Assembly: GCA_022824265.1 (NCBI GenBank)
Contig: JAJEAG010000036.1
Coordinates: 1 to 64,000 of the forward strand
Source of the DNA: Candidatus Poribacteria bacterium
GTDB lineage: Bacteria > Poribacteria > WGA-4E > WGA-3G
Length of the DNA: 64,000 bases
Reading direction: 5' to 3'
Position numbers and translations under genes: made by a program
Part shown: positions 1 to 64,000 of the stretch, piece by piece
Numbering within the stretch: position 1 is the first letter of the stretch
How the letters are laid out: each line of letters begins with the position of its first letter
Notes under the pieces: model-generated
Database searches by the model: none
Seen by the model: the letters and a program-made list of their open reading frames with translations, nothing else
What the model was told of the DNA's origin: nothing

Positions 1-1200
1 ATGGACACAAAACGAACTAACACCACACCATCTCCACTATCTTCCAAGGAAACAGATATTTCTTGTCCGTTGGGTCCCATCAATACTATACCGGTATTCG
101 CAAAATCAACACGGTCTCCATCTGTAAACTCAAGGGTGAAACCATTTATCGATTCTCCAATCTCAATTATCTCGTAAGGGATGAGATCATAAGTAGCGTC
201 TGGAGCACTTGCCTTGACTGATACTATACCCAGCGGTTCATATTCCAACCTAAATGGATATTGCACTGTTGTTTGCGAAACATTACCAGTTATATCTTGC
301 GGTGTGACTGATAGCGTATACAAACCGCTTTGATCAATGGACACGAAACGAACTAACGCAATCCCATCTCCACTATCTTCCAAGGAAACAGATATTTCTT
401 GTCCGTTGGGTCCCATCAATACTACACTGGTATTCGCAAAATCAACACGGTCTTCATCTGTAAACTCAAGGGTGAAACCATTTATCGATTCACCAATCTC
501 AACTATCTCGTAAGCGATCAGATCATAAGTAGTATCTGGAGCGTTTGCTTTGACCGATACTATACCCAACGGTTCATATTCCAACCTAAATGGGTATTGC
601 ACTGCTCCTTGTGCAGCATTACCGGATATATCTTGTGGTGTAACAGAAAGGGTATATTGTCCGCTTTGCGTTAGTGGTACAAAACGGATCATCAATTTAC
701 TATCTTCAGTATCTACTAAGGTGACAGGTATTTCTTGCCCATCGGGACCACTTAGCGTTACACCGGTATTTTCAAAGTCAACACGCAAAGCATCTGTAAA
801 CTCAAGGGTAAAACTGTTAATAGGATCAGAAATATCGGTTATCTGAAATGATGTCAACTCAAAAGATTCACCGACTGTGTTTGCTTGCACTGATGCTAAA
901 CTTGGTGGCTCAAACTCCAACCTAAACAGATACGGAACAGCTCCCTGCGCAACATTACCTGCTTTATCTTGCGGCGTGACAGAAAGTGTATATAGTCCAC
1001 CTTGCGTTAAAGTAACAAAGTTGACTGTTACCTCATCTATGCCGTTATTTTCTAAAGTCAATGGTATCGCAGAACCGTCCGGTCCTATAAGACTAATTAT
1101 TGTATTAACGAAGTCTATCTGTGACAATTCCACAAAATTGAGTGTGAGTTGATTGATAGTATCAGACAAATCGGTAACCTGGTACGGTGTGAGGCTTAAT
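1..1200 (-). repeat. Tandem 336-bp coding repeats
   Basis: Equivalent bases recur at 61, 397, 733 and 1069, an exact 336-bp (112-codon) period inside the Ig-repeat gene. The first two units in the window are nearly identical over their whole length, the third is close, and the fourth has clearly diverged. This gradient suggests recent unequal duplication at the C-terminal side of the protein. The array may continue beyond position 1. Confidence 0.9.
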
Positions 1201-4200
1201 GGTGTTTCGATGTTCAAATTGACCGAAGACAACCGTGGTGCTTGAGAATCATAAATGATGTCATGTTTAACCTGATAAATATTACTTGCTTTGTCAACAA
1301 GGTCAACCTTTAGTGTATATTCTCCGTCAGCACTTCCATCTGTCGGCAGAGGTGCGGGGAGTGTGAAGAAAAGTTGGTTTGTATCATCATGTGTAATGTA
1401 CCCATTAACTACTTCACCGCTTTTATTATGTAAACTGATTGTTTGATCATCAAGTTCAAGCAATGCCGGACCAACATCTTCAACAGTTAATTGGAACTGC
1501 ACTAAACCTGCACCGATATAAGAAATCGGTTGATGCAGTGTTATAGGTGTAGCAGCAGTTATTCTGGGAGATTGGGTATCAAATATGAATGCGCGGAGAG
1601 CAACATCACCTGTACGTCCTGCGTTGTCTACAGGAGTGACAGCAACGGTATACTGTCCATCTGCACTACCATCATCGGGAAGTGCTATTGGTCGCCATAT
1701 CAATTGATTTTGAGCATTGATCGTTGTGGTTCCAGGGACAGGTAGTCCAATAGAACTCGTAACAACAATGCGGGATTCTCCATCTCCTACAGCGATGCCA
1801 ATTCCTGTAGTATCTGCTATTGAAGCGACAATCTCACCAGCACTACCGTTGACATAAACAATTGCCCCACTCTTACCACCGATCATAACTGACGTAACAA
1901 CAGGAACTGCAATGTCCAAATGGAACCTATAAATAAAGGGGGTCTCAGAAACATTACCGATTATATCACTTGGCGTAACTGTAAGTGTATATGCCCCCAG
2001 TATTGAGAGGTTTTGGAAATTTAGGGTCAATAGGTTTGCACCATCATTACTTCGGTGTACCGCAATCGCATTTCCATCTGGACCTGTTAAAGATACAACT
2101 GTGTTATCAAAGTCAGTATCAGTTCCATCAAATTCAACGGTTATCTGAGAAAAAGATTCGGTTACACTTATAGCAGTATCAAGTGAAAGCTGCTGTTTCG
2201 GGTTGATTCCTACCTCAACAGTATTGATTGATGGGAATTGTGTATCTAATATTAGTGGAAAGTTCTGTGTGTACTGATTTCCAGAGAAATCCACAAAGGT
2301 TGCGTTGATGGTATATTCTCCATCCGCTGTTCCGTTTCGTGGAATTGCTGCTTCAGTGCTCCATGTTAATTGATTATTCGCTGCATCCGCCTCTACTTCT
2401 GCTTGTGGTACAAGGATTCCTTGTGTGTTCATGACAGTAATAGTAGAAACATCAAAATTAATTCCTGAACCGATATAATTGGTAATTTCAACCGTAATAT
2501 CGCTTATGTTATTGACAGTTCCAGTTTCTGGTGTTGTTAATCGAATTTGCGGCAGTGTCTGGCTAACCAGATAGAATTCTCGTCTGACAGCTGCACCAAT
2601 ATTTCCTGTGCGGTCAGTTGGGGTGACTTCAATCATATATGTTCCATCATCTGAACCGTCCGAGGCAATCGGCTGCAATAGTGTCAACGTGGCTGTATCT
2701 GTCCCATTACTGGAAATATCTACAGGTACTTCAACTTGACCTTCACCGACACTACGTTTTAAACTGAAAGTACTCTGGACAAAATCAATTCCGCTTGTTG
2801 TCTCATTGAGTCGTATAACAACTTCAGTCAGATTAGAAACAGTCTGATTTGCTGCAGGAACAGTTGAAGTCAGCGTCGGTACTTGCGTGTCGTATATAAA
2901 TTGAAATTGGTGTATCTCAAAATTACCGAGTGAATCTGCAGCCTTTATATTAAGAACATAGTTCCCGTCCTGACTTCCATCGCTCTTTAGAAGCGGCGTA
3001 TCCAAAATGTATGTGAGAACACTGTTGGCACTATCTGGGAAAGTTCGACCAGAGATATGGGTCGTGCTGCCATCTTGATTGGAAATGCCGAATACAACAC
3101 TACTGATGTCATTTGCACCTGAATAAGTAACACCTGTTCCAAATTCACCATCATCAAAGGTAACGACAAACTGGTTAAGGGGGAGATTGTAATAAACAGC
3201 GTCGCCCAAGAAGGAAAACGGTTCACCATCACGTGCAGGTTTTACTGAAACAAGTTCTGGGGCAAGATTATCATAAAGAAATGAAATTGGAATAGGTGTT
3301 GTTCTGTTACCTGCTATATCGGCTCCAACAATTTCAATGGTATATCTACCGTCTTGGAGTCCCTCTCTTGCTAATAAAGGTGAGAACAGTTGCCAACGGA
3401 TTTTATTGTCAACGAAACTTGCCTGCTGTCCGAGTAATGCATTGCCATTAGCATCCATAAGTCTAATAGTTGAATCGTCAAGATTGAGTTCAAAATTATC
3501 TTCTAACGTAGCTTCAACATAATTTACCAATCCATTGACACCACTACCGGGAATAAATTCTCCGTTATTTGTACCCACGGTTTTTAAATTCGGTGCAGCA
3601 TTATCAAAGGTAAACCTTGCACTACTTAAAGCAAGGTTACCTGCTATATCGGAGATAGAGACTGTTGCTTCATATTCTCCGTTTTCGGTTAATTCATTTA
3701 GAGGGTTTCCGAATGTAAAAGTTGCTTTGTTGGTTCCGGAGGTTGCTAATGTACCGTTGATGACCGCTCCACCAACACGCTTAATCACTATCTCAGTATC
3801 ACTCCCAGTGAGATCAAGTTCTGTGCTTGTCCCATCCCCTTTATATGCATTGAAACTGATAGTCTGAACGTGCGCGCTTACATACGTATCATCTACAAGT
3901 GGTAATGTATCGTTTATGAAAATACCTGTGATACGGGGTTTTTCAGTATCAATTGTAATATCTTCTGTCAAATCGGATTCTGTCTTATTTCCACCATTGT
4001 CCGTAATCTGTATTTTTAACTTGTACTGTCCATCCTCAAATACTCTCTCGTTTGCATCCTTACCATTCCAAAAATAGGTATGACTTCCCTCTCCTGTGTT
4101 CAAAGCAATTGATTGTCCAATTGGTTCACCACCAGCTGCTCTTTGAATTACCAACAATGCTTCAGTCACTTCTTCGGTTAAAGTATAATAAACAGGAAGC

Positions 4201-4784
4201 GTAGATATCACAGGGGAAAATACGACATCACCTAAACTAATTTCAGGTTTTTCAGCCATTGTGTCAATTGTAACCACTGTTTCAAGTTCTGATACCTGGT
4301 CCTCTTGTTCCTCTTCGTCCTCAAGTGATGGATCATCAACTGAAATAGTTAGTCTAACACGTAGCGTATAATCTCCATCTGGTAGTGTATTTGATTGACC
4401 TCTGAGTTTTCCATCCCATTCTAACCTTACGGTCTGATTACCAGATAATCTTTCGCCAGTGTGAGTTTCCGCACCGGAGAAAATTTCTTGTTCTCCATTA
4501 TGGTCCACAAACACCTGATATTCATAAACACGATTTTCATCATCACTATCGCTGGTTGTAAATACGATCTGTAACTTTTCTGTATCACCGTTAAATACTG
4601 AATCACCGTTGGCATCAACGGATAAATTTGACAGTTGTGCCCAAGCATAAGGTTGTACAACTAACAACACAAGAAATAATTGAAAAATGAGAATGGATGT
4701 CCAACGAAAACTGAATGACAATGTAGTATTCGCATCCCTTTTGTTGTGACACAAAACAGAAAAACAATTTTTGATTTTTGACAC
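1..4784 (-). CDS. Giant secreted Ig-like repeat protein (C-terminus off window)
   Basis: One frame stays open from a GTG at 4784 leftwards through the window edge, giving at least 1594 residues. I read this frame at the N-terminus, around 2900-3000 and over 1-1250. The GTG is preceded by a purine-rich GGGGGA stretch. The N-terminus has a charged segment, then a hydrophobic core ending PYAWAQ, a good Sec signal peptide. After that come two FlgD-type Ig domains (W-D-G/W-N-G-K followed by DG.Y.L.V) with an acidic linker between them, then a long series of about 110-residue modules with the pattern D-G-x-Y-T-L-x-V-x-P-x-D-x-x-G-N. The last modules in the window are near-identical tandem repeats. 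It is probably a cell-surface or exported adhesin or structural protein. No enzymatic motif was seen. The C-terminus, where an anchor or sorting signal would lie, is missing. Confidence 0.85.
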   Translation of the reverse strand, partial: MSKIKNCFSVLCHNKRDANTTLSFSFRWTSILIFQLFLVLLVVQPYAWAQLSNLSVDANGDSVFNGDTEKLQIVFTTSDSDDENRVYEYQVFVDHNGEQEIFSGAETHTGERLSGNQTVRLEWDGKLRGQSNTLPDGDYTLRVRLTISVDDPSLEDEEEQEDQVSELETVVTIDTMAEKPEISLGDVVFSPVISTLPVYYTLTEEVTEALLVIQRAAGGEPIGQSIALNTGEGSHTYFWNGKDANERVFEDGQYKLKIQITDNGGNKTESDLTEDITIDTEKPRITGIFINDTLPLVDDTYVSAHVQTISFNAYKGDGTSTELDLTGSDTEIVIKRVGGAVINGTLATSGTNKATFTFGNPLNELTENGEYEATVSISDIAGNLALSSARFTFDNAAPNLKTVGTNNGEFIPGSGVNGLVNYVEATLEDNFELNLDDSTIRLMDANGNALLGQQASFVDNKIRWQLFSPLLAREGLQDGRYTIEIVGADIAGNRTTPIPISFLYDNLAPELVSVKPARDGEPFSFLGDAVYYNLPLNQFVVTFDDGEFGTGVTYSGANDISSVVFGISNQDGSTTHISGRTFPDSANSVLTYILDTPLLKSDGSQDGNYVLNIKAADSLGNFEIHQFQFIYDTQVPTLTSTVPAANQTVSNLTEVVIRLNETTSGIDFVQSTFSLKRSVGEGQVEVPVDISSNGTDTATLTLLQPIASDGSDDGTYMIEVTPTDRTGNIGAAVRREFYLVSQTLPQIRLTTPETGTVNNISDITVEITNYIGSGINFDVSTITVMNTQGILVPQAEVEADAANNQLTWSTEAAIPRNGTADGEYTINATFVDFSGNQYTQNFPLILDTQFPSINTVEVGINPKQQLSLDTAISVTESFSQITVEFDGTDTDFDNTVVSLTGPDGNAIAVHRSNDGANLLTLNFQNLSILGAYTLTVTPSDIIGNVSETPFIYRFHLDIAVPVVTSVMIGGKSGAIVYVNGSAGEIVASIADTTGIGIAVGDGESRIVVTSSIGLPVPGTTTINAQNQLIWRPIALPDDGSADGQYTVAVTPVDNAGRTGDVALRAFIFDTQSPRITAATPITLHQPISYIGAGLVQFQLTVEDVGPALLELDDQTISLHNKSGEVVNGYITHDDTNQLFFTLPAPLPTDGSADGEYTLKVDLVDKASNIYQVKHDIIYDSQAPRLSSVNLNIETPLSLTPYQVTDLSDTINQLTLNFVELSQIDFVNTIISLIGPDGSAIPLTLENNGIDEVTVNFVTLTQGGLYTLSVTPQDKAGNVAQGAVPYLFRLEFEPPSLASVQANTVGESFELTSFQITDISDPINSFTLEFTDALRVDFENTGVTLSGPDGQEIPVTLVDTEDSKLMIRFVPLTQSGQYTLSVTPQDISGNAAQGAVQYPFRLEYEPLGIVSVKANAPDTTYDLIAYEIVEIGESINGFTLEFTDEDRVDFANTSVVLMGPNGQEISVSLEDSGDGIALVRFVSIDQSGLYTLSVTPQDITGNVSQTTVQYPFRLEYEPLGIVSVKASAPDATYDLIPYEIIEIGESINGFTLEFTDGDRVDFANTGIVLMGPNGQEISVSLEDSGDGVVLVRFVS

Positions 4785-5269
4785 GCGTTTTCCCCCACTA
4801 CCGCGAAGTCTGGTCAATTCCGAACTCTAACTTCGCATGGTTTCACAAAATATTAATTTCTTACTTACGTACAGATTTCAGCTAACACTATCGGGACACA
4901 GATTATAGTGGATATTAGAATTACTTAGACTCTATCTAACAAGCGAGGTTAGAAAACCTCGCCTACCCATGAATGTGAGAGGCGACAAATGCCATCCGCG
5001 CATTTGGCGTTGATTTGCGCGACTACAAACACTGTAAATCCTAAGAAATGTTCACTTAATTATATAATTCACTATAGTTAACAATTACCACATCTGTTAG
5101 TGTCAACACGCACTGTATCTATTTTAAAGTTCCTGAGATTTATAAAGTAGGTATTCAATTGCTTTATTAGACGCAGTTTTTTAAATTAGGTTGATAAAAA
5201 CCTGTTCATTGATATCTTGTTGTTGATTTTAAATGGGCAGGTACGCATCCTGCCCATCGTTCAAACGTA
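4785..5269. other. Intergenic region with small palindrome
   Basis: No gene was seen in these 485 bases between two minus-strand genes. Bases 4943-4962 form an inverted repeat (GCGAGGTT, 4-base loop, AACCTCGC). Its core matches other intergenic palindromes at 24834, 34582 and 42982. The rest is AT-rich and presumably carries the promoter of the giant Ig-repeat gene, but no convincing -35/-10 pair could be assigned. Confidence 0.6.
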
Positions 5270-6274
5270 TTAACCGATATCGCCATTAGCGACCATCGTT
5301 AACAAGGCGGAGTCATCTGCTGTGAGTGGCAAAGTTATTTTTGCACGTTCCCGACTTGAGTGATAGGTTGCAAAAATAAGTTCCGTTGATTGAATTGCTT
5401 TACGTCCACTAAGTTCGGGTTCACGTCCTGTCTTAACACTGTCAATAAGATCAAGAACGGAAAGGGTTGTATCGTTACCTTGAGGTTTAACATCACTTAA
5501 ATCAGGTGTTTCCCATTCATTTGAACCTTCTCGCAGCATGCGAACAGGTGCACCACCACCGACATCAATAATCCCTTTCGTGCCGATGAGGCGATTGGCG
5601 AATCCTTTTAAAGAGACTCCTCCTGTAGTGAGTAACCCTTCTACACCGTTTTTCCAACGGTACCATGTTAAACCGCTCGTTTCTACCTGCGTCCCGAAAA
5701 CAATTCTTTCCTCTGTTACATCTATTTGACCAATAACCCAATCAATAGGTTCGTCATTATTATAAAATTGGAACATGTCAAACCAATGTGTTCCCCAATC
5801 AAGTAGATTTGAACATGAGCCTTCACACCTGCGTAGTTCACCGATTGCGCCTTCATTCGCCAACTGTCTCGCTTTGATAAATTGCGCACCAAAACGGCGT
5901 TGATGGCAGAACGTTATGACGACATCGTTATCTACGCAAGCTTGATAAAGTGCTTTTGCATCACCCCAGGTGGGTGCCATCGGTTTTTCAGAATGGATAG
6001 CTTTGATCCCACTATTCGCTGCAGCGATAACCATATCCTTATGAAGTGCAATCCAAGTGCAAACACTAACAAAATCGAGCGTTTCCTTTTCAAGCATTTC
6101 ATTATAATCTTCATAAGTGCGCGGCACATCAAATTGTTCTGAAAACTTGTCACGTGCACCTTCAACTGGGTCTGAGCACGCGACGATCTCAACATCTGGA
6201 GATGCCTTATATCCCTGGGCATGTGCGCGTCCGCGTCCACCACAACCGATAATACCTGCTTTAAAAGTTGCCAT
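5270..6274 (-). CDS. Gfo/Idh/MocA family oxidoreductase
   Basis: A 334-residue NAD(P)-dependent oxidoreductase. The N-terminal Rossmann fold has GIIGCGGRGRAHA (residues 8-20). The family's conserved EKP motif follows (HSEKPMAPTW), with the catalytic-domain histidine region GTHWFDMF after it. An AAGGA ribosome site precedes the ATG at 6274. Family members oxidise or reduce sugars, inositols and related compounds; the substrate cannot be told from sequence. It lies 74 bases downstream of an Ldh2-type dehydrogenase on the same strand, so the two are probably co-transcribed for catabolism of a hydroxy acid or sugar derivative. Length is normal for the family. Confidence 0.9.
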   Translation of the reverse strand: MATFKAGIIGCGGRGRAHAQGYKASPDVEIVACSDPVEGARDKFSEQFDVPRTYEDYNEMLEKETLDFVSVCTWIALHKDMVIAAANSGIKAIHSEKPMAPTWGDAKALYQACVDNDVVITFCHQRRFGAQFIKARQLANEGAIGELRRCEGSCSNLLDWGTHWFDMFQFYNNDEPIDWVIGQIDVTEERIVFGTQVETSGLTWYRWKNGVEGLLTTGGVSLKGFANRLIGTKGIIDVGGGAPVRMLREGSNEWETPDLSDVKPQGNDTTLSVLDLIDSVKTGREPELSGRKAIQSTELIFATYHSSRERAKITLPLTADDSALLTMVANGDIG

Positions 6275-6348
6275 ATAAATATCCTTTCGTTGTGATCCGA
6301 AGATCGTTATTCTATTATCACGACCAGAAGGTCGCTGTTGCCAATCTA

Positions 6349-7314
6349 CTAAGATAACTGATTAATTAGTGATTCGTCTAAGTCAATTCCTGACTTAAGA
6401 TTCAGTTCTCGCTGTTGATATGCACGTTCACCGGGAATTCGTATCTCATCCACACCTGCTTCACGCCGATTTGCCTTAATACGAGCGATTAATCTATCCA
6501 CTTCTTGTTTGAAATGTTCCAATGGAACAAATACAGCAGGATCCAGCACAATCATGAGTATACCGTAATTAGTACCAGGAAGTGGAATTGTTGATGCATT
6601 CACAAGAACACCTGCGAGGATTTGCGTTATGAGAGCAAGACCAAAACCTTTGTGTCCACCAAAAGGACGCACACTGCCTTTTAATGCTTCTTCTGGATTC
6701 GTTGTTGGTTCGCCTGCAGTATTAAATGCTAAACCTGACGGGATAGAAAGTCCTTCTTGCATGGCTACAAGCAGATCTCCATTGGTAATCGATGCAGTAG
6801 ACATATCAAACACAATTGGAACAGTGTTAGATGGAATTCCAATAGCAATAGGATTAGTGCCTAATATCGCTTCCGTTCCACCTTCTGGTGTAATTCGTGG
6901 TAGACAATCAGCAAAAAGAACGCCGATGAGATCTTCCTTTCGCGCCATATCCACATAGTAACCTGCCATACCGCAGTGTGATGTGTTGTTAACACCGACT
7001 ATACTAAAACTTGTTTGCTTTGCGCGCTCAATAGCGACTTCCATAGCACAGTAAGCAACCAGATAACCGGGTTGATTACCACCGTCAATACGGACGCACT
7101 GTTCTTCCCCATTTTCAATCTGGATCTCAGTTCGTTGTCCTTTATCATACCGGTTTTTAATTCCGGGTAATCTGATAAACCCATGCGTTTTTCTTCCACG
7201 TAACTCTGCTTCTAACAATATGTCCGTAATAATTGCAGAGTCGGTTGATGGAATGCCGTTCTTTGTCAGGAAGGATTCTGCAAGTTGTCGTGCTGCATCT
7301 ATGGAAATCAGCAA
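6349..7314 (-). CDS. Malate/L-lactate dehydrogenase (Ldh2) family protein
   Basis: A 321-residue NAD(P)-dependent 2-hydroxyacid dehydrogenase of the Ldh2/YlbC/ComC/YiaK fold. Diagnostic stretches are R-G-x-x-T-H-G-F-x-R-L near residue 40, the HCGMAGYY segment, LGTNPIAIGIP, and PFGGHKGFGLAL near the C-terminal third. It is slightly shorter than typical members (about 340-350). Substrates in the family include malate, lactate, sulfolactate, ureidoglycolate and 2,3-diketogulonate; which applies here is unknown. It is the upstream gene of a likely two-gene unit with the following oxidoreductase. No strong promoter was found in the 365-base gap that separates it from the divergent gene at 7725. 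Confidence 0.85.
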   Translation of the reverse strand: MLISIDAARQLAESFLTKNGIPSTDSAIITDILLEAELRGRKTHGFIRLPGIKNRYDKGQRTEIQIENGEEQCVRIDGGNQPGYLVAYCAMEVAIERAKQTSFSIVGVNNTSHCGMAGYYVDMARKEDLIGVLFADCLPRITPEGGTEAILGTNPIAIGIPSNTVPIVFDMSTASITNGDLLVAMQEGLSIPSGLAFNTAGEPTTNPEEALKGSVRPFGGHKGFGLALITQILAGVLVNASTIPLPGTNYGILMIVLDPAVFVPLEHFKQEVDRLIARIKANRREAGVDEIRIPGERAYQQRELNLKSGIDLDESLINQLS

Positions 7315-7635
7315 GATAGTTCTCCGTTAATAATAACGTGAATTCGGAATCGGCTGAATCCACATCCTAAATTCCGTTGTCATTGTTTTGGGTAGAATAA
7401 TCCGAATTTTCAGAGTCATTCCTGACTAAATAAGTCATAATAGTCCTGTAAAATCATACTGAATATAGGTTAGTGGCACATGAATAAATTGTGAAAATTT
7501 CCCTCTGACTCTGAAAACTCTGAATCTTTAGAACGTAAGTAATGTAAATTTCATCATATCAAAGGGTCCCTTCTGTCACACAATACTATCATTAATCGAA
7601 CTCACGTTTTAATTGTACTGGGACAAGTAAAACTA

Positions 7636-7664
7636 TTGACCCTTATTATTAACGCTGCTATACT
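7636..7664 (+). promoter_or_regulatory. Sigma70-type promoter
   Basis: TTGACC at 7636-7641 and TATACT at 7659-7664 are separated by exactly 17 bases. The pair lies 60 bases upstream of the ATG at 7725 and would drive the three-gene run 7725-10112. Confidence 0.7.
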
Positions 7665-7724
7665 CTATCACAATTAAGATTGAAACTCAACCTACTTTTT
7701 TATCATGGGAAAGGAGAACTATTG

Positions 7725-8132
7725 ATGGCAAACCAAAAACATGATTTAGTTGAATATCCTATCCAAGATAACGTCTTGCTACAAGCGTATTGGCGGGATG
7801 ATGCAGGTGGACGGGGACCTGCAGCATCCCTATATGTCTATGATGATGAGATCATGCGGTTCGATTGTTTTGGAGGTGACAACGGACATTGCCACTTCAA
7901 CTTACGACAGACGCGCGGTAGACGTTGGATGTACCCGAAAGGCTCTTTCCAAGACCACATTCTTCAAAGCCTGTTTGATCTCCGAACAAACCTGAATTTT
8001 TGCCTGCAAACCCATCAAGATCAGCGGATTCAGGAAATGCAGATAACAAAAGATGGGTTAGAAAATGCAGCACGAAAAATGGAAACATATTTGTTAGAAC
8101 TTGCTGATAAACTTCAAGGCGAAACTGCATGA
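7725..8132 (+). CDS. Conserved-looking hypothetical protein
   Basis: A 135-residue soluble protein starting at the ATG at 7725, preceded by GGAGAA; an in-frame TTG at 7680 would give an N-terminal extension without a ribosome site. It has no signal peptide or membrane segment. It is rich in aromatic and acidic residues in the first half (for example LYVYDDEIMRFDCFGGDNGH) and ends in a predicted amphipathic helix. Its stop overlaps the start of the NAD(P)HX repair gene (ATGA), so translation is coupled. I do not recognise the family. The tight link to nnr suggests a housekeeping or metabolic role but gives no specific function. Confidence 0.75.
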   Translation: MANQKHDLVEYPIQDNVLLQAYWRDDAGGRGPAASLYVYDDEIMRFDCFGGDNGHCHFNLRQTRGRRWMYPKGSFQDHILQSLFDLRTNLNFCLQTHQDQRIQEMQITKDGLENAARKMETYLLELADKLQGETA

Positions 8133-9685
8133 AAGTTGTTACTGCAGCCGAAATGCGTAAAATTGACCATGATACCATTGAAGGTATCGGAATTCCCGGC
8201 ATTGTCCTTATGGAAACTGCAGGGAGTGAAATAGTCAGAGCAATAGAACATCATTATTCGACTGCGAAACGTATCGGTATCTTTGTTGGCAAAGGGAACA
8301 ACGGTGGGGACGGTCTTGTTATTGCGCGACAACTTGCACATACTGGATGTGATGTATCAATTTTTCTTGTTTCACCAGCAGATAGTTTCGTCGGAGAAGC
8401 ACGCACGAATCTGGATATTGCGAGAAATTTGGGTATGCAGATTCAGGAAAACCTGACAGATGATTCAACATTTATCAGAAATCTAAAATATGATTTGCTT
8501 GTAGATGCGATTTTTGGAACAGGTCTACGTGGTAACGTACGGGAGCCTATCTCGGATATAATCAATGCAATCAATGACCTTCCTATACCTATTCTCTCTG
8601 TGGATTTACCTTCAGGTTTAGATGCAGATACCGGACATCCCTTGGGAACTTGTATTCATGCCGATAGAACGGGAACGATAGGTTTGCCGAAAAAAGGGTT
8701 ATTGGTACATCCGGGCGCAGAACTTGCGGGTGAGTTAGAGATAGTAGACATCGGTTTCCCACAACAGGTTATTGACGTTCAGAATATAAAGGTAAATTGG
8801 ACAACTGAAGAAAACGCAGCTGAATGGTTACCTCCCCGTTCCTCTGCTTCCCACAAGGGAAGTTACGGACGCGTGCTTGTTGTTGCGGGTTCAACAGGAA
8901 TGACCGGCGCAGCGGCACTGACAAGCGAGGCAGCTTTACGCGTCGGCGCAGGACTTGTAACGCTGGCTATACCGAAAAGTCTAAACCCAATTTTAGAGGT
9001 CAAGTTGTCAGAGGTGATGACGCTCCCTTTACCCGAAACTAATGAAGGGAGTTTAGCAGAATCTGCAGCGACACTCATCCTTGAATATGCAGAAAAGACA
9101 AAATCTGTTGTTGCTATTGGACCAGGACTTTCTCAACATCCCGAAACAGTAGCACTCGTCCATCAACTGATAAACGATAATCATAAAAGTGGCATCGGTT
9201 TACGAATGGTTGTTGATGCTGATGGATTAAACGCATTATCGCAGTCAACAGAACTTATCTCGTTACTCGGTGAGGAGGCAGTGCTCACACCGCATCTCGG
9301 TGAAATGGCGCGGCTAACAAATATATCTATCCCGTCATTAGCAGCAGACAGAATTAGCACTGCAGAGGAATTTGCACAGAAACACGGTGTAAATCTTGTA
9401 CTTAAAGGTGCACCTACCATCACATCAGATCCGAACGGTAATATATGGATTAATTCAACCGGCAATCCAGGGATGGCAACAGCAGGAATGGGAGATGTAT
9501 TGACAGGTATAATTGCTGGATTGATGACACAAAACATCCCCAGTGAATCAGCTGCAATACTTGGTATCTACTTACACGGATTAGCGGGGGATATTGCCGC
9601 TGAATCGATTGGGATGCATGGTCTCATCGCAGGAGATGTTTTAAGGTCAGTCCCACAAGCCATCTCGTCCGTGACACCTACATAA
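8129..9685 (+). CDS. nnr: Bifunctional NAD(P)HX epimerase/dehydratase
   Basis: A 518-residue fusion that repairs hydrated NADH and NADPH. The N-terminal YjeF_N epimerase half carries GKGNNGGDGLVIARQL (around residue 53) and VDAIFGTGL. The C-terminal carbohydrate-kinase-like half dehydrates S-NAD(P)HX using ATP or ADP; it has HKGSYGRVLVVAGSTGMTGA and the typical GNPGMATAGMGDVLTGIIAG near the end. The start overlaps the upstream stop by four bases (ATGA). Length is typical for the fused bacterial form. Confidence 0.95.
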   Translation: MKVVTAAEMRKIDHDTIEGIGIPGIVLMETAGSEIVRAIEHHYSTAKRIGIFVGKGNNGGDGLVIARQLAHTGCDVSIFLVSPADSFVGEARTNLDIARNLGMQIQENLTDDSTFIRNLKYDLLVDAIFGTGLRGNVREPISDIINAINDLPIPILSVDLPSGLDADTGHPLGTCIHADRTGTIGLPKKGLLVHPGAELAGELEIVDIGFPQQVIDVQNIKVNWTTEENAAEWLPPRSSASHKGSYGRVLVVAGSTGMTGAAALTSEAALRVGAGLVTLAIPKSLNPILEVKLSEVMTLPLPETNEGSLAESAATLILEYAEKTKSVVAIGPGLSQHPETVALVHQLINDNHKSGIGLRMVVDADGLNALSQSTELISLLGEEAVLTPHLGEMARLTNISIPSLAADRISTAEEFAQKHGVNLVLKGAPTITSDPNGNIWINSTGNPGMATAGMGDVLTGIIAGLMTQNIPSESAAILGIYLHGLAGDIAAESIGMHGLIAGDVLRSVPQAISSVTPT

Positions 9686-9704
9686 ACTTACTTGTGAGAA
9701 TATA

Positions 9705-10112
9705 ATGGCAACATACAAAATTTATCCGGTTGCAGCAGCGGATGCTTCAACTGCATTCCAAATAGAATTGGATTCGCGAGCGATTGCTGCCGCAGAAGAA
9801 CTCGAAAATAGCAGTGCTCAAGGCGCAGAAAGAGAAGAGATACTACAAAAACATCTCTCTCCTGACTATGAAAAAGGTTATCGAGGTACTGCGTGGGACT
9901 TGCACGGCATCTCTGCTGGGTTAACTCCGGCACGTTTGACTCAGTTACTTGAACCGCATGGTGAATCCTTTGACCCATGTTCCGAACGCGAGACTTATGA
10001 CCACAGTCTGATGGTCAATGTTGAAGAAGAATTAGCATCGCAGTTAGAGGATATCCCTGAGTCTGTTTTGAATTCCATAGTTGAGGAATATATAGCTGAG
10101 TTATTAAAGTAA
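9705..10112 (+). CDS. Hypothetical protein
   Basis: A 135-residue, acidic, alanine- and glutamate-rich protein with no signal peptide or membrane segment. The ATG follows nnr by 19 bases with only a weak ribosome site (GTGAGAA), and it is probably the last gene of the same transcript. Predicted to be mostly helical. The family is not recognised. It converges with the beta-propeller gene at 10158 with no clear shared terminator. Confidence 0.65.
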   Translation: MATYKIYPVAAADASTAFQIELDSRAIAAAEELENSSAQGAEREEILQKHLSPDYEKGYRGTAWDLHGISAGLTPARLTQLLEPHGESFDPCSERETYDHSLMVNVEEELASQLEDIPESVLNSIVEEYIAELLK

Positions 10113-10157
10113 TTCTCTTCAAAGATATATTAGGATCGGTATGGAAACAGATCAAAA

Positions 10158-10697
10158 CTAATTGGCAGAGTTTTTCTTTTTTCTCCCCACTGCGTTTGCA
10201 TCTTCCCATCTGGAGAAACGGACAAAGGACCCCCGGTAATTTTCATCAATATTTTTTTCATCAACACCTGTTAACTGTGTGACAGCGCGTGTTGCCAGGT
10301 CCATGACATGTACCTCAGACCTTTTTCTGTCATCTCTTATAACAGTGCTGTCAAATACGATTCTGGTGCCATCTGGTGACCAAAATGGATAGGAGTCGAG
10401 GACATCGTTATTTGTGAGTCGTTGTAGGTTTGTTCCGTTTGTGTCCATGATGAATAGCTCTGCTGTCTTCTGACTTCCCCAGACCATGTATCGCTGAAAA
10501 ACGATTTGTCTACCATCTGACGACCATCGAGGATAATCGTCTGCGGTGTCCGCGTTTTTGTTTTTTGTGAGTGCGTGTACTTTGGTGCCATCATCTTCAC
10601 ATACGTATATATCCCACTCTTTCATATATACAATTTTCCCATTAACAACACTAGCATACAAGAGGAAACAAAAGATAAGACATAAGAGTCGTTTCAT
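10158..10697 (-). CDS. Exported TolB-like (PD40) beta-propeller protein, C-terminal frameshift
   Basis: The ATG at 10697 sits behind a strong AAAGGAGGACACTTC site and gives a signal peptide (MKRLLCLIFCFLLYASVVNG). Two propeller blades are clear: PRWSSDGRQIVFQ and PFWSPDGTRIVFDS. The annotated frame ends with an unrelated tail after residues NYRGSFV. Removing one G from the five-G run near 10231-10235 instead reads NYRGPLSVSPDGK, continues through MQTQWGEKRK and stops near 10135. That restored end matches a C-terminal signature found in three other genes of this window. The gene is therefore probably frameshifted (true mutation or sequencing error). At about 180 residues it is short for a TolB-like protein. 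Confidence 0.75.
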   Translation of the reverse strand: MKRLLCLIFCFLLYASVVNGKIVYMKEWDIYVCEDDGTKVHALTKNKNADTADDYPRWSSDGRQIVFQRYMVWGSQKTAELFIMDTNGTNLQRLTNNDVLDSYPFWSPDGTRIVFDSTVIRDDRKRSEVHVMDLATRAVTQLTGVDEKNIDENYRGSFVRFSRWEDANAVGRKKKNSAN

Positions 10698-10757
10698 GAA
10701 GTGTCCTCCTTTCGGATACGTAATTATTTGAGATAGCGGCGATGATGGAGTTCGCAT

Positions 10758-11210
10758 CGCCGCTTACGTAGGAAGTAATAATGCTAATTGCCAAATCTTC
10801 GCCACACAATACCTAAGTCGCATGACGCTTGCCAAGGATATGAACCTACAAGTTCTCCGTTCCTAGAAAGTTTACCTTAGATTCGTTTCCGCAAAAAACC
10901 AGTACTGTCATACCAGTCTAATAGTCACTATGGCAGTACTTTGCGGTGTAGGTGTTGGTATCACCTGCATCGTATCTACAAAGGTGTACGGTTCATAGCC
11001 TTACACATCCATTGAAAGAATTCTACCATCAATTATTACACAACAAATATACTCATTGTCAAAAAAAAGTATCATTATAGAAAAGTTTAGACTATCTGCT
11101 TAGATCATTCCTCTGCAGCAACGATCTATTGAAAATATGCGCGTTTTCGATGTCTACACTGGTCACGACCTTTTGACCATAGATCCAGTTACAAAATTCA
11201 CATTATATTC
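10758..11210. other. Intergenic region, mostly featureless
   Basis: No coding region was recognised in these 453 bases. The only structured element is the terminator-like hairpin at 10893-10940, annotated separately. Confidence 0.5.
10893..10940 (-). terminator. Intrinsic terminator (minus strand)
   Basis: Arms at 10901-10912 and 10929-10940 form a 12-bp stem with one G-T pair and a 16-base loop. Read on the minus strand, the stem is followed by GGTTTTTT. It lies about 270 bases beyond the enolase-superfamily gene at 11211 and may end its transcript. Confidence 0.55.
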
Positions 11211-12305
11211 CTAATAATCCGCAACAGAACCATCAAATAAACGAGCGTTAGGCCAATTAAACTTCCTACCTGAATTACTAACCTCAATCACTTTCTCTTC
11301 ATCTACTTCAACACCTAATCCAGGACCCTCTGGAAGCGACACGTAACCTTCATCATCCATCTCCCACGTCTTTTGCGCTACACCAGCAGATAGGACATTC
11401 TCATACCCCTCATGAATAAGGAAAAACGGCACAGAGGCAGATAGATGAAAACTCGCTGTGAGACCAAGATAAGACATCGTACAGTGCGGGGCAATCGGCA
11501 CGTGGTGTGCCTCTGCAAGTGCAGCAACTTTTTTGACTTGCGTGATACCTCCACCATGTCCAACATCCGGTTGAAGAATATCTATCACTTGTGCCTCAAG
11601 AATCTCGCGCACTTCCCATATTGTACGGTCACGTTCACCGGTTGCTAACGGAACAGGAACGGATTCACGCACTCTACGCATAACTTCAATGTTGCCCGGA
11701 ACCCATGCCTCCTCAAGAAATAGTAGGTCATCAGGTTTAAGGTAACCAGCAAATTGTTTCACGACTGGGGGTGGCATGCGGCTATGTGCATCAAACATCA
11801 CTGCGCCATCTTTACCGACCTTTTCCCTTGCTTCGTGAACACGCTGCACCATATTCGCAATCTCTTCTGGGGTGCCAGCATGCGTTCTTGATCCACTTGG
11901 ACCCGTTTTAATTGCTTTCGGACTTGGGTATTTCCAAATTTTATCTCGACAGGGACCACCCAGTAGGCGATAGACCGGAACTCCCCAGAGTTTACCAGCA
12001 ATATCCCACAACGCCATATCAATAGCAGAAATAGTATGCACTATCAATCCGCCACCCCGAATATTGCGATGTGCCCGATATAAACGTTGCCAGTGATGTT
12101 CAATACGGGTCGGGTTTTCTCCGATGATCATTGTGGATAGGGAACGCGCTAATTCACAGGTGACATTCGTCTCCATGTTATTGATCTCACCCCATCCAGT
12201 AACATCCATATTGGTCTCAATTTTGATGTATGCTTTCTCACCCATCGGATAAGCCTTAAGGTCCGTCACACGAATTTGTGATCCTTTATCTTCATAGTCT
12301 GCCAT
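11211..12305 (-). CDS. Mandelate racemase/muconate lactonizing (enolase superfamily) enzyme
   Basis: A 364-residue protein. The N-terminal capping domain has the G-W-G-E motif (residues near 36). The barrel carries D (VMFDAHSR), E (LFLEEAWVPGN), ATGERDRT, and QPDVGHGGGITQVKK followed by APHC. Together these give the Mg-binding acids and a C-terminal-barrel histidine candidate of the mandelate-racemase/galactonate-dehydratase side of the superfamily. Members abstract a proton alpha to a carboxylate, usually as sugar-acid dehydratases. The exact substrate is unknown. The gene stands alone on the minus strand, with a MITE-like element directly upstream. Confidence 0.85.
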   Translation of the reverse strand: MADYEDKGSQIRVTDLKAYPMGEKAYIKIETNMDVTGWGEINNMETNVTCELARSLSTMIIGENPTRIEHHWQRLYRAHRNIRGGGLIVHTISAIDMALWDIAGKLWGVPVYRLLGGPCRDKIWKYPSPKAIKTGPSGSRTHAGTPEEIANMVQRVHEAREKVGKDGAVMFDAHSRMPPPVVKQFAGYLKPDDLLFLEEAWVPGNIEVMRRVRESVPVPLATGERDRTIWEVREILEAQVIDILQPDVGHGGGITQVKKVAALAEAHHVPIAPHCTMSYLGLTASFHLSASVPFFLIHEGYENVLSAGVAQKTWEMDDEGYVSLPEGPGLGVEVDEEKVIEVSNSGRKFNWPNARLFDGSVADY

Positions 12306-12383
12306 TGTGGTAACTTCCTTTCATTTTTGCCTTTTAGTTTTTCATATTATCTAAAGTTTGTCAACATTTTCATAAGAATTACA

Positions 12384-12893
12384 CAGAGGCATTCAATTAT
12401 CGTGTAACAATACCATTGCTAATTGATAAATTGCCATCATCCCTGTCGCGACCTCTTATCCTGTCCATCCTGTCTTTCCTGATAACCCTGGTTCAGACAA
12501 ATACTGACCACTAAAAACTGAAAACTACCCCAAACATACATGAAACGTATTGTTCCAAACACCACAAACCCTTCCACCCCTCTCCAACATCTGTTATAAT
12601 ATGACCACTATGAAAAACAGAAACCGAACACACCCCACATTCACAACAAAAACCAACACCTGTCACCCAAAAATATTCACCCAAAAATCGACCATAACCG
12701 AGCAAATAAAAAACGAACCAAAAATGAAAATTTCAAAATTTTCAAAAACCCCTATAAACCCAGTTTCAGACTGGCATAACCCCCAAAATCAAAACGAACC
12801 AAAAACCGAAAAACACCCGTTTTTGGTTCGTTTTTAGATTGAGCAAAACCGATGTATTTACAAGAACAGAAAATCGATAATTGAATGCCTTTG
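12384..12893. mobile_element. MITE-like element, copy A
   Basis: The 510-bp element is bounded by inverted CAGAGGCATTCAATTATCG (12384-12402) and its near-perfect complement at 12875-12893. It has no transposase. Its core (about 12495-12836) is homologous, in opposite orientation, to 59757-60108 in copy B. It includes a promoter-like pair (TTCCAC at 12572, TATAAT at 12595) and a perfect 15-bp hairpin (12791-12805 with 12820-12834) followed by T residues. Both strands have spurious open frames because the sequence is stop-poor. Confidence 0.75.
12572..12836 (+). ncRNA. Possible small transcript inside MITE copy A
   Basis: TTCCAC (12572-12577), 17 bases, TATAAT (12595-12600), then about 190 bases to a terminator-like hairpin with a T-run at 12791-12836. 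The same order and 17-base spacing are kept in copy B (minus strand, TATAAT at 59997-59992). The hairpin stem has changed sequence in both arms. This is consistent with an expressed RNA, or with an outward terminator carried by the element. No RNA family was recognised. Confidence 0.3.
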
Positions 12894-12954
12894 TAGACAG
12901 AGAATATATAACGGTGACATCACACGGATATGACAAAATTCCTACACTTGTTAT

Positions 12955-12983
12955 TTGACTTGACTTTTTCACTTTTTTATGAT
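12955..12983 (+). promoter_or_regulatory. Sigma70-type promoter
   Basis: TTGACT (12955-12960) and TATGAT (12978-12983), 17 bases apart, lie about 90 bases upstream of the first HEAT lipoprotein gene. Confidence 0.7.
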
Positions 12984-13075
12984 ACTGTTATTAATGTAGA
13001 CATATTGGAACGATAGTAATTTATATATAGATCCGTATAATGGAAGACAGTTTGAGGAGGAAGACAGAAGGTTTT

Positions 13076-14275
13076 ATGAAGAAGTTTACAATTATCCCGT
13101 TGATTCTTACCTTATTAGTCTGCTTAGCGTGTGAAACAAAACAGAAAGGTCCCAGCCATCTAAAAGTTGGAACAGATAAACTTATTGAAAGTGGACTTGC
13201 AGTTGAAGCGGTTAATCTACTTATAGAAGCAGAAAACAGAGAAGAAGACAAAACAGAACCGCGAGCACTTCTTGTAATTGCTTATTCACATGCACTGGCA
13301 TCGGGTGTGACAAAGGGACAGGACTATGAATCCGAATACAAAAGAGAAAGATCAGAGAGAATAACCGCATTGAACGATGCTGAGATGAACAAAATGATTG
13401 ATCATCTCAGAAAACGTTCGCAAGTACAGCAAAATGGATTCCAAGCATTAGTGGACAAAGGATCTGATGCCGCTACTTTATTAGTTGATCACATCATCCA
13501 AGGAACATATTCAGATGTACACGGACATTTTATTGCTGTCCTTGTAAAGATGAAGTCTAAAGCAGTTGATCCCATCTTAAGCAGAATTACAGATACAGAG
13601 GTGTCTTCTGCAGTAAAAATGAAACTGATTCGAGTACTTGGTGATATTGGTGATGAAAAAGCAGTTGAAAGTTTAAAATCAATTGACATGACAAATTTGC
13701 CTGCCGCGCTCAAAATGGAATTATACACAACGCTTTATAGACTCGGAGAAGATACATATAAATCCGAGATACTCACCGGGTTAACCGCTAATCAAGTTGA
13801 AGTTCGACGTGCCGCAGCAAAGGCTATGGCAAACCTCAAAGGGGTCAAAACGTCCTCTCTCATCAAAGCACTCAATGACGAAGATTCACAAGTAGTTATA
13901 GACATTACAAAAGCTTTAGCAGTCCACAAATCCAAAGAAGCAGTTGAACCGTTGGTAAACGTCTTTAAAAGTGTACATTCTGAAACTGCAGCACAAGAGG
14001 TGTTAAATACACTGAATGCCTATGTTAATTCAGGGGGCGAACTCAAAAAAGGGATTGGCAGACGTTTAGCTCTCTTACTTATTGAAAAACAAGTAAGCAG
14101 TACGGATGTGCGGATTATGCTTGCGTCTTTCCTTAAGGGTGACGCACTTGTGAAACAGTTAAAAGCAGCAAGTTTACTTGACGGTCTTGATTCAAAACTC
14201 TACGATTATGCACAAACAGAGGAAAGCACATTCCTAAAATCAGAACTCAATGACCTACTTTCAAAGTTAAAATAA
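13076..14275 (+). CDS. HEAT-repeat lipoprotein (first of tandem pair)
   Basis: I place the start at the ATG at 13076 (MKKFTIIPLILTLLVCLAC), behind AGAAGG. An upstream ATG at 13040 would bury the signal peptide. The N-terminus looks like a lipoprotein signal with Cys as the acylation site, though the lipobox is imperfect. The mature part has a helical N-terminal segment (including ALLVIAYSHALASGVTKG). Several HEAT-like helical pairs follow in the second half, such as EVRRAAAKAMANLKG and SQVVIDITKALAVHKS. HEAT solenoids bind other proteins; no enzyme motif is present. It has its own promoter at 12955 and terminator at 14312. Its neighbour at 14558 is a diverged duplicate with the same layout. 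Confidence 0.8.
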   Translation: MKKFTIIPLILTLLVCLACETKQKGPSHLKVGTDKLIESGLAVEAVNLLIEAENREEDKTEPRALLVIAYSHALASGVTKGQDYESEYKRERSERITALNDAEMNKMIDHLRKRSQVQQNGFQALVDKGSDAATLLVDHIIQGTYSDVHGHFIAVLVKMKSKAVDPILSRITDTEVSSAVKMKLIRVLGDIGDEKAVESLKSIDMTNLPAALKMELYTTLYRLGEDTYKSEILTGLTANQVEVRRAAAKAMANLKGVKTSSLIKALNDEDSQVVIDITKALAVHKSKEAVEPLVNVFKSVHSETAAQEVLNTLNAYVNSGGELKKGIGRRLALLLIEKQVSSTDVRIMLASFLKGDALVKQLKAASLLDGLDSKLYDYAQTEESTFLKSELNDLLSKLK

Positions 14276-14311
14276 AAGAATCTTACATACCTTTCTATGT
14301 GTTAAGGTAAT

Positions 14312-14350
14312 ACGACCTCTCTCATCTTTCAGGGAAGAGGTCGTCATTTT
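14312..14350 (+). terminator. Intrinsic terminator
   Basis: ACGACCTCT at 14312-14320 pairs with AGAGGTCGT ending at 14344, followed by CATTTT. It sits 36 bases past the first HEAT lipoprotein gene, separating it from the tandem copy. Confidence 0.7.
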
Positions 14351-14418
14351 GTCATTTGTCAAATGTGACACGAGTTTGCCGGAATTTTTCACAGAATTTA
14401 TACAACTTTAATTATTTC

Positions 14419-14447
14419 TTGACACAAATTTGTATCGGTATTATTAT
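14419..14447 (+). promoter_or_regulatory. Sigma70-type promoter
   Basis: TTGACA (14419-14424) and TATTAT (14442-14447) with a 17-base spacer, about 110 bases before the second HEAT lipoprotein start. Confidence 0.7.
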
Positions 14448-14557
14448 ATTGGTATACTTTATTCTCAAATTTTGAGGTAATATTATAATTTATTTTATGT
14501 ACACTTTACATCGGATTTGCATTTATGTTGATTCTTAGGAGGAAAAACGAACCTAAC

Positions 14558-15787
14558 ATGAAAAAACTTGTAACGATATGCCTCGTTTTAACATGGGTTG
14601 TGTCGTTTGGCTGTGATCAGAAAAAAATTATTCCAGAGATTTCCCCGGGCAGAGATAAGTTATTAGGAGCAGGTCTGGCAATTGAAGCAATTGAGGAGCA
14701 TCTTAAACTTGCAGAAATTGAAGAGGAGGATAAAGATGAAGCTCGGGCACTCCTACTCATTGGTTATAGTCACGCACTAACAGAAGACGCTACATGGCTA
14801 AAAAGTAACAACAAGGAAACCGAATATCGAAGTGAACGAACTCGCCGACTTGCTGAACTCAATACCTCTGAAATGTGGGAAATCTTCCGAATTCTTAATG
14901 AGAAACATCGCGTACAAAATGATGTTATAAAGATACTAATTGATAAAGGTGTCTCAGTTATCCCTCCCATTTCGCAGAGTCTTATCAATAATAAGTATGT
15001 AAATGCCCATGAAGATTTTGCCTATATCCTGACACAGATCGGCAGCGAGGGTCTTGATGAAATCTTCACCACAGTAAATAACGCAAGCACACCTGTTCTG
15101 GTTAAGGATAGACTAATACGCATTATAGCCGATATTGGAGATTCTTCGGCTAAGGAACGGTTAGAAGCACTTAATAATACGGTATCAGATGCAGGGTTGA
15201 AAATGGAGATTCTTTCCGCACTATATCGTCTCGGTAACAAAGCATACCAAAAAGATATTGAGATGGGTTTGACTGATGATAACGTTGTTGCCCGTCAAGC
15301 CGCCGCGAGATCAATAATATTGCTCAATCAACCTTCTACTGACAAAATGATCAAGGCACTTAAGGATCCCGACGATTCAGTTCGGTTATCCATCGCCCAA
15401 GCATTAAAAAAACATACTGACAAGAACGCTGTAGGCACATTATTTAATATGCTAACCAACGATTCCAGTATTAACACGAAAAAGGCTGTTGTGGATACCT
15501 TAAATCATTATGTTGAAATTGGGTTGGCAGATGGGTTGGCACCACGCTTGATTACGTTGTTGATAGGCACCGAGATCCCTAATCATGAAGATAGAGTCCT
15601 TATTGTCCAACTGATTAAAAAACCTGCTCTAATCAAACAAATTGGTGCAGCAGATCCTTATGATAATTTACCGCATAAACTCTATGATTATTATACAAAT
15701 AAAGAGACCAACACAACGGTAAATGGTGTGCTCAACGAACTACTTCTTGAGCTTGAAAAGAATGTACCTAATGAACCTGAAGAATAA
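14558..15787 (+). CDS. HEAT-repeat lipoprotein (second of tandem pair)
   Basis: Start chosen at the ATG at 14558 (MKKLVTICLVLTWVVSFGC), giving a lipoprotein-like signal. The ATG at 14525 lies before the AGGAGG at 14538-14543 and would not be served by it. It shares order and key phrases with the upstream gene: RDKLLGAGLAIEAIEEH, LLLIGYSHALTEDA, YRSERTRRLAELN, then HEAT units (ARQAAARSIILLNQP, SVRLSIAQALKKHTD). The C-terminus KLYDYYTNKE matches KLYDYAQTEE of the first copy. The two genes are an old tandem duplication. Each has its own promoter, so they can be regulated separately. Envelope location is inferred from the signal. Confidence 0.8.
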   Translation: MKKLVTICLVLTWVVSFGCDQKKIIPEISPGRDKLLGAGLAIEAIEEHLKLAEIEEEDKDEARALLLIGYSHALTEDATWLKSNNKETEYRSERTRRLAELNTSEMWEIFRILNEKHRVQNDVIKILIDKGVSVIPPISQSLINNKYVNAHEDFAYILTQIGSEGLDEIFTTVNNASTPVLVKDRLIRIIADIGDSSAKERLEALNNTVSDAGLKMEILSALYRLGNKAYQKDIEMGLTDDNVVARQAAARSIILLNQPSTDKMIKALKDPDDSVRLSIAQALKKHTDKNAVGTLFNMLTNDSSINTKKAVVDTLNHYVEIGLADGLAPRLITLLIGTEIPNHEDRVLIVQLIKKPALIKQIGAADPYDNLPHKLYDYYTNKETNTTVNGVLNELLLELEKNVPNEPEE

Positions 15788-15867
15788 ATTAAAGAGAGAA
15801 GGTGCAAACTACGGTAGGAGAATCTCAGCATTTCCGTAATGTTTTCCTCAATTAAGGAGTAATTTCC

Positions 15868-17031
15868 ATGTCAAACTATCCAACTGACATCAAAATAACC
15901 AAAATTGAACAGGTCACAGTTGAGATTGACCAACCAGCAATCGGTTGTAACTCTGGTGCGAAAGAGATAAAACAACCTGATCCAAATGGTAAATGGCGTG
16001 AAGGAATTACCCGTATCTACACCAACGATGGCACGCTCGGTTGGGGACCAACGAGTTGGGGTTCATCTGCTGAAGAAGCAAAAACTGCCATTAACAAGAA
16101 CCCTTTTGACCTTTTGAATCCTGAAAATGGTGTCGTTGAAGAATACCGCGGATTTGAAAACGCCTTATGGGATACAATCGCGAAAATCCTTGAGAAACCT
16201 GCATATCAACTCATGGGAACTGAATCCCATGGTAATGGCTTACCCGCTTATGATAGCACAATCTATTTTAACGATCTGCTCTATGAGACGAAAGCCGAAG
16301 GACTCAAACGGATTGAGGATGATGTCAAAAAGAGTTTAGCGGATGGATTCACCGCATGCAAAATGAAAATGGGGCGCGGGAATCATCTCATGGAACGCAA
16401 AGCGGGATTAGAACGTGACATTGAAGTTGTGCAACTTGCACGCAGTACGGCTGGAGATGGTTACAACATCCTCGTTGATGCAAACAACGCATATACTTAT
16501 GATGAAGTCATAACTTTTCTGAACGAGACAAGCGAATGTGACATCTTTTGGATTGAAGAGATGTTTGAAGAAGATGTTGAGTTGTATCGCAACCTGAAGA
16601 CTTTTATTCAAGAAAAGGGATTAAACACGTTAATTGCTGATGGAGAAACCCGTACCCGCGCGCCTCTCGAATTCTACGATCCATTTTTTGAAGCAGGTGT
16701 AATTGATGTTATCCAGCACGATATGAAAGGTCTTGGTGTTACAGGTTGGCGACGACTTGCAGATATGGCTGCTGCAGGCAACGTCAAGTGTGCTCCGCAT
16801 AACTGGGGTTCTCTACTCGGATTTTTCCTTAGTCTCCAATTCGCAAAGACGATTCCACACTTTCTCTACGGTGAAGTCGCAACCCTGACGAGTGATGTCA
16901 TTGATGTTTCAGGCTACGGATTCTCAGATGGAACGTTCACAGTCCCTGACACACCCGGACTCGGTTTAGAATTCAATCAGGATGTTTACGATGCGCACTA
17001 CGCTGGCAATGAGCATTGGATAATTTCATAG
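15868..17031 (+). CDS. Mandelate racemase/enolase superfamily enzyme
   Basis: A 387-residue protein with AAGGAG before the ATG. The capping domain is followed by a barrel with the K-x-K pair (ACKMKMG), the first metal aspartate in VDANNAYT, glutamate in WIEEMFEED, ADGETRTR for the third position, and a histidine in APHNWGSLLG. This is the full set expected of an active enolase-superfamily acid-sugar dehydratase or racemase. It differs strongly from the family member at 11211, so the two probably have different substrates. The gene precedes mnmA by 41 bases, but a functional link is not expected. Confidence 0.85.
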   Translation: MSNYPTDIKITKIEQVTVEIDQPAIGCNSGAKEIKQPDPNGKWREGITRIYTNDGTLGWGPTSWGSSAEEAKTAINKNPFDLLNPENGVVEEYRGFENALWDTIAKILEKPAYQLMGTESHGNGLPAYDSTIYFNDLLYETKAEGLKRIEDDVKKSLADGFTACKMKMGRGNHLMERKAGLERDIEVVQLARSTAGDGYNILVDANNAYTYDEVITFLNETSECDIFWIEEMFEEDVELYRNLKTFIQEKGLNTLIADGETRTRAPLEFYDPFFEAGVIDVIQHDMKGLGVTGWRRLADMAAAGNVKCAPHNWGSLLGFFLSLQFAKTIPHFLYGEVATLTSDVIDVSGYGFSDGTFTVPDTPGLGLEFNQDVYDAHYAGNEHWIIS

Positions 17032-17072
17032 TCGTAGAAAACCCTAATTACAAATCTCCACGGTAAAATCCT

Positions 17073-18155
17073 ATGAATAAAGTTCTCGTCGCAATGAGCG
17101 GTGGCGTAGATAGTTCCGTTACCGCTGCCATGATGGTTGATGCAGGATATGATGTCACAGGCATCACCATGCGTCTCGGTTCACCCAATACAATTGAGGT
17201 GGAACCTGAACGTCCCAATTGCTGCTCTCTTGAGGGCATTGAGGACGCGCGACGTGTTGCTACCCAACTCGGAATTCCTTTCTACGGCGTGAACTATGAA
17301 GATATCTTCAAAGAACAGATTATAGATTACTTTGTAGAAGAATATCTTGTTGGTCGTACACCCAGTCCGTGTATGGTCTGTAACCGAGAACTCAAATTCG
17401 GAAAATTGCTTGATCTTGCAAAATCATTGGAATGTGGAGCAATCGCGACCGGACATTATGCCCGAATTGAACAACATCCTGAGACAGGACGTTACCTGTT
17501 ACGAACAGCACGTGATGTTAGCAAAGATCAATCCTATTTTCTCGCAGCACTCACACAGGAGCAATTGCAATGTGCTATGATGCCTCTCGGTGATTATACA
17601 AAAGCAGAAGTTAGGGAACTTGCTCATAAATACCAATTGCGAACAGCCGAGAAGATCGAAAGTCAGGAACTTTGCTTCGTCGCAGACACCAATTATAGAC
17701 GTTTCCTTCAAGACCGGATTCCTGAGAAAATTGAAGGAGGGGATATTATTAATAAGGAAGGTAAAGTTCTCGGAAAGCATCAAGGAGTCCCGTTTTATAC
17801 GGTTGGACAACGTCGTGGACTTGGTATAGCAGTTGGCAAACCGCTATATGTAACACAACTCAACGCGACTGAAAATACCGTTACTGTAGGAGAATCTGAC
17901 GATCTCCTTGAAAATACCATGCATGTTGAACGTATTAACCTCATATCCATAGATAAGTTGACAGAACCGATTCAAGCACACGTCAAAATCCGTTCTCGTG
18001 ACGAAGGTGGACCTGCGACCATCTCACCAATTAACGACACGGAAGTTGTCGTAAAGTTTGACGAACCGCGCCGGGCAATTACTCCCGGACAAGCTACAGT
18101 CTTTTATGATGGAGAATATGTTATCGGTGGTGGATGGATCAAGGCATCTTTGTGA
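17073..18155 (+). CDS. mnmA: tRNA-specific 2-thiouridylase MnmA
   Basis: A 360-residue enzyme making 2-thiouridine at the wobble position of Lys, Glu and Gln tRNAs. The N-terminal PP-loop is VAMSGGVDSSV (residues 5-15). The catalytic cysteine pair is in PSPCMVCNRELKFG and in ELCFV. The C-terminal GQRRGLGIAVGKPLYV region is typical. It is immediately followed by miaA, another tRNA modification gene, with the stop at 18155 and miaA starting at or before 18173. Confidence 0.95.
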   Translation: MNKVLVAMSGGVDSSVTAAMMVDAGYDVTGITMRLGSPNTIEVEPERPNCCSLEGIEDARRVATQLGIPFYGVNYEDIFKEQIIDYFVEEYLVGRTPSPCMVCNRELKFGKLLDLAKSLECGAIATGHYARIEQHPETGRYLLRTARDVSKDQSYFLAALTQEQLQCAMMPLGDYTKAEVRELAHKYQLRTAEKIESQELCFVADTNYRRFLQDRIPEKIEGGDIINKEGKVLGKHQGVPFYTVGQRRGLGIAVGKPLYVTQLNATENTVTVGESDDLLENTMHVERINLISIDKLTEPIQAHVKIRSRDEGGPATISPINDTEVVVKFDEPRRAITPGQATVFYDGEYVIGGGWIKASL

Positions 18156-18172
18156 TACAAAGTCCCGTGGTA

Positions 18173-19093
18173 ATGAAACCGAAACTCCTCTGTCTCCTCG
18201 GTCCCACAGCAGTTGGCAAAACTGAAGTAGCAATTCAACTGGCACAACGTCTAAATGCGGAAATCGTCTCTGTCGATTCCCGTCAAATCTATCGACAGAT
18301 GAACATCGGCACAGCTAAACCTACTCCCGATGAACAGCATGCAGCACCACATCACCTCATTGATTGTATAGACATTACACAGTCCTTCTCCGTTGCTGAC
18401 TATCAATCCCTTGCTGACGCAGCAATAACTGAAATACAAAATAGAGGCAAACAGGTTTTACTTGTTGGTGGTGCTGGTCTCTATTTTCGCGCAATTGTTG
18501 ACGGTTTATTTGAAGGACCTGCTGCCGATCATGTATTCAGAAAGCGACTTGAGCAGGAAGCATCGGAGAAAGGCGTTGATGTGCTTCATGACCGTCTCCG
18601 ATCTTGTGATCCAGAATCTGCTGACCGTATACATCCCAACAACTTAACACGTGTCATTCGTGCGCTTGAAGTCTATGAACTGACTGGCACTCCTATGTCT
18701 GAACATCAACAGCAGTGGCATCCAAAGAATCAACGGTATCCTTTTATCGCATTCGGACTAACGATGCCACGCGAACAACTTTACCGTCGTATTGAACAAC
18801 GTATAGACATAATGCTTGCAAACGGATTAATTGCGGAGGTGGAGTCGTTATTGGCTGCAGGATATTCGCGTGATTCTTTTGCATTACAAAGTTTTGGATA
18901 TAAGGAATTAATTGCGTATCTTGATAGAAAATGTACGTATGTGGAAGCAGTTGAACAATTGAAACAGAATACACGTCGCTTTGCAAAACGGCAGTTGACG
19001 TGGTTCCGTAAAGATAAGCGAATTGACTGGGTGGATCGAGAGTCAATACCTGATATTGTTGGGTATATTTTGAGGATGATTAGAGACACATAA
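18173..19093 (+). CDS. miaA: tRNA dimethylallyltransferase MiaA
   Basis: Adds a dimethylallyl group to A37 of tRNAs reading UNN codons. The P-loop GPTAVGKTE is near the N-terminus, then SVDSRQIYRQMNIGTAKP, HHLIDCID, LLVGGAGLYFRAI and the C-terminal KQNTRRFAKRQLTWFRKD. I chose the ATG at 18173 because it gives the usual MiaA N-terminus. An ATG at 18134, inside mnmA, would add 13 residues. Neither has a strong ribosome site, and translation is probably coupled to mnmA. Confidence 0.93.
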   Translation: MKPKLLCLLGPTAVGKTEVAIQLAQRLNAEIVSVDSRQIYRQMNIGTAKPTPDEQHAAPHHLIDCIDITQSFSVADYQSLADAAITEIQNRGKQVLLVGGAGLYFRAIVDGLFEGPAADHVFRKRLEQEASEKGVDVLHDRLRSCDPESADRIHPNNLTRVIRALEVYELTGTPMSEHQQQWHPKNQRYPFIAFGLTMPREQLYRRIEQRIDIMLANGLIAEVESLLAAGYSRDSFALQSFGYKELIAYLDRKCTYVEAVEQLKQNTRRFAKRQLTWFRKDKRIDWVDRESIPDIVGYILRMIRDT

Positions 19094-19139
19094 CTGGTGT
19101 ATGTGCAATAATGTGCGAATATTTGATAAGCCACATTTC

Positions 19140-19168
19140 TTGATTTCATCAAACAAAACTGATACTAT
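19140..19168 (+). promoter_or_regulatory. Sigma70-type promoter
   Basis: TTGATT (19140-19145) and TACTAT (19163-19168), 17-base spacer, 35 bases upstream of the AAA-nuclease gene. The same hexamer pair and spacing occur before the DUF488 operon at 24751-24723. Confidence 0.65.
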
Positions 19169-19202
19169 ATATTATTGATGTTTATTGCGAAAAGGAAGAG
19201 AA

Positions 19203-20855
19203 ATGAGACGTTTTGGAACACAAGGTCCTGTCAATCCTCAAGAGCACTACGTCGTTTCGCGTTCAGAAGAAATTGCCGACTACATCAAACGTGTTGAAGA
19301 AGGAAAGTATGTCGTCCTATTCGCACCGCGTCAAACTGGCAAAACTACATTCTTTAAGGCTGCTTTAGAAACTCTCACTGTTGGTACTGTGCTGAGTCCT
19401 GCTACGCAATCCGAATCCCCTACAAAACTTACCTACTTCCCTATTCAACTGAATTTTGATATTTACAAAAACACGTCTGTTGCAGATTTTTACGATAACC
19501 TTTTCCAAGATATACGCGAGGAAATTGAGAACCTGTTTCAGCGACGCGACGAGATGCTACCTGAGACTTTAAGTCATTTTTTAGCGGACACAACACTAAC
19601 CAACCATCATGCAATGAGAAGGTGTTTTAGGCAGCTTGAACATATACTAACCCCACAGAAGTTTGTCATAATCATTGATGAGTTTGATGGCATCCCGCCG
19701 ACAGCACTGAGCGATTTTCTTCACACCCTCCGCCATATCTACATTTCTGGTAAGCCGCGATGTCCACACAGTGTCGGTATTGTCGGCGTAAAGAGTATTG
19801 CACAACTCAACTATGACCGATCAATCTCTCCTTTCAATATTCAAGATGAATTTTATCTTCCAAACTTTACACTTGAACAGGTGCAGGAACTACTTGGACA
19901 GTATACAGATGAAGTCGGACAACCTTTTGCAACAGAAGTTATAAAATCTATCCATAAGCAAACAGCAGGACAACCTGTTCTTGTCAATCGATTCGCGCAG
20001 ATTCTCACAGATGAACTGGATATACCAAAAACTGAACCGATTACCATGACACACTTTACAAAGGCACACGCACAACTTCTTGAGGAGAAAAATGTCAACA
20101 TCACACATTTACTTACCAATATCCGCAAAGATCGGCGATATGAAACACTCCTCATGCGAATTATGGCACGAGATGAGGGTGTTGATTTCAATCTACATAA
20201 CGATCTTATCAACGAACTTGCCACGTGCGGTGTCATTGTAAGAGGTGCTGACGGTATGTGTGAAATAATGAATCCAATTTATCTGTATTGTATCCTACAA
20301 GCATTCAAACCAATTGTAAATGGTCTGGAAGATGAGTATCTCTCCGAAAAAAATAACAACGATTTTCTTGATTATCTCACATCCGCTGGACACATTGAGA
20401 TGGAAGCATTACTTGACAACTTTCGAGATTTCATCATCCGTGCAGGATTCAGGATTCTACAAGTTCCTGACACACCGCAAGAGTCGGTAGGTAGACAACT
20501 TCTGCTTGCTTATCTTGACCAGTTTGTAAAACAGATAGGTGAGTTTATGCATATTGAGGTGCAAACAGGTAGAGGTAGGATGGACATCATTCTTACGCAC
20601 AATCAGCAAAAATATATTGTCGAAACAAAGATTTGGAGAGGTGACAGTCGTTATCAGGCAGGTAAGCAGCAACTTGCATCATATCTGAAGACTGAGGGGG
20701 TAAAGGCGGGTTATTATATCGTGTTTGATCACCGAGAAAATCCTGAACCACGCTTTGAAACGGAAACAATAGAAGGATTGACGATTCGGAGTTATGTTAT
20801 TCCAGTGATGCAACAAACACCTTCAGGAAGTCAAGGTGCTTGCGAAATCGGCTAA
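19203..20855 (+). CDS. AAA-like ATPase with C-terminal PD-(D/E)XK nuclease-like domain
   Basis: A 550-residue protein from the ATG at 19203 (AAGGAAG upstream; an earlier in-frame start at 19185 overlaps that site). The N-terminal ATPase of the AAA_35-like group has Walker A APRQTGKTT (41-49) and Walker B FVIIIDEFDG. The C-terminal part has the nuclease-like core GRGRMDII, then YIVETKIWRG about 10 residues on, then YQAGKQQLASYL. This is the layout of PD-(D/E)XK domains attached to such ATPases. The biochemical role of this group is poorly defined; a mobile-element or defence function is possible. It converges with recQ with only 11 bases between stops. Confidence 0.8.
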   Translation: MRRFGTQGPVNPQEHYVVSRSEEIADYIKRVEEGKYVVLFAPRQTGKTTFFKAALETLTVGTVLSPATQSESPTKLTYFPIQLNFDIYKNTSVADFYDNLFQDIREEIENLFQRRDEMLPETLSHFLADTTLTNHHAMRRCFRQLEHILTPQKFVIIIDEFDGIPPTALSDFLHTLRHIYISGKPRCPHSVGIVGVKSIAQLNYDRSISPFNIQDEFYLPNFTLEQVQELLGQYTDEVGQPFATEVIKSIHKQTAGQPVLVNRFAQILTDELDIPKTEPITMTHFTKAHAQLLEEKNVNITHLLTNIRKDRRYETLLMRIMARDEGVDFNLHNDLINELATCGVIVRGADGMCEIMNPIYLYCILQAFKPIVNGLEDEYLSEKNNNDFLDYLTSAGHIEMEALLDNFRDFIIRAGFRILQVPDTPQESVGRQLLLAYLDQFVKQIGEFMHIEVQTGRGRMDIILTHNQQKYIVETKIWRGDSRYQAGKQQLASYLKTEGVKAGYYIVFDHRENPEPRFETETIEGLTIRSYVIPVMQQTPSGSQGACEIG

Positions 20856-20866
20856 AAAAGAGCAGT

Positions 20867-23668
20867 TTAGTCAATTCCATGTTCCTTGCAATAGTCTCGG
20901 ATAATCGGTAAAAAATCATCTGCGTATTTTTCCATTTTCCTCAGACTGACCCCACGAATCTGCACGAACGCCTCTCTAGTTCTCGGAAAAAAGGTTGCCA
21001 TTTCTCTTAACGTCCCATTAGTGAAAATCCCTTCTTGCTCTGCCTTTTCTAATATTTTACACTTGTCTTGAAGTTGCTCAAAAAGTTCCTGAGAACATCC
21101 ACTTTGTCTTTCGGAGGTAACCTCAGAAGTATTCAATGTTTCAGTTCCCGTCGCTGTTGAGTCAATTCCATGCTCCTTGCAATAGTCTTGGATAATCGGT
21201 AAGAAATCATCGGCATATTTATCAATCTTTGATTGTCCTACACCATGAATCTGCATGAATTCGTCTTCAGTCCGTGGGAAATAAGTAGCCATCTCTTGCA
21301 ATGTCCTGTCATGAAGGACAACATATGCGGATATCCTTTCTCTATCTGCTACTGATCTACGTTTTTCACGAAGTTTCTCATAAAGTGCTGGATCGTATGA
21401 GTTTGCATCATCGGATGTAGGGACCCGATTATTTGTTTCAACATTTACGTTATCTGTTGAATTTATAGGAGATCCCCAAAACTGTTCTATACCATAAAGC
21501 ACGTCACGTCCTTTCTGTGTCAAATGAATACTACCATGTCTTGCCTCTCGGGATATTAGTCCGTATTGAATAAATTGATAAGAGAAAAACCTCCACTGCC
21601 CCTTGCTGTAATCTATACCGGTACCATGTGTTGGAAGTTCATTGTGTCTGTTTTTAATTATTTTGCTTCGCTCAGACCCTCGTAATACATCAATAATGTA
21701 ATCTTCACCGAACAACTGACCTGTTCGGTAAACACAAGATAAATATTTTTGCGCAGGTATTGTCAAGTCAACCCGTTCCTCTTGGCACCTTCGACAGTTG
21801 TCGCACATTCCACAATTTTCGAGCTCGTATTGCTCACCGAAATAATTTAACAATAATCTTCGACGGCAATCTATTGAAGTTACCCATGATACAAGGGACT
21901 GCAATCTTTTTTGCCTCTCTTGACTTTCGGAACGAGCTCCCTGTTCAATAAAGTAATTATTTGTATCTAAATCACCATAACTGAATAACAGTAGGCAGTT
22001 CGCACGAAGTCCATCACGTCCACTCCTACCTATCTCTTGATAGTAGGATTCAGGTTCTTTCGGTAACCCCGCATGTAGCACAAACCTAACATCTGGCTTA
22101 TCAATGCCCATTCCAAAAGCAATCGTAGCAACCATCACACGTACATTCCCATTGATAAATTCTTCCTGATTCTGTTTTCTAGTTTCGTCATCCAGTTCTG
22201 CGTGATATGGAAGCACAGAAATGCGCCTTGCTGTTAATTTATTGCATAAAGATTTAACCTGTCTTATCGTCTGACAATAGATTATACCAGACTCCCCACA
22301 GTGTGTATTAAGAAAAATGAGTGTTTGTTCAAACAAATCAACCTTTGGTTCAACGGATATATAAAGGTTTGGTCTGTCAAAACTAGCAATAAACTTATTT
22401 TTATCAGAAATTTCTAATAACTGTTTAATGTCAGTTTGGACCCGCGGAGTAGCGGTAGCCGTTAGTGCCATACAAACGGCATTCGGAAAGCGTTGACGAA
22501 TAGAGACTAATTCGCGATAATCCGGACGGAAATCGTGTCCCCACTGCGAAATGCAGTGTGCTTCATCAATCGCAAAGCAAGCGACGTTCGCTTCATCAAG
22601 CATTACGAGTATTTCAGGCTTAACAAGTGATTCAGGTGCGACGTAGAGTAACTTGGTTTCTCCTTGTCTAACCGCTTGCATTGTTGCTACATATTCTGAA
22701 TAATTAAGTGTACTGTTGAGAAAAGCAGTAGGAATGCCTCGATCTTGCAACTTCATCACTTGGTCCTCCATGAGCGAAATTAGAGGAGAAACAACGACGG
22801 TTAAACCTTGAAAAATGAGAGCAGGCAATTGATAACAAAGCGATTTTCCACCACCAGTTGGCAAAACAATAAGTGCATCTTGTCGACTTAGAATGTGTTC
22901 GATTATTTCCTCCTGAAATGGGCGAAACTGTTCATGTTCAAAAACGTTTGTGAGGATCTCTAAGGGTGTTTGTGTTGGGATAGGTTTAGATGTTAGATCA
23001 TCTTCTCTGGACCGTTCCGTTTCTTCTTGCTCTATCTTTTCAAAAAACCAACCAGAGATCTGTGCGTAGCACCGTTCTTCAATTTCAGAGTTATCTTCCG
23101 GTCTCCACCGATGTGCTAACGACACACGTATAAGCATACCTGCTGGAATTATCTCAAGTGGTTCATCAAAACCTACAAAGGTGAGCGAACAACCACCATT
23201 TTCTGTAGGATAACGATATCGTATTCGTTTATCTTCTGTATCACGAATGAGCTGCCGATCGGGTCTCCAAAATGCAGTACTATATGAAGGTATATCGTCT
23301 TGCGCAGCAACATATAACGAGCCACTTCTTGTAGTTTGCAATAACCCTTCATAGAGCACCCGTGGATCTCCAATTTTTGGAGGCATCAAGAGTTCAATAG
23401 CACCTACTAATTGTCCCGTATCCATTGTAGTATAGAGACGATGCTTTTTACGAACGATAATGTCTTCAACATGCGGTGGAATCAGTGAAGTTTCTGCGAC
23501 GGGCTCACCAGCGATTTCCCAAATATCACCCACCTCATATTCTCTATTTGCACCGTCGTGTGGATCAGCGTTGAGTGGGACAAGTCTAACGCTTTTCCCA
23601 GTCTCTGTAATCCCACCAATACACGCGCCTTTTCCCATCCGTGTTTTCGCAACAATTAGAACTCTCAC
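20867..23668 (-). CDS. RecQ-type DNA helicase with extra N-terminal domain and two HRDC domains
   Basis: A 933-residue ATP-dependent 3'-5' helicase. Residues 1-215 are an added domain beginning MRVLIVAKTRMGKGACIGGI that resembles the dual-OB-type modules of conflict-system proteins. The helicase core starts near 235 with FRPFQEEII, then Walker A TGGGKS (271-276), DEAH in AIDEAHCISQWGHDFRPDY, and motif VI QEIGRSGRDG. A zinc-binding RQC region follows (CGMCDNCRRC). The C-terminus holds two HRDC domains that both end KYADDFLPII-x-DYCKEHGID. The start is a GTG that overlaps the stop of the upstream DUF488 gene (GTGA). It is the last gene of a three-gene operon. Confidence 0.9.
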   Translation of the reverse strand: MRVLIVAKTRMGKGACIGGITETGKSVRLVPLNADPHDGANREYEVGDIWEIAGEPVAETSLIPPHVEDIIVRKKHRLYTTMDTGQLVGAIELLMPPKIGDPRVLYEGLLQTTRSGSLYVAAQDDIPSYSTAFWRPDRQLIRDTEDKRIRYRYPTENGGCSLTFVGFDEPLEIIPAGMLIRVSLAHRWRPEDNSEIEERCYAQISGWFFEKIEQEETERSREDDLTSKPIPTQTPLEILTNVFEHEQFRPFQEEIIEHILSRQDALIVLPTGGGKSLCYQLPALIFQGLTVVVSPLISLMEDQVMKLQDRGIPTAFLNSTLNYSEYVATMQAVRQGETKLLYVAPESLVKPEILVMLDEANVACFAIDEAHCISQWGHDFRPDYRELVSIRQRFPNAVCMALTATATPRVQTDIKQLLEISDKNKFIASFDRPNLYISVEPKVDLFEQTLIFLNTHCGESGIIYCQTIRQVKSLCNKLTARRISVLPYHAELDDETRKQNQEEFINGNVRVMVATIAFGMGIDKPDVRFVLHAGLPKEPESYYQEIGRSGRDGLRANCLLLFSYGDLDTNNYFIEQGARSESQERQKRLQSLVSWVTSIDCRRRLLLNYFGEQYELENCGMCDNCRRCQEERVDLTIPAQKYLSCVYRTGQLFGEDYIIDVLRGSERSKIIKNRHNELPTHGTGIDYSKGQWRFFSYQFIQYGLISREARHGSIHLTQKGRDVLYGIEQFWGSPINSTDNVNVETNNRVPTSDDANSYDPALYEKLREKRRSVADRERISAYVVLHDRTLQEMATYFPRTEDEFMQIHGVGQSKIDKYADDFLPIIQDYCKEHGIDSTATGTETLNTSEVTSERQSGCSQELFEQLQDKCKILEKAEQEGIFTNGTLREMATFFPRTREAFVQIRGVSLRKMEKYADDFLPIIRDYCKEHGID

Positions 23669-24153
23669 GGTAATATATCTTCAACCTCCAGATCAAATGT
23701 ATTCGCTAATTTATCTGCTACCAATGAACGATGACATGCCTCTGGTGCAGTTTCCACGCAAAAAAGTGCGACAACCTCTGCATCTGATTCTAATTCATCA
23801 AGCAGACTTTGCGGGTTAAACCCATCAAGGCATTCGGTGTTGTAAGCCTCAATAAACGCTTCTCCAAGTTCAGTCCGTTTACGTTTGACCGTTTTTGTCG
23901 CTTTATCCGCCGCAATCTGTTTTTCTCGGACAGTTTCTGTCGGAGCAAGGTCTTTACGGTAAATATATCGGATCTGTAGTTCAGCAAGTCGTGCCTGCAA
24001 TCTTTTACTATTGGCAAATGCATAAGTTGCCCCGCGTACACCGCGTCGGTTACGAATATCGCAAAATGTATCAACTTTTGCTTTGTTCAAGGCATCAAAA
24101 AAACTGGTTTCATCAAATCCGTATACACCGATAGTCACAATCTTTATTTTCAT
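23665..24153 (-). CDS. DUF488 family protein (first-type)
   Basis: A 162-residue protein with the DUF488 layout: VTIGVYGFDETSFFDAL at the N-terminus, CDIRNRRGVRG, a middle helical region rich in Lys and Arg, and the C-terminal CVETAPEACHRSLVADKL. The last motif, C-x-E-x-x-x-x-x-C-H-R, is the conserved cysteine/histidine signature of the family, whose biochemical activity is unknown. It lies 6 bases after the upstream DUF488 gene and overlaps recQ by four bases, so all three are co-translated. The two DUF488 proteins differ in sequence; they are not simple duplicates. Confidence 0.85.
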   Translation of the reverse strand: MKIKIVTIGVYGFDETSFFDALNKAKVDTFCDIRNRRGVRGATYAFANSKRLQARLAELQIRYIYRKDLAPTETVREKQIAADKATKTVKRKRTELGEAFIEAYNTECLDGFNPQSLLDELESDAEVVALFCVETAPEACHRSLVADKLANTFDLEVEDILP

Positions 24154-24159
24154 AGTCCA

Positions 24160-24714
24160 TTACTGATGTTTTTTCCGCGAGTGAAACGTTTCTTCTCCAA
24201 ATAAATTCAACTGTCCCCCAGTAATCCGATCAATGATCTGTTCCTGTGTCATCTCCTCATTGTTTTCGTCAATATGAATAACAGGTAAATTTTCTGCGGT
24301 TAGGGTAGCAGCGACAAGTTTAGTTCGGTGACAGTGTTCAGGTTTCTCCTCGGCACACATAAGCGCGACGCGCTGTTGTTGTGAGAAGGCAGCATGGAGC
24401 CGTTGAATACCACGTTGAAAGAATTCCGTATTCTTAACTTTCTCGTAATCCACCATTCCATCAACATAGCACGATTCATCATCAGGTTTCCCACCGAGTA
24501 GGTCTCCCATAAACACATAGCGAATGCCGTGCCGTTCAACTTCATTTGCAAGAGGTTTTTTGGAGAATTCCTTTTTATAACTCGAATGTGGTACTGACCG
24601 AACATCAATTAGATAGGCAATCTTATATTGATGTAGTGCGTCAATGAACTCAGTTATTGACCGACTTCCGTAGCCTATTGTATAAATTGGAATAGTGTTA
24701 GTTGTTCTCTCCAT
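24160..24714 (-). CDS. DUF488 family protein (second-type)
   Basis: A 184-residue protein with IYTIGYGSRSITEFIDAL, LIDVRSVPHSSYKKEFSK, a conserved MGDLLGGKP segment and CAEEKPEHCHRTKLVAA, the most typical DUF488 signature. The ATG at 24714 has no ribosome site. It lies eight bases after a good -10 box, so the message may be leaderless; the ATG at 24729 and the start at 24744 fall within or upstream of that promoter. The C-terminus ends GGQLNLFGEE, a tail seen in many DUF488 proteins. It is the first gene of the DUF488-DUF488-recQ operon. Confidence 0.88.
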   Translation of the reverse strand: MERTTNTIPIYTIGYGSRSITEFIDALHQYKIAYLIDVRSVPHSSYKKEFSKKPLANEVERHGIRYVFMGDLLGGKPDDESCYVDGMVDYEKVKNTEFFQRGIQRLHAAFSQQQRVALMCAEEKPEHCHRTKLVAATLTAENLPVIHIDENNEEMTQEQIIDRITGGQLNLFGEETFHSRKKHQ

Positions 24715-24722
24715 AATAGAAG

Positions 24723-24751
24723 ATAGTATCATATAGACAGCCAATAATCAA
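24723..24751 (-). promoter_or_regulatory. Sigma70-type promoter, probably leaderless
   Basis: Minus strand TTGATT (24751-24746), 17 bases, TACTAT (24728-24723). Transcription would begin at or next to the ATG at 24714. Confidence 0.6.
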
Positions 24752-24780
24752 CTGATTTTGATGATCCTTACCATAGCCTT

Positions 24781-24911
24781 TCTCATAATTCGTCACTTAA
24801 TTTCTTGTAGAAAATCATATCTTCATCGTAGGGGCGAGGTTGCCTCGCCTAAAAAGAAAAGGTACTTCTAATCGGGTGGGGAGACCCCGTCCCTACAAGC
24901 GAGTTATGAGA
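24781..24911. repeat. 131-bp nested palindromic element
   Basis: Outer arms TCTCATAATTCG (24781) and CGAGTTATGAGA (ending 24911) pair with one mismatch. Inside are GGCGAGG-TTG-CCTCGCC near 24834 and GGGGAGACCCC near 24880, themselves framed by GTAGGGGCGAGG and CCCCGTCCCTAC. It has no coding content. It resembles a non-autonomous palindromic repeat of the GGCGAGG family seen elsewhere in the window. Confidence 0.6.
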
Positions 24912-25021
24912 TATGCTATACACAAAAATACCCTTGCCAATTCAATCCAGAAATAGTAATATAAAAGTAAAACTTTACAATACACACCACCTTTCTGATA
25001 CATAATCATAACATCCATACG

Positions 25022-25222
25022 CTAAGCATGGGGTTTGTGCTTCGTAGCAGTCAGCCTTTTTTTAAAGGTTTTATATCTGCTCCACAACGGGATCATAAAC
25101 AGCCGCAAGATATTGATAGCAGCGTTTATATCTCTGTCATGTTGAGTGTCGCATTGAGAACAGGTCCACTGTCTATCATTAAGAGAAAGTTTTTCAGTTT
25201 TGAACCCACAACTTGCACAATG
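25022..25222 (-). pseudogene. TnpB (IS200/IS605 OrfB) C-terminal remnant
   Basis: The minus frame reads HCASCGFKTEKLSLNDRQW, then TCSQC and HDRDINAAINIL, then a basic tail and stop. This is the four-cysteine zinc finger plus the last RuvC motif (RD-x-NAA-x-NI) of TnpB, an RNA-guided nuclease of IS200/IS605 elements. Everything N-terminal is missing. Its end has a short palindrome (AAGCA/TGCTT around 25026-25044), consistent with an IS right end. Confidence 0.75.
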
Positions 25223-25318
25223 AGTACTAAATGGGCAAAAGGACGACCGTCAGAAGACGATGTAACACTTGTCGTCATAAAGGTAAAACAACCAGACGAT
25301 GAAGCATCAGAATCCTAA
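25221..25318 (+). pseudogene. SpoIIE/PP2C-type phosphatase C-terminal remnant
   Basis: The plus frame across the TnpB fragment boundary reads WAKGRPSEDDVTLVVIKV, then an acidic tail and TAA. The DD-x-TLVV-x-x-V pattern is the characteristic last strand and metal-binding aspartates of SpoIIE/RsbU-type phosphatases. No upstream part of such a gene is present. The simplest reading is an IS insertion and deletion that left only the end of the gene. Confidence 0.6.
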
Positions 25319-25605
25319 GATACTGTCAGATTTTGCTGTTCCATCTTGTTAACCCAAAATATCCTTGCTATATATGTATAGAATTTGGTATATTAATAAT
25401 AATCTTGATTTTGTATAGATAAGGCATCAGTCCACATTTTTTTTAGAACTTTTTTCATGAAATTGAGTCATATTCATGAGGATATGCTTGAAAATCTATC
25501 TTTTTAAAGTATCCACATAGGCAACTTTCGTTACGTTTTGGGGTGATTCCTCAAAGATAGACCGGATATATCACTTCAGGATTTGCCATAGACTAAAGGT
25601 AAAAG
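25319..25605. other. AT-rich intergenic spacer
   Basis: No gene or strong promoter pair could be assigned; AT-rich sequence before the Yip1-like gene. Confidence 0.4.
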
Positions 25606-26277
25606 ATGAAAGAGAGTTGGCAAAACCTTATTGACCTCGTTGGGAATCCAAGTGCCACATTTGAACGTCTTAAGTCCAACCCAAAGTGGATATTAGCATT
25701 TGTCGTTTTTTGTCTCTTTTCTATTTTATTGGGTTGGGCAAATGCACCATATACACAAAAACTGCTTTACCAACAAAATGCGAATCAGGACGAATTTAAC
25801 AATACTATATCTTTAATATCCGTTATTGCCAGCGCGCTTGTTATTGCGCTTCTTTGGGATATTATGTTGAGTCCTATACTCACCATAGTTGCCAAAGTTT
25901 CCAAGCTAAGTAAAGAACTAACATTTAAACATGCCTATGCTGGCGTAGTGCATACTTCTCTGGTGCGTCTCCTTATCTTTCTGGTAAATATAGGTGTGGT
26001 GCCAATATTTAGAAGCGTAGAGAGTGTTAACAAAGTAATTGATGTCAGAATACTTCCAGGATTGCATCACCTCGCGGGTTCAAGTGAAAATGCATCTCTG
26101 CTTATATTTCTGAGTTATGTTAACGTATTGAGTATATGGTATCTAATTGTCTTAGCAGTAGCTATTACGACTTTTGTAGAAGTTAAGAAAACAACTGCAT
26201 ATTTCGTTTCAATTGTTATCTGGTTCATAAGGATTATTGCTGAAACCTTATTTGTTGTTAATTATTTTCCAAGTTAA
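25606..26277 (+). CDS. Yip1-family-like integral membrane protein
   Basis: A 223-residue protein with four or five hydrophobic segments (for example WILAFVVFCLFSILLGW at 28-44 and YLIVLAVAITTFVEVKKTTA near 187). The N-terminal pattern LIDLVGNPSATFERLKSNP, before the first membrane helix, is characteristic of bacterial YIP1-domain proteins. The central segment with HAYAGVVHTSLVRLL also fits. Function in bacteria is unknown. The DUF4175-like gene follows after about 180 bases. Confidence 0.75.
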   Translation: MKESWQNLIDLVGNPSATFERLKSNPKWILAFVVFCLFSILLGWANAPYTQKLLYQQNANQDEFNNTISLISVIASALVIALLWDIMLSPILTIVAKVSKLSKELTFKHAYAGVVHTSLVRLLIFLVNIGVVPIFRSVESVNKVIDVRILPGLHHLAGSSENASLLIFLSYVNVLSIWYLIVLAVAITTFVEVKKTTAYFVSIVIWFIRIIAETLFVVNYFPS

Positions 26278-26455
26278 AGCGTATAGTTTTATTTTAATTG
26301 ACATAGAATATGACAATTCAACAAGATATGAGAAAGAGGTTTGGACGCTGTATAATAGATTTTCCTTACGACAAACACTAAATATAGAATAGTTAAAATC
26401 TCTCGGAAATGAAAAAAATCATGTCAAAATGCGGATGTGAGAATAGGAGAAAAGA

Positions 26456-29400
26456 ATGAATACAAGAGACAATTATGCGGAACTACAATCAAGAATCTTA
26501 GATGCACGACGTGTGTGGAAACGAAGCCTTTTCTGGACCGGAACTGCGATCGTCCTGATAGGGATACTGGCTATTCTTATAGGAGAATCCATCATTGATT
26601 TGCTAATGCCGCTGCCAAGTCCTGTCCGTATCGTCCTACTTGCAGGAATTGTCGGTGCTACTCTCTATCTACTTTATAAACACCTAATTCAACCGTTGAG
26701 AGCAGCACTCACTCTTCGAGATATTGCGCTGAATGTTGAACAACGTCATCCAAAACTTGAAGATAGACTGGTAAGTGCGATCCAATTTGGGAATCGAGAA
26801 TCGGATGATCCTATTGAAGCACACATGCTACAGCGATTGCTTGAAGATACCACAGAGCGGATAAAAGGCATTGATTTCAAAGCGACGGTTGACCACAGTA
26901 AAACCCGTAAGTACGTTGGAATCGCAACTTTAGTCATTGCAGCGTGCGGTCTATTGTCTCTTTTGTTTCCTATAGAAACCAAGACGAGCCTGATGCGAAT
27001 ATTTGTGCCATGGGAAAAAACTGATCCGATTTTGACAACCAAAGTACAAGTTTCACCCGGGAATGCTCGTATCCTTCGCGGAAAAAGCCTTCCAATTGAA
27101 GTCATCGTTACTGGCAAGGACGCAGACAAAGTTGTCCTGACATATTACGACAAAGACACGCCACCAACAGCCGAAAACGAGGACAGCAAACAGGAAATTA
27201 ACATGTTGCAGAATCCGGAGGACAAACGCGGATTCGCTTATGAGATATTTAATATTGAAACCGATTTGGAATACTATGTTGTCGCCAATGAAACGACATC
27301 TGAACGTTACACTGTTGAAGTTTTTGAGATGCCGCGTGTAGAAGAAATCTCTGTCTCATATACCTATCCTGAATATACAAATCTAAAACCAGTTGTACAA
27401 CAAGGAAGTGGTGACATACAAGCAGTCGTTGGTACATCCGCAGAAATCCGAATCACTACCAATAAAGTTATTCAGAAAGCAACTTTCACCCAGCAAAGTG
27501 ATGAAGCAACCATAACAAAAGAAGATGTGGCAGATGGATCTGTTCCTGTGAAATCAATTGATATGAATATTGCAGACGGGAACATTCTATCCACAACCTT
27601 AGAAGTCCGTGAAAATGGAAAATATGAAGTTAAACTACTGTGTATTGATGAATTCAATAATGAAATTCCAATTGAGTATAATATCAAAGCAATACCAGAT
27701 AACGCTCCTAAGGTGGTCATTAAAGAACCCGGACGCGATGTTAAAGCGACTAAATTGGAAGAAGTTAAAATTGTTGCTGAAGCCACAGACGACTATGGTG
27801 TAGAAAAGTTAAACCTTATGTATAGAATCGGTATAGGTGAATTAAATGAAATCGCTTTAGAAGCAACCGGTGAATCTACAGCAGAAGATGCTGATGTGAA
27901 ATCAGGAAAACACCTAAAAACCGGTACATATACATTCTATCTTGAAGAATTTGATGTTGAACCTGGACAGGTCATCACATACTACGCACAGGCTACTGAC
28001 AATAACACGCTTACAGGACCGAGTGAAACGAAAAGTGATATTTACTTCATAGAGATCAAACCTTTCAATCAAAGACTTGAACAGGGAGAACAAGCCGAAG
28101 GTGAACCACCCGAAAGTGAAGGGACACCAAATCCTCTACCCGGTTTCATGGCTACTCAGAAACAGATTATACGGGAAACTTGGAAACACATAAATGATCA
28201 ACCTCCAACCCTCACAGAAGAGTATAATACTGCGGTCAAACAAACCGGCAAGAAACAATCTGACCTAAAGGACCAAACTCAAAGGTTTACAGACGAATTG
28301 AGTATGGCGATGCAAGAAGTACAAATTGATCCGGAAATCGTGATGAACCTTGAAGAAGCGATTGATATGATGGGTCAGGCAAAGGATAACCTGAATGCTG
28401 TCCAACCGGGGCAAGCAATGCCACCGGAACAGGCTGCACTTGAACTCCTTAATAAAGTTAATCTGGCAATTCCAAAAGTGCTGCAGCAAGCAAGATCAAG
28501 CCAACCACAAATCGCTGAGAACTTTGAATTGGAAATGGAAGAATTGCAGAGCGAGCTTGAACAAGATCAAGAAGAAATGGAACAGGAGTTGCAGGAACAA
28601 ACCCAGCAAATGTTAGATCAAGCACGTGAAATGCTGGAACAACAACAAAATCTAAATGAACAAAGTCAGCAATTAGGCAGGCAAGATCAACCTTCACCGA
28701 GTGACATGCAACAGAATAGCCAACAGCAGGAGCAGTTATCTCAACAAGCACAGCAGATGTCACAACAACTTGGTCAGATGCAAGGTAATACACAAAGCAC
28801 GCAACAACAACGTCTCAGTCAAGCTGGACAAGCAATGCAACAAGCTGGTGAACAGATGCAACAAGCATCGCAAGGGATGCAACAGCAACAACCCCAGATG
28901 AGTGCTGCAAAAGGTCAGAAGGCAGAAGAAAGGGTTGAAGAAGCCATAGAACAACTTGAGAGAGCCGCTGCTGAATTCACAGATAATGCGTTAGAGAGAG
29001 CCAACCAACAACTCCAACAGTTAACTGCTGAACAATCTGATGTCCAACAGCAAACACAGGAAATAAGAGAGAGATCTCAGCAATCTGGAATGCGTCCCGA
29101 TGATTATCGTCAAGCCTCTGAACTTGCTAATGAGCAGCGTCAACTTCAACGCGACTTGGAATCACTTGAAGAGAATTTGAGCGATCTTCAGGAACAACTC
29201 AGCCAAGAGAATCCGGAAGCAGCCCAAAACGTGTCTGATGCGTCAAGACGACTCGCCGAAGAACAGACCTCGGAAGATATGGCAACAGCACAACGGGCAC
29301 TTCAATGGCGCAGTTTACTGTCCGCAGACCTGAATCAGCAAGAGGTACTTGAAACGCTGGAACAAGCACAAGCCGATCTTCAGCAAGCAAGAGCCAACAT

Positions 29401-29950
29401 GGCAAACACTGAAGAGGAACAACTTGAAGCTGCTTTGGAACAACTCCAAAATTTTGAAGAACAGATGCAAGACATACAACGAGAACTTCAAGCAATGGAA
29501 GGACAGGAACAGACAGAGGAGCAACAACAACGAGAACAACAGCTTGAAGAACAGCAACAGCAGCTTAGGGAACGGATGGAACAGGCACAACAAGCCATGC
29601 AAAATGCTCAAGAAGGACAACAACCTGGTCAAGAAGGACAACAACCTGGACAAGACGGACAGGGGGAGAACGAAAATGACTTAGCACGCGGCGGAGCCGA
29701 ATCCAATCAAGAGATCAAAAAACTATGGCTTGAAATGCTTGATTCTATGCAAATGCCGGCGGGAAACCGGACACGTCGCTTCCCCAACTACGAATTCGCT
29801 ATTCGCGACCTCAGAAAATTAGAGGCAGCTTTAGAAGAACGTCTCAATATGCTACAAGAAAAGAAACAATTGACACAGGTTGCGAAGGAAGATGTCCCAC
29901 CAAAATATCGTAGACTTGTTGATAACTATTACGAGTCCTTAGCGAAATAG
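26456..29950 (+). CDS. DUF4175-like large membrane-anchored coiled-coil protein
   Basis: A 1164-residue protein. Three membrane helices lie at about 26-47, 57-76 and 150-168. An Ig-like periplasmic region follows to about 540; it includes VSPGNARILRGKSLP and the TYPEYT pattern. Residues about 590-1080 are extremely rich in Gln and Glu, with a predicted coiled coil and low complexity. A globular end (GNRTRRFPNYEFAIRDLRKL) closes the protein. The layout matches DUF4175/N-terminal double-transmembrane proteins. Function is not known. It may act as a long periplasmic spacer or envelope-stress component; that is inference. The Gln-rich part uses mostly CAA/CAG repeats. Confidence 0.8.
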   Translation: MNTRDNYAELQSRILDARRVWKRSLFWTGTAIVLIGILAILIGESIIDLLMPLPSPVRIVLLAGIVGATLYLLYKHLIQPLRAALTLRDIALNVEQRHPKLEDRLVSAIQFGNRESDDPIEAHMLQRLLEDTTERIKGIDFKATVDHSKTRKYVGIATLVIAACGLLSLLFPIETKTSLMRIFVPWEKTDPILTTKVQVSPGNARILRGKSLPIEVIVTGKDADKVVLTYYDKDTPPTAENEDSKQEINMLQNPEDKRGFAYEIFNIETDLEYYVVANETTSERYTVEVFEMPRVEEISVSYTYPEYTNLKPVVQQGSGDIQAVVGTSAEIRITTNKVIQKATFTQQSDEATITKEDVADGSVPVKSIDMNIADGNILSTTLEVRENGKYEVKLLCIDEFNNEIPIEYNIKAIPDNAPKVVIKEPGRDVKATKLEEVKIVAEATDDYGVEKLNLMYRIGIGELNEIALEATGESTAEDADVKSGKHLKTGTYTFYLEEFDVEPGQVITYYAQATDNNTLTGPSETKSDIYFIEIKPFNQRLEQGEQAEGEPPESEGTPNPLPGFMATQKQIIRETWKHINDQPPTLTEEYNTAVKQTGKKQSDLKDQTQRFTDELSMAMQEVQIDPEIVMNLEEAIDMMGQAKDNLNAVQPGQAMPPEQAALELLNKVNLAIPKVLQQARSSQPQIAENFELEMEELQSELEQDQEEMEQELQEQTQQMLDQAREMLEQQQNLNEQSQQLGRQDQPSPSDMQQNSQQQEQLSQQAQQMSQQLGQMQGNTQSTQQQRLSQAGQAMQQAGEQMQQASQGMQQQQPQMSAAKGQKAEERVEEAIEQLERAAAEFTDNALERANQQLQQLTAEQSDVQQQTQEIRERSQQSGMRPDDYRQASELANEQRQLQRDLESLEENLSDLQEQLSQENPEAAQNVSDASRRLAEEQTSEDMATAQRALQWRSLLSADLNQQEVLETLEQAQADLQQARANMANTEEEQLEAALEQLQNFEEQMQDIQRELQAMEGQEQTEEQQQREQQLEEQQQQLRERMEQAQQAMQNAQEGQQPGQEGQQPGQDGQGENENDLARGGAESNQEIKKLWLEMLDSMQMPAGNRTRRFPNYEFAIRDLRKLEAALEERLNMLQEKKQLTQVAKEDVPPKYRRLVDNYYESLAK

Positions 29951-29977
29951 AAAGAATCGGATATGTTAAATATTCCA

Positions 29978-30011
29978 GTAGGGACAATGCGGAAATTCCG
30001 TTCGTCCCTAC
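29978..30011. repeat. Small perfect-arm palindrome
   Basis: GTAGGGAC (29978) and GTCCCTAC (ending 30011) enclose a second small palindrome (CGGAA-A-TTCCG). It lies just after the DUF4175-like gene and may act as a terminator or RNA-stabilising hairpin. Confidence 0.6.
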
Positions 30012-30079
30012 AATAATTATAGTATTGGATTTGAATCTACATTTAACTTCATTAACCTATTGTCTTATGGAGGATTACT

Positions 30080-30910
30080 ATGTCGTCACAACCTTTTATT
30101 GTTAAGCCCGGTGATAGTATTACACTCAGCAATTTAGAGCAAGATTGTAAACCTGAACGCATTCCAGACTATACCGGGACTTTTCAAAAAAAAGGTGAAA
30201 CTAAAAAGCCCTTGAAAAAACTAAACAAACGGATGCTCAAACTTCAGGAATTGCTTTACGCCGAAAGCAAACATGCACTTCTAATAATCTTACAAGGGAT
30301 GGATACATGCGGCAAGGACGGGACCATCAGGAAGGTGATGGCAGGTATCAATGTGCAAGGTTGTGAAGTTGTTAATTTTAAAGTTCCTTCTCCTGATGAG
30401 ATTTCCCGGGATTTCTTGTGGAGAGCACACAAAGCTGTACCCAAGAAAGGGATGATCGGTATCTTTAACCGTTCACATTATGAAGATGTCCTTGTTGTTC
30501 GCGTGCATGACCTTGTAGATGAATCTGTATGGAAACAACGTTATCAGCAAATCAATGACTTTGAGAAAATGTTGGTAGAAAACGGAACGGTTGTCCTGAA
30601 ATTTTTCCTCCACATTTCAAAAGATGAACAGAAAGAACGACTTGAATCGCGCATCAACGACCCTACAAAACATTGGAAAATTACCGAAGCAGATATTCGG
30701 GAACGCTCCTACTGGGATGATTACATGCAGGCATACGAATCTGTTTTACAAAAGTGTACCACCGAATGGGCACCATGGTATATAATCCCGGCGAATAAGA
30801 AATGGTATCGGAACATTGTCATTACCGAACGGATTGTTGAAACACTTGAGAAGTTGGATATGAATTTCCCAAAACCCAATTCTGATGTTTCTACATTATA
30901 TATTGACTAA
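30080..30910 (+). CDS. ppk2: Polyphosphate kinase 2 family protein
   Basis: A 276-residue PPK2 enzyme that uses polyphosphate to phosphorylate nucleotides. Walker A GMDTCGKDG is at 73-81, the lid follows, and Walker B-like GIFNRSHYEDVLVVRVH is at about 130-146. C-terminal motifs are RSYWDDYMQAYE and WAPWYIIPANKKWYRN. A single PPK2 domain of this size with the short N-terminal arm (PYTGTFQ-type YTGTFQKKG) fits the class I/III nucleoside mono- or diphosphate kinases; AMP versus ADP preference cannot be set. GGAGG lies before the ATG. Confidence 0.93.
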   Translation: MSSQPFIVKPGDSITLSNLEQDCKPERIPDYTGTFQKKGETKKPLKKLNKRMLKLQELLYAESKHALLIILQGMDTCGKDGTIRKVMAGINVQGCEVVNFKVPSPDEISRDFLWRAHKAVPKKGMIGIFNRSHYEDVLVVRVHDLVDESVWKQRYQQINDFEKMLVENGTVVLKFFLHISKDEQKERLESRINDPTKHWKITEADIRERSYWDDYMQAYESVLQKCTTEWAPWYIIPANKKWYRNIVITERIVETLEKLDMNFPKPNSDVSTLYID

Positions 30911-31001
30911 TCAGAAACAGTAAATTTGAGATGGAATTATATCCATTAAACGATAATGAGATAGTCCCAATAGTCACAGGATGTTAGAACAAGGAATATT
31001 A

Positions 31002-31781
31002 ATGCTTTCAACAGCGCAAATTGAGCAATTTGAGGAAAAGGGATATCTGCTTCTTTCCGGCTTAATCTCAACAGAGATTATTGAAAAGGCAGAACAAGCG
31101 ATGTGGAATACGCTGGGAATGGATGTTAATGACCCTGACACATGGCACCAAGTCCAACGTCCATTTCTCACCAATTTTTACATAGAGAACATGGCACACG
31201 AAAAGCGCATCGAACTTTTCGGGGTAACACATCCAGACTTGTTAGAATGTTGCACGCCAGATTATCTCACTGTACTCAATCAACTCGCTGAAAGATATCC
31301 TTCTATTCCACACTGCAAAAGTGACCATCCTGATGCTATCTGGGCAATGAATCAGTTCCCTATTTCTGCAGAGTGGAAGATAACTTCTCCTCACTTGGAT
31401 GGATACTCCAGAGATTTACGGTTGGATCCGGGTAGTTTCCGAGCATCCAGTTTAACCTATCTTACCGATGCCAATTCCAATCAAGGAACTACTGTGATAT
31501 GGCCTGAAGGACCAGAACGAATTCGCGAATTTCGCAAACAAAATCCGAATCTTTCCAACGAAATTCGAACGATGTTAACACATTTGCCACAAATTGATTT
31601 GGGTGAACCGATGGAAGTTGTTGCCAAACAGGGAGATGTGCTGTTTTTCCACCATCTACTACCGCATACAGGAACAATTAACGCTTGCAGTTCTCCGAGA
31701 TTCGCAATTCGGTATATGTGTTTATGTTTTGAGTGTCGTCCTTGGCAGAAAAGAGGAGAATGGAATATCTGGATGCCGTAG
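31002..31781 (+). CDS. Phytanoyl-CoA dioxygenase (PhyH) family protein
   Basis: A 259-residue Fe(II)/2-oxoglutarate dioxygenase-like protein. I chose the ATG at 31002, served by GGA in AACAAGGAATATTA; the ATG at 30981 is seven codons earlier. The metal-binding H-x-D is in SPHLDGYSR. LTYLTDANSNQGTTVIWPEG follows, and the distal histidine is in LLPHTGT with the 2-oxoglutarate arginine in RFAIRYMC. All expected ligands are present, so it should be active. The substrate is unknown. It sits before two secreted paralogues and a second PhyH-type gene at 33648. Confidence 0.85.
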   Translation: MLSTAQIEQFEEKGYLLLSGLISTEIIEKAEQAMWNTLGMDVNDPDTWHQVQRPFLTNFYIENMAHEKRIELFGVTHPDLLECCTPDYLTVLNQLAERYPSIPHCKSDHPDAIWAMNQFPISAEWKITSPHLDGYSRDLRLDPGSFRASSLTYLTDANSNQGTTVIWPEGPERIREFRKQNPNLSNEIRTMLTHLPQIDLGEPMEVVAKQGDVLFFHHLLPHTGTINACSSPRFAIRYMCLCFECRPWQKRGEWNIWMP

Positions 31782-31940
31782 AGAAATGACAATATAATAA
31801 GCTGTTTTAAATAGCCTAACTACAAATTTCCTATACCATTACACATTTGCAAACACAATTTTATAATATCTCAACAAAAATACTACCAATCTAACCAACA
31901 AGGTTTGCAAACCTTAACAATCGCAATCAAGGAGAATATA

Positions 31941-32735
31941 ATGAATCGTTACAAATACAATTTAAATACAAAGGCAACTGGAATAGGAACACCCCGCCTA
32001 ATTACCCCAATTCTTTTGGTTTTCGTCTTTGTCTCTTGTCTCTTGAGTGTTCAAACTGTAATAGCACAAGAGATATTAGTGCAAACCGGATTTGAGGAAT
32101 TCACAGTTGGTGAACCACCAACAGATTGGGAAGTTAGAGGCAATCAGATGCAAGTAACAGATGATACTGTCAAGACCGATGGTAAGTCGCTCGGTATCTT
32201 AGGTGGAGCAAATGACGATCGGGTTGGTGTTGCAATTAAAACCGAAAATCCTGTCATTTCAGTAGAATTTTGGGTATATATAAAAGGCTCTGGACGCTCA
32301 TTTAATCTCAAAGTTGTTTCTGACGAAAACATCGCTGTAAACGATGGTGGTGTTTATATAAATTGGAATGCAAATGCTGTTCGTCTCTACGACGGGGCCG
32401 CTTGGGTAGCAATTGGTGACTTCCAATTTGATGCATGGAAATATGTGCGTGTTGTCGCAGATGTCAGCAAAAGCACGTTTGATTACTACGTAGGAGATGA
32501 CATGGAAGCAGCTCGGGAAGCGACACCTGTTACAGAACTTGCTTTTCGTAAAGCTGCGACAAATCCTGTCGCACAGTGGGTCGCGTTCCATGTTTATTCC
32601 TCTGTTGCCCAGGGATTTATAGATGATCTGCTTATCTATGAAGGTGGAGAACCACCCAGTGTTACACCTGTGGAACCAAAAGGCAAACTCACAACGTTCT
32701 GGGGGCAGCTCAAGCAACACTCCGCACTGCGGTAA
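31941..32735 (+). CDS. Secreted LamG-like beta-sandwich protein with C-terminal tag (copy 1)
   Basis: A 264-residue protein starting at the ATG at 31941 (GGAG at 8 bases). A long signal peptide ends near VQTVIAQ. The mature part has a jelly-roll pattern (TGFEEFTVGEPPTDWEVRGN, VEFWVYIKG, RSFNLKVVS, VAFHVYSS, FIDDLLIYEG) like concanavalin-A/LamG-type domains that bind carbohydrates. The protein ends VEPKGKLTTFWGQLK plus seven residues, the C-terminal signature shared with other genes here. It is a tandem duplicate of the next gene. No catalytic residues can be assigned. Confidence 0.8.
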   Translation: MNRYKYNLNTKATGIGTPRLITPILLVFVFVSCLLSVQTVIAQEILVQTGFEEFTVGEPPTDWEVRGNQMQVTDDTVKTDGKSLGILGGANDDRVGVAIKTENPVISVEFWVYIKGSGRSFNLKVVSDENIAVNDGGVYINWNANAVRLYDGAAWVAIGDFQFDAWKYVRVVADVSKSTFDYYVGDDMEAAREATPVTELAFRKAATNPVAQWVAFHVYSSVAQGFIDDLLIYEGGEPPSVTPVEPKGKLTTFWGQLKQHSALR

Positions 32736-32804
32736 TACACACATTTGTGGTAGTAATCTGTAGTAACAACTTCATATCATAAGAAGATATATAAGGAGGT
32801 ATAA

Positions 32805-33596
32805 ATGTACAAAAAACAGTGTCGTATCAATTCAGTATCTATAACTGCAGAAACTACTCATCTTGTCCTGCGTGTTATGTTAGTTGCTGCACTTGCCTTC
32901 AGTGCAATATTAGCACAAACAGCAATTGCTCAAGAGGTGTTCGTCCAAACTGGATTCGAGAAAGAAACAAAAGGTAAAACCCCAAAAGATTGGGAAGTGA
33001 GAGGTAATCAGTTTAAAGTGACAGATGATGTTGTCAAAACTGATAAGAAATCACTCGGCATCTTAGGAGGAGCAGACGACGATAGAACTGGGGTCGCCAT
33101 TGAAACCGACAATCCTATCATCACAGTGGAATTTTGGGTGTACATTAAAAGTGGTGGAAGATCTTTCAATCTCAAAGTCATTTCTTCTGACAACATCGCT
33201 CAAAACAACGGCGGTGTCTACATTAATTGGAACGCAAACGCTGTCCGTCTATTCGACGGGGGTGCATGGCAGCCTATTGACGACTTTGAGACTGATACTT
33301 GGAGATACGTTCGTGTCGTCTCCGATGTCAGTAAAAGTCAGTTTGATTTCTATGCTGGTGACGATAGAAACGAAACTCTGAAGGACAGAGGTAAAAAAGG
33401 ACTCCCTTTCCGCAATGCTGCTATCGGTCCAGTTACCAAATGGGTTGCTTTCCATGTATATGGATTCGCCGCACCAGGATATGTTGATGATTTATTGATC
33501 TATGAAGGTGATGAACCGTTAAACCTTGCAGTTGATCCTGTCGGTAAACTCGCGACTGTTTGGGGACACATCAAAGGACATTCTGCATTACATTAG
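32805..33596 (+). CDS. Secreted LamG-like beta-sandwich protein with C-terminal tag (copy 2)
   Basis: A 263-residue paralogue of the preceding gene, with a strong AAGGAGGT site before the ATG. Signal peptide core VMLVAALAFSAILAQTAIAQ. The mature domain follows copy 1 almost residue for residue (DWEVRGNQ, KSLGILGGADDDR, FWVYIKSGGRSFNLKVISS, GGVYINWNANAVRL). The region after DDRNETLK differs. The C-terminus reads VDPVGKLATVWGHIK plus GHSALH, again the shared signature, and copy 1 has the near-identical end HSALR. The pair is probably exported together and may act on or bind the same glycan or surface. Confidence 0.8.
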   Translation: MYKKQCRINSVSITAETTHLVLRVMLVAALAFSAILAQTAIAQEVFVQTGFEKETKGKTPKDWEVRGNQFKVTDDVVKTDKKSLGILGGADDDRTGVAIETDNPIITVEFWVYIKSGGRSFNLKVISSDNIAQNNGGVYINWNANAVRLFDGGAWQPIDDFETDTWRYVRVVSDVSKSQFDFYAGDDRNETLKDRGKKGLPFRNAAIGPVTKWVAFHVYGFAAPGYVDDLLIYEGDEPLNLAVDPVGKLATVWGHIKGHSALH

Positions 33597-33647
33597 TGTT
33601 TTACTTTTAAGCCATTGAGTAAATTAGATAGATTCGGGAGATAAATT

Positions 33648-34463
33648 ATGGACAACGAATCAGTTCATCTGTCATCAGCACAAAGGCTACATTTTGACAT
33701 CTACGGGTATGTATTGTTGGAAAACGTGCTGACCCCCGACGAAATTGATCGGATGAAAGCAGCACTCTACAGAATCAAGGATGATGGCGACCTTGACGGC
33801 ACAAGGGTTTATTTAAATTGGCGAGGTGAACACCATGCACACATGGGTAATCTCGTTGAATATGATCCAGCGTTGTTGGAATACGCGGCACACCCTAAAC
33901 TGGTTCCACTGGTTGAAGAGGTAGTCGGCGGAAAGGTGCGTCTTGAAGAAACTGAGGCAATCATCAATAGACGAAGTGCGGATGCTAATTTAGATGAACT
34001 CAACAAACGTAGATTCAACCCAACAGGTTTTCACCGTGGAACAAAGCACGGTTGGGGTACCTATATGGAACAAGACAAGTTTCACTGCATCTTTGTGAAG
34101 ACACTTGCATACCTTACCGATGTTGGTCCTGACGATGGAGGCACATGTGTTATTCCGGGAAGTCATCGCTTGACATGGAATCAGAGCGAGATGATTGAAG
34201 CAGCACTGTCCGATGACAGTCTAATCTACCAAGTAGAGGCATCCGCTGGCTCAGTACTTCTTTTTGGGGAATCGCTTATCCACAGCACCACTGCCATTCG
34301 TAGCGACAATGAACGGGTTATTCTAATTGCTGGATATACACCACCGATGGTGAGAGAATGGCCTGGTAACGAGGTGAATCCAGAATTTATTGAGACACTA
34401 CCAGAAGAAATGCGTCCGCTTATTTCTGGCAGTGATAGTTGGCATTGGAAACGGAGATATTGA
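33648..34463 (+). CDS. PhyH-family protein with H-x-G in place of H-x-D
   Basis: A 271-residue member of the phytanoyl-CoA dioxygenase family. The start of the fold (LHFDIYGYVLLENVLTPDEI) and the core LAYLTDVGPDDGGTCVIPGSH are clear. A distal histidine is in ESLIHSTTA, with the 2-oxoglutarate arginine in NERVIL. At the position of the first metal pair it reads FHRGTKHGW: His129-Arg130-Gly131 (CAC CGT GGA at 34032-34040). The iron-binding Asp is replaced by Gly. In this superfamily H-x-A and H-x-G occur in halogenases, where chloride fills the site; alternatively the protein is inactive or uses another ligand. GGGAG is before the ATG. It follows the two LamG-like genes by about 50 bases. Confidence 0.8.
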   Translation: MDNESVHLSSAQRLHFDIYGYVLLENVLTPDEIDRMKAALYRIKDDGDLDGTRVYLNWRGEHHAHMGNLVEYDPALLEYAAHPKLVPLVEEVVGGKVRLEETEAIINRRSADANLDELNKRRFNPTGFHRGTKHGWGTYMEQDKFHCIFVKTLAYLTDVGPDDGGTCVIPGSHRLTWNQSEMIEAALSDDSLIYQVEASAGSVLLFGESLIHSTTAIRSDNERVILIAGYTPPMVREWPGNEVNPEFIETLPEEMRPLISGSDSWHWKRRY

Positions 34464-34476
34464 GTCAATTTTTTCG

Positions 34477-34604
34477 GTAGGAGCGATCTCCGAATCGCGA
34501 CAAACGCATTGATGTCGGGAATCGGAGTTCCCTCCTACAGGTCAATAAACTCCAATTTATTCAAAATATACCATAATTGTAGGGTGAGGTTTTTGCTCCT
34601 CGCC
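34477..34604. repeat. Two adjacent intergenic palindromes
   Basis: GTAGGAG (34477) pairs with CTCCTAC (ending 34538), with further complementary inner bases (CTCCGA/TCGGAG). A second palindrome, GGTGAGG...CCTCGCC at about 34583-34603, touches the sulfatase stop. Both resemble the other dispersed palindromes of the window and sit between convergent genes. Confidence 0.55.
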
Positions 34605-34607
34605 TCA

Positions 34608-36119
34608 TTATGCTCCTGAAGTGCGCGGCATCGGCAGCACCTCTTTCCCCATTTCCGCAAACAATAGTTTCATCACCATTTCCGCTTTCAACTCTGCATG
34701 CTCAGATGAATTCCAGAGGTTGTTAATCTCCCCTGGATCCTCATGCATGTCAAACAACTCCCCATACTCTCGGTTGTAATAGACGGTGAGTTTATAGCGA
34801 TCATCAACATAGGTTTTTACATGGACAGTCGTCGGTTCATGATGGTTCTCAACGATGATATGGTCACGTGCTTGTGCTTCCTGTCCATACCAGACCGGTG
34901 TTTGATCTACACCTGTCATTGGAAGTGGAATATCAATTCCTGCAGCACTGAGGAACGACGGTGCCAAATCCACTAAAGTCTGTAATGCATCAGACTGTGT
35001 TCCTGCAGGCACAACCCCAGGATACCGCACAATGAACGGAACCCTGATAACATCTTCGTAGTGGAACGCACCCTTAGCAATCAGACCATGCTGCCCGTAG
35101 AAATGTCCATGATCCGAAGTAAAGACTACTAACGTATTATCAGCAAGACCCAATTCATCAAGTTTCCCCAAGATGTTACCGATATACTTATCCATTAGAC
35201 TTACCATGCCGTAATAGACAGCAATATCTTTAGCAAGTTTACCCCGATCATGTAGATGTGATCTAAATCCATGAATACCTTTTCCACTTTCGCGCCATTC
35301 GGAGAAATCCGGTTTTTTCTGTTGCGTCATTTGGAAGTGAATTGGATTCTTATCATGTTCACCTTCAGTTACAGATGGCACCGTTAACGATTCTGGATCG
35401 TACATCGTATCCCACGGTTCCGGCACAAGATATTTCGGGTGTGGATCAAAGAAACTTGCCCACAAGAAAAAGTTCTCTCCGTTCTGCTGATATGCTTCCA
35501 TGAGTGCATTGGTGCGTTCAGCAATCCATGTATCGTAATGAAATTCTTCGGGGATAGGCCAATGATGGTATTGTCCTCGGGCGTTTCCTGTCGGTGGTGC
35601 GTAATAGTCGCGCCAATTTGTAAGTCCCTTCTCTTCCATCCAGATAGCATAATGTTGCCCAACATGTGCTTCATCGGCGTGGTTACGTGCAAGTTCAACA
35701 TGCTCAAAGCCGTAAAACGGATCGTTAAAGTTACGCCAGAAATCTAAGTCTTGTAGGATAGGATAGGATTCCAGCGATGGGAATTCGTCTGAACCATGTA
35801 ATGGTTGGAAATGTGCTTTACCAACCAGAGCAGTGCGGTAACCTGCGTCCATGAAGTCTTCACCAACAGTATGTTCATCTTCTAAGAGTTTTGTTCCGAG
35901 AGACCATGCTCCATGTTGACTCGGGTATTTACCTGTAATGATGGACGCTCGTGTTGGTGTGCATGTTGGATTTGGACAATAGGCTCTGTGAAAAAGTGTA
36001 CCATCTTGTGCTAAGGAATCTAAGTGAGGTGTTTGAATTTCAGGGTTAAGGCAACCTAAGGTGTTCCAATGTTGTTGGTCACTTGTGATAAGCAAAATAT
36101 TTGGTCTGGTTTTATCCAT
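34608..36119 (-). CDS. Type I sulfatase (Cys-type, formylglycine-dependent)
   Basis: A 503-residue sulfatase. NILLITSDQQ supplies the first metal ligands. The modification motif is C-T-P-T-R (Cys53), with the following ASIITGKYP. The second metal half is VVFTSDHGHFYGQHGL. No signal peptide is seen, so it may act in the cytoplasm. Cys-type sulfatases need conversion of the Cys to formylglycine, and the anaerobic maturase gene directly upstream (78-base gap, same strand) supplies this. The substrate (sulfated glycan, steroid or other) cannot be determined. Confidence 0.93.
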   Translation of the reverse strand: MDKTRPNILLITSDQQHWNTLGCLNPEIQTPHLDSLAQDGTLFHRAYCPNPTCTPTRASIITGKYPSQHGAWSLGTKLLEDEHTVGEDFMDAGYRTALVGKAHFQPLHGSDEFPSLESYPILQDLDFWRNFNDPFYGFEHVELARNHADEAHVGQHYAIWMEEKGLTNWRDYYAPPTGNARGQYHHWPIPEEFHYDTWIAERTNALMEAYQQNGENFFLWASFFDPHPKYLVPEPWDTMYDPESLTVPSVTEGEHDKNPIHFQMTQQKKPDFSEWRESGKGIHGFRSHLHDRGKLAKDIAVYYGMVSLMDKYIGNILGKLDELGLADNTLVVFTSDHGHFYGQHGLIAKGAFHYEDVIRVPFIVRYPGVVPAGTQSDALQTLVDLAPSFLSAAGIDIPLPMTGVDQTPVWYGQEAQARDHIIVENHHEPTTVHVKTYVDDRYKLTVYYNREYGELFDMHEDPGEINNLWNSSEHAELKAEMVMKLLFAEMGKEVLPMPRTSGA

Positions 36120-36197
36120 ATATATCCTTTTGTGTGTTCCATCAAGTCAGAAAAACGCTCATATTTATCTTCTCTTTCCACATACTACTGCTTAAGT

Positions 36198-37505
36198 CTA
36201 TTTTCCTAAACAGCACTGCTTATATTTCCGTCCACTTCCGCATGGACAAGGTGAATTCCGTCCAATTTTCTTTGACGATGTAGTCGCAATAACTTGAGGT
36301 TTCGCAGTATTACTTCTACGTTTGGGTCGCTGACGTTCCAGCATAACCGGTATAATGCTATTTGCGGGTTTTCCTGCTTGTAGTGCCGAAGCCATGAGTT
36401 TCATCGGTTCATCAATATGATTGAAAAAATGCTTATAACCGTCACAAAGGTAATTCAGACCGTCTTCTCCATCTGGCGTTTTGATAATTCGGTTTTTCGG
36501 ACAACCACCATTGCATACGAACTTCACCTCGCATTTACGACAGTATTCCGGTAGTGTATCCCGTTTATCAGTCCCGAATTTACGCTGGAAAGTTGAATCT
36601 ACAAGGTCTGCTAATGATGTTTCTTCTACGTTACCGAGAAAGTAGTCAGGTGTGACGTAATGGTCACAGGAGTAGAGGTCGCCATTATGTTCAATTGCCA
36701 TTGCATCCCCACAGGTTTCATTAAAGACACACAAGCTTGGGTTATATCCTAACCATGCCTCTAATGCGACATCAAAGATCTGTACAAAGACTTTTCCGAT
36801 GTCACGGACGACCCATTCATCAAAAATAGCGGAGAGAAATTTGCCATACTGTTTTGCTGTGACAGTGCGTGGAGATACATTCTTCCCATCAAAATGCTCA
36901 ACTGCGGGAATAAACTGCATGAACTCAGCACCCAGTTCTTTGAAATATGCGTATATTTCCTTGGGGTAATCAGCATTGTGTCTATTGACAACACAGAGTA
37001 TATTATAATCAACATTATACTTCTGTAAAATGCGTAACCCGCGTAAAACCTGATCTGATGATGGACGACCGCGTTTGTCATAACGGTATTTGTCGTGTAT
37101 TTCAGGTGGTCCGTCAATACTGATTCCAATTAGGAATTTGTTCTGCTTGAAAAATTGACCCCATTCGTCGTCAAGTAGTGTTGCGTTGGTTTGAAATGAG
37201 TTTTGGATCGTCATACCAGTGCGTCTATATTTCTGCTGATAGCGAACTGCCTGTCGGAAAAAATCAACCCCCATTAACGTCGGTTCGCCCCCCTGCCATG
37301 CAAAAGTGACTTCGTTTACCTGTTGTGCTTCTATATATTGTTTGACATAATTTTCCAAAGTCTCGTCAGTCATCCGGAAAGAGCGAGTTTCGGGATAGAG
37401 TTCCTCTTTTTCCAGATAAAAACAGTATTCGCAATCTAAATTGCATATCGGTCCTATCGGCTTTGTCATCACATGGAATGCGCGCGGGGCTTTGGGTTGA
37501 ACCAT
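36198..37505 (-). CDS. Anaerobic sulfatase-maturating radical SAM enzyme with C-terminal SEC-C motif
   Basis: A 435-residue radical SAM/SPASM protein that converts Cys or Ser of sulfatases to formylglycine. The radical SAM cluster is C21-x3-C25-x2-C28 (CNLDCEYC), followed by WQGGEPTLMG. The SPASM auxiliary-cluster cysteines are in the second half (CGDAMAIEHNGDLYSCDHYV, CRKCEVKFVCNGGCPKNR). The last 23 residues form a SEC-C zinc-binding motif (NSPCPCGSGRKYKQCC), more typical of SecA and other proteins. It is the upstream gene of a likely operon with the sulfatase. Confidence 0.93.
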   Translation of the reverse strand: MVQPKAPRAFHVMTKPIGPICNLDCEYCFYLEKEELYPETRSFRMTDETLENYVKQYIEAQQVNEVTFAWQGGEPTLMGVDFFRQAVRYQQKYRRTGMTIQNSFQTNATLLDDEWGQFFKQNKFLIGISIDGPPEIHDKYRYDKRGRPSSDQVLRGLRILQKYNVDYNILCVVNRHNADYPKEIYAYFKELGAEFMQFIPAVEHFDGKNVSPRTVTAKQYGKFLSAIFDEWVVRDIGKVFVQIFDVALEAWLGYNPSLCVFNETCGDAMAIEHNGDLYSCDHYVTPDYFLGNVEETSLADLVDSTFQRKFGTDKRDTLPEYCRKCEVKFVCNGGCPKNRIIKTPDGEDGLNYLCDGYKHFFNHIDEPMKLMASALQAGKPANSIIPVMLERQRPKRRSNTAKPQVIATTSSKKIGRNSPCPCGSGRKYKQCCLGK

Positions 37506-37584
37506 TTGATTTACCTCCTGTTTTGAATCTCAAATAAAGTTTAGCACATTCCTGATTATACAACAAGAAAAAAGTGGTACCGTA

Positions 37585-37603
37585 CAGAGGCATTCAATTT
37601 TCG
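37585..37603 (+). repeat. Solitary MITE terminal repeat
   Basis: CAGAGGCATTCAATTTTCG differs from the left end of MITE copy A by one base. No matching inverted end is seen nearby, so it is a remnant or one end of a decayed copy. Confidence 0.6.
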
Positions 37604-37621
37604 ATTTTTCTCTATGAATAG

Positions 37622-37759
37622 CGGGAGATAGTCATACTCAGTCGCGCATTTGAAGAAGATGAAATTCAGCAGTTGCTGAACGGTTGGGATGAGGTGTTTG
37701 ATGTTAAACCCAAAGGTAAGTTGGCAACAACGTGGGAGCGGGTAAAGTCTACACGTTAA
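37622..37759 (+). pseudogene. C-terminal remnant of a LamG-type secreted protein
   Basis: A short open frame without start codon (preceded in frame by TAG) reads EIVILSRAFEEDEIQQLLNG, the usual last segment of a LamG/concanavalin-A-like domain. It continues into VFDVKPKGKLATTWERVK and stops four codons later (stop at 37757-37759). The end fits the C-terminal signature of the secreted proteins at 31941 and 32805. All upstream sequence is lost; a MITE-type terminal repeat lies 19 bases away, suggesting insertion or deletion at this place. Confidence 0.6.
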
Positions 37760-37844
37760 TTTGATTTATGTATTGGGGCACCATTTACATAGTTGTGTCC
37801 CAAACAAACTAACATCCTCTTTCCCGCAAGATCGGATTACCATT

Positions 37845-39359
37845 CTATTTTCCTATTGACCTATTCTCAGTTTCACTAAATGATAGTATTTTCTTTATCT
37901 TCCCTGGCTGTGCCCAATTGCATTTTCCTGCTCCGTTAAGTTGTCGCAATAGGTTCAATATTTCTGGATTCTCAAGCGCAGTTTTTATCTTATACGCTTC
38001 ATCTTTACCCCAGCACGGAATAAACGCATGCATTGCTTGATTCCCTTGCCACATCTGTCCATCTATACTGCTTAGGACAATTGGGTTAAATTGCTTACTC
38101 CCGTATGCTTCCCATATCACTTTGAAAGGTGCAAACGAATATATGCCAACACCGAGCATAGCCCACCAATTTTCCCTGTTTATAACTGCTTGTAGGAGTG
38201 TGCCTTTTCGGTTTTGTAAGACATCTTTGTAGTTCAGTAGATAGCTGCACAATGTATCGTTCTGTTGGATTTGTTTCCAAGAAAGCGGTTTTCCTGTCTC
38301 CTGATGATAGGGTAGCAGGATCCATTTTTGAGGGGATAATGTGTGCTGTCGCCATATCTCTTTAGTTACCAAAGGATAAAGAAACGTATCAGGAAGATGT
38401 GTAGGTTTGTTATCAAAGATAAAGACACTATTTGCACTACATGTATTCACACCTTGACGAGGTTTTTGTTCTGGTGCTAATCTAATATCAAGCGTTTCAC
38501 CGGTATTGAGTTCACCAAGGTTTTGCACGATCCGCCACGGGTCTGTAGCATTTCTTAGCGGTAATGCTTTATGTTCAACCCATTTTCCTTCCAATTCCTT
38601 GAAATACGAAACAGGAAAGTTCTGTAGTTTATCACCTTGGAATCTTGCACAGCAGTATGCAGTGTTAATACCCTCAAACACCTTAGTAGATGTAAATTCA
38701 TAGACAGAATCTATTGCAAAATTTCGATATGTATCAGAGAAACTATGTGAGCTTCTTGTGCTATAACTTCTAAATCCACTATGTGCATCATCACCAAAAA
38801 AGAGCGATGTGGGAAGATAGAAATACCCCTTACCGTTCTCTTTGAGCAATTTCCCTAAAACGACCTTCAGGACCAATGCTGCAATATCAACGCGAGAAGA
38901 ACCCAAAAGTGTTCGTTGCAGATTCGCAACAAGTCCTTCTTGAATGAAATAAGGCTTCAGGTGTTTTTTATACCTCGTAGGTAAGTCTCCGAAGTTTGTC
39001 CAAGGTGGATTCCCAATGAGAATGTCGTATGTCCCATCATGCACCTCGGTAATAATATCTTGGCAATAGAGTTGAGTGGTAGGAAACTCAATGCCAAATT
39101 CGCGTTGGACATCTTCTTTAAACTGATCAAGATTTGCGGGTGCCAACTCAATGAGCGTAAGTCGGGACAAGTGTTCAGAGGTGATTGGGATTCCCTTGTT
39201 ACGTGCGATATGGAGCATCGCACGCACAAATGCACCGTCTCCAGCTGTAGGATCGCAAATATGTGCGCCATCAAGCCATGCATCAAAGATGTCCCATTTG
39301 TTGATAAGCCATTCTGCCCATTTTTGTGGAGTAAAAACTTGTCCTATCTGTCTTTTCAT
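37845..39359 (-). CDS. N-6 adenine DNA methyltransferase (possible RM enzyme)
   Basis: A 504-residue protein if started at the ATG at 39359; a TTG at 39395 would add 12 residues. It opens with QIGQVFTPQKWAEWLI, the classic GQ(V/Y)FTP lead of type I/II N6-adenine methylases. The AdoMet motif I is ICDPTAGDGAFVRAML and the catalytic motif IV is LIGNPPWTNFGDLP. The C-terminal half is likely a target-recognition or restriction part. It is divergent from the second methyltransferase (39618). With that gene and the PmeII-like endonuclease it probably forms a restriction-modification island. Confidence 0.85.
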   Translation of the reverse strand: MKRQIGQVFTPQKWAEWLINKWDIFDAWLDGAHICDPTAGDGAFVRAMLHIARNKGIPITSEHLSRLTLIELAPANLDQFKEDVQREFGIEFPTTQLYCQDIITEVHDGTYDILIGNPPWTNFGDLPTRYKKHLKPYFIQEGLVANLQRTLLGSSRVDIAALVLKVVLGKLLKENGKGYFYLPTSLFFGDDAHSGFRSYSTRSSHSFSDTYRNFAIDSVYEFTSTKVFEGINTAYCCARFQGDKLQNFPVSYFKELEGKWVEHKALPLRNATDPWRIVQNLGELNTGETLDIRLAPEQKPRQGVNTCSANSVFIFDNKPTHLPDTFLYPLVTKEIWRQHTLSPQKWILLPYHQETGKPLSWKQIQQNDTLCSYLLNYKDVLQNRKGTLLQAVINRENWWAMLGVGIYSFAPFKVIWEAYGSKQFNPIVLSSIDGQMWQGNQAMHAFIPCWGKDEAYKIKTALENPEILNLLRQLNGAGKCNWAQPGKIKKILSFSETENRSIGK

Positions 39360-39548
39360 TTCATCAAGGATACCAACTATCGCTGCTTTACGCAAGGATT
39401 AATTGAGCAACCGTATAAGGAGTTTATATTGTAGATCGCAGGTGGCTATGCTCGCACCGACCTACGATTCTCAATTTTGAAATTCACGTTTGTGAAATTA
39501 TGTGTTATAATTACTAAAAACTAAATAACCTATGTTTCAAGTCTTCGC

Positions 39549-39577
39549 TTGATTTTTCTAAGCAGGTATGGTATTAT
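39549..39577 (+). promoter_or_regulatory. Sigma70-type promoter
   Basis: TTGATT (39549-39554), 17 bases, TATTAT (39572-39577), about 40 bases before the methyltransferase at 39618. Confidence 0.6.
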
Positions 39578-39617
39578 TTGAGACTTACCTTTAGCAAGCA
39601 TAGAGGCATTATATCCA

Positions 39618-40487
39618 ATGGCAGAAATAAAATCTGATCTTTATCTCGGAGATTGTTTAGAGGTACTCACCAATTTTGATACCGATTCATTTGACTTGAT
39701 TGTAACTTCTCCTCCATATGCTGACCAACGATCCAAAACGTATGGTGGGATCAATCCAAATGAATATGTCAATTGGTTCATGCCTCGCGCTGAGCAATTC
39801 TTAAGAGTACTCAAACCATCTGGAACATTTATTTTAAACATCAAGGAAAAAGCAGTTAACGGTGAACGTCATACCTACGTTATAGAGTTGATTCTTGAGA
39901 TGAAAAAACAAGGTTGGTTGTGGACAGAGGAGTTTATCTGGCATAAGAAAAACAGTTATCCGGGTAAATGGCCGAATAGGTTTAGAGATGCATGGGAGAG
40001 ATGTTTACAATTTAACAAGACCAAAAAGTTCGCTATGTATCAAGATGCTGTGATGGTGCCAATGGGAGATTGGGCAGAGAAAAGACTAAAAAAACTCAGT
40101 AAGACAGACCAGAGTCGTGACACATCAAAAGTGGGTAGCGGTTTCGGCAAAAATGTATCAAATTGGTTAGATCGAAAAATGGCATATCCCACTAATGTCT
40201 TACACTTAGCAACGGAGACAGGAAATAAAAAACATAGTGCTGTTTTTCCAAAGACTTTACCTGAATGGTTTATCAAATTATTTACGCAAGAAAATGATTG
40301 GGTGCTTGACCCGTTTGCTGGTTCTGGAACAACCTGTCAAGTTGCTCAAAAGCTATTAAGAAATTCCGTTGGTATTGAAATTTTTACCCAATATTATCAA
40401 GTTGCCAAGGAAAACCTAAAAACGCAGCAATTTCGGCTATTTGAAGAGGAAGAAGATGAAACAAATTACACAACAGGAGATAACTGA
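39618..40487 (+). CDS. Beta-class DNA methyltransferase of a type II RM system
   Basis: A 289-residue DNA methyltransferase. Motif IV is IVTSPPYADQR near residue 30 and motif I is WVLDPFAGSGTTCQVAQ near 230, the permuted (beta-type) order. SPPY is typical of N4-cytosine methylases, but adenine methylation cannot be excluded. The gene overlaps the restriction endonuclease gene by 32 bases, which indicates co-translation. The middle contains RDAWERCLQFNKTKKF, found in many methylases of this class. Confidence 0.9.
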   Translation: MAEIKSDLYLGDCLEVLTNFDTDSFDLIVTSPPYADQRSKTYGGINPNEYVNWFMPRAEQFLRVLKPSGTFILNIKEKAVNGERHTYVIELILEMKKQGWLWTEEFIWHKKNSYPGKWPNRFRDAWERCLQFNKTKKFAMYQDAVMVPMGDWAEKRLKKLSKTDQSRDTSKVGSGFGKNVSNWLDRKMAYPTNVLHLATETGNKKHSAVFPKTLPEWFIKLFTQENDWVLDPFAGSGTTCQVAQKLLRNSVGIEIFTQYYQVAKENLKTQQFRLFEEEEDETNYTTGDN

Positions 40488-41196
40488 TTATGTAGAGGCA
40501 AACATTCAGACCTTTCACCAAAAAAGGTTAGACAATCTCCAAAAATTGAAACTGATGACTGTTGTTAAACGAAAAAATCCCTACCTATTCAAAGCAAAAA
40601 ATATAAATACAGCTCAAGACTATGTTAAGACAATTTTGGATGCCCATCTGTCTTCACAGGAAGAAACGATCTTTGGTGGATTTCTGGAAGAACTTGCGAT
40701 CTTCATTTGTACGCAAGTATTTGGTGGACAAAAATCTTCCGCAGAAGGCATTGATTTAGAATTTATTAAAGACGGAATTAGATATATTGTGTCAATCAAA
40801 TCTGGACCGAATTGGGGAAATAGCAACCAAGTTGCGAGACTGAAAGATAATTTCACAAAGGCGAAAAGGATACTCAGGACAAACACATCATCAATGAATA
40901 TTGTGGCAGTAAACGGTTGCTGTTATGGGAAAACTCAAAAGCCAGATAGAGGCGAATACTATAAATATTGTGGACAGCAATTTTGGACATTTATTTCAGA
41001 AGATAAGAATCTTTACACAGATATAATTGAACCTTTGGGACACCAAGCGAAAATTAGAAATGAACATTTTATGCAAGAGTATGCCAAAGTTGTTAACAAA
41101 TTTACCTTAGAATTCTTAACAACATTTTGCAATACTGACGGTAACATACTTTGGGAAGAAATCGTTAAATATAATTCCGCAGAAACCACACCATGA
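40456..41196 (+). CDS. PmeII-family type II restriction endonuclease
   Basis: A 246-residue protein from the ATG at 40456 (GAGGAAG upstream; an in-frame TTG at 40441 precedes that site). The catalytic PD-(D/E)XK-like core is GIDLEFIKDGIRYIVSIKSG followed by PNWGNSNQVARL. The D/...S-I-K spacing and the NWGNS-x-Q phrase are typical of PmeII-like enzymes. It overlaps the methyltransferase gene, the usual arrangement for such pairs. Assignment to PmeII is from remembered motif similarity; the recognition site is unknown. Confidence 0.75.
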   Translation: MKQITQQEITDYVEANIQTFHQKRLDNLQKLKLMTVVKRKNPYLFKAKNINTAQDYVKTILDAHLSSQEETIFGGFLEELAIFICTQVFGGQKSSAEGIDLEFIKDGIRYIVSIKSGPNWGNSNQVARLKDNFTKAKRILRTNTSSMNIVAVNGCCYGKTQKPDRGEYYKYCGQQFWTFISEDKNLYTDIIEPLGHQAKIRNEHFMQEYAKVVNKFTLEFLTTFCNTDGNILWEEIVKYNSAETTP

Positions 41197-41401
41197 ATGC
41201 AGTTCCAATTACTGCTTGACGTCGTTTATTTTATCATTCCCACCAACTAATCCTATATCTTATTGCCAAAGAAATCTGTTCATTATTACAAATCCCAAAG
41301 CGTAACACCGCCTTGTTCAACACACAAATTTCTGGACATACAACCCTTCCCATGCTATGCTAAACACATAAATCCCATAGACATTATACTGAGGAGACAC
41401 T

Positions 41402-42958
41402 ATGGCTAACGAAGATTTTACCTCTAAAGTTCCGCATTATACCTTCGCGGAAACGTTGGAAGAACAGGAAGAACAGTTAAAGACGAATCCGTTGATGCAA
41501 CGACTGAATGCTTATCGGAAAACTTACGAAGGCGATCCGCATCGTCCAATCTATCACTACATCAATCCGGAAGCAATGCTCAATGATCCTAATGGACTTT
41601 GTTTCTGGCAGGGACGGTGGCACCTATTCTATCAAGCATATCCACCAGAAGATACCCGTCAACACTGGGGACATGCGATTAGTGATGATCTCATCCATTG
41701 GCGGGATTTGCCATACGCGATCTATCCAAATCCAGAGAGATGCTGTTTCTCGGGTTCAACATTCGTGGAAGAAGATCGCGTTATTGCCATGTATCACGGT
41801 ACGGTTGTTGGTAATATGGTTGCAGTGTCAAGCGATCCATTGCTACTGAATTGGGAGAAGGTCTCTGGCAAGGCAGTGATTCCCTCAAGACATGCAGATG
41901 GGACTGCACCTGTTTATCGTGTTTTTGATCCGTGCATCTGGAAAAAGGACGACATGTATTACTCACTATCGGGTGGAACGTTACCACACGGTCCTGCTGG
42001 TAAACCTGTCCGTGCTAATTTCCTACTTCGGTCTGCAGATTTAGCGAATTGGATCTATTTGCATCCCTTCGTTGAAGATGATCAGTACACATTGGTTGGA
42101 GATGATGGGGCATGTCCGTATTTTTGGCCTATCGGTGATCGACACATCCTCCTATTTTTTAGTCACATGAGCGGAGGACAATATCTACTCGGTGATTATG
42201 ATAAAGCACGCGACAAATTTGTTGTAACAGGTGGTGCGAAAAACAACTTCGGTGCCGCATCTCCTGCTGGTGTGCACGCACCATCTGCAACACCTGATGG
42301 TGAAGGTGGTGTAATTGTTATCTACAACATGAATCCTGCCAAACCCACTAAAGGTTGGAACCAAATTATGACGTTACCGCGTCGTTTAACACTTCTTTCA
42401 AGAGACGAGATTGGTGTTGAACCTACAGGCGATATAGAATCACTACGGCATGACCATCAACATGTTGGTGGACAGATACTCCCCGCAAACGAAGAGGTAG
42501 TGTTAGAAAACATAAAAGGCAACGCCATGGAATTGGAACTTGAAATTGACACAAAAGGTTCCCCGATGGTTGAGTTGAACGTGCTCCGTTCACCGAACAA
42601 AGAGGAGTTCACTCGTATTGCATTCTTCAGAGAACGCGGCATGCGTAATCATAATTCAGAGAGGAATGTTCGCGAGAGTCTGCTAACAATAGATTCATCG
42701 TATTCGTCAATTGCACCAGATGTTCGTTCACGTGCTCCTGAAACTGGTGGTCTTTCTATTTTGGGAGACGAAACGCTCAAATTGCGTGTGTTTATTGATA
42801 AGAGTGTCGTTGAAGTATTCGCTAATGGACGGCAATGTGTCGCAATGCGTGTCTATCCTGACAGAGAAGATAGCGTTGGCGTATCTTTGCGTTCACAAGG
42901 ACAAGACAGCGAACTCAAATCGCTGAATGCGTGGCAGATGAAGAATATCTACGCTTAG
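41402..42958 (+). CDS. Glycoside hydrolase family 32-like protein
   Basis: A 518-residue five-bladed propeller plus beta-sandwich. The nucleophile motif NDPNG is in EAMLNDPNGLCFWQGRWHLFYQAYP. GHAISDDLIHWRDLP and FSGSTF follow, and RVFDPCIW corresponds to the RDP stabiliser motif. The general acid motif, normally ECP, reads DDGACPYFWP, so the usual Glu is Ala. The C-terminal GH32 sandwich has LRVFIDKSVVEVFANGRQ. No signal peptide was found. Family members cleave fructans and sucrose; this variant may have a changed acid residue or use another. Confidence 0.85.
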   Translation: MANEDFTSKVPHYTFAETLEEQEEQLKTNPLMQRLNAYRKTYEGDPHRPIYHYINPEAMLNDPNGLCFWQGRWHLFYQAYPPEDTRQHWGHAISDDLIHWRDLPYAIYPNPERCCFSGSTFVEEDRVIAMYHGTVVGNMVAVSSDPLLLNWEKVSGKAVIPSRHADGTAPVYRVFDPCIWKKDDMYYSLSGGTLPHGPAGKPVRANFLLRSADLANWIYLHPFVEDDQYTLVGDDGACPYFWPIGDRHILLFFSHMSGGQYLLGDYDKARDKFVVTGGAKNNFGAASPAGVHAPSATPDGEGGVIVIYNMNPAKPTKGWNQIMTLPRRLTLLSRDEIGVEPTGDIESLRHDHQHVGGQILPANEEVVLENIKGNAMELELEIDTKGSPMVELNVLRSPNKEEFTRIAFFRERGMRNHNSERNVRESLLTIDSSYSSIAPDVRSRAPETGGLSILGDETLKLRVFIDKSVVEVFANGRQCVAMRVYPDREDSVGVSLRSQGQDSELKSLNAWQMKNIYA

Positions 42959-42981
42959 AGCATATCAGAATTCATTTGTAG

Positions 42982-43003
42982 GGCGAGGTCTCTGTGCCTC
43001 GCC
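42982..43003. repeat. Small palindrome
   Basis: GGCGAGG (42982) and CCTCGCC (ending 43003) with an 8-base spacer, just after the GH32-like gene. Same core as the palindromes at 4943, 24834 and 34583. Confidence 0.55.
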
Positions 43004-43152
43004 ATTTCTCATAACGGCACTGCTACAATGGATATTGCCTTGAGAAGATGATCATGTCAGTAGATGTGGTAAATACGTTCTATTTAGACGAAGGTGAGTA
43101 AAAACATGAACCAGATACATAGATTAGACAACATACAAGGAATTGAACAACA

Positions 43153-44307
43153 ATGAAACGCCTAATAGTAAATTCATTGGGACAAATTCGTGAAGCTGAT
43201 ATTACTTTTGGAGATTTGACAGTGTTTGTGGGTGAACAAGCGAGTGGAAAAAGCATTTTGCTTCAGCTTGTGAAGTTAATATTAGATGTCGGTGATATTA
43301 CGCAGACACTGAAAAAAAACGGTTATGATTGGCACGAAAAGGCAGTGAATTTTCTATCTCTCTATTTCGGTGAAGGAATGGAAGGAATTTGGGACAATGC
43401 CACGACGAAAATCACTGTTGACGACGAGGATTTCGATCTTGATAAAGTGTTTTCCAAAAAAGGCAGAAAAAAAGAGGAAAGACTATTCCTGATTCCTGCG
43501 CACCGCGCAATGGCACTTAAGGATGGATGGCCTCGAACCTTTACTGACTATGCTATCGGTGACCCTTATGTTGTTAAGCAATTTAGTGAACACTTGCGTC
43601 AATTATTAGAAACAAGTTTGGGCTCCGGTAAAGGTGATATCTTTCCACAAACAGGACGTATGAACAAAACGTTACGCGATGTAATCGGCGAAAGTATTTT
43701 TGGAGGTGGTAAAGTAAAATTAGATCGTTCTGGATTACGCAAACGTATTGTGCTTGAGGTTGCAGGTAACCAACTGCCGTTTATGGTTTGGTCAACTGGA
43801 CAAAGGGAATTTGTGCCGTTGTTGATGGGGCTTTATCTATTAATACCTGCGGACGGTAATAGAAAGAAAAATAATTTAAAATGGGTTGTTATTGAAGAAC
43901 CGGAAATGGGATTACATCCCAAAGCAATTTCTGCTCTACTAACTGTTTTTTTAGAACTTATGAATCGTGATTACAAAGTCATCGTCTCAACACATTCTTC
44001 GCAAGTTTTAGAATTAATATGGTCAATTCAATATTTGGTTAAAGCAGGTGCAAAACCCACACAATTAATGGAAGTGTTGGATTTGAAATCAAATTACTTT
44101 TCAAGACCTTTATCAGAAACAGTGTTTAAAAAGAAATTCAGAACATATTATTTTTCTCGGTTGGAAAAGATCGTTAATGTCAAAGATATTTCAACATTAG
44201 ACGCTGAAAATCCAGATGAAGCAGTATCAGATTGGGGTGGATTAACAGCATTCAGTACAAGAGTTTCAGAAGTTGTCTCTGAGGCTATGTGGAGGGCAGA
44301 TTTGTGA
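43153..44307 (+). CDS. AAA ATPase, OLD/SMC-like nucleotide-binding fold
   Basis: A 384-residue ABC-type (AAA_15/21) ATPase. Walker A is FVGEQASGKSILLQL (31-45). An ABC-like signature region is STGQREFVPLL, Walker B is WVVIEEPEMGLHPKA, and the H-loop is VIVSTHSSQVLEL. No nuclease (TOPRIM) domain follows, unlike OLD proteins. It is followed with a 4-base overlap (GTGA) by a small partner gene that carries a frameshift. Such ATPase/partner pairs are often defence modules; that is inference only. Confidence 0.85.
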   Translation: MKRLIVNSLGQIREADITFGDLTVFVGEQASGKSILLQLVKLILDVGDITQTLKKNGYDWHEKAVNFLSLYFGEGMEGIWDNATTKITVDDEDFDLDKVFSKKGRKKEERLFLIPAHRAMALKDGWPRTFTDYAIGDPYVVKQFSEHLRQLLETSLGSGKGDIFPQTGRMNKTLRDVIGESIFGGGKVKLDRSGLRKRIVLEVAGNQLPFMVWSTGQREFVPLLMGLYLLIPADGNRKKNNLKWVVIEEPEMGLHPKAISALLTVFLELMNRDYKVIVSTHSSQVLELIWSIQYLVKAGAKPTQLMEVLDLKSNYFSRPLSETVFKKKFRTYYFSRLEKIVNVKDISTLDAENPDEAVSDWGGLTAFSTRVSEVVSEAMWRADL

Positions 44308-44760
44308 GTTTTCGCATGGCAGTTCAAAGTATTCCAGAAATCAGAGACTGCTTGAAAGAAGGATTACAAGCATTGGGTAAAAGTAGTCAAAAAAATAAGA
44401 GTTTATACGACACGTGACTTGAAAGGAAGTGTTGATATAGATACTTGTCTAAAAAACCGCTATCCGAATTCAAATCGTTGGGATTATGTTTTTAGTTATA
44501 AGGACAATATTTATTACGTTGAAGTTCATCAAGGGAAAATAAGTGAAGTAAAAAACATCATACAAAAAGTGAAATGGTTAAAACAATGGATAAAATCTTC
44601 AGGTGAAAAACTTGAAGCATTAAAGGAGCAAAGCAGCTATCACTGGATTTCTTTGAAAGGAACAGCATCAATCAGGAATGGGAGTAGACATCGTCGAGAT
44701 TTAGATCAGAATGGTATCCGTGGACCAAGTTCTGTCTTGAACGCTGACTCTGTCTTATAG
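44304..44760 (+). pseudogene. Frameshifted partner of the AAA ATPase
   Basis: A GTG at 44304 opens a frame with VQSIPEIRDCLKEGLQALGK and stops at about 44416. Sequence continuing in the +1 frame reads KIRVYTTRDLKGSVDIDTCL, then RWDYVFSYKDNIYYVEVHQG. A single extra A in the seven-A run (44392-44398) explains the break; with one fewer A the two parts join into one reading frame of about 150 residues. It may be a real mutation, a programmed slip, or a sequencing error. Function is unknown, although this type of small protein is linked to AAA ATPases. Confidence 0.55.
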
Positions 44761-44813
44761 TCAAGCAGCATTCTAAATATATACAGTCTTATATATCCTC
44801 TGTAAAGGTGCAA

Positions 44814-45449
44814 ATGAGCGTATCCATCGAAAAGGTCTCAGCATTTATCACTCAAGAAAGAAATGGTGTGAAGATGCTACTCGTATTCAAACACCCAAAT
44901 GCCGGCATTCAGATTCCTGCTGGGAGCGTGGAAGTAGGTGAAGATATTGAAACCACTGCCATACGTGAAACTTATGAAGAAACAGGACTAAAGCAGGTAA
45001 AAATTGAAAAATATCTCGGTTGTTTTGAGAATGAGTTAGAACAACAACAACGGATAATCACAAAAACAACTGAGGTCTATATCAAACCCGATCTAAATGC
45101 AGTTCCCTACAAGGAAAAACTCACAAGAGGACTCACTGTCGATTATCATTCTACTCAAGAAGATTTTACACACATTTCGTACATTGAATATGAATTTGAC
45201 GAATTTCACAAACCCATACACATTGACTATAACATTACTGGATGGGTGCCGAATGAATGCTTAAGTGACCAGAAAAAAAGACACTTTTTCCATTTATCTA
45301 CTCAAGAGGAAACAGAGGACACGTGGGAATTGAAGAGTGATAGAGGACATATTTTCAAGCCGTACTGGACACCCCTTTCCCCGAAACCTCAAATTATATC
45401 ACCACAAGATAGGTGGTTGGATTTTGTCTACGAGAAAATACAAAGATAA
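44814..45449 (+). CDS. Nudix hydrolase domain protein
   Basis: A 211-residue protein starting at the ATG at 44814 (AAAGGTG before it; GTG at 44808 is inside that site). The Nudix box is complete: G37, E43, R51-E52, E55-E56 and G58 in GSVEVGEDIETTAI-RETYEETGL. Substrates of the family are nucleoside diphosphates linked to another group. The C-terminal 130 residues are not clearly related to a known domain. Its neighbours give no functional hint. Confidence 0.85.
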   Translation: MSVSIEKVSAFITQERNGVKMLLVFKHPNAGIQIPAGSVEVGEDIETTAIRETYEETGLKQVKIEKYLGCFENELEQQQRIITKTTEVYIKPDLNAVPYKEKLTRGLTVDYHSTQEDFTHISYIEYEFDEFHKPIHIDYNITGWVPNECLSDQKKRHFFHLSTQEETEDTWELKSDRGHIFKPYWTPLSPKPQIISPQDRWLDFVYEKIQR

Positions 45450-45506
45450 TTCAGGATATGACTGTTACAATCGTATTATAACACAACATTCTCAAAGGAG
45501 ATAAAG

Positions 45507-46607
45507 ATGTCAATATATCGTGCAGGTGTAATTGGTTTAGGACGGATGGGAAGCACTTTTGACGACGAAATAACGCAAGGTGGATCACTTTTTCTGCCTT
45601 ACTGCCATGCTCCGAGTTATGATGCATCCCCGAAAACTGAGTTAGTTGCGGGTGCTGATCTACATGCCGAACAGGGCTCAATCTTCGGTGAACGTTGGGG
45701 TCTCAGTTCGGAACATATCTACAGCGATTATCGTGAAATGTTAGAGAAGGAAAACCTTGATCTTGTCAGTGTTTGCACAACTGCCCGTGTACGCTCAACT
45801 ATCGTGCAGGATGTAGCACGTGCTGGTGTCAAGGGAATCTGGGCAGAAAAACCGATTTCACTCAGTCTCGCTGAAGCGGATACAATGGTAGATGTCTGCC
45901 GAGAAAACGGTGTTGTCATGGCAATCAATTGCGCGCGCCGTTGGAATCCTTTCTTTAGCGAGGCAAGGAAACTCATTGACGAAGGTGAAATTGGCAATGT
46001 GCTGCAGGTGACTGTCTATGCACAGTGTGGACTCTCACATAACGGCAGCCATGCAATTGATATTCTGCGGTATATGGCAGGTGGCAATGTAGAATGGGTT
46101 TTCGGTGAGATGCAGTCTGATGAAGCCGCTGTAGGTGAAAATGACCTGATGGGAAATGGTTATCTTGTATTTAATAACGGTGTGCGTGCATATCTCCGAA
46201 GCACTTCGTGCGGTGTAGCACCTTGGGAGGTGGATGTTATTGGTACAAGTGGACGTATCCGTTCAATCAACAATGCGGAGAAGTTTGAGTTGATACGTGT
46301 ACTGCCCGGTGGTCGTCGTGGACGCGGTGTGCCTGCGACTTGTCCGTTCCCATATCCAAATCGGATGCAAGGCATGGGGTTGACGATTGTTGACGACATC
46401 ATCAATGCCATAGAGAACGGTGGATCTCCAAAATGTTCAGATGAAGATGGACGCGCTGCGCTTGAGGTAGCTATTGCTCTGCGTGAGTCGCATCGTCGTG
46501 GTGGTGTTAAGGTGGAACTGCCGATTGAGGATCGGAGTCTGCGTATTCTTTCGTCTGAGATTCATGGTGATGATACACCTGCTCGGGTTAGACGGCAACG
46601 GGGTTGA
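45507..46607 (+). CDS. Gfo/Idh/MocA family oxidoreductase
   Basis: A 366-residue NAD(P)-dependent oxidoreductase. N-terminal GVIGLGRMGSTF has the dinucleotide-binding glycines. The family motif E-K-P is in IWAEKPISLSL. The catalytic-domain region begins AINCARRWNPFF and continues with the H-x-x-D-equivalent GSHAIDILRYM. AAAGGAGAT precedes the ATG. It has low sequence similarity to the member at 5270. The substrate is unknown. Confidence 0.88.
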   Translation: MSIYRAGVIGLGRMGSTFDDEITQGGSLFLPYCHAPSYDASPKTELVAGADLHAEQGSIFGERWGLSSEHIYSDYREMLEKENLDLVSVCTTARVRSTIVQDVARAGVKGIWAEKPISLSLAEADTMVDVCRENGVVMAINCARRWNPFFSEARKLIDEGEIGNVLQVTVYAQCGLSHNGSHAIDILRYMAGGNVEWVFGEMQSDEAAVGENDLMGNGYLVFNNGVRAYLRSTSCGVAPWEVDVIGTSGRIRSINNAEKFELIRVLPGGRRGRGVPATCPFPYPNRMQGMGLTIVDDIINAIENGGSPKCSDEDGRAALEVAIALRESHRRGGVKVELPIEDRSLRILSSEIHGDDTPARVRRQRG

Positions 46608-46640
46608 AAACCTTAGCGATAAAATCAACACTGTTCTAAT

Positions 46641-46669
46641 TTGACAATGTTAACGGAATATGTTATGAT
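46641..46669 (+). promoter_or_regulatory. Sigma70-type promoter of hicAB
   Basis: TTGACA (46641-46646), 17 bases, TATGAT (46664-46669), about 100 bases before hicA. HicAB loci are usually autoregulated by HicB; no operator was identified. Confidence 0.7.
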
Positions 46670-46767
46670 TAAAAGTAGTTGATCAAGAATATAAAATAGG
46701 AATTTAAACTGAGGAACAAAAATAATAGCGGTGCAAGAAAAATGGTATTATATGGAGTCTGATTTCT

Positions 46768-47016
46768 ATGCGCCGAGATAAATTACTTGAAAAAATGAGA
46801 GTAAATCCGCGTAATGATTGGCGGATTGAAGATGTTCAGACTATTGCAGACCGATACGGTCTTTCATTTAACCGACCGAAGGGTGGCAGCAGCCACGTTA
46901 CATTGCGGCACAATTCTGGTTCTAAGTTGACTATCCCTGACCACCGTCCGATAAAACCAGTATATATTCGAAAACTTGTGAAACTGATTGACCAGTTAGG
47001 AGAAAATCATGAATAA
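46768..47016 (+). CDS. hicA: HicA family mRNA interferase toxin
   Basis: An 82-residue HicA: fold of a small double-stranded-RNA-binding type, with the catalytic His43 in KGGSSHVTLRH and the C-terminal IPDHRPIKPVYIRKLVKLI. It cuts mRNA independently of translation, and HicB blocks it. It overlaps hicB by eight bases, so the two are co-translated. The size is normal. Confidence 0.88.
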   Translation: MRRDKLLEKMRVNPRNDWRIEDVQTIADRYGLSFNRPKGGSSHVTLRHNSGSKLTIPDHRPIKPVYIRKLVKLIDQLGENHE

Positions 47017-47371
47017 ACTGGAATATCCATTTAGTATAAGCATATTACAGAATGAAGAAGGTGGAGGCTATTTAATTGAATTTCCCGATTTGCCGGGATG
47101 TGTCTCTGATGGTGATACAATTGACGAAGCAATAGCCAATGGAAAGGATGCTCTTTCCTGTTGGATAGAAACCGCACAACAGCACGGTGATGAGATCCCT
47201 TTACCCTATTCATCAACACATTCATCCGAATTCGTATTGAATGGTCCTGAACAAAAAGAAAATCCACTAGGTATTGACTCTCACAAGATAATTCATCAGT
47301 ACGAACCTCTTACTATTGCCCCGATGACTTGGGAGTTTCATTGGTCTGTAACTACCTCCACAACGATATAA
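47009..47371 (+). CDS. hicB: HicB family antitoxin, C-terminal half apparently scrambled
   Basis: A 120-residue antitoxin. The N-terminal HicB fold is clear (IEFPDLPGCVSDGDTIDEAI, ALSCWIE, GDEIPLP). After PYSS the usual ribbon-helix-helix or HTH tail is absent. The read frame gives a sequence without homology, whereas the +2 frame carries FIRIRIEW and then, after stops, LGVSLVCNYLHND. This is reminiscent of the normal RHH end (FxxRxP...GVSLN). Toxin neutralisation needs only the N-terminal domain; DNA-binding autoregulation may be lost. Confidence 0.72.
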   Translation: MNKLEYPFSISILQNEEGGGYLIEFPDLPGCVSDGDTIDEAIANGKDALSCWIETAQQHGDEIPLPYSSTHSSEFVLNGPEQKENPLGIDSHKIIHQYEPLTIAPMTWEFHWSVTTSTTI

Positions 47372-47606
47372 TTTTTATACGGCAAAGCATAACACGAATT
47401 TCTTAGGCATCAATTTTAGATGTGTTGGAATGTTGTATAAATCTTTGTTTGGTATAAGCATTTTTCGTAATTAGTATGGTTAGAAATTGTCCTTACCTTG
47501 GGTTGTGAGAATAGAAATCAATAAATTTAGATATTCATGTTTCTTACACCGAATACACGTTAAAATTATGAATAATACCTGTATCGCAAAGAGAGCTTTT
47601 TAAACA

Positions 47607-48806
47607 ATGGGTTCATTTAATCACTTTGTAAACTATAGACACCCCGATCTACCAACCTTGCCTAGTTTGTCAATGCCTTCTATGGAACGAACTTATTTAA
47701 ATGCGAGTAAAGATCTGATTTATAGTCCTGAGATAAATGTTTCGGATGCTATTGAAGAATTGGATATGATGAGAAAAAACGATTCGATACGAGATCTCTA
47801 CAGTATGCAGCAATTGTTCTATAACAATGCTTCATATCTGTATAGGCTGCTGTATCACACATTAACGTTGTTTTCAGAAACTTTTAATCCAAACAGTTAT
47901 TATGAAATTATTGATGGAGATGATAATTCAACCAAATATTCTAAAGCAGATAACATAATAAATGAGATGCTCAATCTATCAAACGAATTTGATGATCACG
48001 ATTCAGAGTTATTATACCATCATGTAAACTACATAGACCAGAGCTTATTGAAAATCCACTCAATATTATTAGATATACATTTTGTTAGGACATCTTCAGT
48101 GTGTAATGGTCTTAGAAATTATTTTAGCACCAAACCCACACAAAATAAAAAACTGAAAATGTCTGAGTATATCACAAATAAGAAACTAAGCAATAGGACT
48201 GATTTACTTTTTCAAATACTTACTGAAAATTCGGTAGCCTATAAACATATATTCTTAACCAGAAGTATTGAGATAGAAAAAATGCCAACTGACAATAAGG
48301 GAAATCCTAAAAAAAACCACATCCGTATAAATTTTAAAGAGTCTGATTCAGATAGTTTTGGGTATTTTGACCTGAAAATATCTGAAGGTATAGGAAAAAT
48401 ATATTATGGGTTCTTATCCGCAATTATACATGATGCCATACCTATTTATACTAAACCAGATAACATAAGTAATCAGTATCTACCATGCAATATTCTATGC
48501 ACAGTAATTACAATGGAAATATTGCTTATAATATGGGAAGATTTAGCTACATATCTAAAGTTTTATTGTAATGAGGATATGAAAAGATATACGTTTAGCA
48601 AATGGATTTATGATCTTGTAAAAAACGTGTCTAATGACAGCTCTATTCATAACAGAATTTTTGCACTGCATACCAGATTAATGTGTATTATTGAATCCGT
48701 AGAAACGGAGAAATTGAGGTATATCCAAAACTTTGATAGATATATAAATTATATTCAGTCCGAACAACAATATCGAACTATAATCGAAAAGAAGTTTTTA
48801 AGATAA
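47607..48806 (+). CDS. Orphan AT-rich protein, function unknown
   Basis: A 399-residue protein with no recognised family, signal peptide or membrane segment. It is rich in Asn, Ile, Tyr, Lys and Ser, with markedly more A+T (many AAT, ATA and AAA codons) than its neighbours. It appears helical overall. Base composition and position beside HicAB and a GIY-YIG gene suggest recent horizontal transfer. An AGAGAG site lies before the ATG. Confidence 0.65.
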   Translation: MGSFNHFVNYRHPDLPTLPSLSMPSMERTYLNASKDLIYSPEINVSDAIEELDMMRKNDSIRDLYSMQQLFYNNASYLYRLLYHTLTLFSETFNPNSYYEIIDGDDNSTKYSKADNIINEMLNLSNEFDDHDSELLYHHVNYIDQSLLKIHSILLDIHFVRTSSVCNGLRNYFSTKPTQNKKLKMSEYITNKKLSNRTDLLFQILTENSVAYKHIFLTRSIEIEKMPTDNKGNPKKNHIRINFKESDSDSFGYFDLKISEGIGKIYYGFLSAIIHDAIPIYTKPDNISNQYLPCNILCTVITMEILLIIWEDLATYLKFYCNEDMKRYTFSKWIYDLVKNVSNDSSIHNRIFALHTRLMCIIESVETEKLRYIQNFDRYINYIQSEQQYRTIIEKKFLR

Positions 48807-48967
48807 TTGACTAGATGTATATAATACCTTTCAATTATCCACTCTCACGTAAATTATCAGCTTTACATATCAGTTTGCATTTGGTTCAAGTCAACAACAA
48901 CTAAAAGCGTAATTTTATAATACACCAGGAATATAATTTTAAAATTGCGAAAATGGGATAGAAAAAC

Positions 48968-49300
48968 ATGGGAAAAATAGCTGATGCGACATTTGAAGGC
49001 AAATTTGGAACTTATGCGTTTGAAGTTTTTACTACCGAAACGATATTCAATCCAGTAGGTGCAGTATATATTTTCTCAAAACGGATCATAGGTCCGGATG
49101 GAAGGGCAACACACACATTTTTATATATTGGTCAAACTAATTCGCTTAAGGAGAGAATACCAAATCACGAAAAATGGCAGTGTGTTAATAGTTACGGTGT
49201 TAATTGCATCTGTGTGCATCAAGACAATGACGCGAATTCTCGTATGCGTAAAGAAGTTGACCTACGTGCGGTAAACAAAACCCCATGTAATGCTCAATAG
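48968..49300 (+). CDS. Small GIY-YIG domain protein
   Basis: A 110-residue protein. The GIY strand is GAVYIFSKR and the YIG part is TFLYIGQTNSLKERI, with an H-x-x-W end (NHEKW). It forms a minimal GIY-YIG nuclease-like domain without an added DNA-binding part. It may be a homing or repair-type nuclease, or a non-catalytic relative; an equivalent of the usual catalytic glutamate could not be located with confidence. GGGATAG precedes the ATG. Confidence 0.65.
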   Translation: MGKIADATFEGKFGTYAFEVFTTETIFNPVGAVYIFSKRIIGPDGRATHTFLYIGQTNSLKERIPNHEKWQCVNSYGVNCICVHQDNDANSRMRKEVDLRAVNKTPCNAQ

Positions 49301-49335
49301 ATTGTACATAAGAAAGTATTGAAATTCTTGACATC

Positions 49336-50280
49336 ATGCCACAAAAAACTGCATTCGTTTATCATCCAGACTACCTAAACCATGACACAGGACCCGGACA
49401 CCCAGAACGACCTGACCGTCTCAGAGCCAGTCTTGCAGCACTGCAACAGAACGATGTTTGGGAACAACTACATCACATTGACCCAACACCCGCAAACGTT
49501 GAACAGATCGCTTACGCACATAACCCCAGTTATAGCGAACACATCCGCCAAGCCTGCGAGAAAGAAATTCCTCTCTCCTACGACACACCTGTCGGACATG
49601 AATCTTATGATATTGCGTTGCTTTCAACTGGTGGGGTATTATGTGCGGCTGAGGCAGTCGTAACAAAGCAGGTGAAAAATGCCTTTGCGATGGTACGTCC
49701 ACCGGGACACCACGCAACTCCGGGACAGAGTATGGGATTCTGTTTGTTCAACAATATAGCCGTTACAGCACGTTATCTCCAACGGGAGCACGGTGTTGGG
49801 AAGGTTGCTATTGTGGACTGGGATGTCCATCACGGCAACGGCACACAAGACATTTTCTACGAAGACGAATCGGTTTTCTTCTTCTCTATCCATCAATCTC
49901 CGCTTTATCCCGGTACGGGTTCAAAAAATGAACAAGGCAGCGGTGCTGCACGAGGTACTACAATGAACGTCCCAATGTCACCAGGAAGTGGTGATGATGA
50001 ATATATGACAGTCTTTGAGAATGTTCTTGGTCCAGCATTACAAGACTTTTCACCTGAGTTTATCCTGATTTCCGCCGGATTTGATGCACACTACCTTGAC
50101 CCACTTGCCAATATTAATATAACTGCAGAAGGATTTGCGAAGTTGACCGATTTAGTGCTTGGTTTTGCCGAAGATACTGCATCGGGTAACGTCGTTTCAG
50201 CATTAGAGGGTGGATATAGTTTGGAAGGTGTCTCCGAATCTGTAGTAGCGCATGTTGAACGGTTGAATGTCAACATATAA
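49336..50280 (+). CDS. Histone deacetylase-type (AcuC/HDAC) amidohydrolase
   Basis: A 314-residue zinc amidohydrolase of the deacetylase/acetylpolyamine-hydrolase superfamily. The His-His pair is in RPPGHHATP. Zinc ligands are in IVDWDVHHGNGTQD (D and H) and the second Asp in SAGFDAHYLDPLA. The Tyr or loop that closes the site is in EGGYSL. The N-terminal HPDYLNHDTGPGHPERPDR is typical of bacterial class II members. Likely substrates are acetylated lysine, acetylpolyamines or similar. It converges with the SUMF1-type gene; the stops are 8 bases apart. Confidence 0.92.
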   Translation: MPQKTAFVYHPDYLNHDTGPGHPERPDRLRASLAALQQNDVWEQLHHIDPTPANVEQIAYAHNPSYSEHIRQACEKEIPLSYDTPVGHESYDIALLSTGGVLCAAEAVVTKQVKNAFAMVRPPGHHATPGQSMGFCLFNNIAVTARYLQREHGVGKVAIVDWDVHHGNGTQDIFYEDESVFFFSIHQSPLYPGTGSKNEQGSGAARGTTMNVPMSPGSGDDEYMTVFENVLGPALQDFSPEFILISAGFDAHYLDPLANINITAEGFAKLTDLVLGFAEDTASGNVVSALEGGYSLEGVSESVVAHVERLNVNI

Positions 50281-50287
50281 CCCCAAA

Positions 50288-51421
50288 CTATTCAATATCC
50301 TTTGCACATCGGAATCCAAGGGCACCGATTCCGCCGTATGTCGGGCTGTCTCCATAACGATTTGCAGAACGTAACCATTCAGGATTACCGTTCCATCCAC
50401 TACCCCGCAATACACGATCAGTTACAACGTTCTCAAAATCATTTACTATTTCCTCAACATTATCAGCACCAGCGACAGGATTTTCACGTGGAGAGTTCGC
50501 ATAGAAGTCGCTCTGGTAAGCGTCAAGACACCATTCCCACACGTTCCCTGACGTGTCGTATACACCATAGTCATTTGGTGGATATTCGCCAACAGGTGTT
50601 GTATGTCCGATTAATTTACCATAGTTAGCCCTTCTCTCGCTAATCAGATCTCCCCACGGATATTTCTTGCCATTCAATCCTCCACGTGCGGCTTTCTCCC
50701 ATTCCGCTTCTGTAGGAAGTCGCTTATCTACCCATTGTGCATAAGCCATCGCTGCATACCAACTGACGTATCGCACGGGATGATCATCTTCATCATGCGG
50801 AAAATTATTCCGATCCCAATCGCTTAAGTAATTTTCATCTTTAAATCTTTCATCTATTTGGTCTTTCTGCCACTGTGGATTAGCGAGGACAAACTCCTTA
50901 AATTCTGCGTTAGTTACTTCGTTTTCGTCAATAAAAAAAGCATCAATAAAAACGGTATGTTCTGGTTGTTCATCGTTATCAGCGATTGCATTTTCGCTTC
51001 CCATCACGAAATCACCCTCTGGGATTAGCACCATCCCTTCAGGTGCAATGGGATCAGGTTCAGGAACTTGCTCTGGGACAGTAATCACTGTATCGGAACT
51101 TCCGACAGTGTAGGTTAAATCGCGCTCACCATCCTCCCATGTTAGTTTCATGGTGAATTGTCCATCTGGAAATGGTCCTGTGATTGTGACCGTATTGCCA
51201 GATGTTACCGCAGTTCCAACAGTCACTTCTACAATTCCCGGTTCACTATCAAAAGTAATAGTAATCGTACTACTTTCTTCAATTGTGCTACCGGGTGAAG
51301 GAGTTGCGCGGATCAACCGCACAAGTTCTTCGTCATCTTCAGCGCGTTCTCCACAACTGAGCATACAAACAGTTAGTATTCCAACAACAATTAGGATCAT
51401 ATAGTTAAAAAAAGTCTTCAC
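50288..51421 (-). CDS. SUMF1/FGE-fold lipoprotein with N-terminal Ig-like domain
   Basis: A 377-residue protein. The signal ends VCMLSC, a good lipobox. Residues 40-110 are an Ig-like domain (FPDGQFTMKLTWEDGERDLTY). The rest is the formylglycine-generating-enzyme fold: MVLIPEGDFVMGS, ALAYAQWVDKRLPTEAEWEKAARG, GNVWEWCLDAY, VLRGSGW, GFRC. The cysteine pair needed by true FGE is absent: where FGE has two Cys, this protein has NPEWLRSANRYGD. It is therefore probably not a sulfatase activator but a lectin-like or regulatory lipoprotein. The sulfatase of this window has its own anaerobic maturase. Confidence 0.85.
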   Translation of the reverse strand: MKTFFNYMILIVVGILTVCMLSCGERAEDDEELVRLIRATPSPGSTIEESSTITITFDSEPGIVEVTVGTAVTSGNTVTITGPFPDGQFTMKLTWEDGERDLTYTVGSSDTVITVPEQVPEPDPIAPEGMVLIPEGDFVMGSENAIADNDEQPEHTVFIDAFFIDENEVTNAEFKEFVLANPQWQKDQIDERFKDENYLSDWDRNNFPHDEDDHPVRYVSWYAAMAYAQWVDKRLPTEAEWEKAARGGLNGKKYPWGDLISERRANYGKLIGHTTPVGEYPPNDYGVYDTSGNVWEWCLDAYQSDFYANSPRENPVAGADNVEEIVNDFENVVTDRVLRGSGWNGNPEWLRSANRYGDSPTYGGIGALGFRCAKDIE

Positions 51422-51456
51422 AATAGCCTCCTATAACGACAACTTTCTACACGTTT

Positions 51457-52158
51457 TTACATCTTTTTTCCAACATGAATAGCAACAATACCCAATGTTT
51501 TCCGATAATACTGCACATCTGTCAGTCCAGAGTGCTCCATCACATCTTTCAACGCATCGCAATTTGGAAACTGCAACACAGAACGAGGAAGATAACCATA
51601 AGCATCATCCTTGTTACGCGATATACAATTGCCTATGAACGGTAAAATCTTCGTAAAATAGAAATAGTAGAGACCACGGAAAATTGGATTGACAGGCTGC
51701 GTGAATTCCAAGATGGCAATCCTTCCACCAGGGACAGCAACACGGGTCATCTCACGGATACCCAATTCAAGGTCTGATACATTTCGGATACCAAAACCGA
51801 CAGAAACAATGTCAAACGTGTTGTCTGCAAACGGAAGCGTGAGGGTATCTGCCTCAATCGGCACAAATGCGTGCGTGCGATCTTGTCGTTTCACCTTTTG
51901 CTTGCCAACAACTAACATCTCAAAACAGAAATCTGACCCGATGACAGAACCACCCATATCAAGTTTATCAGCATACGCAAGTGCAAGTTCACCTGTTCCT
52001 GTGCAAACATCCAGTACTTTACTCGTTGGGGTTACATCACTCACCTTGACTGTCTCTCGTCGCCACATACGGTCAAAACGAAGGCTCAACAACGAGTTAA
52101 GAAAATCGTAGTGCTTTGCTATTGCGGAGAATAGATTTCTAATACGGTGTGCCTGCAT
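51457..52158 (-). CDS. ubiE: Demethylmenaquinone/ubiquinone methyltransferase
   Basis: A 233-residue AdoMet methyltransferase for the last step of menaquinone (or C-methylation of ubiquinone) biosynthesis. The start of the fold is FSAIAKHYDFLNSLLSLRFD. The AdoMet motif is VLDVCTGTGELALA. Later motifs are NTFDIVSVGFGIRNVSD and ILEFTQPVNP, followed by the YFTKILPFIG signature. Length and motif order are normal. Confidence 0.93.
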   Translation of the reverse strand: MQAHRIRNLFSAIAKHYDFLNSLLSLRFDRMWRRETVKVSDVTPTSKVLDVCTGTGELALAYADKLDMGGSVIGSDFCFEMLVVGKQKVKRQDRTHAFVPIEADTLTLPFADNTFDIVSVGFGIRNVSDLELGIREMTRVAVPGGRIAILEFTQPVNPIFRGLYYFYFTKILPFIGNCISRNKDDAYGYLPRSVLQFPNCDALKDVMEHSGLTDVQYYRKTLGIVAIHVGKKM

Positions 52159-52208
52159 AGCAACTTTATCAAGTCTTCTTATACTATAAACTTTGTTCAG
52201 ACGATTAC

Positions 52209-54605
52209 CTACATTCTTAGCTCTGCCCCAAGTTCTTGACTCAATCTTTTTACAACCTTGTCATGTAGATCGTTAACCGCTTTATCTGTCAAGGTTTCAG
52301 TTGCAGAATGATATGTGATTGTGTAGGCGAGGCTTTTCTTACCATCCGACACTTGATCCCCGACATACACGTCAAACAACCGCACCGATTCAACCAAATC
52401 TCCACCAGTGGAATAGATTAGCTCTATTGGTGTATCCGACTGCATGTCTACATCTACAACAATCGCAAGGTCACGCTGAACACTGGGATAAATGGGAATC
52501 GGTTCAAATCGTTTGGAAAAATCAGCTGCGTCTGCAAGTGCTTCAAGGTCAAGTTCAAATAGATATGCTTTATACGGAAGTTCGTAATTTCCAAGCACTT
52601 CAGGATGTGCCTCTCCGAGAATACCGATAAGTGTATTCCCAAACGACACCGCAGCATTGCGACCCGGATGGAAGGTTGGTTCTTCAGTTTTCTGGAATGC
52701 ATAATCCGCAATACAACATACCTCAAGTAACCTCTCCACAATACCCTTGATGTCAAAAAAATCAGGATTTTTATATGGGTTTCCGTAGACACCACCACCT
52801 ATTTCACCAGCGAGAATACCCGCAACACGTCCCGGTTCTTCACCTTGCATAAATACTGAGGACATCTCAAAAAGAGCAATATTATTGATCTGATGATTAT
52901 GGTTATGTTGTGCGTTATCAAGTAAACTTGGGAGTAGTGTTGTTCGAAGGATCGACATCTCTGGACTTAAGGGATTACGCAGTTTCAAAGCATCACGAAG
53001 TGGATTGTCTGCTGCTAAACGGACTTTATCAAAGCAGTTCGGGTGATTGAAACTATAGTTCACCGCTTCCATCATACCAGATCCAAGAAGAAACTGCTTG
53101 ATACGTTTTCGGACTTCAACTGAAATATCTGGAACCGGAACAGGGATATCGCCTTTTGGCAATGTAGTTGGGATGTTATCATATCCATGGACACGCGCGA
53201 TCTCTTCAATCAGATCAATCTCACGGGTAATATCTCCACGGAAAGACGGCACTGTAACCTGATAGCTGCTATCTTCCGATTGTAATGTTTCTATCCCAAA
53301 CCCTAACCGATATAATATTTGCTCTATCTCGGCTGCTTCAAGCGAAGTGCCTAATATGAAATTGACGCGATCAGGACGGAGTTGAATCTGGACAAGTTCA
53401 CTCTTCCCAGGATAAACATCAATAGTCCCTTCACAGACAGTACCTCCTGCTAATTCTACAATGAGTTGTGTTGCACGATCAAGTGCAGGAATAACTGCTT
53501 CTGGATCCGCACCACGTTCAAATCTATATGACGCTTCCGTGTGCATGCCTAACTTTTTGACAGTTGCACGAATGCTTGCAGGTTGAAAATTGGCACTTTC
53601 CAGTAGCACATCGCTGGTTGTGTTAGTGATTTCAGAATCATACCCACCCATAACACCTGCAAGAGCTACAGGTTTATTCGCGTCGGCAATAACTAACATA
53701 TCTGGGGTAAGTTTGCGAGCCTCTTCGTCAAGGGTTGTGATCTGTTCACCTTCTGCTGCACGCCGTACAACTATGCGATTTTCTCCGAGTTTGTGGTAAT
53801 CAAAAGCGTGTAACGGTTGTCCATACTCCATCAAAACGAAGTTCGTAGCATCCACGATATTATTGATAATTCCAATACCAACAGATTCAAGACGTTGTTT
53901 TAACCACGTCGGAGATTCACCGATTTTGACACCACGAATTACACGTGCTGCATAACGGGGACAGAGATCGGGGGCATCAATCGTTACAGAAGTTACCTCT
54001 GTAATATCAGTGTCGTTTTCATGGATGTTGACCTCTGGTAGTTTCAACTCATTACCTGTTTCCGCGCGAATTTCACGAGCAACACCGATCATACTTAGAC
54101 AATCTGGACGGTTCGGTGTTATTTCCAATTCAAAGACCGTATCTTCTAATCCCAACGCTTTGGCAAGTGGTGTGCCAACGGATATTTCTGAGGATAATTC
54201 CATCAGTCCTGATGCATCTTCGGAGATACCCAACTCTTTTTCTGAACAGAGCATTCCGTGCGATTCCTCTCCACGTAATTTAGCTTGTTTTATCGTTATA
54301 CCGCTCGGCAATTCTGCCCCGATTGTGGCAACAGGTGCAAACATCCCTTCACACACATTCGGTGCCCCACACACAATCTGAAGTGCATCCTGTCCACCAA
54401 TATCTACCTGACAAAGCACAAGTTTATCGGCATTCGGATGCGGTCTAATGGAATTCACTTTGCCAACAACCACGCCTTGTAGGGCTGCACCAAGTTCTTT
54501 AACAGATTCAACTTCAATACCCAACATCGTCAACCTATCCGCGAGGTCATGCGCGGAAAAATCAAAATCTATGTAGTTTTTTAGCCAATTTAGTGTTACG
54601 TTCAA
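52209..54605 (-). CDS. pheT: Phenylalanyl-tRNA synthetase beta subunit
   Basis: A 798-residue beta subunit. It begins MNVTLNWLKNYIDFDF, with a tRNA-binding EMAP-like domain (VVGKVNSIRPHPNADKLVL) at 45-150. B3/B4 and B5 domains follow, then the class II-like core and a C-terminal FDX-ACB anticodon-binding region (RRDLAIV-type QRDLAIVVDVD). It pairs with the alpha subunit to charge tRNA(Phe). It is co-transcribed with pheS (45-base gap) and probably regulated by the upstream T-box. Confidence 0.97.
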   Translation of the reverse strand: MNVTLNWLKNYIDFDFSAHDLADRLTMLGIEVESVKELGAALQGVVVGKVNSIRPHPNADKLVLCQVDIGGQDALQIVCGAPNVCEGMFAPVATIGAELPSGITIKQAKLRGEESHGMLCSEKELGISEDASGLMELSSEISVGTPLAKALGLEDTVFELEITPNRPDCLSMIGVAREIRAETGNELKLPEVNIHENDTDITEVTSVTIDAPDLCPRYAARVIRGVKIGESPTWLKQRLESVGIGIINNIVDATNFVLMEYGQPLHAFDYHKLGENRIVVRRAAEGEQITTLDEEARKLTPDMLVIADANKPVALAGVMGGYDSEITNTTSDVLLESANFQPASIRATVKKLGMHTEASYRFERGADPEAVIPALDRATQLIVELAGGTVCEGTIDVYPGKSELVQIQLRPDRVNFILGTSLEAAEIEQILYRLGFGIETLQSEDSSYQVTVPSFRGDITREIDLIEEIARVHGYDNIPTTLPKGDIPVPVPDISVEVRKRIKQFLLGSGMMEAVNYSFNHPNCFDKVRLAADNPLRDALKLRNPLSPEMSILRTTLLPSLLDNAQHNHNHQINNIALFEMSSVFMQGEEPGRVAGILAGEIGGGVYGNPYKNPDFFDIKGIVERLLEVCCIADYAFQKTEEPTFHPGRNAAVSFGNTLIGILGEAHPEVLGNYELPYKAYLFELDLEALADAADFSKRFEPIPIYPSVQRDLAIVVDVDMQSDTPIELIYSTGGDLVESVRLFDVYVGDQVSDGKKSLAYTITYHSATETLTDKAVNDLHDKVVKRLSQELGAELRM

Positions 54606-54650
54606 TTTATAAGTCCTTTGATACGATATAGTGAAGTGTGCTTACTACTT

Positions 54651-55667
54651 TTAAAACTGCTGCAAGAAACGCAGATCATTCTCATAAAAAGTTCGGATAT
54701 CTGGAATACGGAACTGTAGATTTGCAATCCGCTCTACTCCCATACCGAAGGCGAAACCGGTAACCTCCTCTGGGTCATAGTTGACAGCACGGAACACCTC
54801 CGGATCAACTGCACCAGCCCCCAAGATTTCAATCCAACCAGTATGTCCGCAACTACGACATCCTTTACCCCGACACACAGTGCAAGAAATATCCGCCTCT
54901 GCACTCGGTTCCGTAAACGGGAAGAAATGTGGACGGAAACGCATCTGTGTTTGGTCACCGAACATCTGCCGCGCAAATGACACCAAGACACCCTTCAATT
55001 CACTAAAGGTAACGTGCCTGTCCACAAGTAATCCTTCAACTTGGTGAAACATCGGTGTGTGCGAAACATCGTAATCCACACGATACGCCTTACCGGGAAC
55101 AATAATACGTAATGGCGGCTTCTGATTTTCCATAGCACGAATCTGAACTGGTGATGTGTGCGTGCGTAAGAGGTTTCCATCTGTCAGATAGAAAGTATCA
55201 TGAAGATCACGCGCAGGATGATCGGCAGGTGTATTGAGTGCGTCAAAATTGTAATGCTCCGTCTCTACCTCCGGTCCCGTTACGACTTGAAAACCCATCT
55301 GCGTAAAAATCGCATCAATCCGTTCCAACGTTTGCATCACAGGATGTGCTTTTCCATAAGCAGGTTTTCGTCCCGGTAACGTGATGTCAACGGCTTCTGC
55401 GTTGAGTTGTTGTTCTTGCTGTTGGCTTTCCAGTGCGGTTTTGGTTGCTTCAAACGCTTCAGTTAGCGAAGCACGCACCTCATTGGCAAGTTTTCCTATT
55501 AAGGGACGTTCCTCTTTGGACAGCTGCCCCATTCCCTTCATGACATCAGTCAACTTTCCCCTGCGTCCGAAGTATTCAATTCTAAGCGATTCAAGTACAT
55601 CTGCCGTTTTCACATCTTTCAATGCTTCAAGTGCTGCAGCTTGAATCGCCTCTAATTCTTTTTTCAT
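54651..55667 (-). CDS. pheS: Phenylalanyl-tRNA synthetase alpha subunit
   Basis: A 338-residue catalytic subunit. Motif 2 region FHQVEGLLVDRHVTFSELKG and motif 3 GMGVERIANLQF are clear, and the helical N-terminal coiled coil covers residues 1-90. A small cysteine cluster, CTVCRGKGCRSCG, occurs before GWIEILGAG, as in other bacterial alpha subunits. The start has GGAGAAGG 14 bases upstream. A 14-base sequence at the start (TTCATACAAATTTT on the plus strand, 55664) recurs at 55723. Confidence 0.97.
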   Translation of the reverse strand: MKKELEAIQAAALEALKDVKTADVLESLRIEYFGRRGKLTDVMKGMGQLSKEERPLIGKLANEVRASLTEAFEATKTALESQQQEQQLNAEAVDITLPGRKPAYGKAHPVMQTLERIDAIFTQMGFQVVTGPEVETEHYNFDALNTPADHPARDLHDTFYLTDGNLLRTHTSPVQIRAMENQKPPLRIIVPGKAYRVDYDVSHTPMFHQVEGLLVDRHVTFSELKGVLVSFARQMFGDQTQMRFRPHFFPFTEPSAEADISCTVCRGKGCRSCGHTGWIEILGAGAVDPEVFRAVNYDPEEVTGFAFGMGVERIANLQFRIPDIRTFYENDLRFLQQF

Positions 55668-55883
55668 ACAAATTTTATTCCTTCTCCTTGCATGTATGAT
55701 TATCTTCGAAAAGTGAAACTAATTCATACAAATTTTCATTTCCATGTGATAGTATCTTTGTGATGAACCGTTATGAATTCTAATTCGCAGACATCCATCT
55801 CGCTCATACATGCATACGTTTCTTTCCATTGTTTGTGTTGGATATGCTATGGGTAGTGTTTACTCCAATCTTCCAAAATTAAC

Positions 55884-57242
55884 CTAAACCAGTTCATTTT
55901 CGTTGATTGCTTCCATTTCCGCGGCAATTATAAGTTGGGTTTCTCTAAATTCCTTTGCATCAGGAATACGTACAAACTCTGCATTAACATCTTGCTCTCT
56001 AACGATATCTTCAATCTCATCAAGACTTACATTGAAAAATTCTTTGCGCGTGTTGATTCTATTGACACTCCGCTTTTCAAGAACACGATGTATCTCATTT
56101 TCAAGTTCAGGTGCATTTTCTGAATAGATCATAGCATGAATATCAAATCGAAATGGAACGGAAGCATCCCCAAGTTCTCTTACCCGATCAGTCGGTTCCA
56201 ATCTACGGGTCATTCCAACTTTATAGACATTTTCACCAAAAGACCCAATATTAGATATAACGTAGACATGTCCTGATTTGGTCATCTGTGCCCTTGACAT
56301 TGTGCGTTCCATGTTCGCTTGTGCCTCCAATAATAACTCATTCAGACGTTCAATCTCGTGTTGTAATTTGTCCTGTCTTGCCCCTGTTGCTTCCTCAATC
56401 TCTTGCCGTGCTTTGTCCAACGCTTTCTGGTAACGTTGTTCCTCTTTTTCTACGTCTTGTTTTGCTTTTTCTATTTCACGTAGTGCGCGTTCTTCGTCGC
56501 GTATCTGTTCACGAATTCTGCGTTGTTCTTCCATTTCAATTTGGCGTTTTTCGGCATATTCGTGAACAAGCCTGAGTTCATCAAGTTTCAAATTTAGGTA
56601 GTCCATTTGGATTGTGCAATGGTGAGGTTCTCCAAGTTTGTTAATAGCTTTATAAGCTGACACAATACGTTTTTCTATACTATGAATGTTGTTATAACGC
56701 ACCTTTAGTATTATGGAATCGCATTCACCATTAAATGCACGAGCCATCAATTTAATCTGTCTATCAGTCTTTTGCCTACCTTTCGCCCTGTTACCATCAA
56801 CTGTCCATTCAGTGGGACAAACAATTGCAGTCTTGTCCTTAATCATGGCTTTTTGTTCTACCCGTATTTCATCAAGTTTATTCTTATATTCTACTGACGT
56901 TCCAAAGTCGTATTTTGGTTCGTAAAGTCCAAAAGATTGAATTTCTACAGTGTCTTGAACAACAGTAATCTCATCTTTTAGCGTTTTCAAGGTTTCTTGA
57001 GCATTAGATATTTCTGAATTAAGACCATTTTGTTGTGAATCCAACGAGTCTAAAACTTCTTTAGCTGCTTTTTGTTCTTGGTTGATAGATTCTTGGATTT
57101 TTAACTTTTCTGCCTCCAAATCAATTATGCTGCTAAATCGCTTTAACTCTCGTTTTTGCTTAATTATCAGATTAATGAGATAACCCACAATAACTAAAAA
57201 TAATAAACCAATACATAAAATAATAATAATTTCTAATGACAT
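55884..57242 (-). CDS. DUF4041/GIY-YIG (T5orf172-type) membrane-anchored protein
   Basis: A 452-residue protein. An N-terminal membrane helix at about 4-27 (IIIILCIGLLFLVIVGYLI) is followed by a coiled coil, then a DUF4041-like region (QIKLMARAFNGECDSII, KLGEPHHCTIQMDYLNLKL). A second long coiled coil (RREQ-rich) covers about 230-320. A C-terminal GIY-YIG/Mug113-type domain starts GHVYVISNIGSFGENVYKVGM and continues to EIHRVLEKRSVNR and EFFNVSLDEI. Such proteins are common in phages and defence islands. Here the gene sits between the Phe T-box and pheS, an unusual place, so it might be under T-box control. Confidence 0.82.
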   Translation of the reverse strand: MSLEIIIILCIGLLFLVIVGYLINLIIKQKRELKRFSSIIDLEAEKLKIQESINQEQKAAKEVLDSLDSQQNGLNSEISNAQETLKTLKDEITVVQDTVEIQSFGLYEPKYDFGTSVEYKNKLDEIRVEQKAMIKDKTAIVCPTEWTVDGNRAKGRQKTDRQIKLMARAFNGECDSIILKVRYNNIHSIEKRIVSAYKAINKLGEPHHCTIQMDYLNLKLDELRLVHEYAEKRQIEMEEQRRIREQIRDEERALREIEKAKQDVEKEEQRYQKALDKARQEIEEATGARQDKLQHEIERLNELLLEAQANMERTMSRAQMTKSGHVYVISNIGSFGENVYKVGMTRRLEPTDRVRELGDASVPFRFDIHAMIYSENAPELENEIHRVLEKRSVNRINTRKEFFNVSLDEIEDIVREQDVNAEFVRIPDAKEFRETQLIIAAEMEAINENELV

Positions 57243-57349
57243 AAATTTATCTTATTCCTTATTTGCGATTGATATGACTCCCAATGACAATCTTTTTAGT
57301 TATATCATCAATAGTGTAATAAACCATCCAAATAGTTAATTAAACTCGC

Positions 57350-57600
57350 ACACAAAAAAATATACCTGTCACGTTCCCACCACTGCCTCATGTTATGCTT
57401 GAGGCACTTCTGGGGACGAAAGCGACAGGCATCTACTTCCGCGGTACCACCCCGCTTGACAGATTATCTCAACAATCTGTCCGCTTCATTTCTTGCTTAA
57501 CTGGCTCCAAGATGAAATTCAGCAGTTGTTCTCAAAACCACGCTTTCAGCCGATGGCACGGTCTCTCTGATTGAGATGTCTCAACTACTTACTTTGTCCC
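57350..57600 (-). promoter_or_regulatory. T-box riboswitch (Phe specifier) with terminator
   Basis: Minus-strand leader. The T-box core GGGTGGTACCGCGGAA is at about 57437-57452. Stem I elements AGAGAG and GGCTGAAAG lie upstream. The specifier reads GAATTTC followed by A, giving the Phe codon TTC (complement at 57514-57516). The terminator pairs CCTGTC near 57425-57430 with GACAGG near 57364-57369, around an inner GCCTCA/TGAGGC hairpin, and is followed by TATATTTTTTT (down to about 57353). Uncharged tRNA(Phe) would switch on expression downstream. The first gene it meets is the DUF4041/GIY-YIG gene, then pheST. Confidence 0.88.
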
Positions 57601-57643
57601 TTCATAGCCTTGATTATCATAATGTTTATATTTTGACTATAAC

Positions 57644-57991
57644 CTATCCTTTTGCCATAGTGACAAGTTGTTCAAACCCCGCTGCATCATGCACTGCAAT
57701 GTCTGCCAGAACTTTCCTATCCAATTCAACGCCAGCAGTTTTCAGTCCGTGGATAAATTTACTATATGTCAATCCGTGTAATCTTGCAGCAGCGTTAATA
57801 CGCATGATCCAAAGTCTTCTAAAGTCCCGTTTCCGTGTACGTCTATGTGCGTAGGCGTGGTTCCAAGATTTTTCAACCGCTTCCATCGCGGTACGTCTGA
57901 GGTTATTACGTCCACCACGAAACCCTTTGGAATGCTTCAGTATCCGTTTCCTTCGCTTACGACGGACATTTCCTGTTTTTACCCGTGCCAT
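57644..57991 (-). CDS. rplT: Ribosomal protein L20
   Basis: A 115-residue, highly basic L20: [21 protein letters not shown] at the start, then [37 protein letters not shown], and [11 protein letters not shown]20 binds 23S rRNA early in large-subunit assembly and in many bacteria represses the rpmI-rplT unit by binding its leader. It follows rpmI by 9 bases. Confidence 0.97.
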
Positions 57992-58000
57992 TTCTAACTC

Positions 58001-58192
58001 CTAATAAATTAAACGTTTCAAACGCTTTTCATTACTTGGGTCAACTAAAGTAGATTGTCTTAAACGACGTTTCCGTTTTGCTGATTTTGAAATAAATAAG
58101 TGACCCGCATACGCTCGATTACGGCGTATTTTCCCTTTCGCAGTAAATTTAAAACGCTTTGCCGCGCCTTTATGCGTTTTCTTTTTCGGCAT
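58001..58192 (-). CDS. rpmI: Ribosomal protein L35
   Basis: A 63-residue L35 beginning MPKKKTHKGAAKRFKFTAKG, the conserved N-terminus, at 58192 behind GGATAT. An upstream in-frame start would wrongly add 36 residues. Basic throughout; part of the large subunit. Confidence 0.95.
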   Translation of the reverse strand: MPKKKTHKGAAKRFKFTAKGKIRRNRAYAGHLFISKSAKRKRRLRQSTLVDPSNEKRLKRLIY

Positions 58193-58200
58193 AACAATAT

Positions 58201-58324
58201 CCTTTTGGGACGGCTTATTCAGACAAATTCTATTAGGTATCAACTCACAAAATAAACGAGGAGAACCGTGCTCTCCTCGCAAACGGTGTATCTCTTTCAA
58301 AAGCCGTCTAATCGAAAGAGATAC
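58201..58324 (-). promoter_or_regulatory. Possible L20-type pseudoknot leader of rpmI-rplT
   Basis: On the minus strand GTATCTCTTTC (58324-58314) pairs with GAAAGAGATAC (58298-58288). The 15-base loop contains GACGGCTT (58308-58301), which is complementary to AAGCCGTC (58216-58209), just upstream of the rpmI ribosome site. Between them is a GC-rich hairpin (CGAGGAGA/TCTCCTCG) followed by TTTATTTT, which could also terminate transcription. This layout is like the L20 translational-operator pseudoknot, though the sequence is not recognisably a known family member. Confidence 0.5.
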
Positions 58325-58388
58325 ATGTTTTTATAGGTCGCAAAAATACGTTAAAGTCTACTCATATATGGTATGAGGGACACTGTAG

Positions 58389-58940
58389 TTATGAAGATGA
58401 AGATTTCGGTGTTAAGAGCATGGACATCACACGCGTTTCCATCTTAGCAGGTTGTTCTACTTCACCAAGTTCAGCCACATCTTTTTCCAATCGGGAAAGC
58501 ATATTTTTTCCTAAATCTGTATGCAGCATCTCTCTACCGCGAAAACGCACTGTCGCTCTAACTTTCCAACCATTTTTCAAAAAGTCTTCAACGTGACGCT
58601 TCTTGAATTGGTAATCATGTTCCGCTGTATCTGGTCGGAATTGGATCTCTTTTAAAACAATCTTAGACTGTTTCTTTCGAGCTTCTCTCGCACGCTTATT
58701 CTTTTCATACTGATATTTCCCGTAATTCATTATCTTACATACGGGTGGGTTGGCATTTGGCGAAACCTCAACCAAATCCAAGCCGACTTCTTCAGCACGT
58801 TCCATCGCATCGCGTGGAGACATCACACCGACCTGTTTGTTCTCTTCATCAATAAGGAGAATCTCTTTTGCACGAATTTGATAATTCGAACGAGTCTGTC
58901 TTTCCTTCGGTTTCTGATTACGTCTACCTCTGTAGTGTAT
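58389..58940 (-). CDS. infC: Translation initiation factor IF-3 (non-ATG start)
   Basis: The conserved IF3 sequence is open upstream of the first GTG/ATG: NYQIRAKEILLIDEENKQVG precedes VMSPRDAMERA and must be part of the protein. Reading back, the only possible initiator before a TGA is ATA at 58940-58938. It gives 183 residues, the normal length, with GGGGGTG about 6 bases ahead. No ATG, GTG, TTG or CTG occurs in that stretch. E. coli infC starts with the rare AUU, used for autoregulation, so ATA here fits that logic. The C-domain has IQFRPDTAEHDYQFKKRH. Confidence 0.9.
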   Translation of the reverse strand: MHYRGRRNQKPKERQTRSNYQIRAKEILLIDEENKQVGVMSPRDAMERAEEVGLDLVEVSPNANPPVCKIMNYGKYQYEKNKRAREARKKQSKIVLKEIQFRPDTAEHDYQFKKRHVEDFLKNGWKVRATVRFRGREMLHTDLGKNMLSRLEKDVAELGEVEQPAKMETRVMSMLLTPKSSSS

Positions 58941-59101
58941 TTTTCACACCCCCAAGTTGTAGTAGGCTTTTGATTAGTCGTTGCGTAGATGAAAACCCAA
59001 AAGAATTTTGTGAATATAAGGAATAACCTGTCTCCTCCTACACACGACCAAATATTACAATAATTATGATATTATATCACAATTCCATCTTAAATGCAAA
59101 C

Positions 59102-59461
59102 TTAAAAGTATCCTACAGTATGTAAAGTCCGTAGAACAATGATCCCGCCTGCTAATCCACCTAATATAACGATAAGGCTGAGATTAATGATTAAGGCATA
59201 CCGCACGATCTGTTCCGTAAATTCTGGTTGTTCCTTTGCCCAAGCACGTGCCAAGTTAAAAGTTAGGACAACGCTAATCAGACTTAGAACTGCTGCACCC
59301 ATAAATGCCAAGAGAAGTCCTTGAAAATCTACCATCATCATCGTATCAGCGATTGAACCGTATTGTGAATAATAACGGTAGATAATACCGAATAAGATGC
59401 CAACCAATATTACAATAAACCCGATGTATACGATTAAGGCTTTTTTATAGGTGCTTCTCAT
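59102..59461 (-). CDS. Small integral membrane protein
   Basis: A 119-residue protein with three or four predicted membrane helices (ALIVYIGFIVILVGILFGII at 8-27, GLLLAFMGAAVLSLISVVLT near 48-67, and YALIINLSLIVILGGLAGGII near the end). No family is recognised. It is a single gene upstream of infC, in the same direction. Confidence 0.65.
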   Translation of the reverse strand: MRSTYKKALIVYIGFIVILVGILFGIIYRYYSQYGSIADTMMMVDFQGLLLAFMGAAVLSLISVVLTFNLARAWAKEQPEFTEQIVRYALIINLSLIVILGGLAGGIIVLRTLHTVGYF

Positions 59462-59550
59462 TTCTTATTAAACTCTCTTTAGGACTACAAACTGCTTTTG
59501 ATAATTGTAACACATTTGAGATATAATGGCAAAATATATTGGGTATACAC

Positions 59551-60428
59551 CAGAAGTATTCAATTGTCGAATTTTTCTGTCAGAATCGCTTGTTGTCTGA
59601 ATCAGGATTTTCAGGATTGGCGTTTGGGGGTATATATTCCCTGTCAAAGGAAACGATTACTTTTTGTAAGGGAACATTGGGGTATCTAACTCATAATCTT
59701 GGTAATCCTGTAATCCTGAAAATCCTGGTTCAGACAATACATAATTGTTCCTTCTAAAAACGTACACAAAACGAGCGTTTTTCGTTTCTGTGTACGTTTT
59801 GATTTTTGGGGTTATGCCAGTCTGGGACTGGGTTTATCAGTGTGTACGATACTTTTTGAAATTTTCTGTTTGGTTCGTTTTTTATCTGCTTGGTTATGGT
59901 CGGTTTTTGAGTGAATATTTTTGGGGTGACAGGTGATGGTTTTTGTTAAGAATGCGGGGTGTAGTCGGTTTTTGTGTTTCATAGTGGTCGTATTATAACA
60001 GGGGTTGGAGTGGGATGGAAGGGGTTCTGGGGATTGGAACAATATATATCCAATAAGTTTTATGTGTGTTTGTGATAGTTTTCAGTTTTCAGTGGTCAGT
60101 TTTCAGAATTGTCTGAACCGGGATTTTCAGGATTATAGGATTTTCAGGATAAGAAAAGAGGTTTTTGGTGGGTGTATACGTGTGTTTTTGTCTGAACCAG
60201 GATTTACGAATCAACGGTATGAATGCCTTTTGACATTCACCGGGATTTTAGGATTTTCAGGATTGGCGTTTGGTGTATTGTATTCCGTTTCATAGGAAGA
60301 CGAGATATTGTGGTGTTATTGGTGAATGGCACAAATTGGAAAATTCATGCTACGAAGCGGATGCTGTGTGGTCAGAAAGCGCGGAAGGCGGGGGTTACAG
60401 ATTACTACGTGACAATTGAATGCCTCTG
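59551..60428. mobile_element. MITE-like element, copy B
   Basis: Bounded by CAGAAGTATTCAATTGTCG (59551-59569) and its complement at about 60411-60428 (GACAATTGAATGCCTCTG). The 380-bp core at 59757-60108 is homologous to copy A in the opposite orientation. It holds a TATAAT at 59997-59992 with the weak -35 TTCCAT at a 17-base spacing, and a terminator-like hairpin (59757-59773 with 59783-59800). Copies of a short TCTGAACCAGGATTTTCAGG-type repeat flank the core on both sides, which makes this copy longer than copy A. No transposase. Confidence 0.7.
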
Positions 60429-60515
60429 GTCAATAGTGGAAAACGCTTGATATAATGATAGGAAAATGTTAAACTTACTTTCATATTACTGATTTAGAGA
60501 CTAAGGAGTTTTCTT

Positions 60516-61106
60516 ATGGATGTAGCATACACATCGGCAATCGCAGAAGTAATTGAAAAATTGGAAGATGGCAACCCACTTCCACCACTTGTCCCAGAGA
60601 ACGCATGGAGTAATGAACTCACCGAAGAACTCGTCGCCTTGCCGCTTGAAGACCTTTTCCAAGGGCAATCACTGAAAGATGATATTTTTGGAGGTGCGAT
60701 TAAAAGCGGTTTGCTCCTCTGGAACGATGCATTGAACGACTCGCACGACATCTCACAAGAACTGAGTAACAACACAGGAAGTTATTGGCACGGAATCATG
60801 CATCGTCGTGAACCGGATTACAGCAACGCAAAGTATTGGTTCGGTAGAGTCGGAACACATCCGATATTTCCGTCTCTCCGAGAACGCGCGATATCCATTG
60901 CCAAAGAGACAGCGAATCCATCTGATGCACTAACACAAATTGCACAAACTATTGAAACACAAGAGCATTGGGATGCATATCAGTTCATTGATTGGTGTCA
61001 AGAGGCAGAAAACGATGCATCCTCAGATGTAACCCATTTCTTGCAACAGGTACAAGCAGAAGAGATTAAACTGCTACTCGCGTATTCCTATCGCAACGCG
61101 ATATAA
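60516..61106 (+). CDS. Conserved hypothetical protein
   Basis: A 196-residue soluble protein (AAGGAG before the ATG). It contains GSYWHGIMHRREPDYSNAKY and WFGRVGTHPIFPSLRE, a pattern I recall from unannotated proteins of environmental bacteria, and a C-terminal YRNAI end. No membrane segment or signal. The function is unknown. A TATAAT at 60451-60456 lies in the short region between the MITE and this gene. Confidence 0.7.
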   Translation: MDVAYTSAIAEVIEKLEDGNPLPPLVPENAWSNELTEELVALPLEDLFQGQSLKDDIFGGAIKSGLLLWNDALNDSHDISQELSNNTGSYWHGIMHRREPDYSNAKYWFGRVGTHPIFPSLRERAISIAKETANPSDALTQIAQTIETQEHWDAYQFIDWCQEAENDASSDVTHFLQQVQAEEIKLLLAYSYRNAI

Positions 61107-61123
61107 AAAGATAAAGGAGTTAG

Positions 61124-62125
61124 ATGATGATTACACAGAATAAAATTGTTGGGAACAGTGGTTGGTGTTACCTTCTAACCGTTCTCACAAGTCTACTGAT
61201 GTTAGCATCCTGTGTTCCGACTACCGTAAACACCACAGGGTCATCATCAGTACGTCCAACCGATGCTTATGACGAGATCGTAAAACTTGCAACCAAAGTC
61301 GAAACTACTGCTGATCCAATTGATGCTGAGTTGCTAATTGAGAAGTCAAAGGGATTTATTGATGAAAATTCAAAATATAAAGATGTAGACGAAGTCTACT
61401 ATATATTGGGTACTACTTTAGTACAGTTTGATCGTGCCGATGAAGCTATTAAGGTACTTGACGAACTAATCCGCTATTATCCGCTTGCACCTTCAATCGG
61501 AAAAGGGAAATTAACATTAGGGTTAGCTTACGACAAAACCAATCAACATGATAAAGCAGATGCCATATACTATGATTTAGTAAATAACTCAAAATCAAGT
61601 GATAGGCAGTATGCAACGACCGCACAGAAACTGTTGGATACAAATATAGCAGACCGTCAAGGTGCATTAGAGGGTTTGGCTGATAGTAGCAGTCCAAGTA
61701 ATTTCATCGGTCAAACGGCTATGGATTTCCAGGTGAAGGACTTGAACGGTCAACCTCTATCGTTAGCACAATATCGCGGAAAGGTTGTACTTCTGGATTT
61801 CTGGGCAACGTGGTGCCCACCTTGTATTCAAGAGATGCCAAATGTAAAAGCAACTTATGCAAAGTACAAAAATCGAAACTTTGAGATTATCGGCATCAGT
61901 TTAGACCGCGGAAAAACTCCTCTTGAATCATATATTCAGAAAGAAGGAATCAAATGGCCTAATTATTACGATAGCACACGACAAGTTTCCAATATGTATC
62001 AGGTTCGTGCTATTCCATCAACTTTTCTGATAGATGGTGACGGAGTTATCCGTAAAACGAATCTCCGAGGAAGTGCGCTTGAATCCGCTGTTGCTCAACT
62101 TGTACAAGAAAATATGTCGCGTTAG
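61124..62125 (+). CDS. TlpA/ResA-like thioredoxin lipoprotein with TPR-like N-terminus
   Basis: A 333-residue protein. The signal ends LLMLASC, a good lipobox. A TPR-like repeat region (about 45-170: YYILGTTLVQFDRADEAIKVL, KLTLGLAYDKTNQHDKADA) is followed by a redoxin domain beginning IGQTAMDFQVKDLNGQPL. The active-site motif is ATWCPPCIQEMP. Members reduce disulfides or cytochromes in the envelope. The next gene has the same layout with two redoxin domains. Confidence 0.87.
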   Translation: MMITQNKIVGNSGWCYLLTVLTSLLMLASCVPTTVNTTGSSSVRPTDAYDEIVKLATKVETTADPIDAELLIEKSKGFIDENSKYKDVDEVYYILGTTLVQFDRADEAIKVLDELIRYYPLAPSIGKGKLTLGLAYDKTNQHDKADAIYYDLVNNSKSSDRQYATTAQKLLDTNIADRQGALEGLADSSSPSNFIGQTAMDFQVKDLNGQPLSLAQYRGKVVLLDFWATWCPPCIQEMPNVKATYAKYKNRNFEIIGISLDRGKTPLESYIQKEGIKWPNYYDSTRQVSNMYQVRAIPSTFLIDGDGVIRKTNLRGSALESAVAQLVQENMSR

Positions 62126-62211
62126 AATCAATAATATCAATGGGCGGGTCAAGGAATCCGCCCAATCACCAATCATTTACTTACGGTTACATCACACGAA
62201 AGGAGGAAACT

Positions 62212-64000
62212 ATGTTCATCCAGAATAAAACACATTTCTCTATTCGCAGTATAGGTATTCTCACAATTGTTGTGTTAATCAGTTTTTGTTCATATCTCGC
62301 TGCTGAAGACACACCACAAACAACTCCAAATCTAAGTCCAGCAGAAATTGGATCCAAATACCAAGAAATCAAAGCAATTTATAAAAAAATAACCAACCAG
62401 ACTACGCAAGCAAGATTAGAACAGTTAGTCGAAATGTCCTCGGAATTTGTCACATCATTTCCTGAATACAAACGTATAGACGAAGTATATTACTATCTTG
62501 GCAACACATTAGTCCGTTTAAAGCGTGTGGAAGAGGGGATTACAGTTTTTGAAAAACTTATTGACGAACATCCTGAAGCACGTTATGTTCAACCAAGCCT
62601 GTTGGAATTAGGTATGGCTTACGATAGCCTCTCCAACCATGACAAAGCAGATGAAATCTACACTAAACTGATAGAACACCCAAAATTCGAGGAAAAATCA
62701 TACGCGAAACTTGCTAAAAAGATTCTTGAACAAGATAAATCTGAACGGAAAGGTATAATATCCAATCGCGCCGCAGCAAGCACCCCCAGACCAAGTGAGT
62801 GGGTGGGTAAACCTGCACCAGAATTTCAGGTTAAAGACCTGAAAGGTGAAGAACTTACATTGGAGAAATATCGTGGACAAGTTGTACTGCTCGATTTCTG
62901 GGCAACATGGTGTGGACCTTGCATTAATGAATTGCCGAATGTTAAGAAAACATACCAAGAATACAAGGATAAGAAATTCCAAATTATCGGGATAAGTTTG
63001 GACAGGTCTCAACAACCGCTTGAAGCATTCGTTAAGAAAGAAGAACTTGGATGGGTTCACCACTGGGATCAAGGTGGAAAGATAGCGAATCAATACGGGG
63101 TTACCGGAATTCCATCTATGTTTCTACTTGACGGTGAAGGTGTAATTCGTAAGACAAATCTACGTGGACGTGCCCTTGAAACCTCCGTTGCCGAATTGGT
63201 AAAGGAAAATCTAACGAAACCAGCAAAGTCCCCTACAAAAACCGATACACTCGAGTCCGATTCTAAACCGAAATCCATTCCCGCAACAAAACTCATTAAA
63301 CCGAAACCTGCCCTACAAAATGAAGCACCTTCACCTATCGCTACAAAAGTAAGTGATTGGATTGGAAAACCTGCACCTGATTTTAAGGTGACAGATGTGA
63401 AGGGAGATGAACTTTCTCTGGAAGATTATCGTGGACAGGTTGTGCTGCTTGATTTCTGGGCAACGTGGTGTGGTCCTTGCATCAAAGAGATGCCGAAACT
63501 TAAGAAAACTTTTGAAAAATACAAAGATCAGAACTTTCAAATAATCGGCATTAGTCTGGATAGGTCAAAACCACCACTTGAGGCATATATTGAGAAAGAA
63601 GAACTTGCATGGGAACACTATTGGGATCAAGATCGGAAGGTGAGAGAACAATACGGTGTTCGGGCAATACCCACAGCATTTCTGATAGATGGAGAAGGAA
63701 TTATCCGAAAGGCAAGCCTTGGTGGTTTTGATGTTGAATCTGCAGTTGCTGAATTAGTGAAGGAAAATCATGAAAAAACTGATAAGCCTACGGAACCTAC
63801 AAAAACTCCCACCGACTCACCTGAAATAGTGCAAAATGCAGAACTGACAATCAAAGAGATAATTGACGCAGCTGTTGAAGCACACGGTGGACTTGAAAAA
63901 CTACAATCCGTAAAAAACATTGTGATAGAATCACAGAGTTTTGAATATCTCCCCAATGGCATCGTGCAAGATGAGGGACGGAGTAAAACATATTATTTGC
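62212..64000 (+). CDS. Double-thioredoxin (TlpA-like) exported protein (truncated by window end)
   Basis: Starts at the ATG at 62212 behind AAAGGAGG and is open to the window edge (at least 596 codons). The signal peptide is SIGILTIVVLISFCSYLA. It has a TPR-like region, then two complete redoxin domains: EWVGKPAPEFQVKDLKG with ATWCGPCINELP, and DWIGKPAPDFKVTDVKG with ATWCGPCIKEMP. A Pro/Lys/Thr linker separates them. The two domains are clearly close paralogues. After the second domain an AHGGLEKLQSVKNI segment begins, which looks like a LolA/outer-membrane-lipoprotein-type domain continuing beyond the window. Confidence 0.85.
   Translation, partial: MFIQNKTHFSIRSIGILTIVVLISFCSYLAAEDTPQTTPNLSPAEIGSKYQEIKAIYKKITNQTTQARLEQLVEMSSEFVTSFPEYKRIDEVYYYLGNTLVRLKRVEEGITVFEKLIDEHPEARYVQPSLLELGMAYDSLSNHDKADEIYTKLIEHPKFEEKSYAKLAKKILEQDKSERKGIISNRAAASTPRPSEWVGKPAPEFQVKDLKGEELTLEKYRGQVVLLDFWATWCGPCINELPNVKKTYQEYKDKKFQIIGISLDRSQQPLEAFVKKEELGWVHHWDQGGKIANQYGVTGIPSMFLLDGEGVIRKTNLRGRALETSVAELVKENLTKPAKSPTKTDTLESDSKPKSIPATKLIKPKPALQNEAPSPIATKVSDWIGKPAPDFKVTDVKGDELSLEDYRGQVVLLDFWATWCGPCIKEMPKLKKTFEKYKDQNFQIIGISLDRSKPPLEAYIEKEELAWEHYWDQDRKVREQYGVRAIPTAFLIDGEGIIRKASLGGFDVESAVAELVKENHEKTDKPTEPTKTPTDSPEIVQNAELTIKEIIDAAVEAHGGLEKLQSVKNIVIESQSFEYLPNGIVQDEGRSKTYYL

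Follow-up and report, generated by a model that had tools for sequence, protein, structure and literature searches.

Why should a gene for a membrane-anchored nuclease of a phage-defence family lie between a Phe T-box leader and the synthetase genes pheS and pheT, and could this position mean that the nuclease is expressed according to the charging of tRNA-Phe? The locus belongs to a sponge-associated member of the Poribacteria (genome G000, contig C15), and the whole stretch that we analysed, 64,000 nucleotides of this contig, is called the window below. We asked what the interrupting gene encodes, whether the leader in front of it is complete, how and when the gene arrived and which promoter is likely to drive it.

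Results

On the minus strand of the window the order is infC-rpmI-rplT, the Phe T-box, the 452-aa gene, pheS and pheT. The features, with the evidence for each in brackets, are:

52209..54605, minus strand: pheT (Pfam B3_4, tRNA_synthFbeta, FDX-ACB, B5 and tRNA_bind)
54651..55667, minus strand: pheS (Pfam tRNA-synt_2d, 334 bits)
55663..55676, no strand: 14-nt repeat, copy 1, overlapping the pheS start (exact match)
55668..55883, minus strand: 3' spacer of the insert, giving the pheS ribosome-binding site AAGGAGAAGG (sequence comparison)
55723..55736, no strand: 14-nt repeat, copy 2 (exact match)
55884..57242, minus strand: SNIPE/PD-lambda-1 homologue, 452 aa, with Glu381 of catalytic type (Pfam, PADLOC, alignment, hydropathy, AlphaFold2 model)
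57243..57353, minus strand: AT-rich 5' spacer, part of the insert, 27% GC (no promoter-like site above chance)
57354..57360, minus strand: terminator U-tract, 5' edge of the insert (comparison with empty-site relatives)
57361..57432, minus strand: intrinsic terminator hairpin of the T-box (RNAfold MFE)
57409..57614, minus strand: T-box leader RF00230, specifier UUC (Phe) (cmscan; TTC kept in relatives' pheS leaders)
57644..57991, minus strand: rplT (Pfam Ribosomal_L20, 149 bits)
58389..58826, minus strand: infC (Pfam IF3_C and IF3_N), called from an internal GTG; its real start is probably further upstream

The sequence-only reading of this locus had proposed that a DUF4041/GIY-YIG gene with a membrane anchor interrupts the infC-rpmI-rplT-pheST cluster, and both the Pfam domains of the gene and its N-terminal hydrophobic segment bear this out; pheS and pheT, named as the genes downstream of the leader, were likewise confirmed by Pfam. 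The matches of the gene product to DUF4041 (81 bits), MUG113 (67.5) and T5orf172/GIY-YIG (62.9) all exceed the Pfam cut-offs, with DUF4041 (PF13250) at residues 164-219, upstream of the nuclease, and GIY-YIG at residues 324-416. The PADLOC model of PD-Lambda-1, PDLC03976, is matched with 561 bits over nearly its whole length (profile positions 62-479 of 491), and the same models are matched by all 21 homologues that we aligned. PD-λ-1 was first reported in PMC9519451 and has since been renamed SNIPE, an inner-membrane nuclease of E. coli which cuts phage DNA at injection, which requires both DUF4041 and Glu414, and which becomes toxic when stripped of its membrane anchor (PMC13190303). The window protein is about 50% identical, over 87% of its length, to the annotated 500-aa PD-lambda-1 of Escherichia phage PhiR26_1; in the alignment Glu381 stands opposite residue 414 of that protein, the position of the published essential glutamate, and is invariant among the 21 homologues. 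The single N-terminal hydrophobic segment has a hydropathy peak of 3.27 and a predicted transmembrane helix at about residues 5-23. An AlphaFold2 model (mean pLDDT 77, pTM 0.40) places an N-terminal helix at residues 2-37, after which come long coiled coils and, at the C terminus, an alpha/beta nuclease region. Among solved structures none was related to the protein by sequence, and a structure search against viral models returned T5orf172-type matches only. As judged from its sequence, the 452-aa gene is an intact member of the SNIPE/PD-λ-1 family. Elsewhere in the window, at 48968-49300 on the plus strand, a 110-aa ORF beside a histone-deacetylase-like gene matched GIY-YIG weakly (Pfam E 0.011, under the cut-off).

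The leader was said to have all the parts of a T-box with a TTC (Phe) specifier and a terminator, and this description holds: the complete RF00230 model (1-219) is matched with 83.5 bits (E 9.9e-18), TTC is conserved, and a hairpin with a 7-T tract follows. The score lies under the Rfam gathering score of 93, which is a trait of the lineage and not the mark of a broken leader, since the pheS leaders of relatives in the genus score in a similar range, from 53 to 113 bits. When these leaders were compared, the specifier frame was GAA-N-TTC-A, with A as the variable base in genome G010 and TTC unchanged, and TTC matches the Phe synthetase genes downstream. The terminator hairpin overlaps CGTCCC and is followed by the seven T; its MFE is -36.3 kcal/mol, against -38.6 kcal/mol in the nearest relative, G009, in which the site is empty. 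A terminator competing with the antiterminator is thus present in the window leader, with a predicted fold about as strong as that of G009. A second T-box of the same genome lies at G000:C59:7864-8140 (87.3 bits). In two sister genomes, G006 (L024) and G013 (L021), the T-box sensor and antiterminator are absent from the rplT-pheS region and a terminator hairpin alone remains before pheS (-39.1 kcal/mol in G013), so that pheST would stand behind a bare terminator; unlike these two, the related G015 (L027) retains the entire T-box.

Comparison with G009, whose pheS protein is 99% identical, defines the insert. There the terminator stem is followed by GTTATTTTAAAAGGCAATT and the pheS ATG. The window has, instead of these 19 nt, about 1.69 kb (57353 to 55668) that separate the terminator of the T-box from the start codon of pheS and include a U-tract of their own as well as a new ribosome-binding site for pheS. 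In a separate MAG, G011, SNIPE immediately precedes pheS, with a SNIPE-pheS junction of 86-91% DNA identity to the window, and the last ~117 bp of the 3' spacer are common to both (81%). The G011 contig begins inside SNIPE; a search for the T-box side of this locus returned the SNIPE contig as its only match, and the T-box-SNIPE junction is therefore seen in one assembly, that of the window. For the 5' spacer no convincing homologue was found outside G000 among the relatives searched. Could misassembly have put a SNIPE fragment next to pheST in this MAG? That single-assembly junction would fit such an artefact. We regard it as very improbable, because the SNIPE-pheS junction and its spacer recur in the independent G011 and because on either side of the insert the native neighbours resume at precisely the point where relatives have the empty site.

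The placement is uncommon in the phylum. Of 85 genomes, pheS was detected in 84 and SNIPE homologues in eight. The 66 genomes with a T-box on the same contig and strand as pheS have a gap of 41-311 bp between the T-box match and pheS in all cases but one, the window, where it is 1741 bp (median of all, 79 bp). In G008 and the five other SNIPE-bearing genomes of the phylum SNIPE and pheS lie apart, and among 41 SNIPE loci, within the DNA fetched, only that of G011 has pheS or pheT beside SNIPE. No T-box reached the Rfam gathering score at any of 31 SNIPE loci, a strict test which the T-box of the window itself fails; the canonical core [AT]GG[TC]ACCGCG was also not found within 2 kb upstream of SNIPE at the loci having upstream sequence. 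One loose match to the T-box motif lies upstream of SNIPE at locus L072. SNIPE between a Phe T-box and pheST is very probably a real and rare arrangement. The sequence-only reading would have been contradicted by an order common to all relatives, but near relatives occur both with the gene (G011) and without it (G009).

How did the gene arrive? With 37% GC, against 44-47% in pheS, pheT and rplT, and with its sparse distribution in the phylum, SNIPE fits an acquisition from a foreign source. The suggestion that it inserted selfishly finds no echo in the insert, which holds a single gene and shows no transposase, terminal inverted repeats, target-site duplication or pair of repeats flanking its ends, and whose gene evolves under purifying selection. 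The 14-base repeat offered as a mark of the event does exist, in two exact copies, and we considered it as a target-site duplication. It does not mark an insertion boundary, since both copies lie downstream of the gene, on its pheS side, and G011 shares only GTATGAA; the repeat is lineage-specific. Out-of-frame peptides in the 3' spacer had suggested a decayed HNH endonuclease, and this was also rejected: Pfam gave no HNH match, and partial DNA matches in G000:C55 and G011:C269 encode an unrelated protein. The spot after the T-box terminator seems to be permissive, as small repeats of the type CTGTAGGAG...CCTCCTACA or GTAGGAGCGACCTC...GGTCGC have entered just there in several relatives, namely G004 (L015), G003 (L020), G006 (L024) and G007 (L026).

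The insert appears to be old, because its SNIPE-pheS junction recurs in G011 at 86-91% DNA identity. Between G000 and G011 the dS of SNIPE (0.52) is near that of pheS (0.41), so a single old insertion could be the origin of both copies, and a dN/dS of about 0.16 in the same comparison shows, at the level of these sequences, purifying selection on SNIPE. The tree of pheS and the sequence downstream is (G002,(G011,(G000,G009))), with local support of 0.95 for G011 joining the pair. Either G009 lost SNIPE or G000 gained it from a G011-like lineage by recombination; if it was lost, the loss came about by replacement with an empty allele, because the junction of G009 is of the ancestral type. The gene has also moved between lineages of the genus: the SNIPE of G008 (L040 / L119), at an unrelated chromosomal site, is 82% identical to that of the window (dS 0.73), too similar for the distance between the species, whose pheS dS is saturated.

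Discussion

We consider it probable that the locus gained its SNIPE-type gene, for an anti-phage nuclease with a membrane anchor, in the gap that separates the terminator of the T-box from the start codon of pheS, and that this gene is expressed by read-through from the T-box. By analogy with SNIPE of E. coli (PMC13190303), the protein would sit in the inner membrane and cut incoming phage DNA. Its gene would be the first of a SNIPE-pheS-pheT message, transcribed at a basal housekeeping level while tRNA-Phe is charged and more strongly when uncharged tRNA-Phe accumulates. This rise under starvation might have been selected for, or might simply follow from the use of a convenient site that is expressed. 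That the locus amounts to a membrane nuclease under a tRNA-charging riboswitch, a defence protein which rises together with pheST during Phe starvation, is a more tentative proposal, and we would put it at somewhat below an even chance.

Is SNIPE really transcribed from the T-box? Judging by the anatomy of the locus, co-transcription with pheST by T-box read-through is most likely; it is favoured because the terminator looks functional and because the spacers contain neither a promoter better than chance nor a terminator. A scan found no terminator-like site in either spacer, and one weak match of this kind lies inside the SNIPE gene. As pheST is essential, the basal level of read-through has to be enough for the cell to grow, and this would make SNIPE constitutive too. 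The main rival is that the 111-bp 5' spacer contains a promoter from which SNIPE is expressed independently of the T-box; the position of the gene would then be a coincidence, and pheST would be driven in part from the same promoter. Since no T-box could be detected near SNIPE genes elsewhere, these presumably bring a promoter with them, and the spacer, with its 27% GC, contains a weak extended -10-like site, TGATATAAC. However, this site has no -35 match and is no better than shuffled sequence, as the best promoter-like score was reached by 372 of 500 shuffles of the 5' spacer (and by 429 of 500 for the 3' spacer); a scan of the minus strand between 55500 and 58000 with a sigma-70-like consensus, the Poribacteria consensus not being established, found no promoter-like site. 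We think a separate promoter rather unlikely, though it is the strongest competitor of T-box read-through.

If read-through does occur, could the link to Phe starvation be adaptive? Infection or amino-acid depletion would lead to uncharged tRNA-Phe, the T-box would raise SNIPE, and the cell would have a starvation-sensing defence. The sensor, specifier and terminator of the T-box are all retained, and selection has kept SNIPE in two of the clade's lineages. Yet pheST alone would be reason enough to keep the T-box, the placement is a lone and rare one which is missing from the closest relative, and other SNIPE genes were not found beside a T-box. Moreover, SNIPE acts at genome injection (PMC13190303), earlier than a starvation signal from the same infection could build up. 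We consider an adaptive link improbable.

Why might this arrangement matter? Our literature search found no paper on a T-box-controlled anti-phage gene, and if the T-box reading is true, SNIPE would be the first defence gene under such control known to us. In E. coli the work on SNIPE used the promoter of the gene itself; the paper which characterised it mentions neither starvation nor a T-box and makes no link between expression and metabolism (PMC13190303). The placement of SNIPE may tie defence to amino-acid supply, and a copy in an essential amino-acid-sensing operon provides a natural setting in which a coupling of defence to tRNA charging can be tested. It is also a defence gene at a core-genome site, not in a prophage or a defence island, and is present in some close relatives and absent in others.

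Set beside known systems, the window protein has in common with SNIPE/PD-λ-1 (PMC13190303) the N-terminal membrane helix, DUF4041, GIY-YIG, the essential glutamate and an elongated coiled-coil model; its N-terminal region is poorly conserved, as is usual within the family. The difference lies in its location, which is not a prophage but an operon for a core aminoacyl-tRNA synthetase, downstream of a T-box. The leader, like other pheST T-box riboswitches (RF00230), has a complete stem I, the UUC specifier, the T-box GGTGGTACCGCG and a competing terminator, but the gene that follows it directly is one for defence instead of pheS. Lastly, the genes of the infC-rpmI-rplT-pheST cluster are ordered as in G009, the relative with the empty site, whereas here the cluster is split between terminator and pheS by the 1.69-kb insert, with a new ribosome-binding site for pheS. 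The defence family, the switch and the operon are each known; what is new is their combination.
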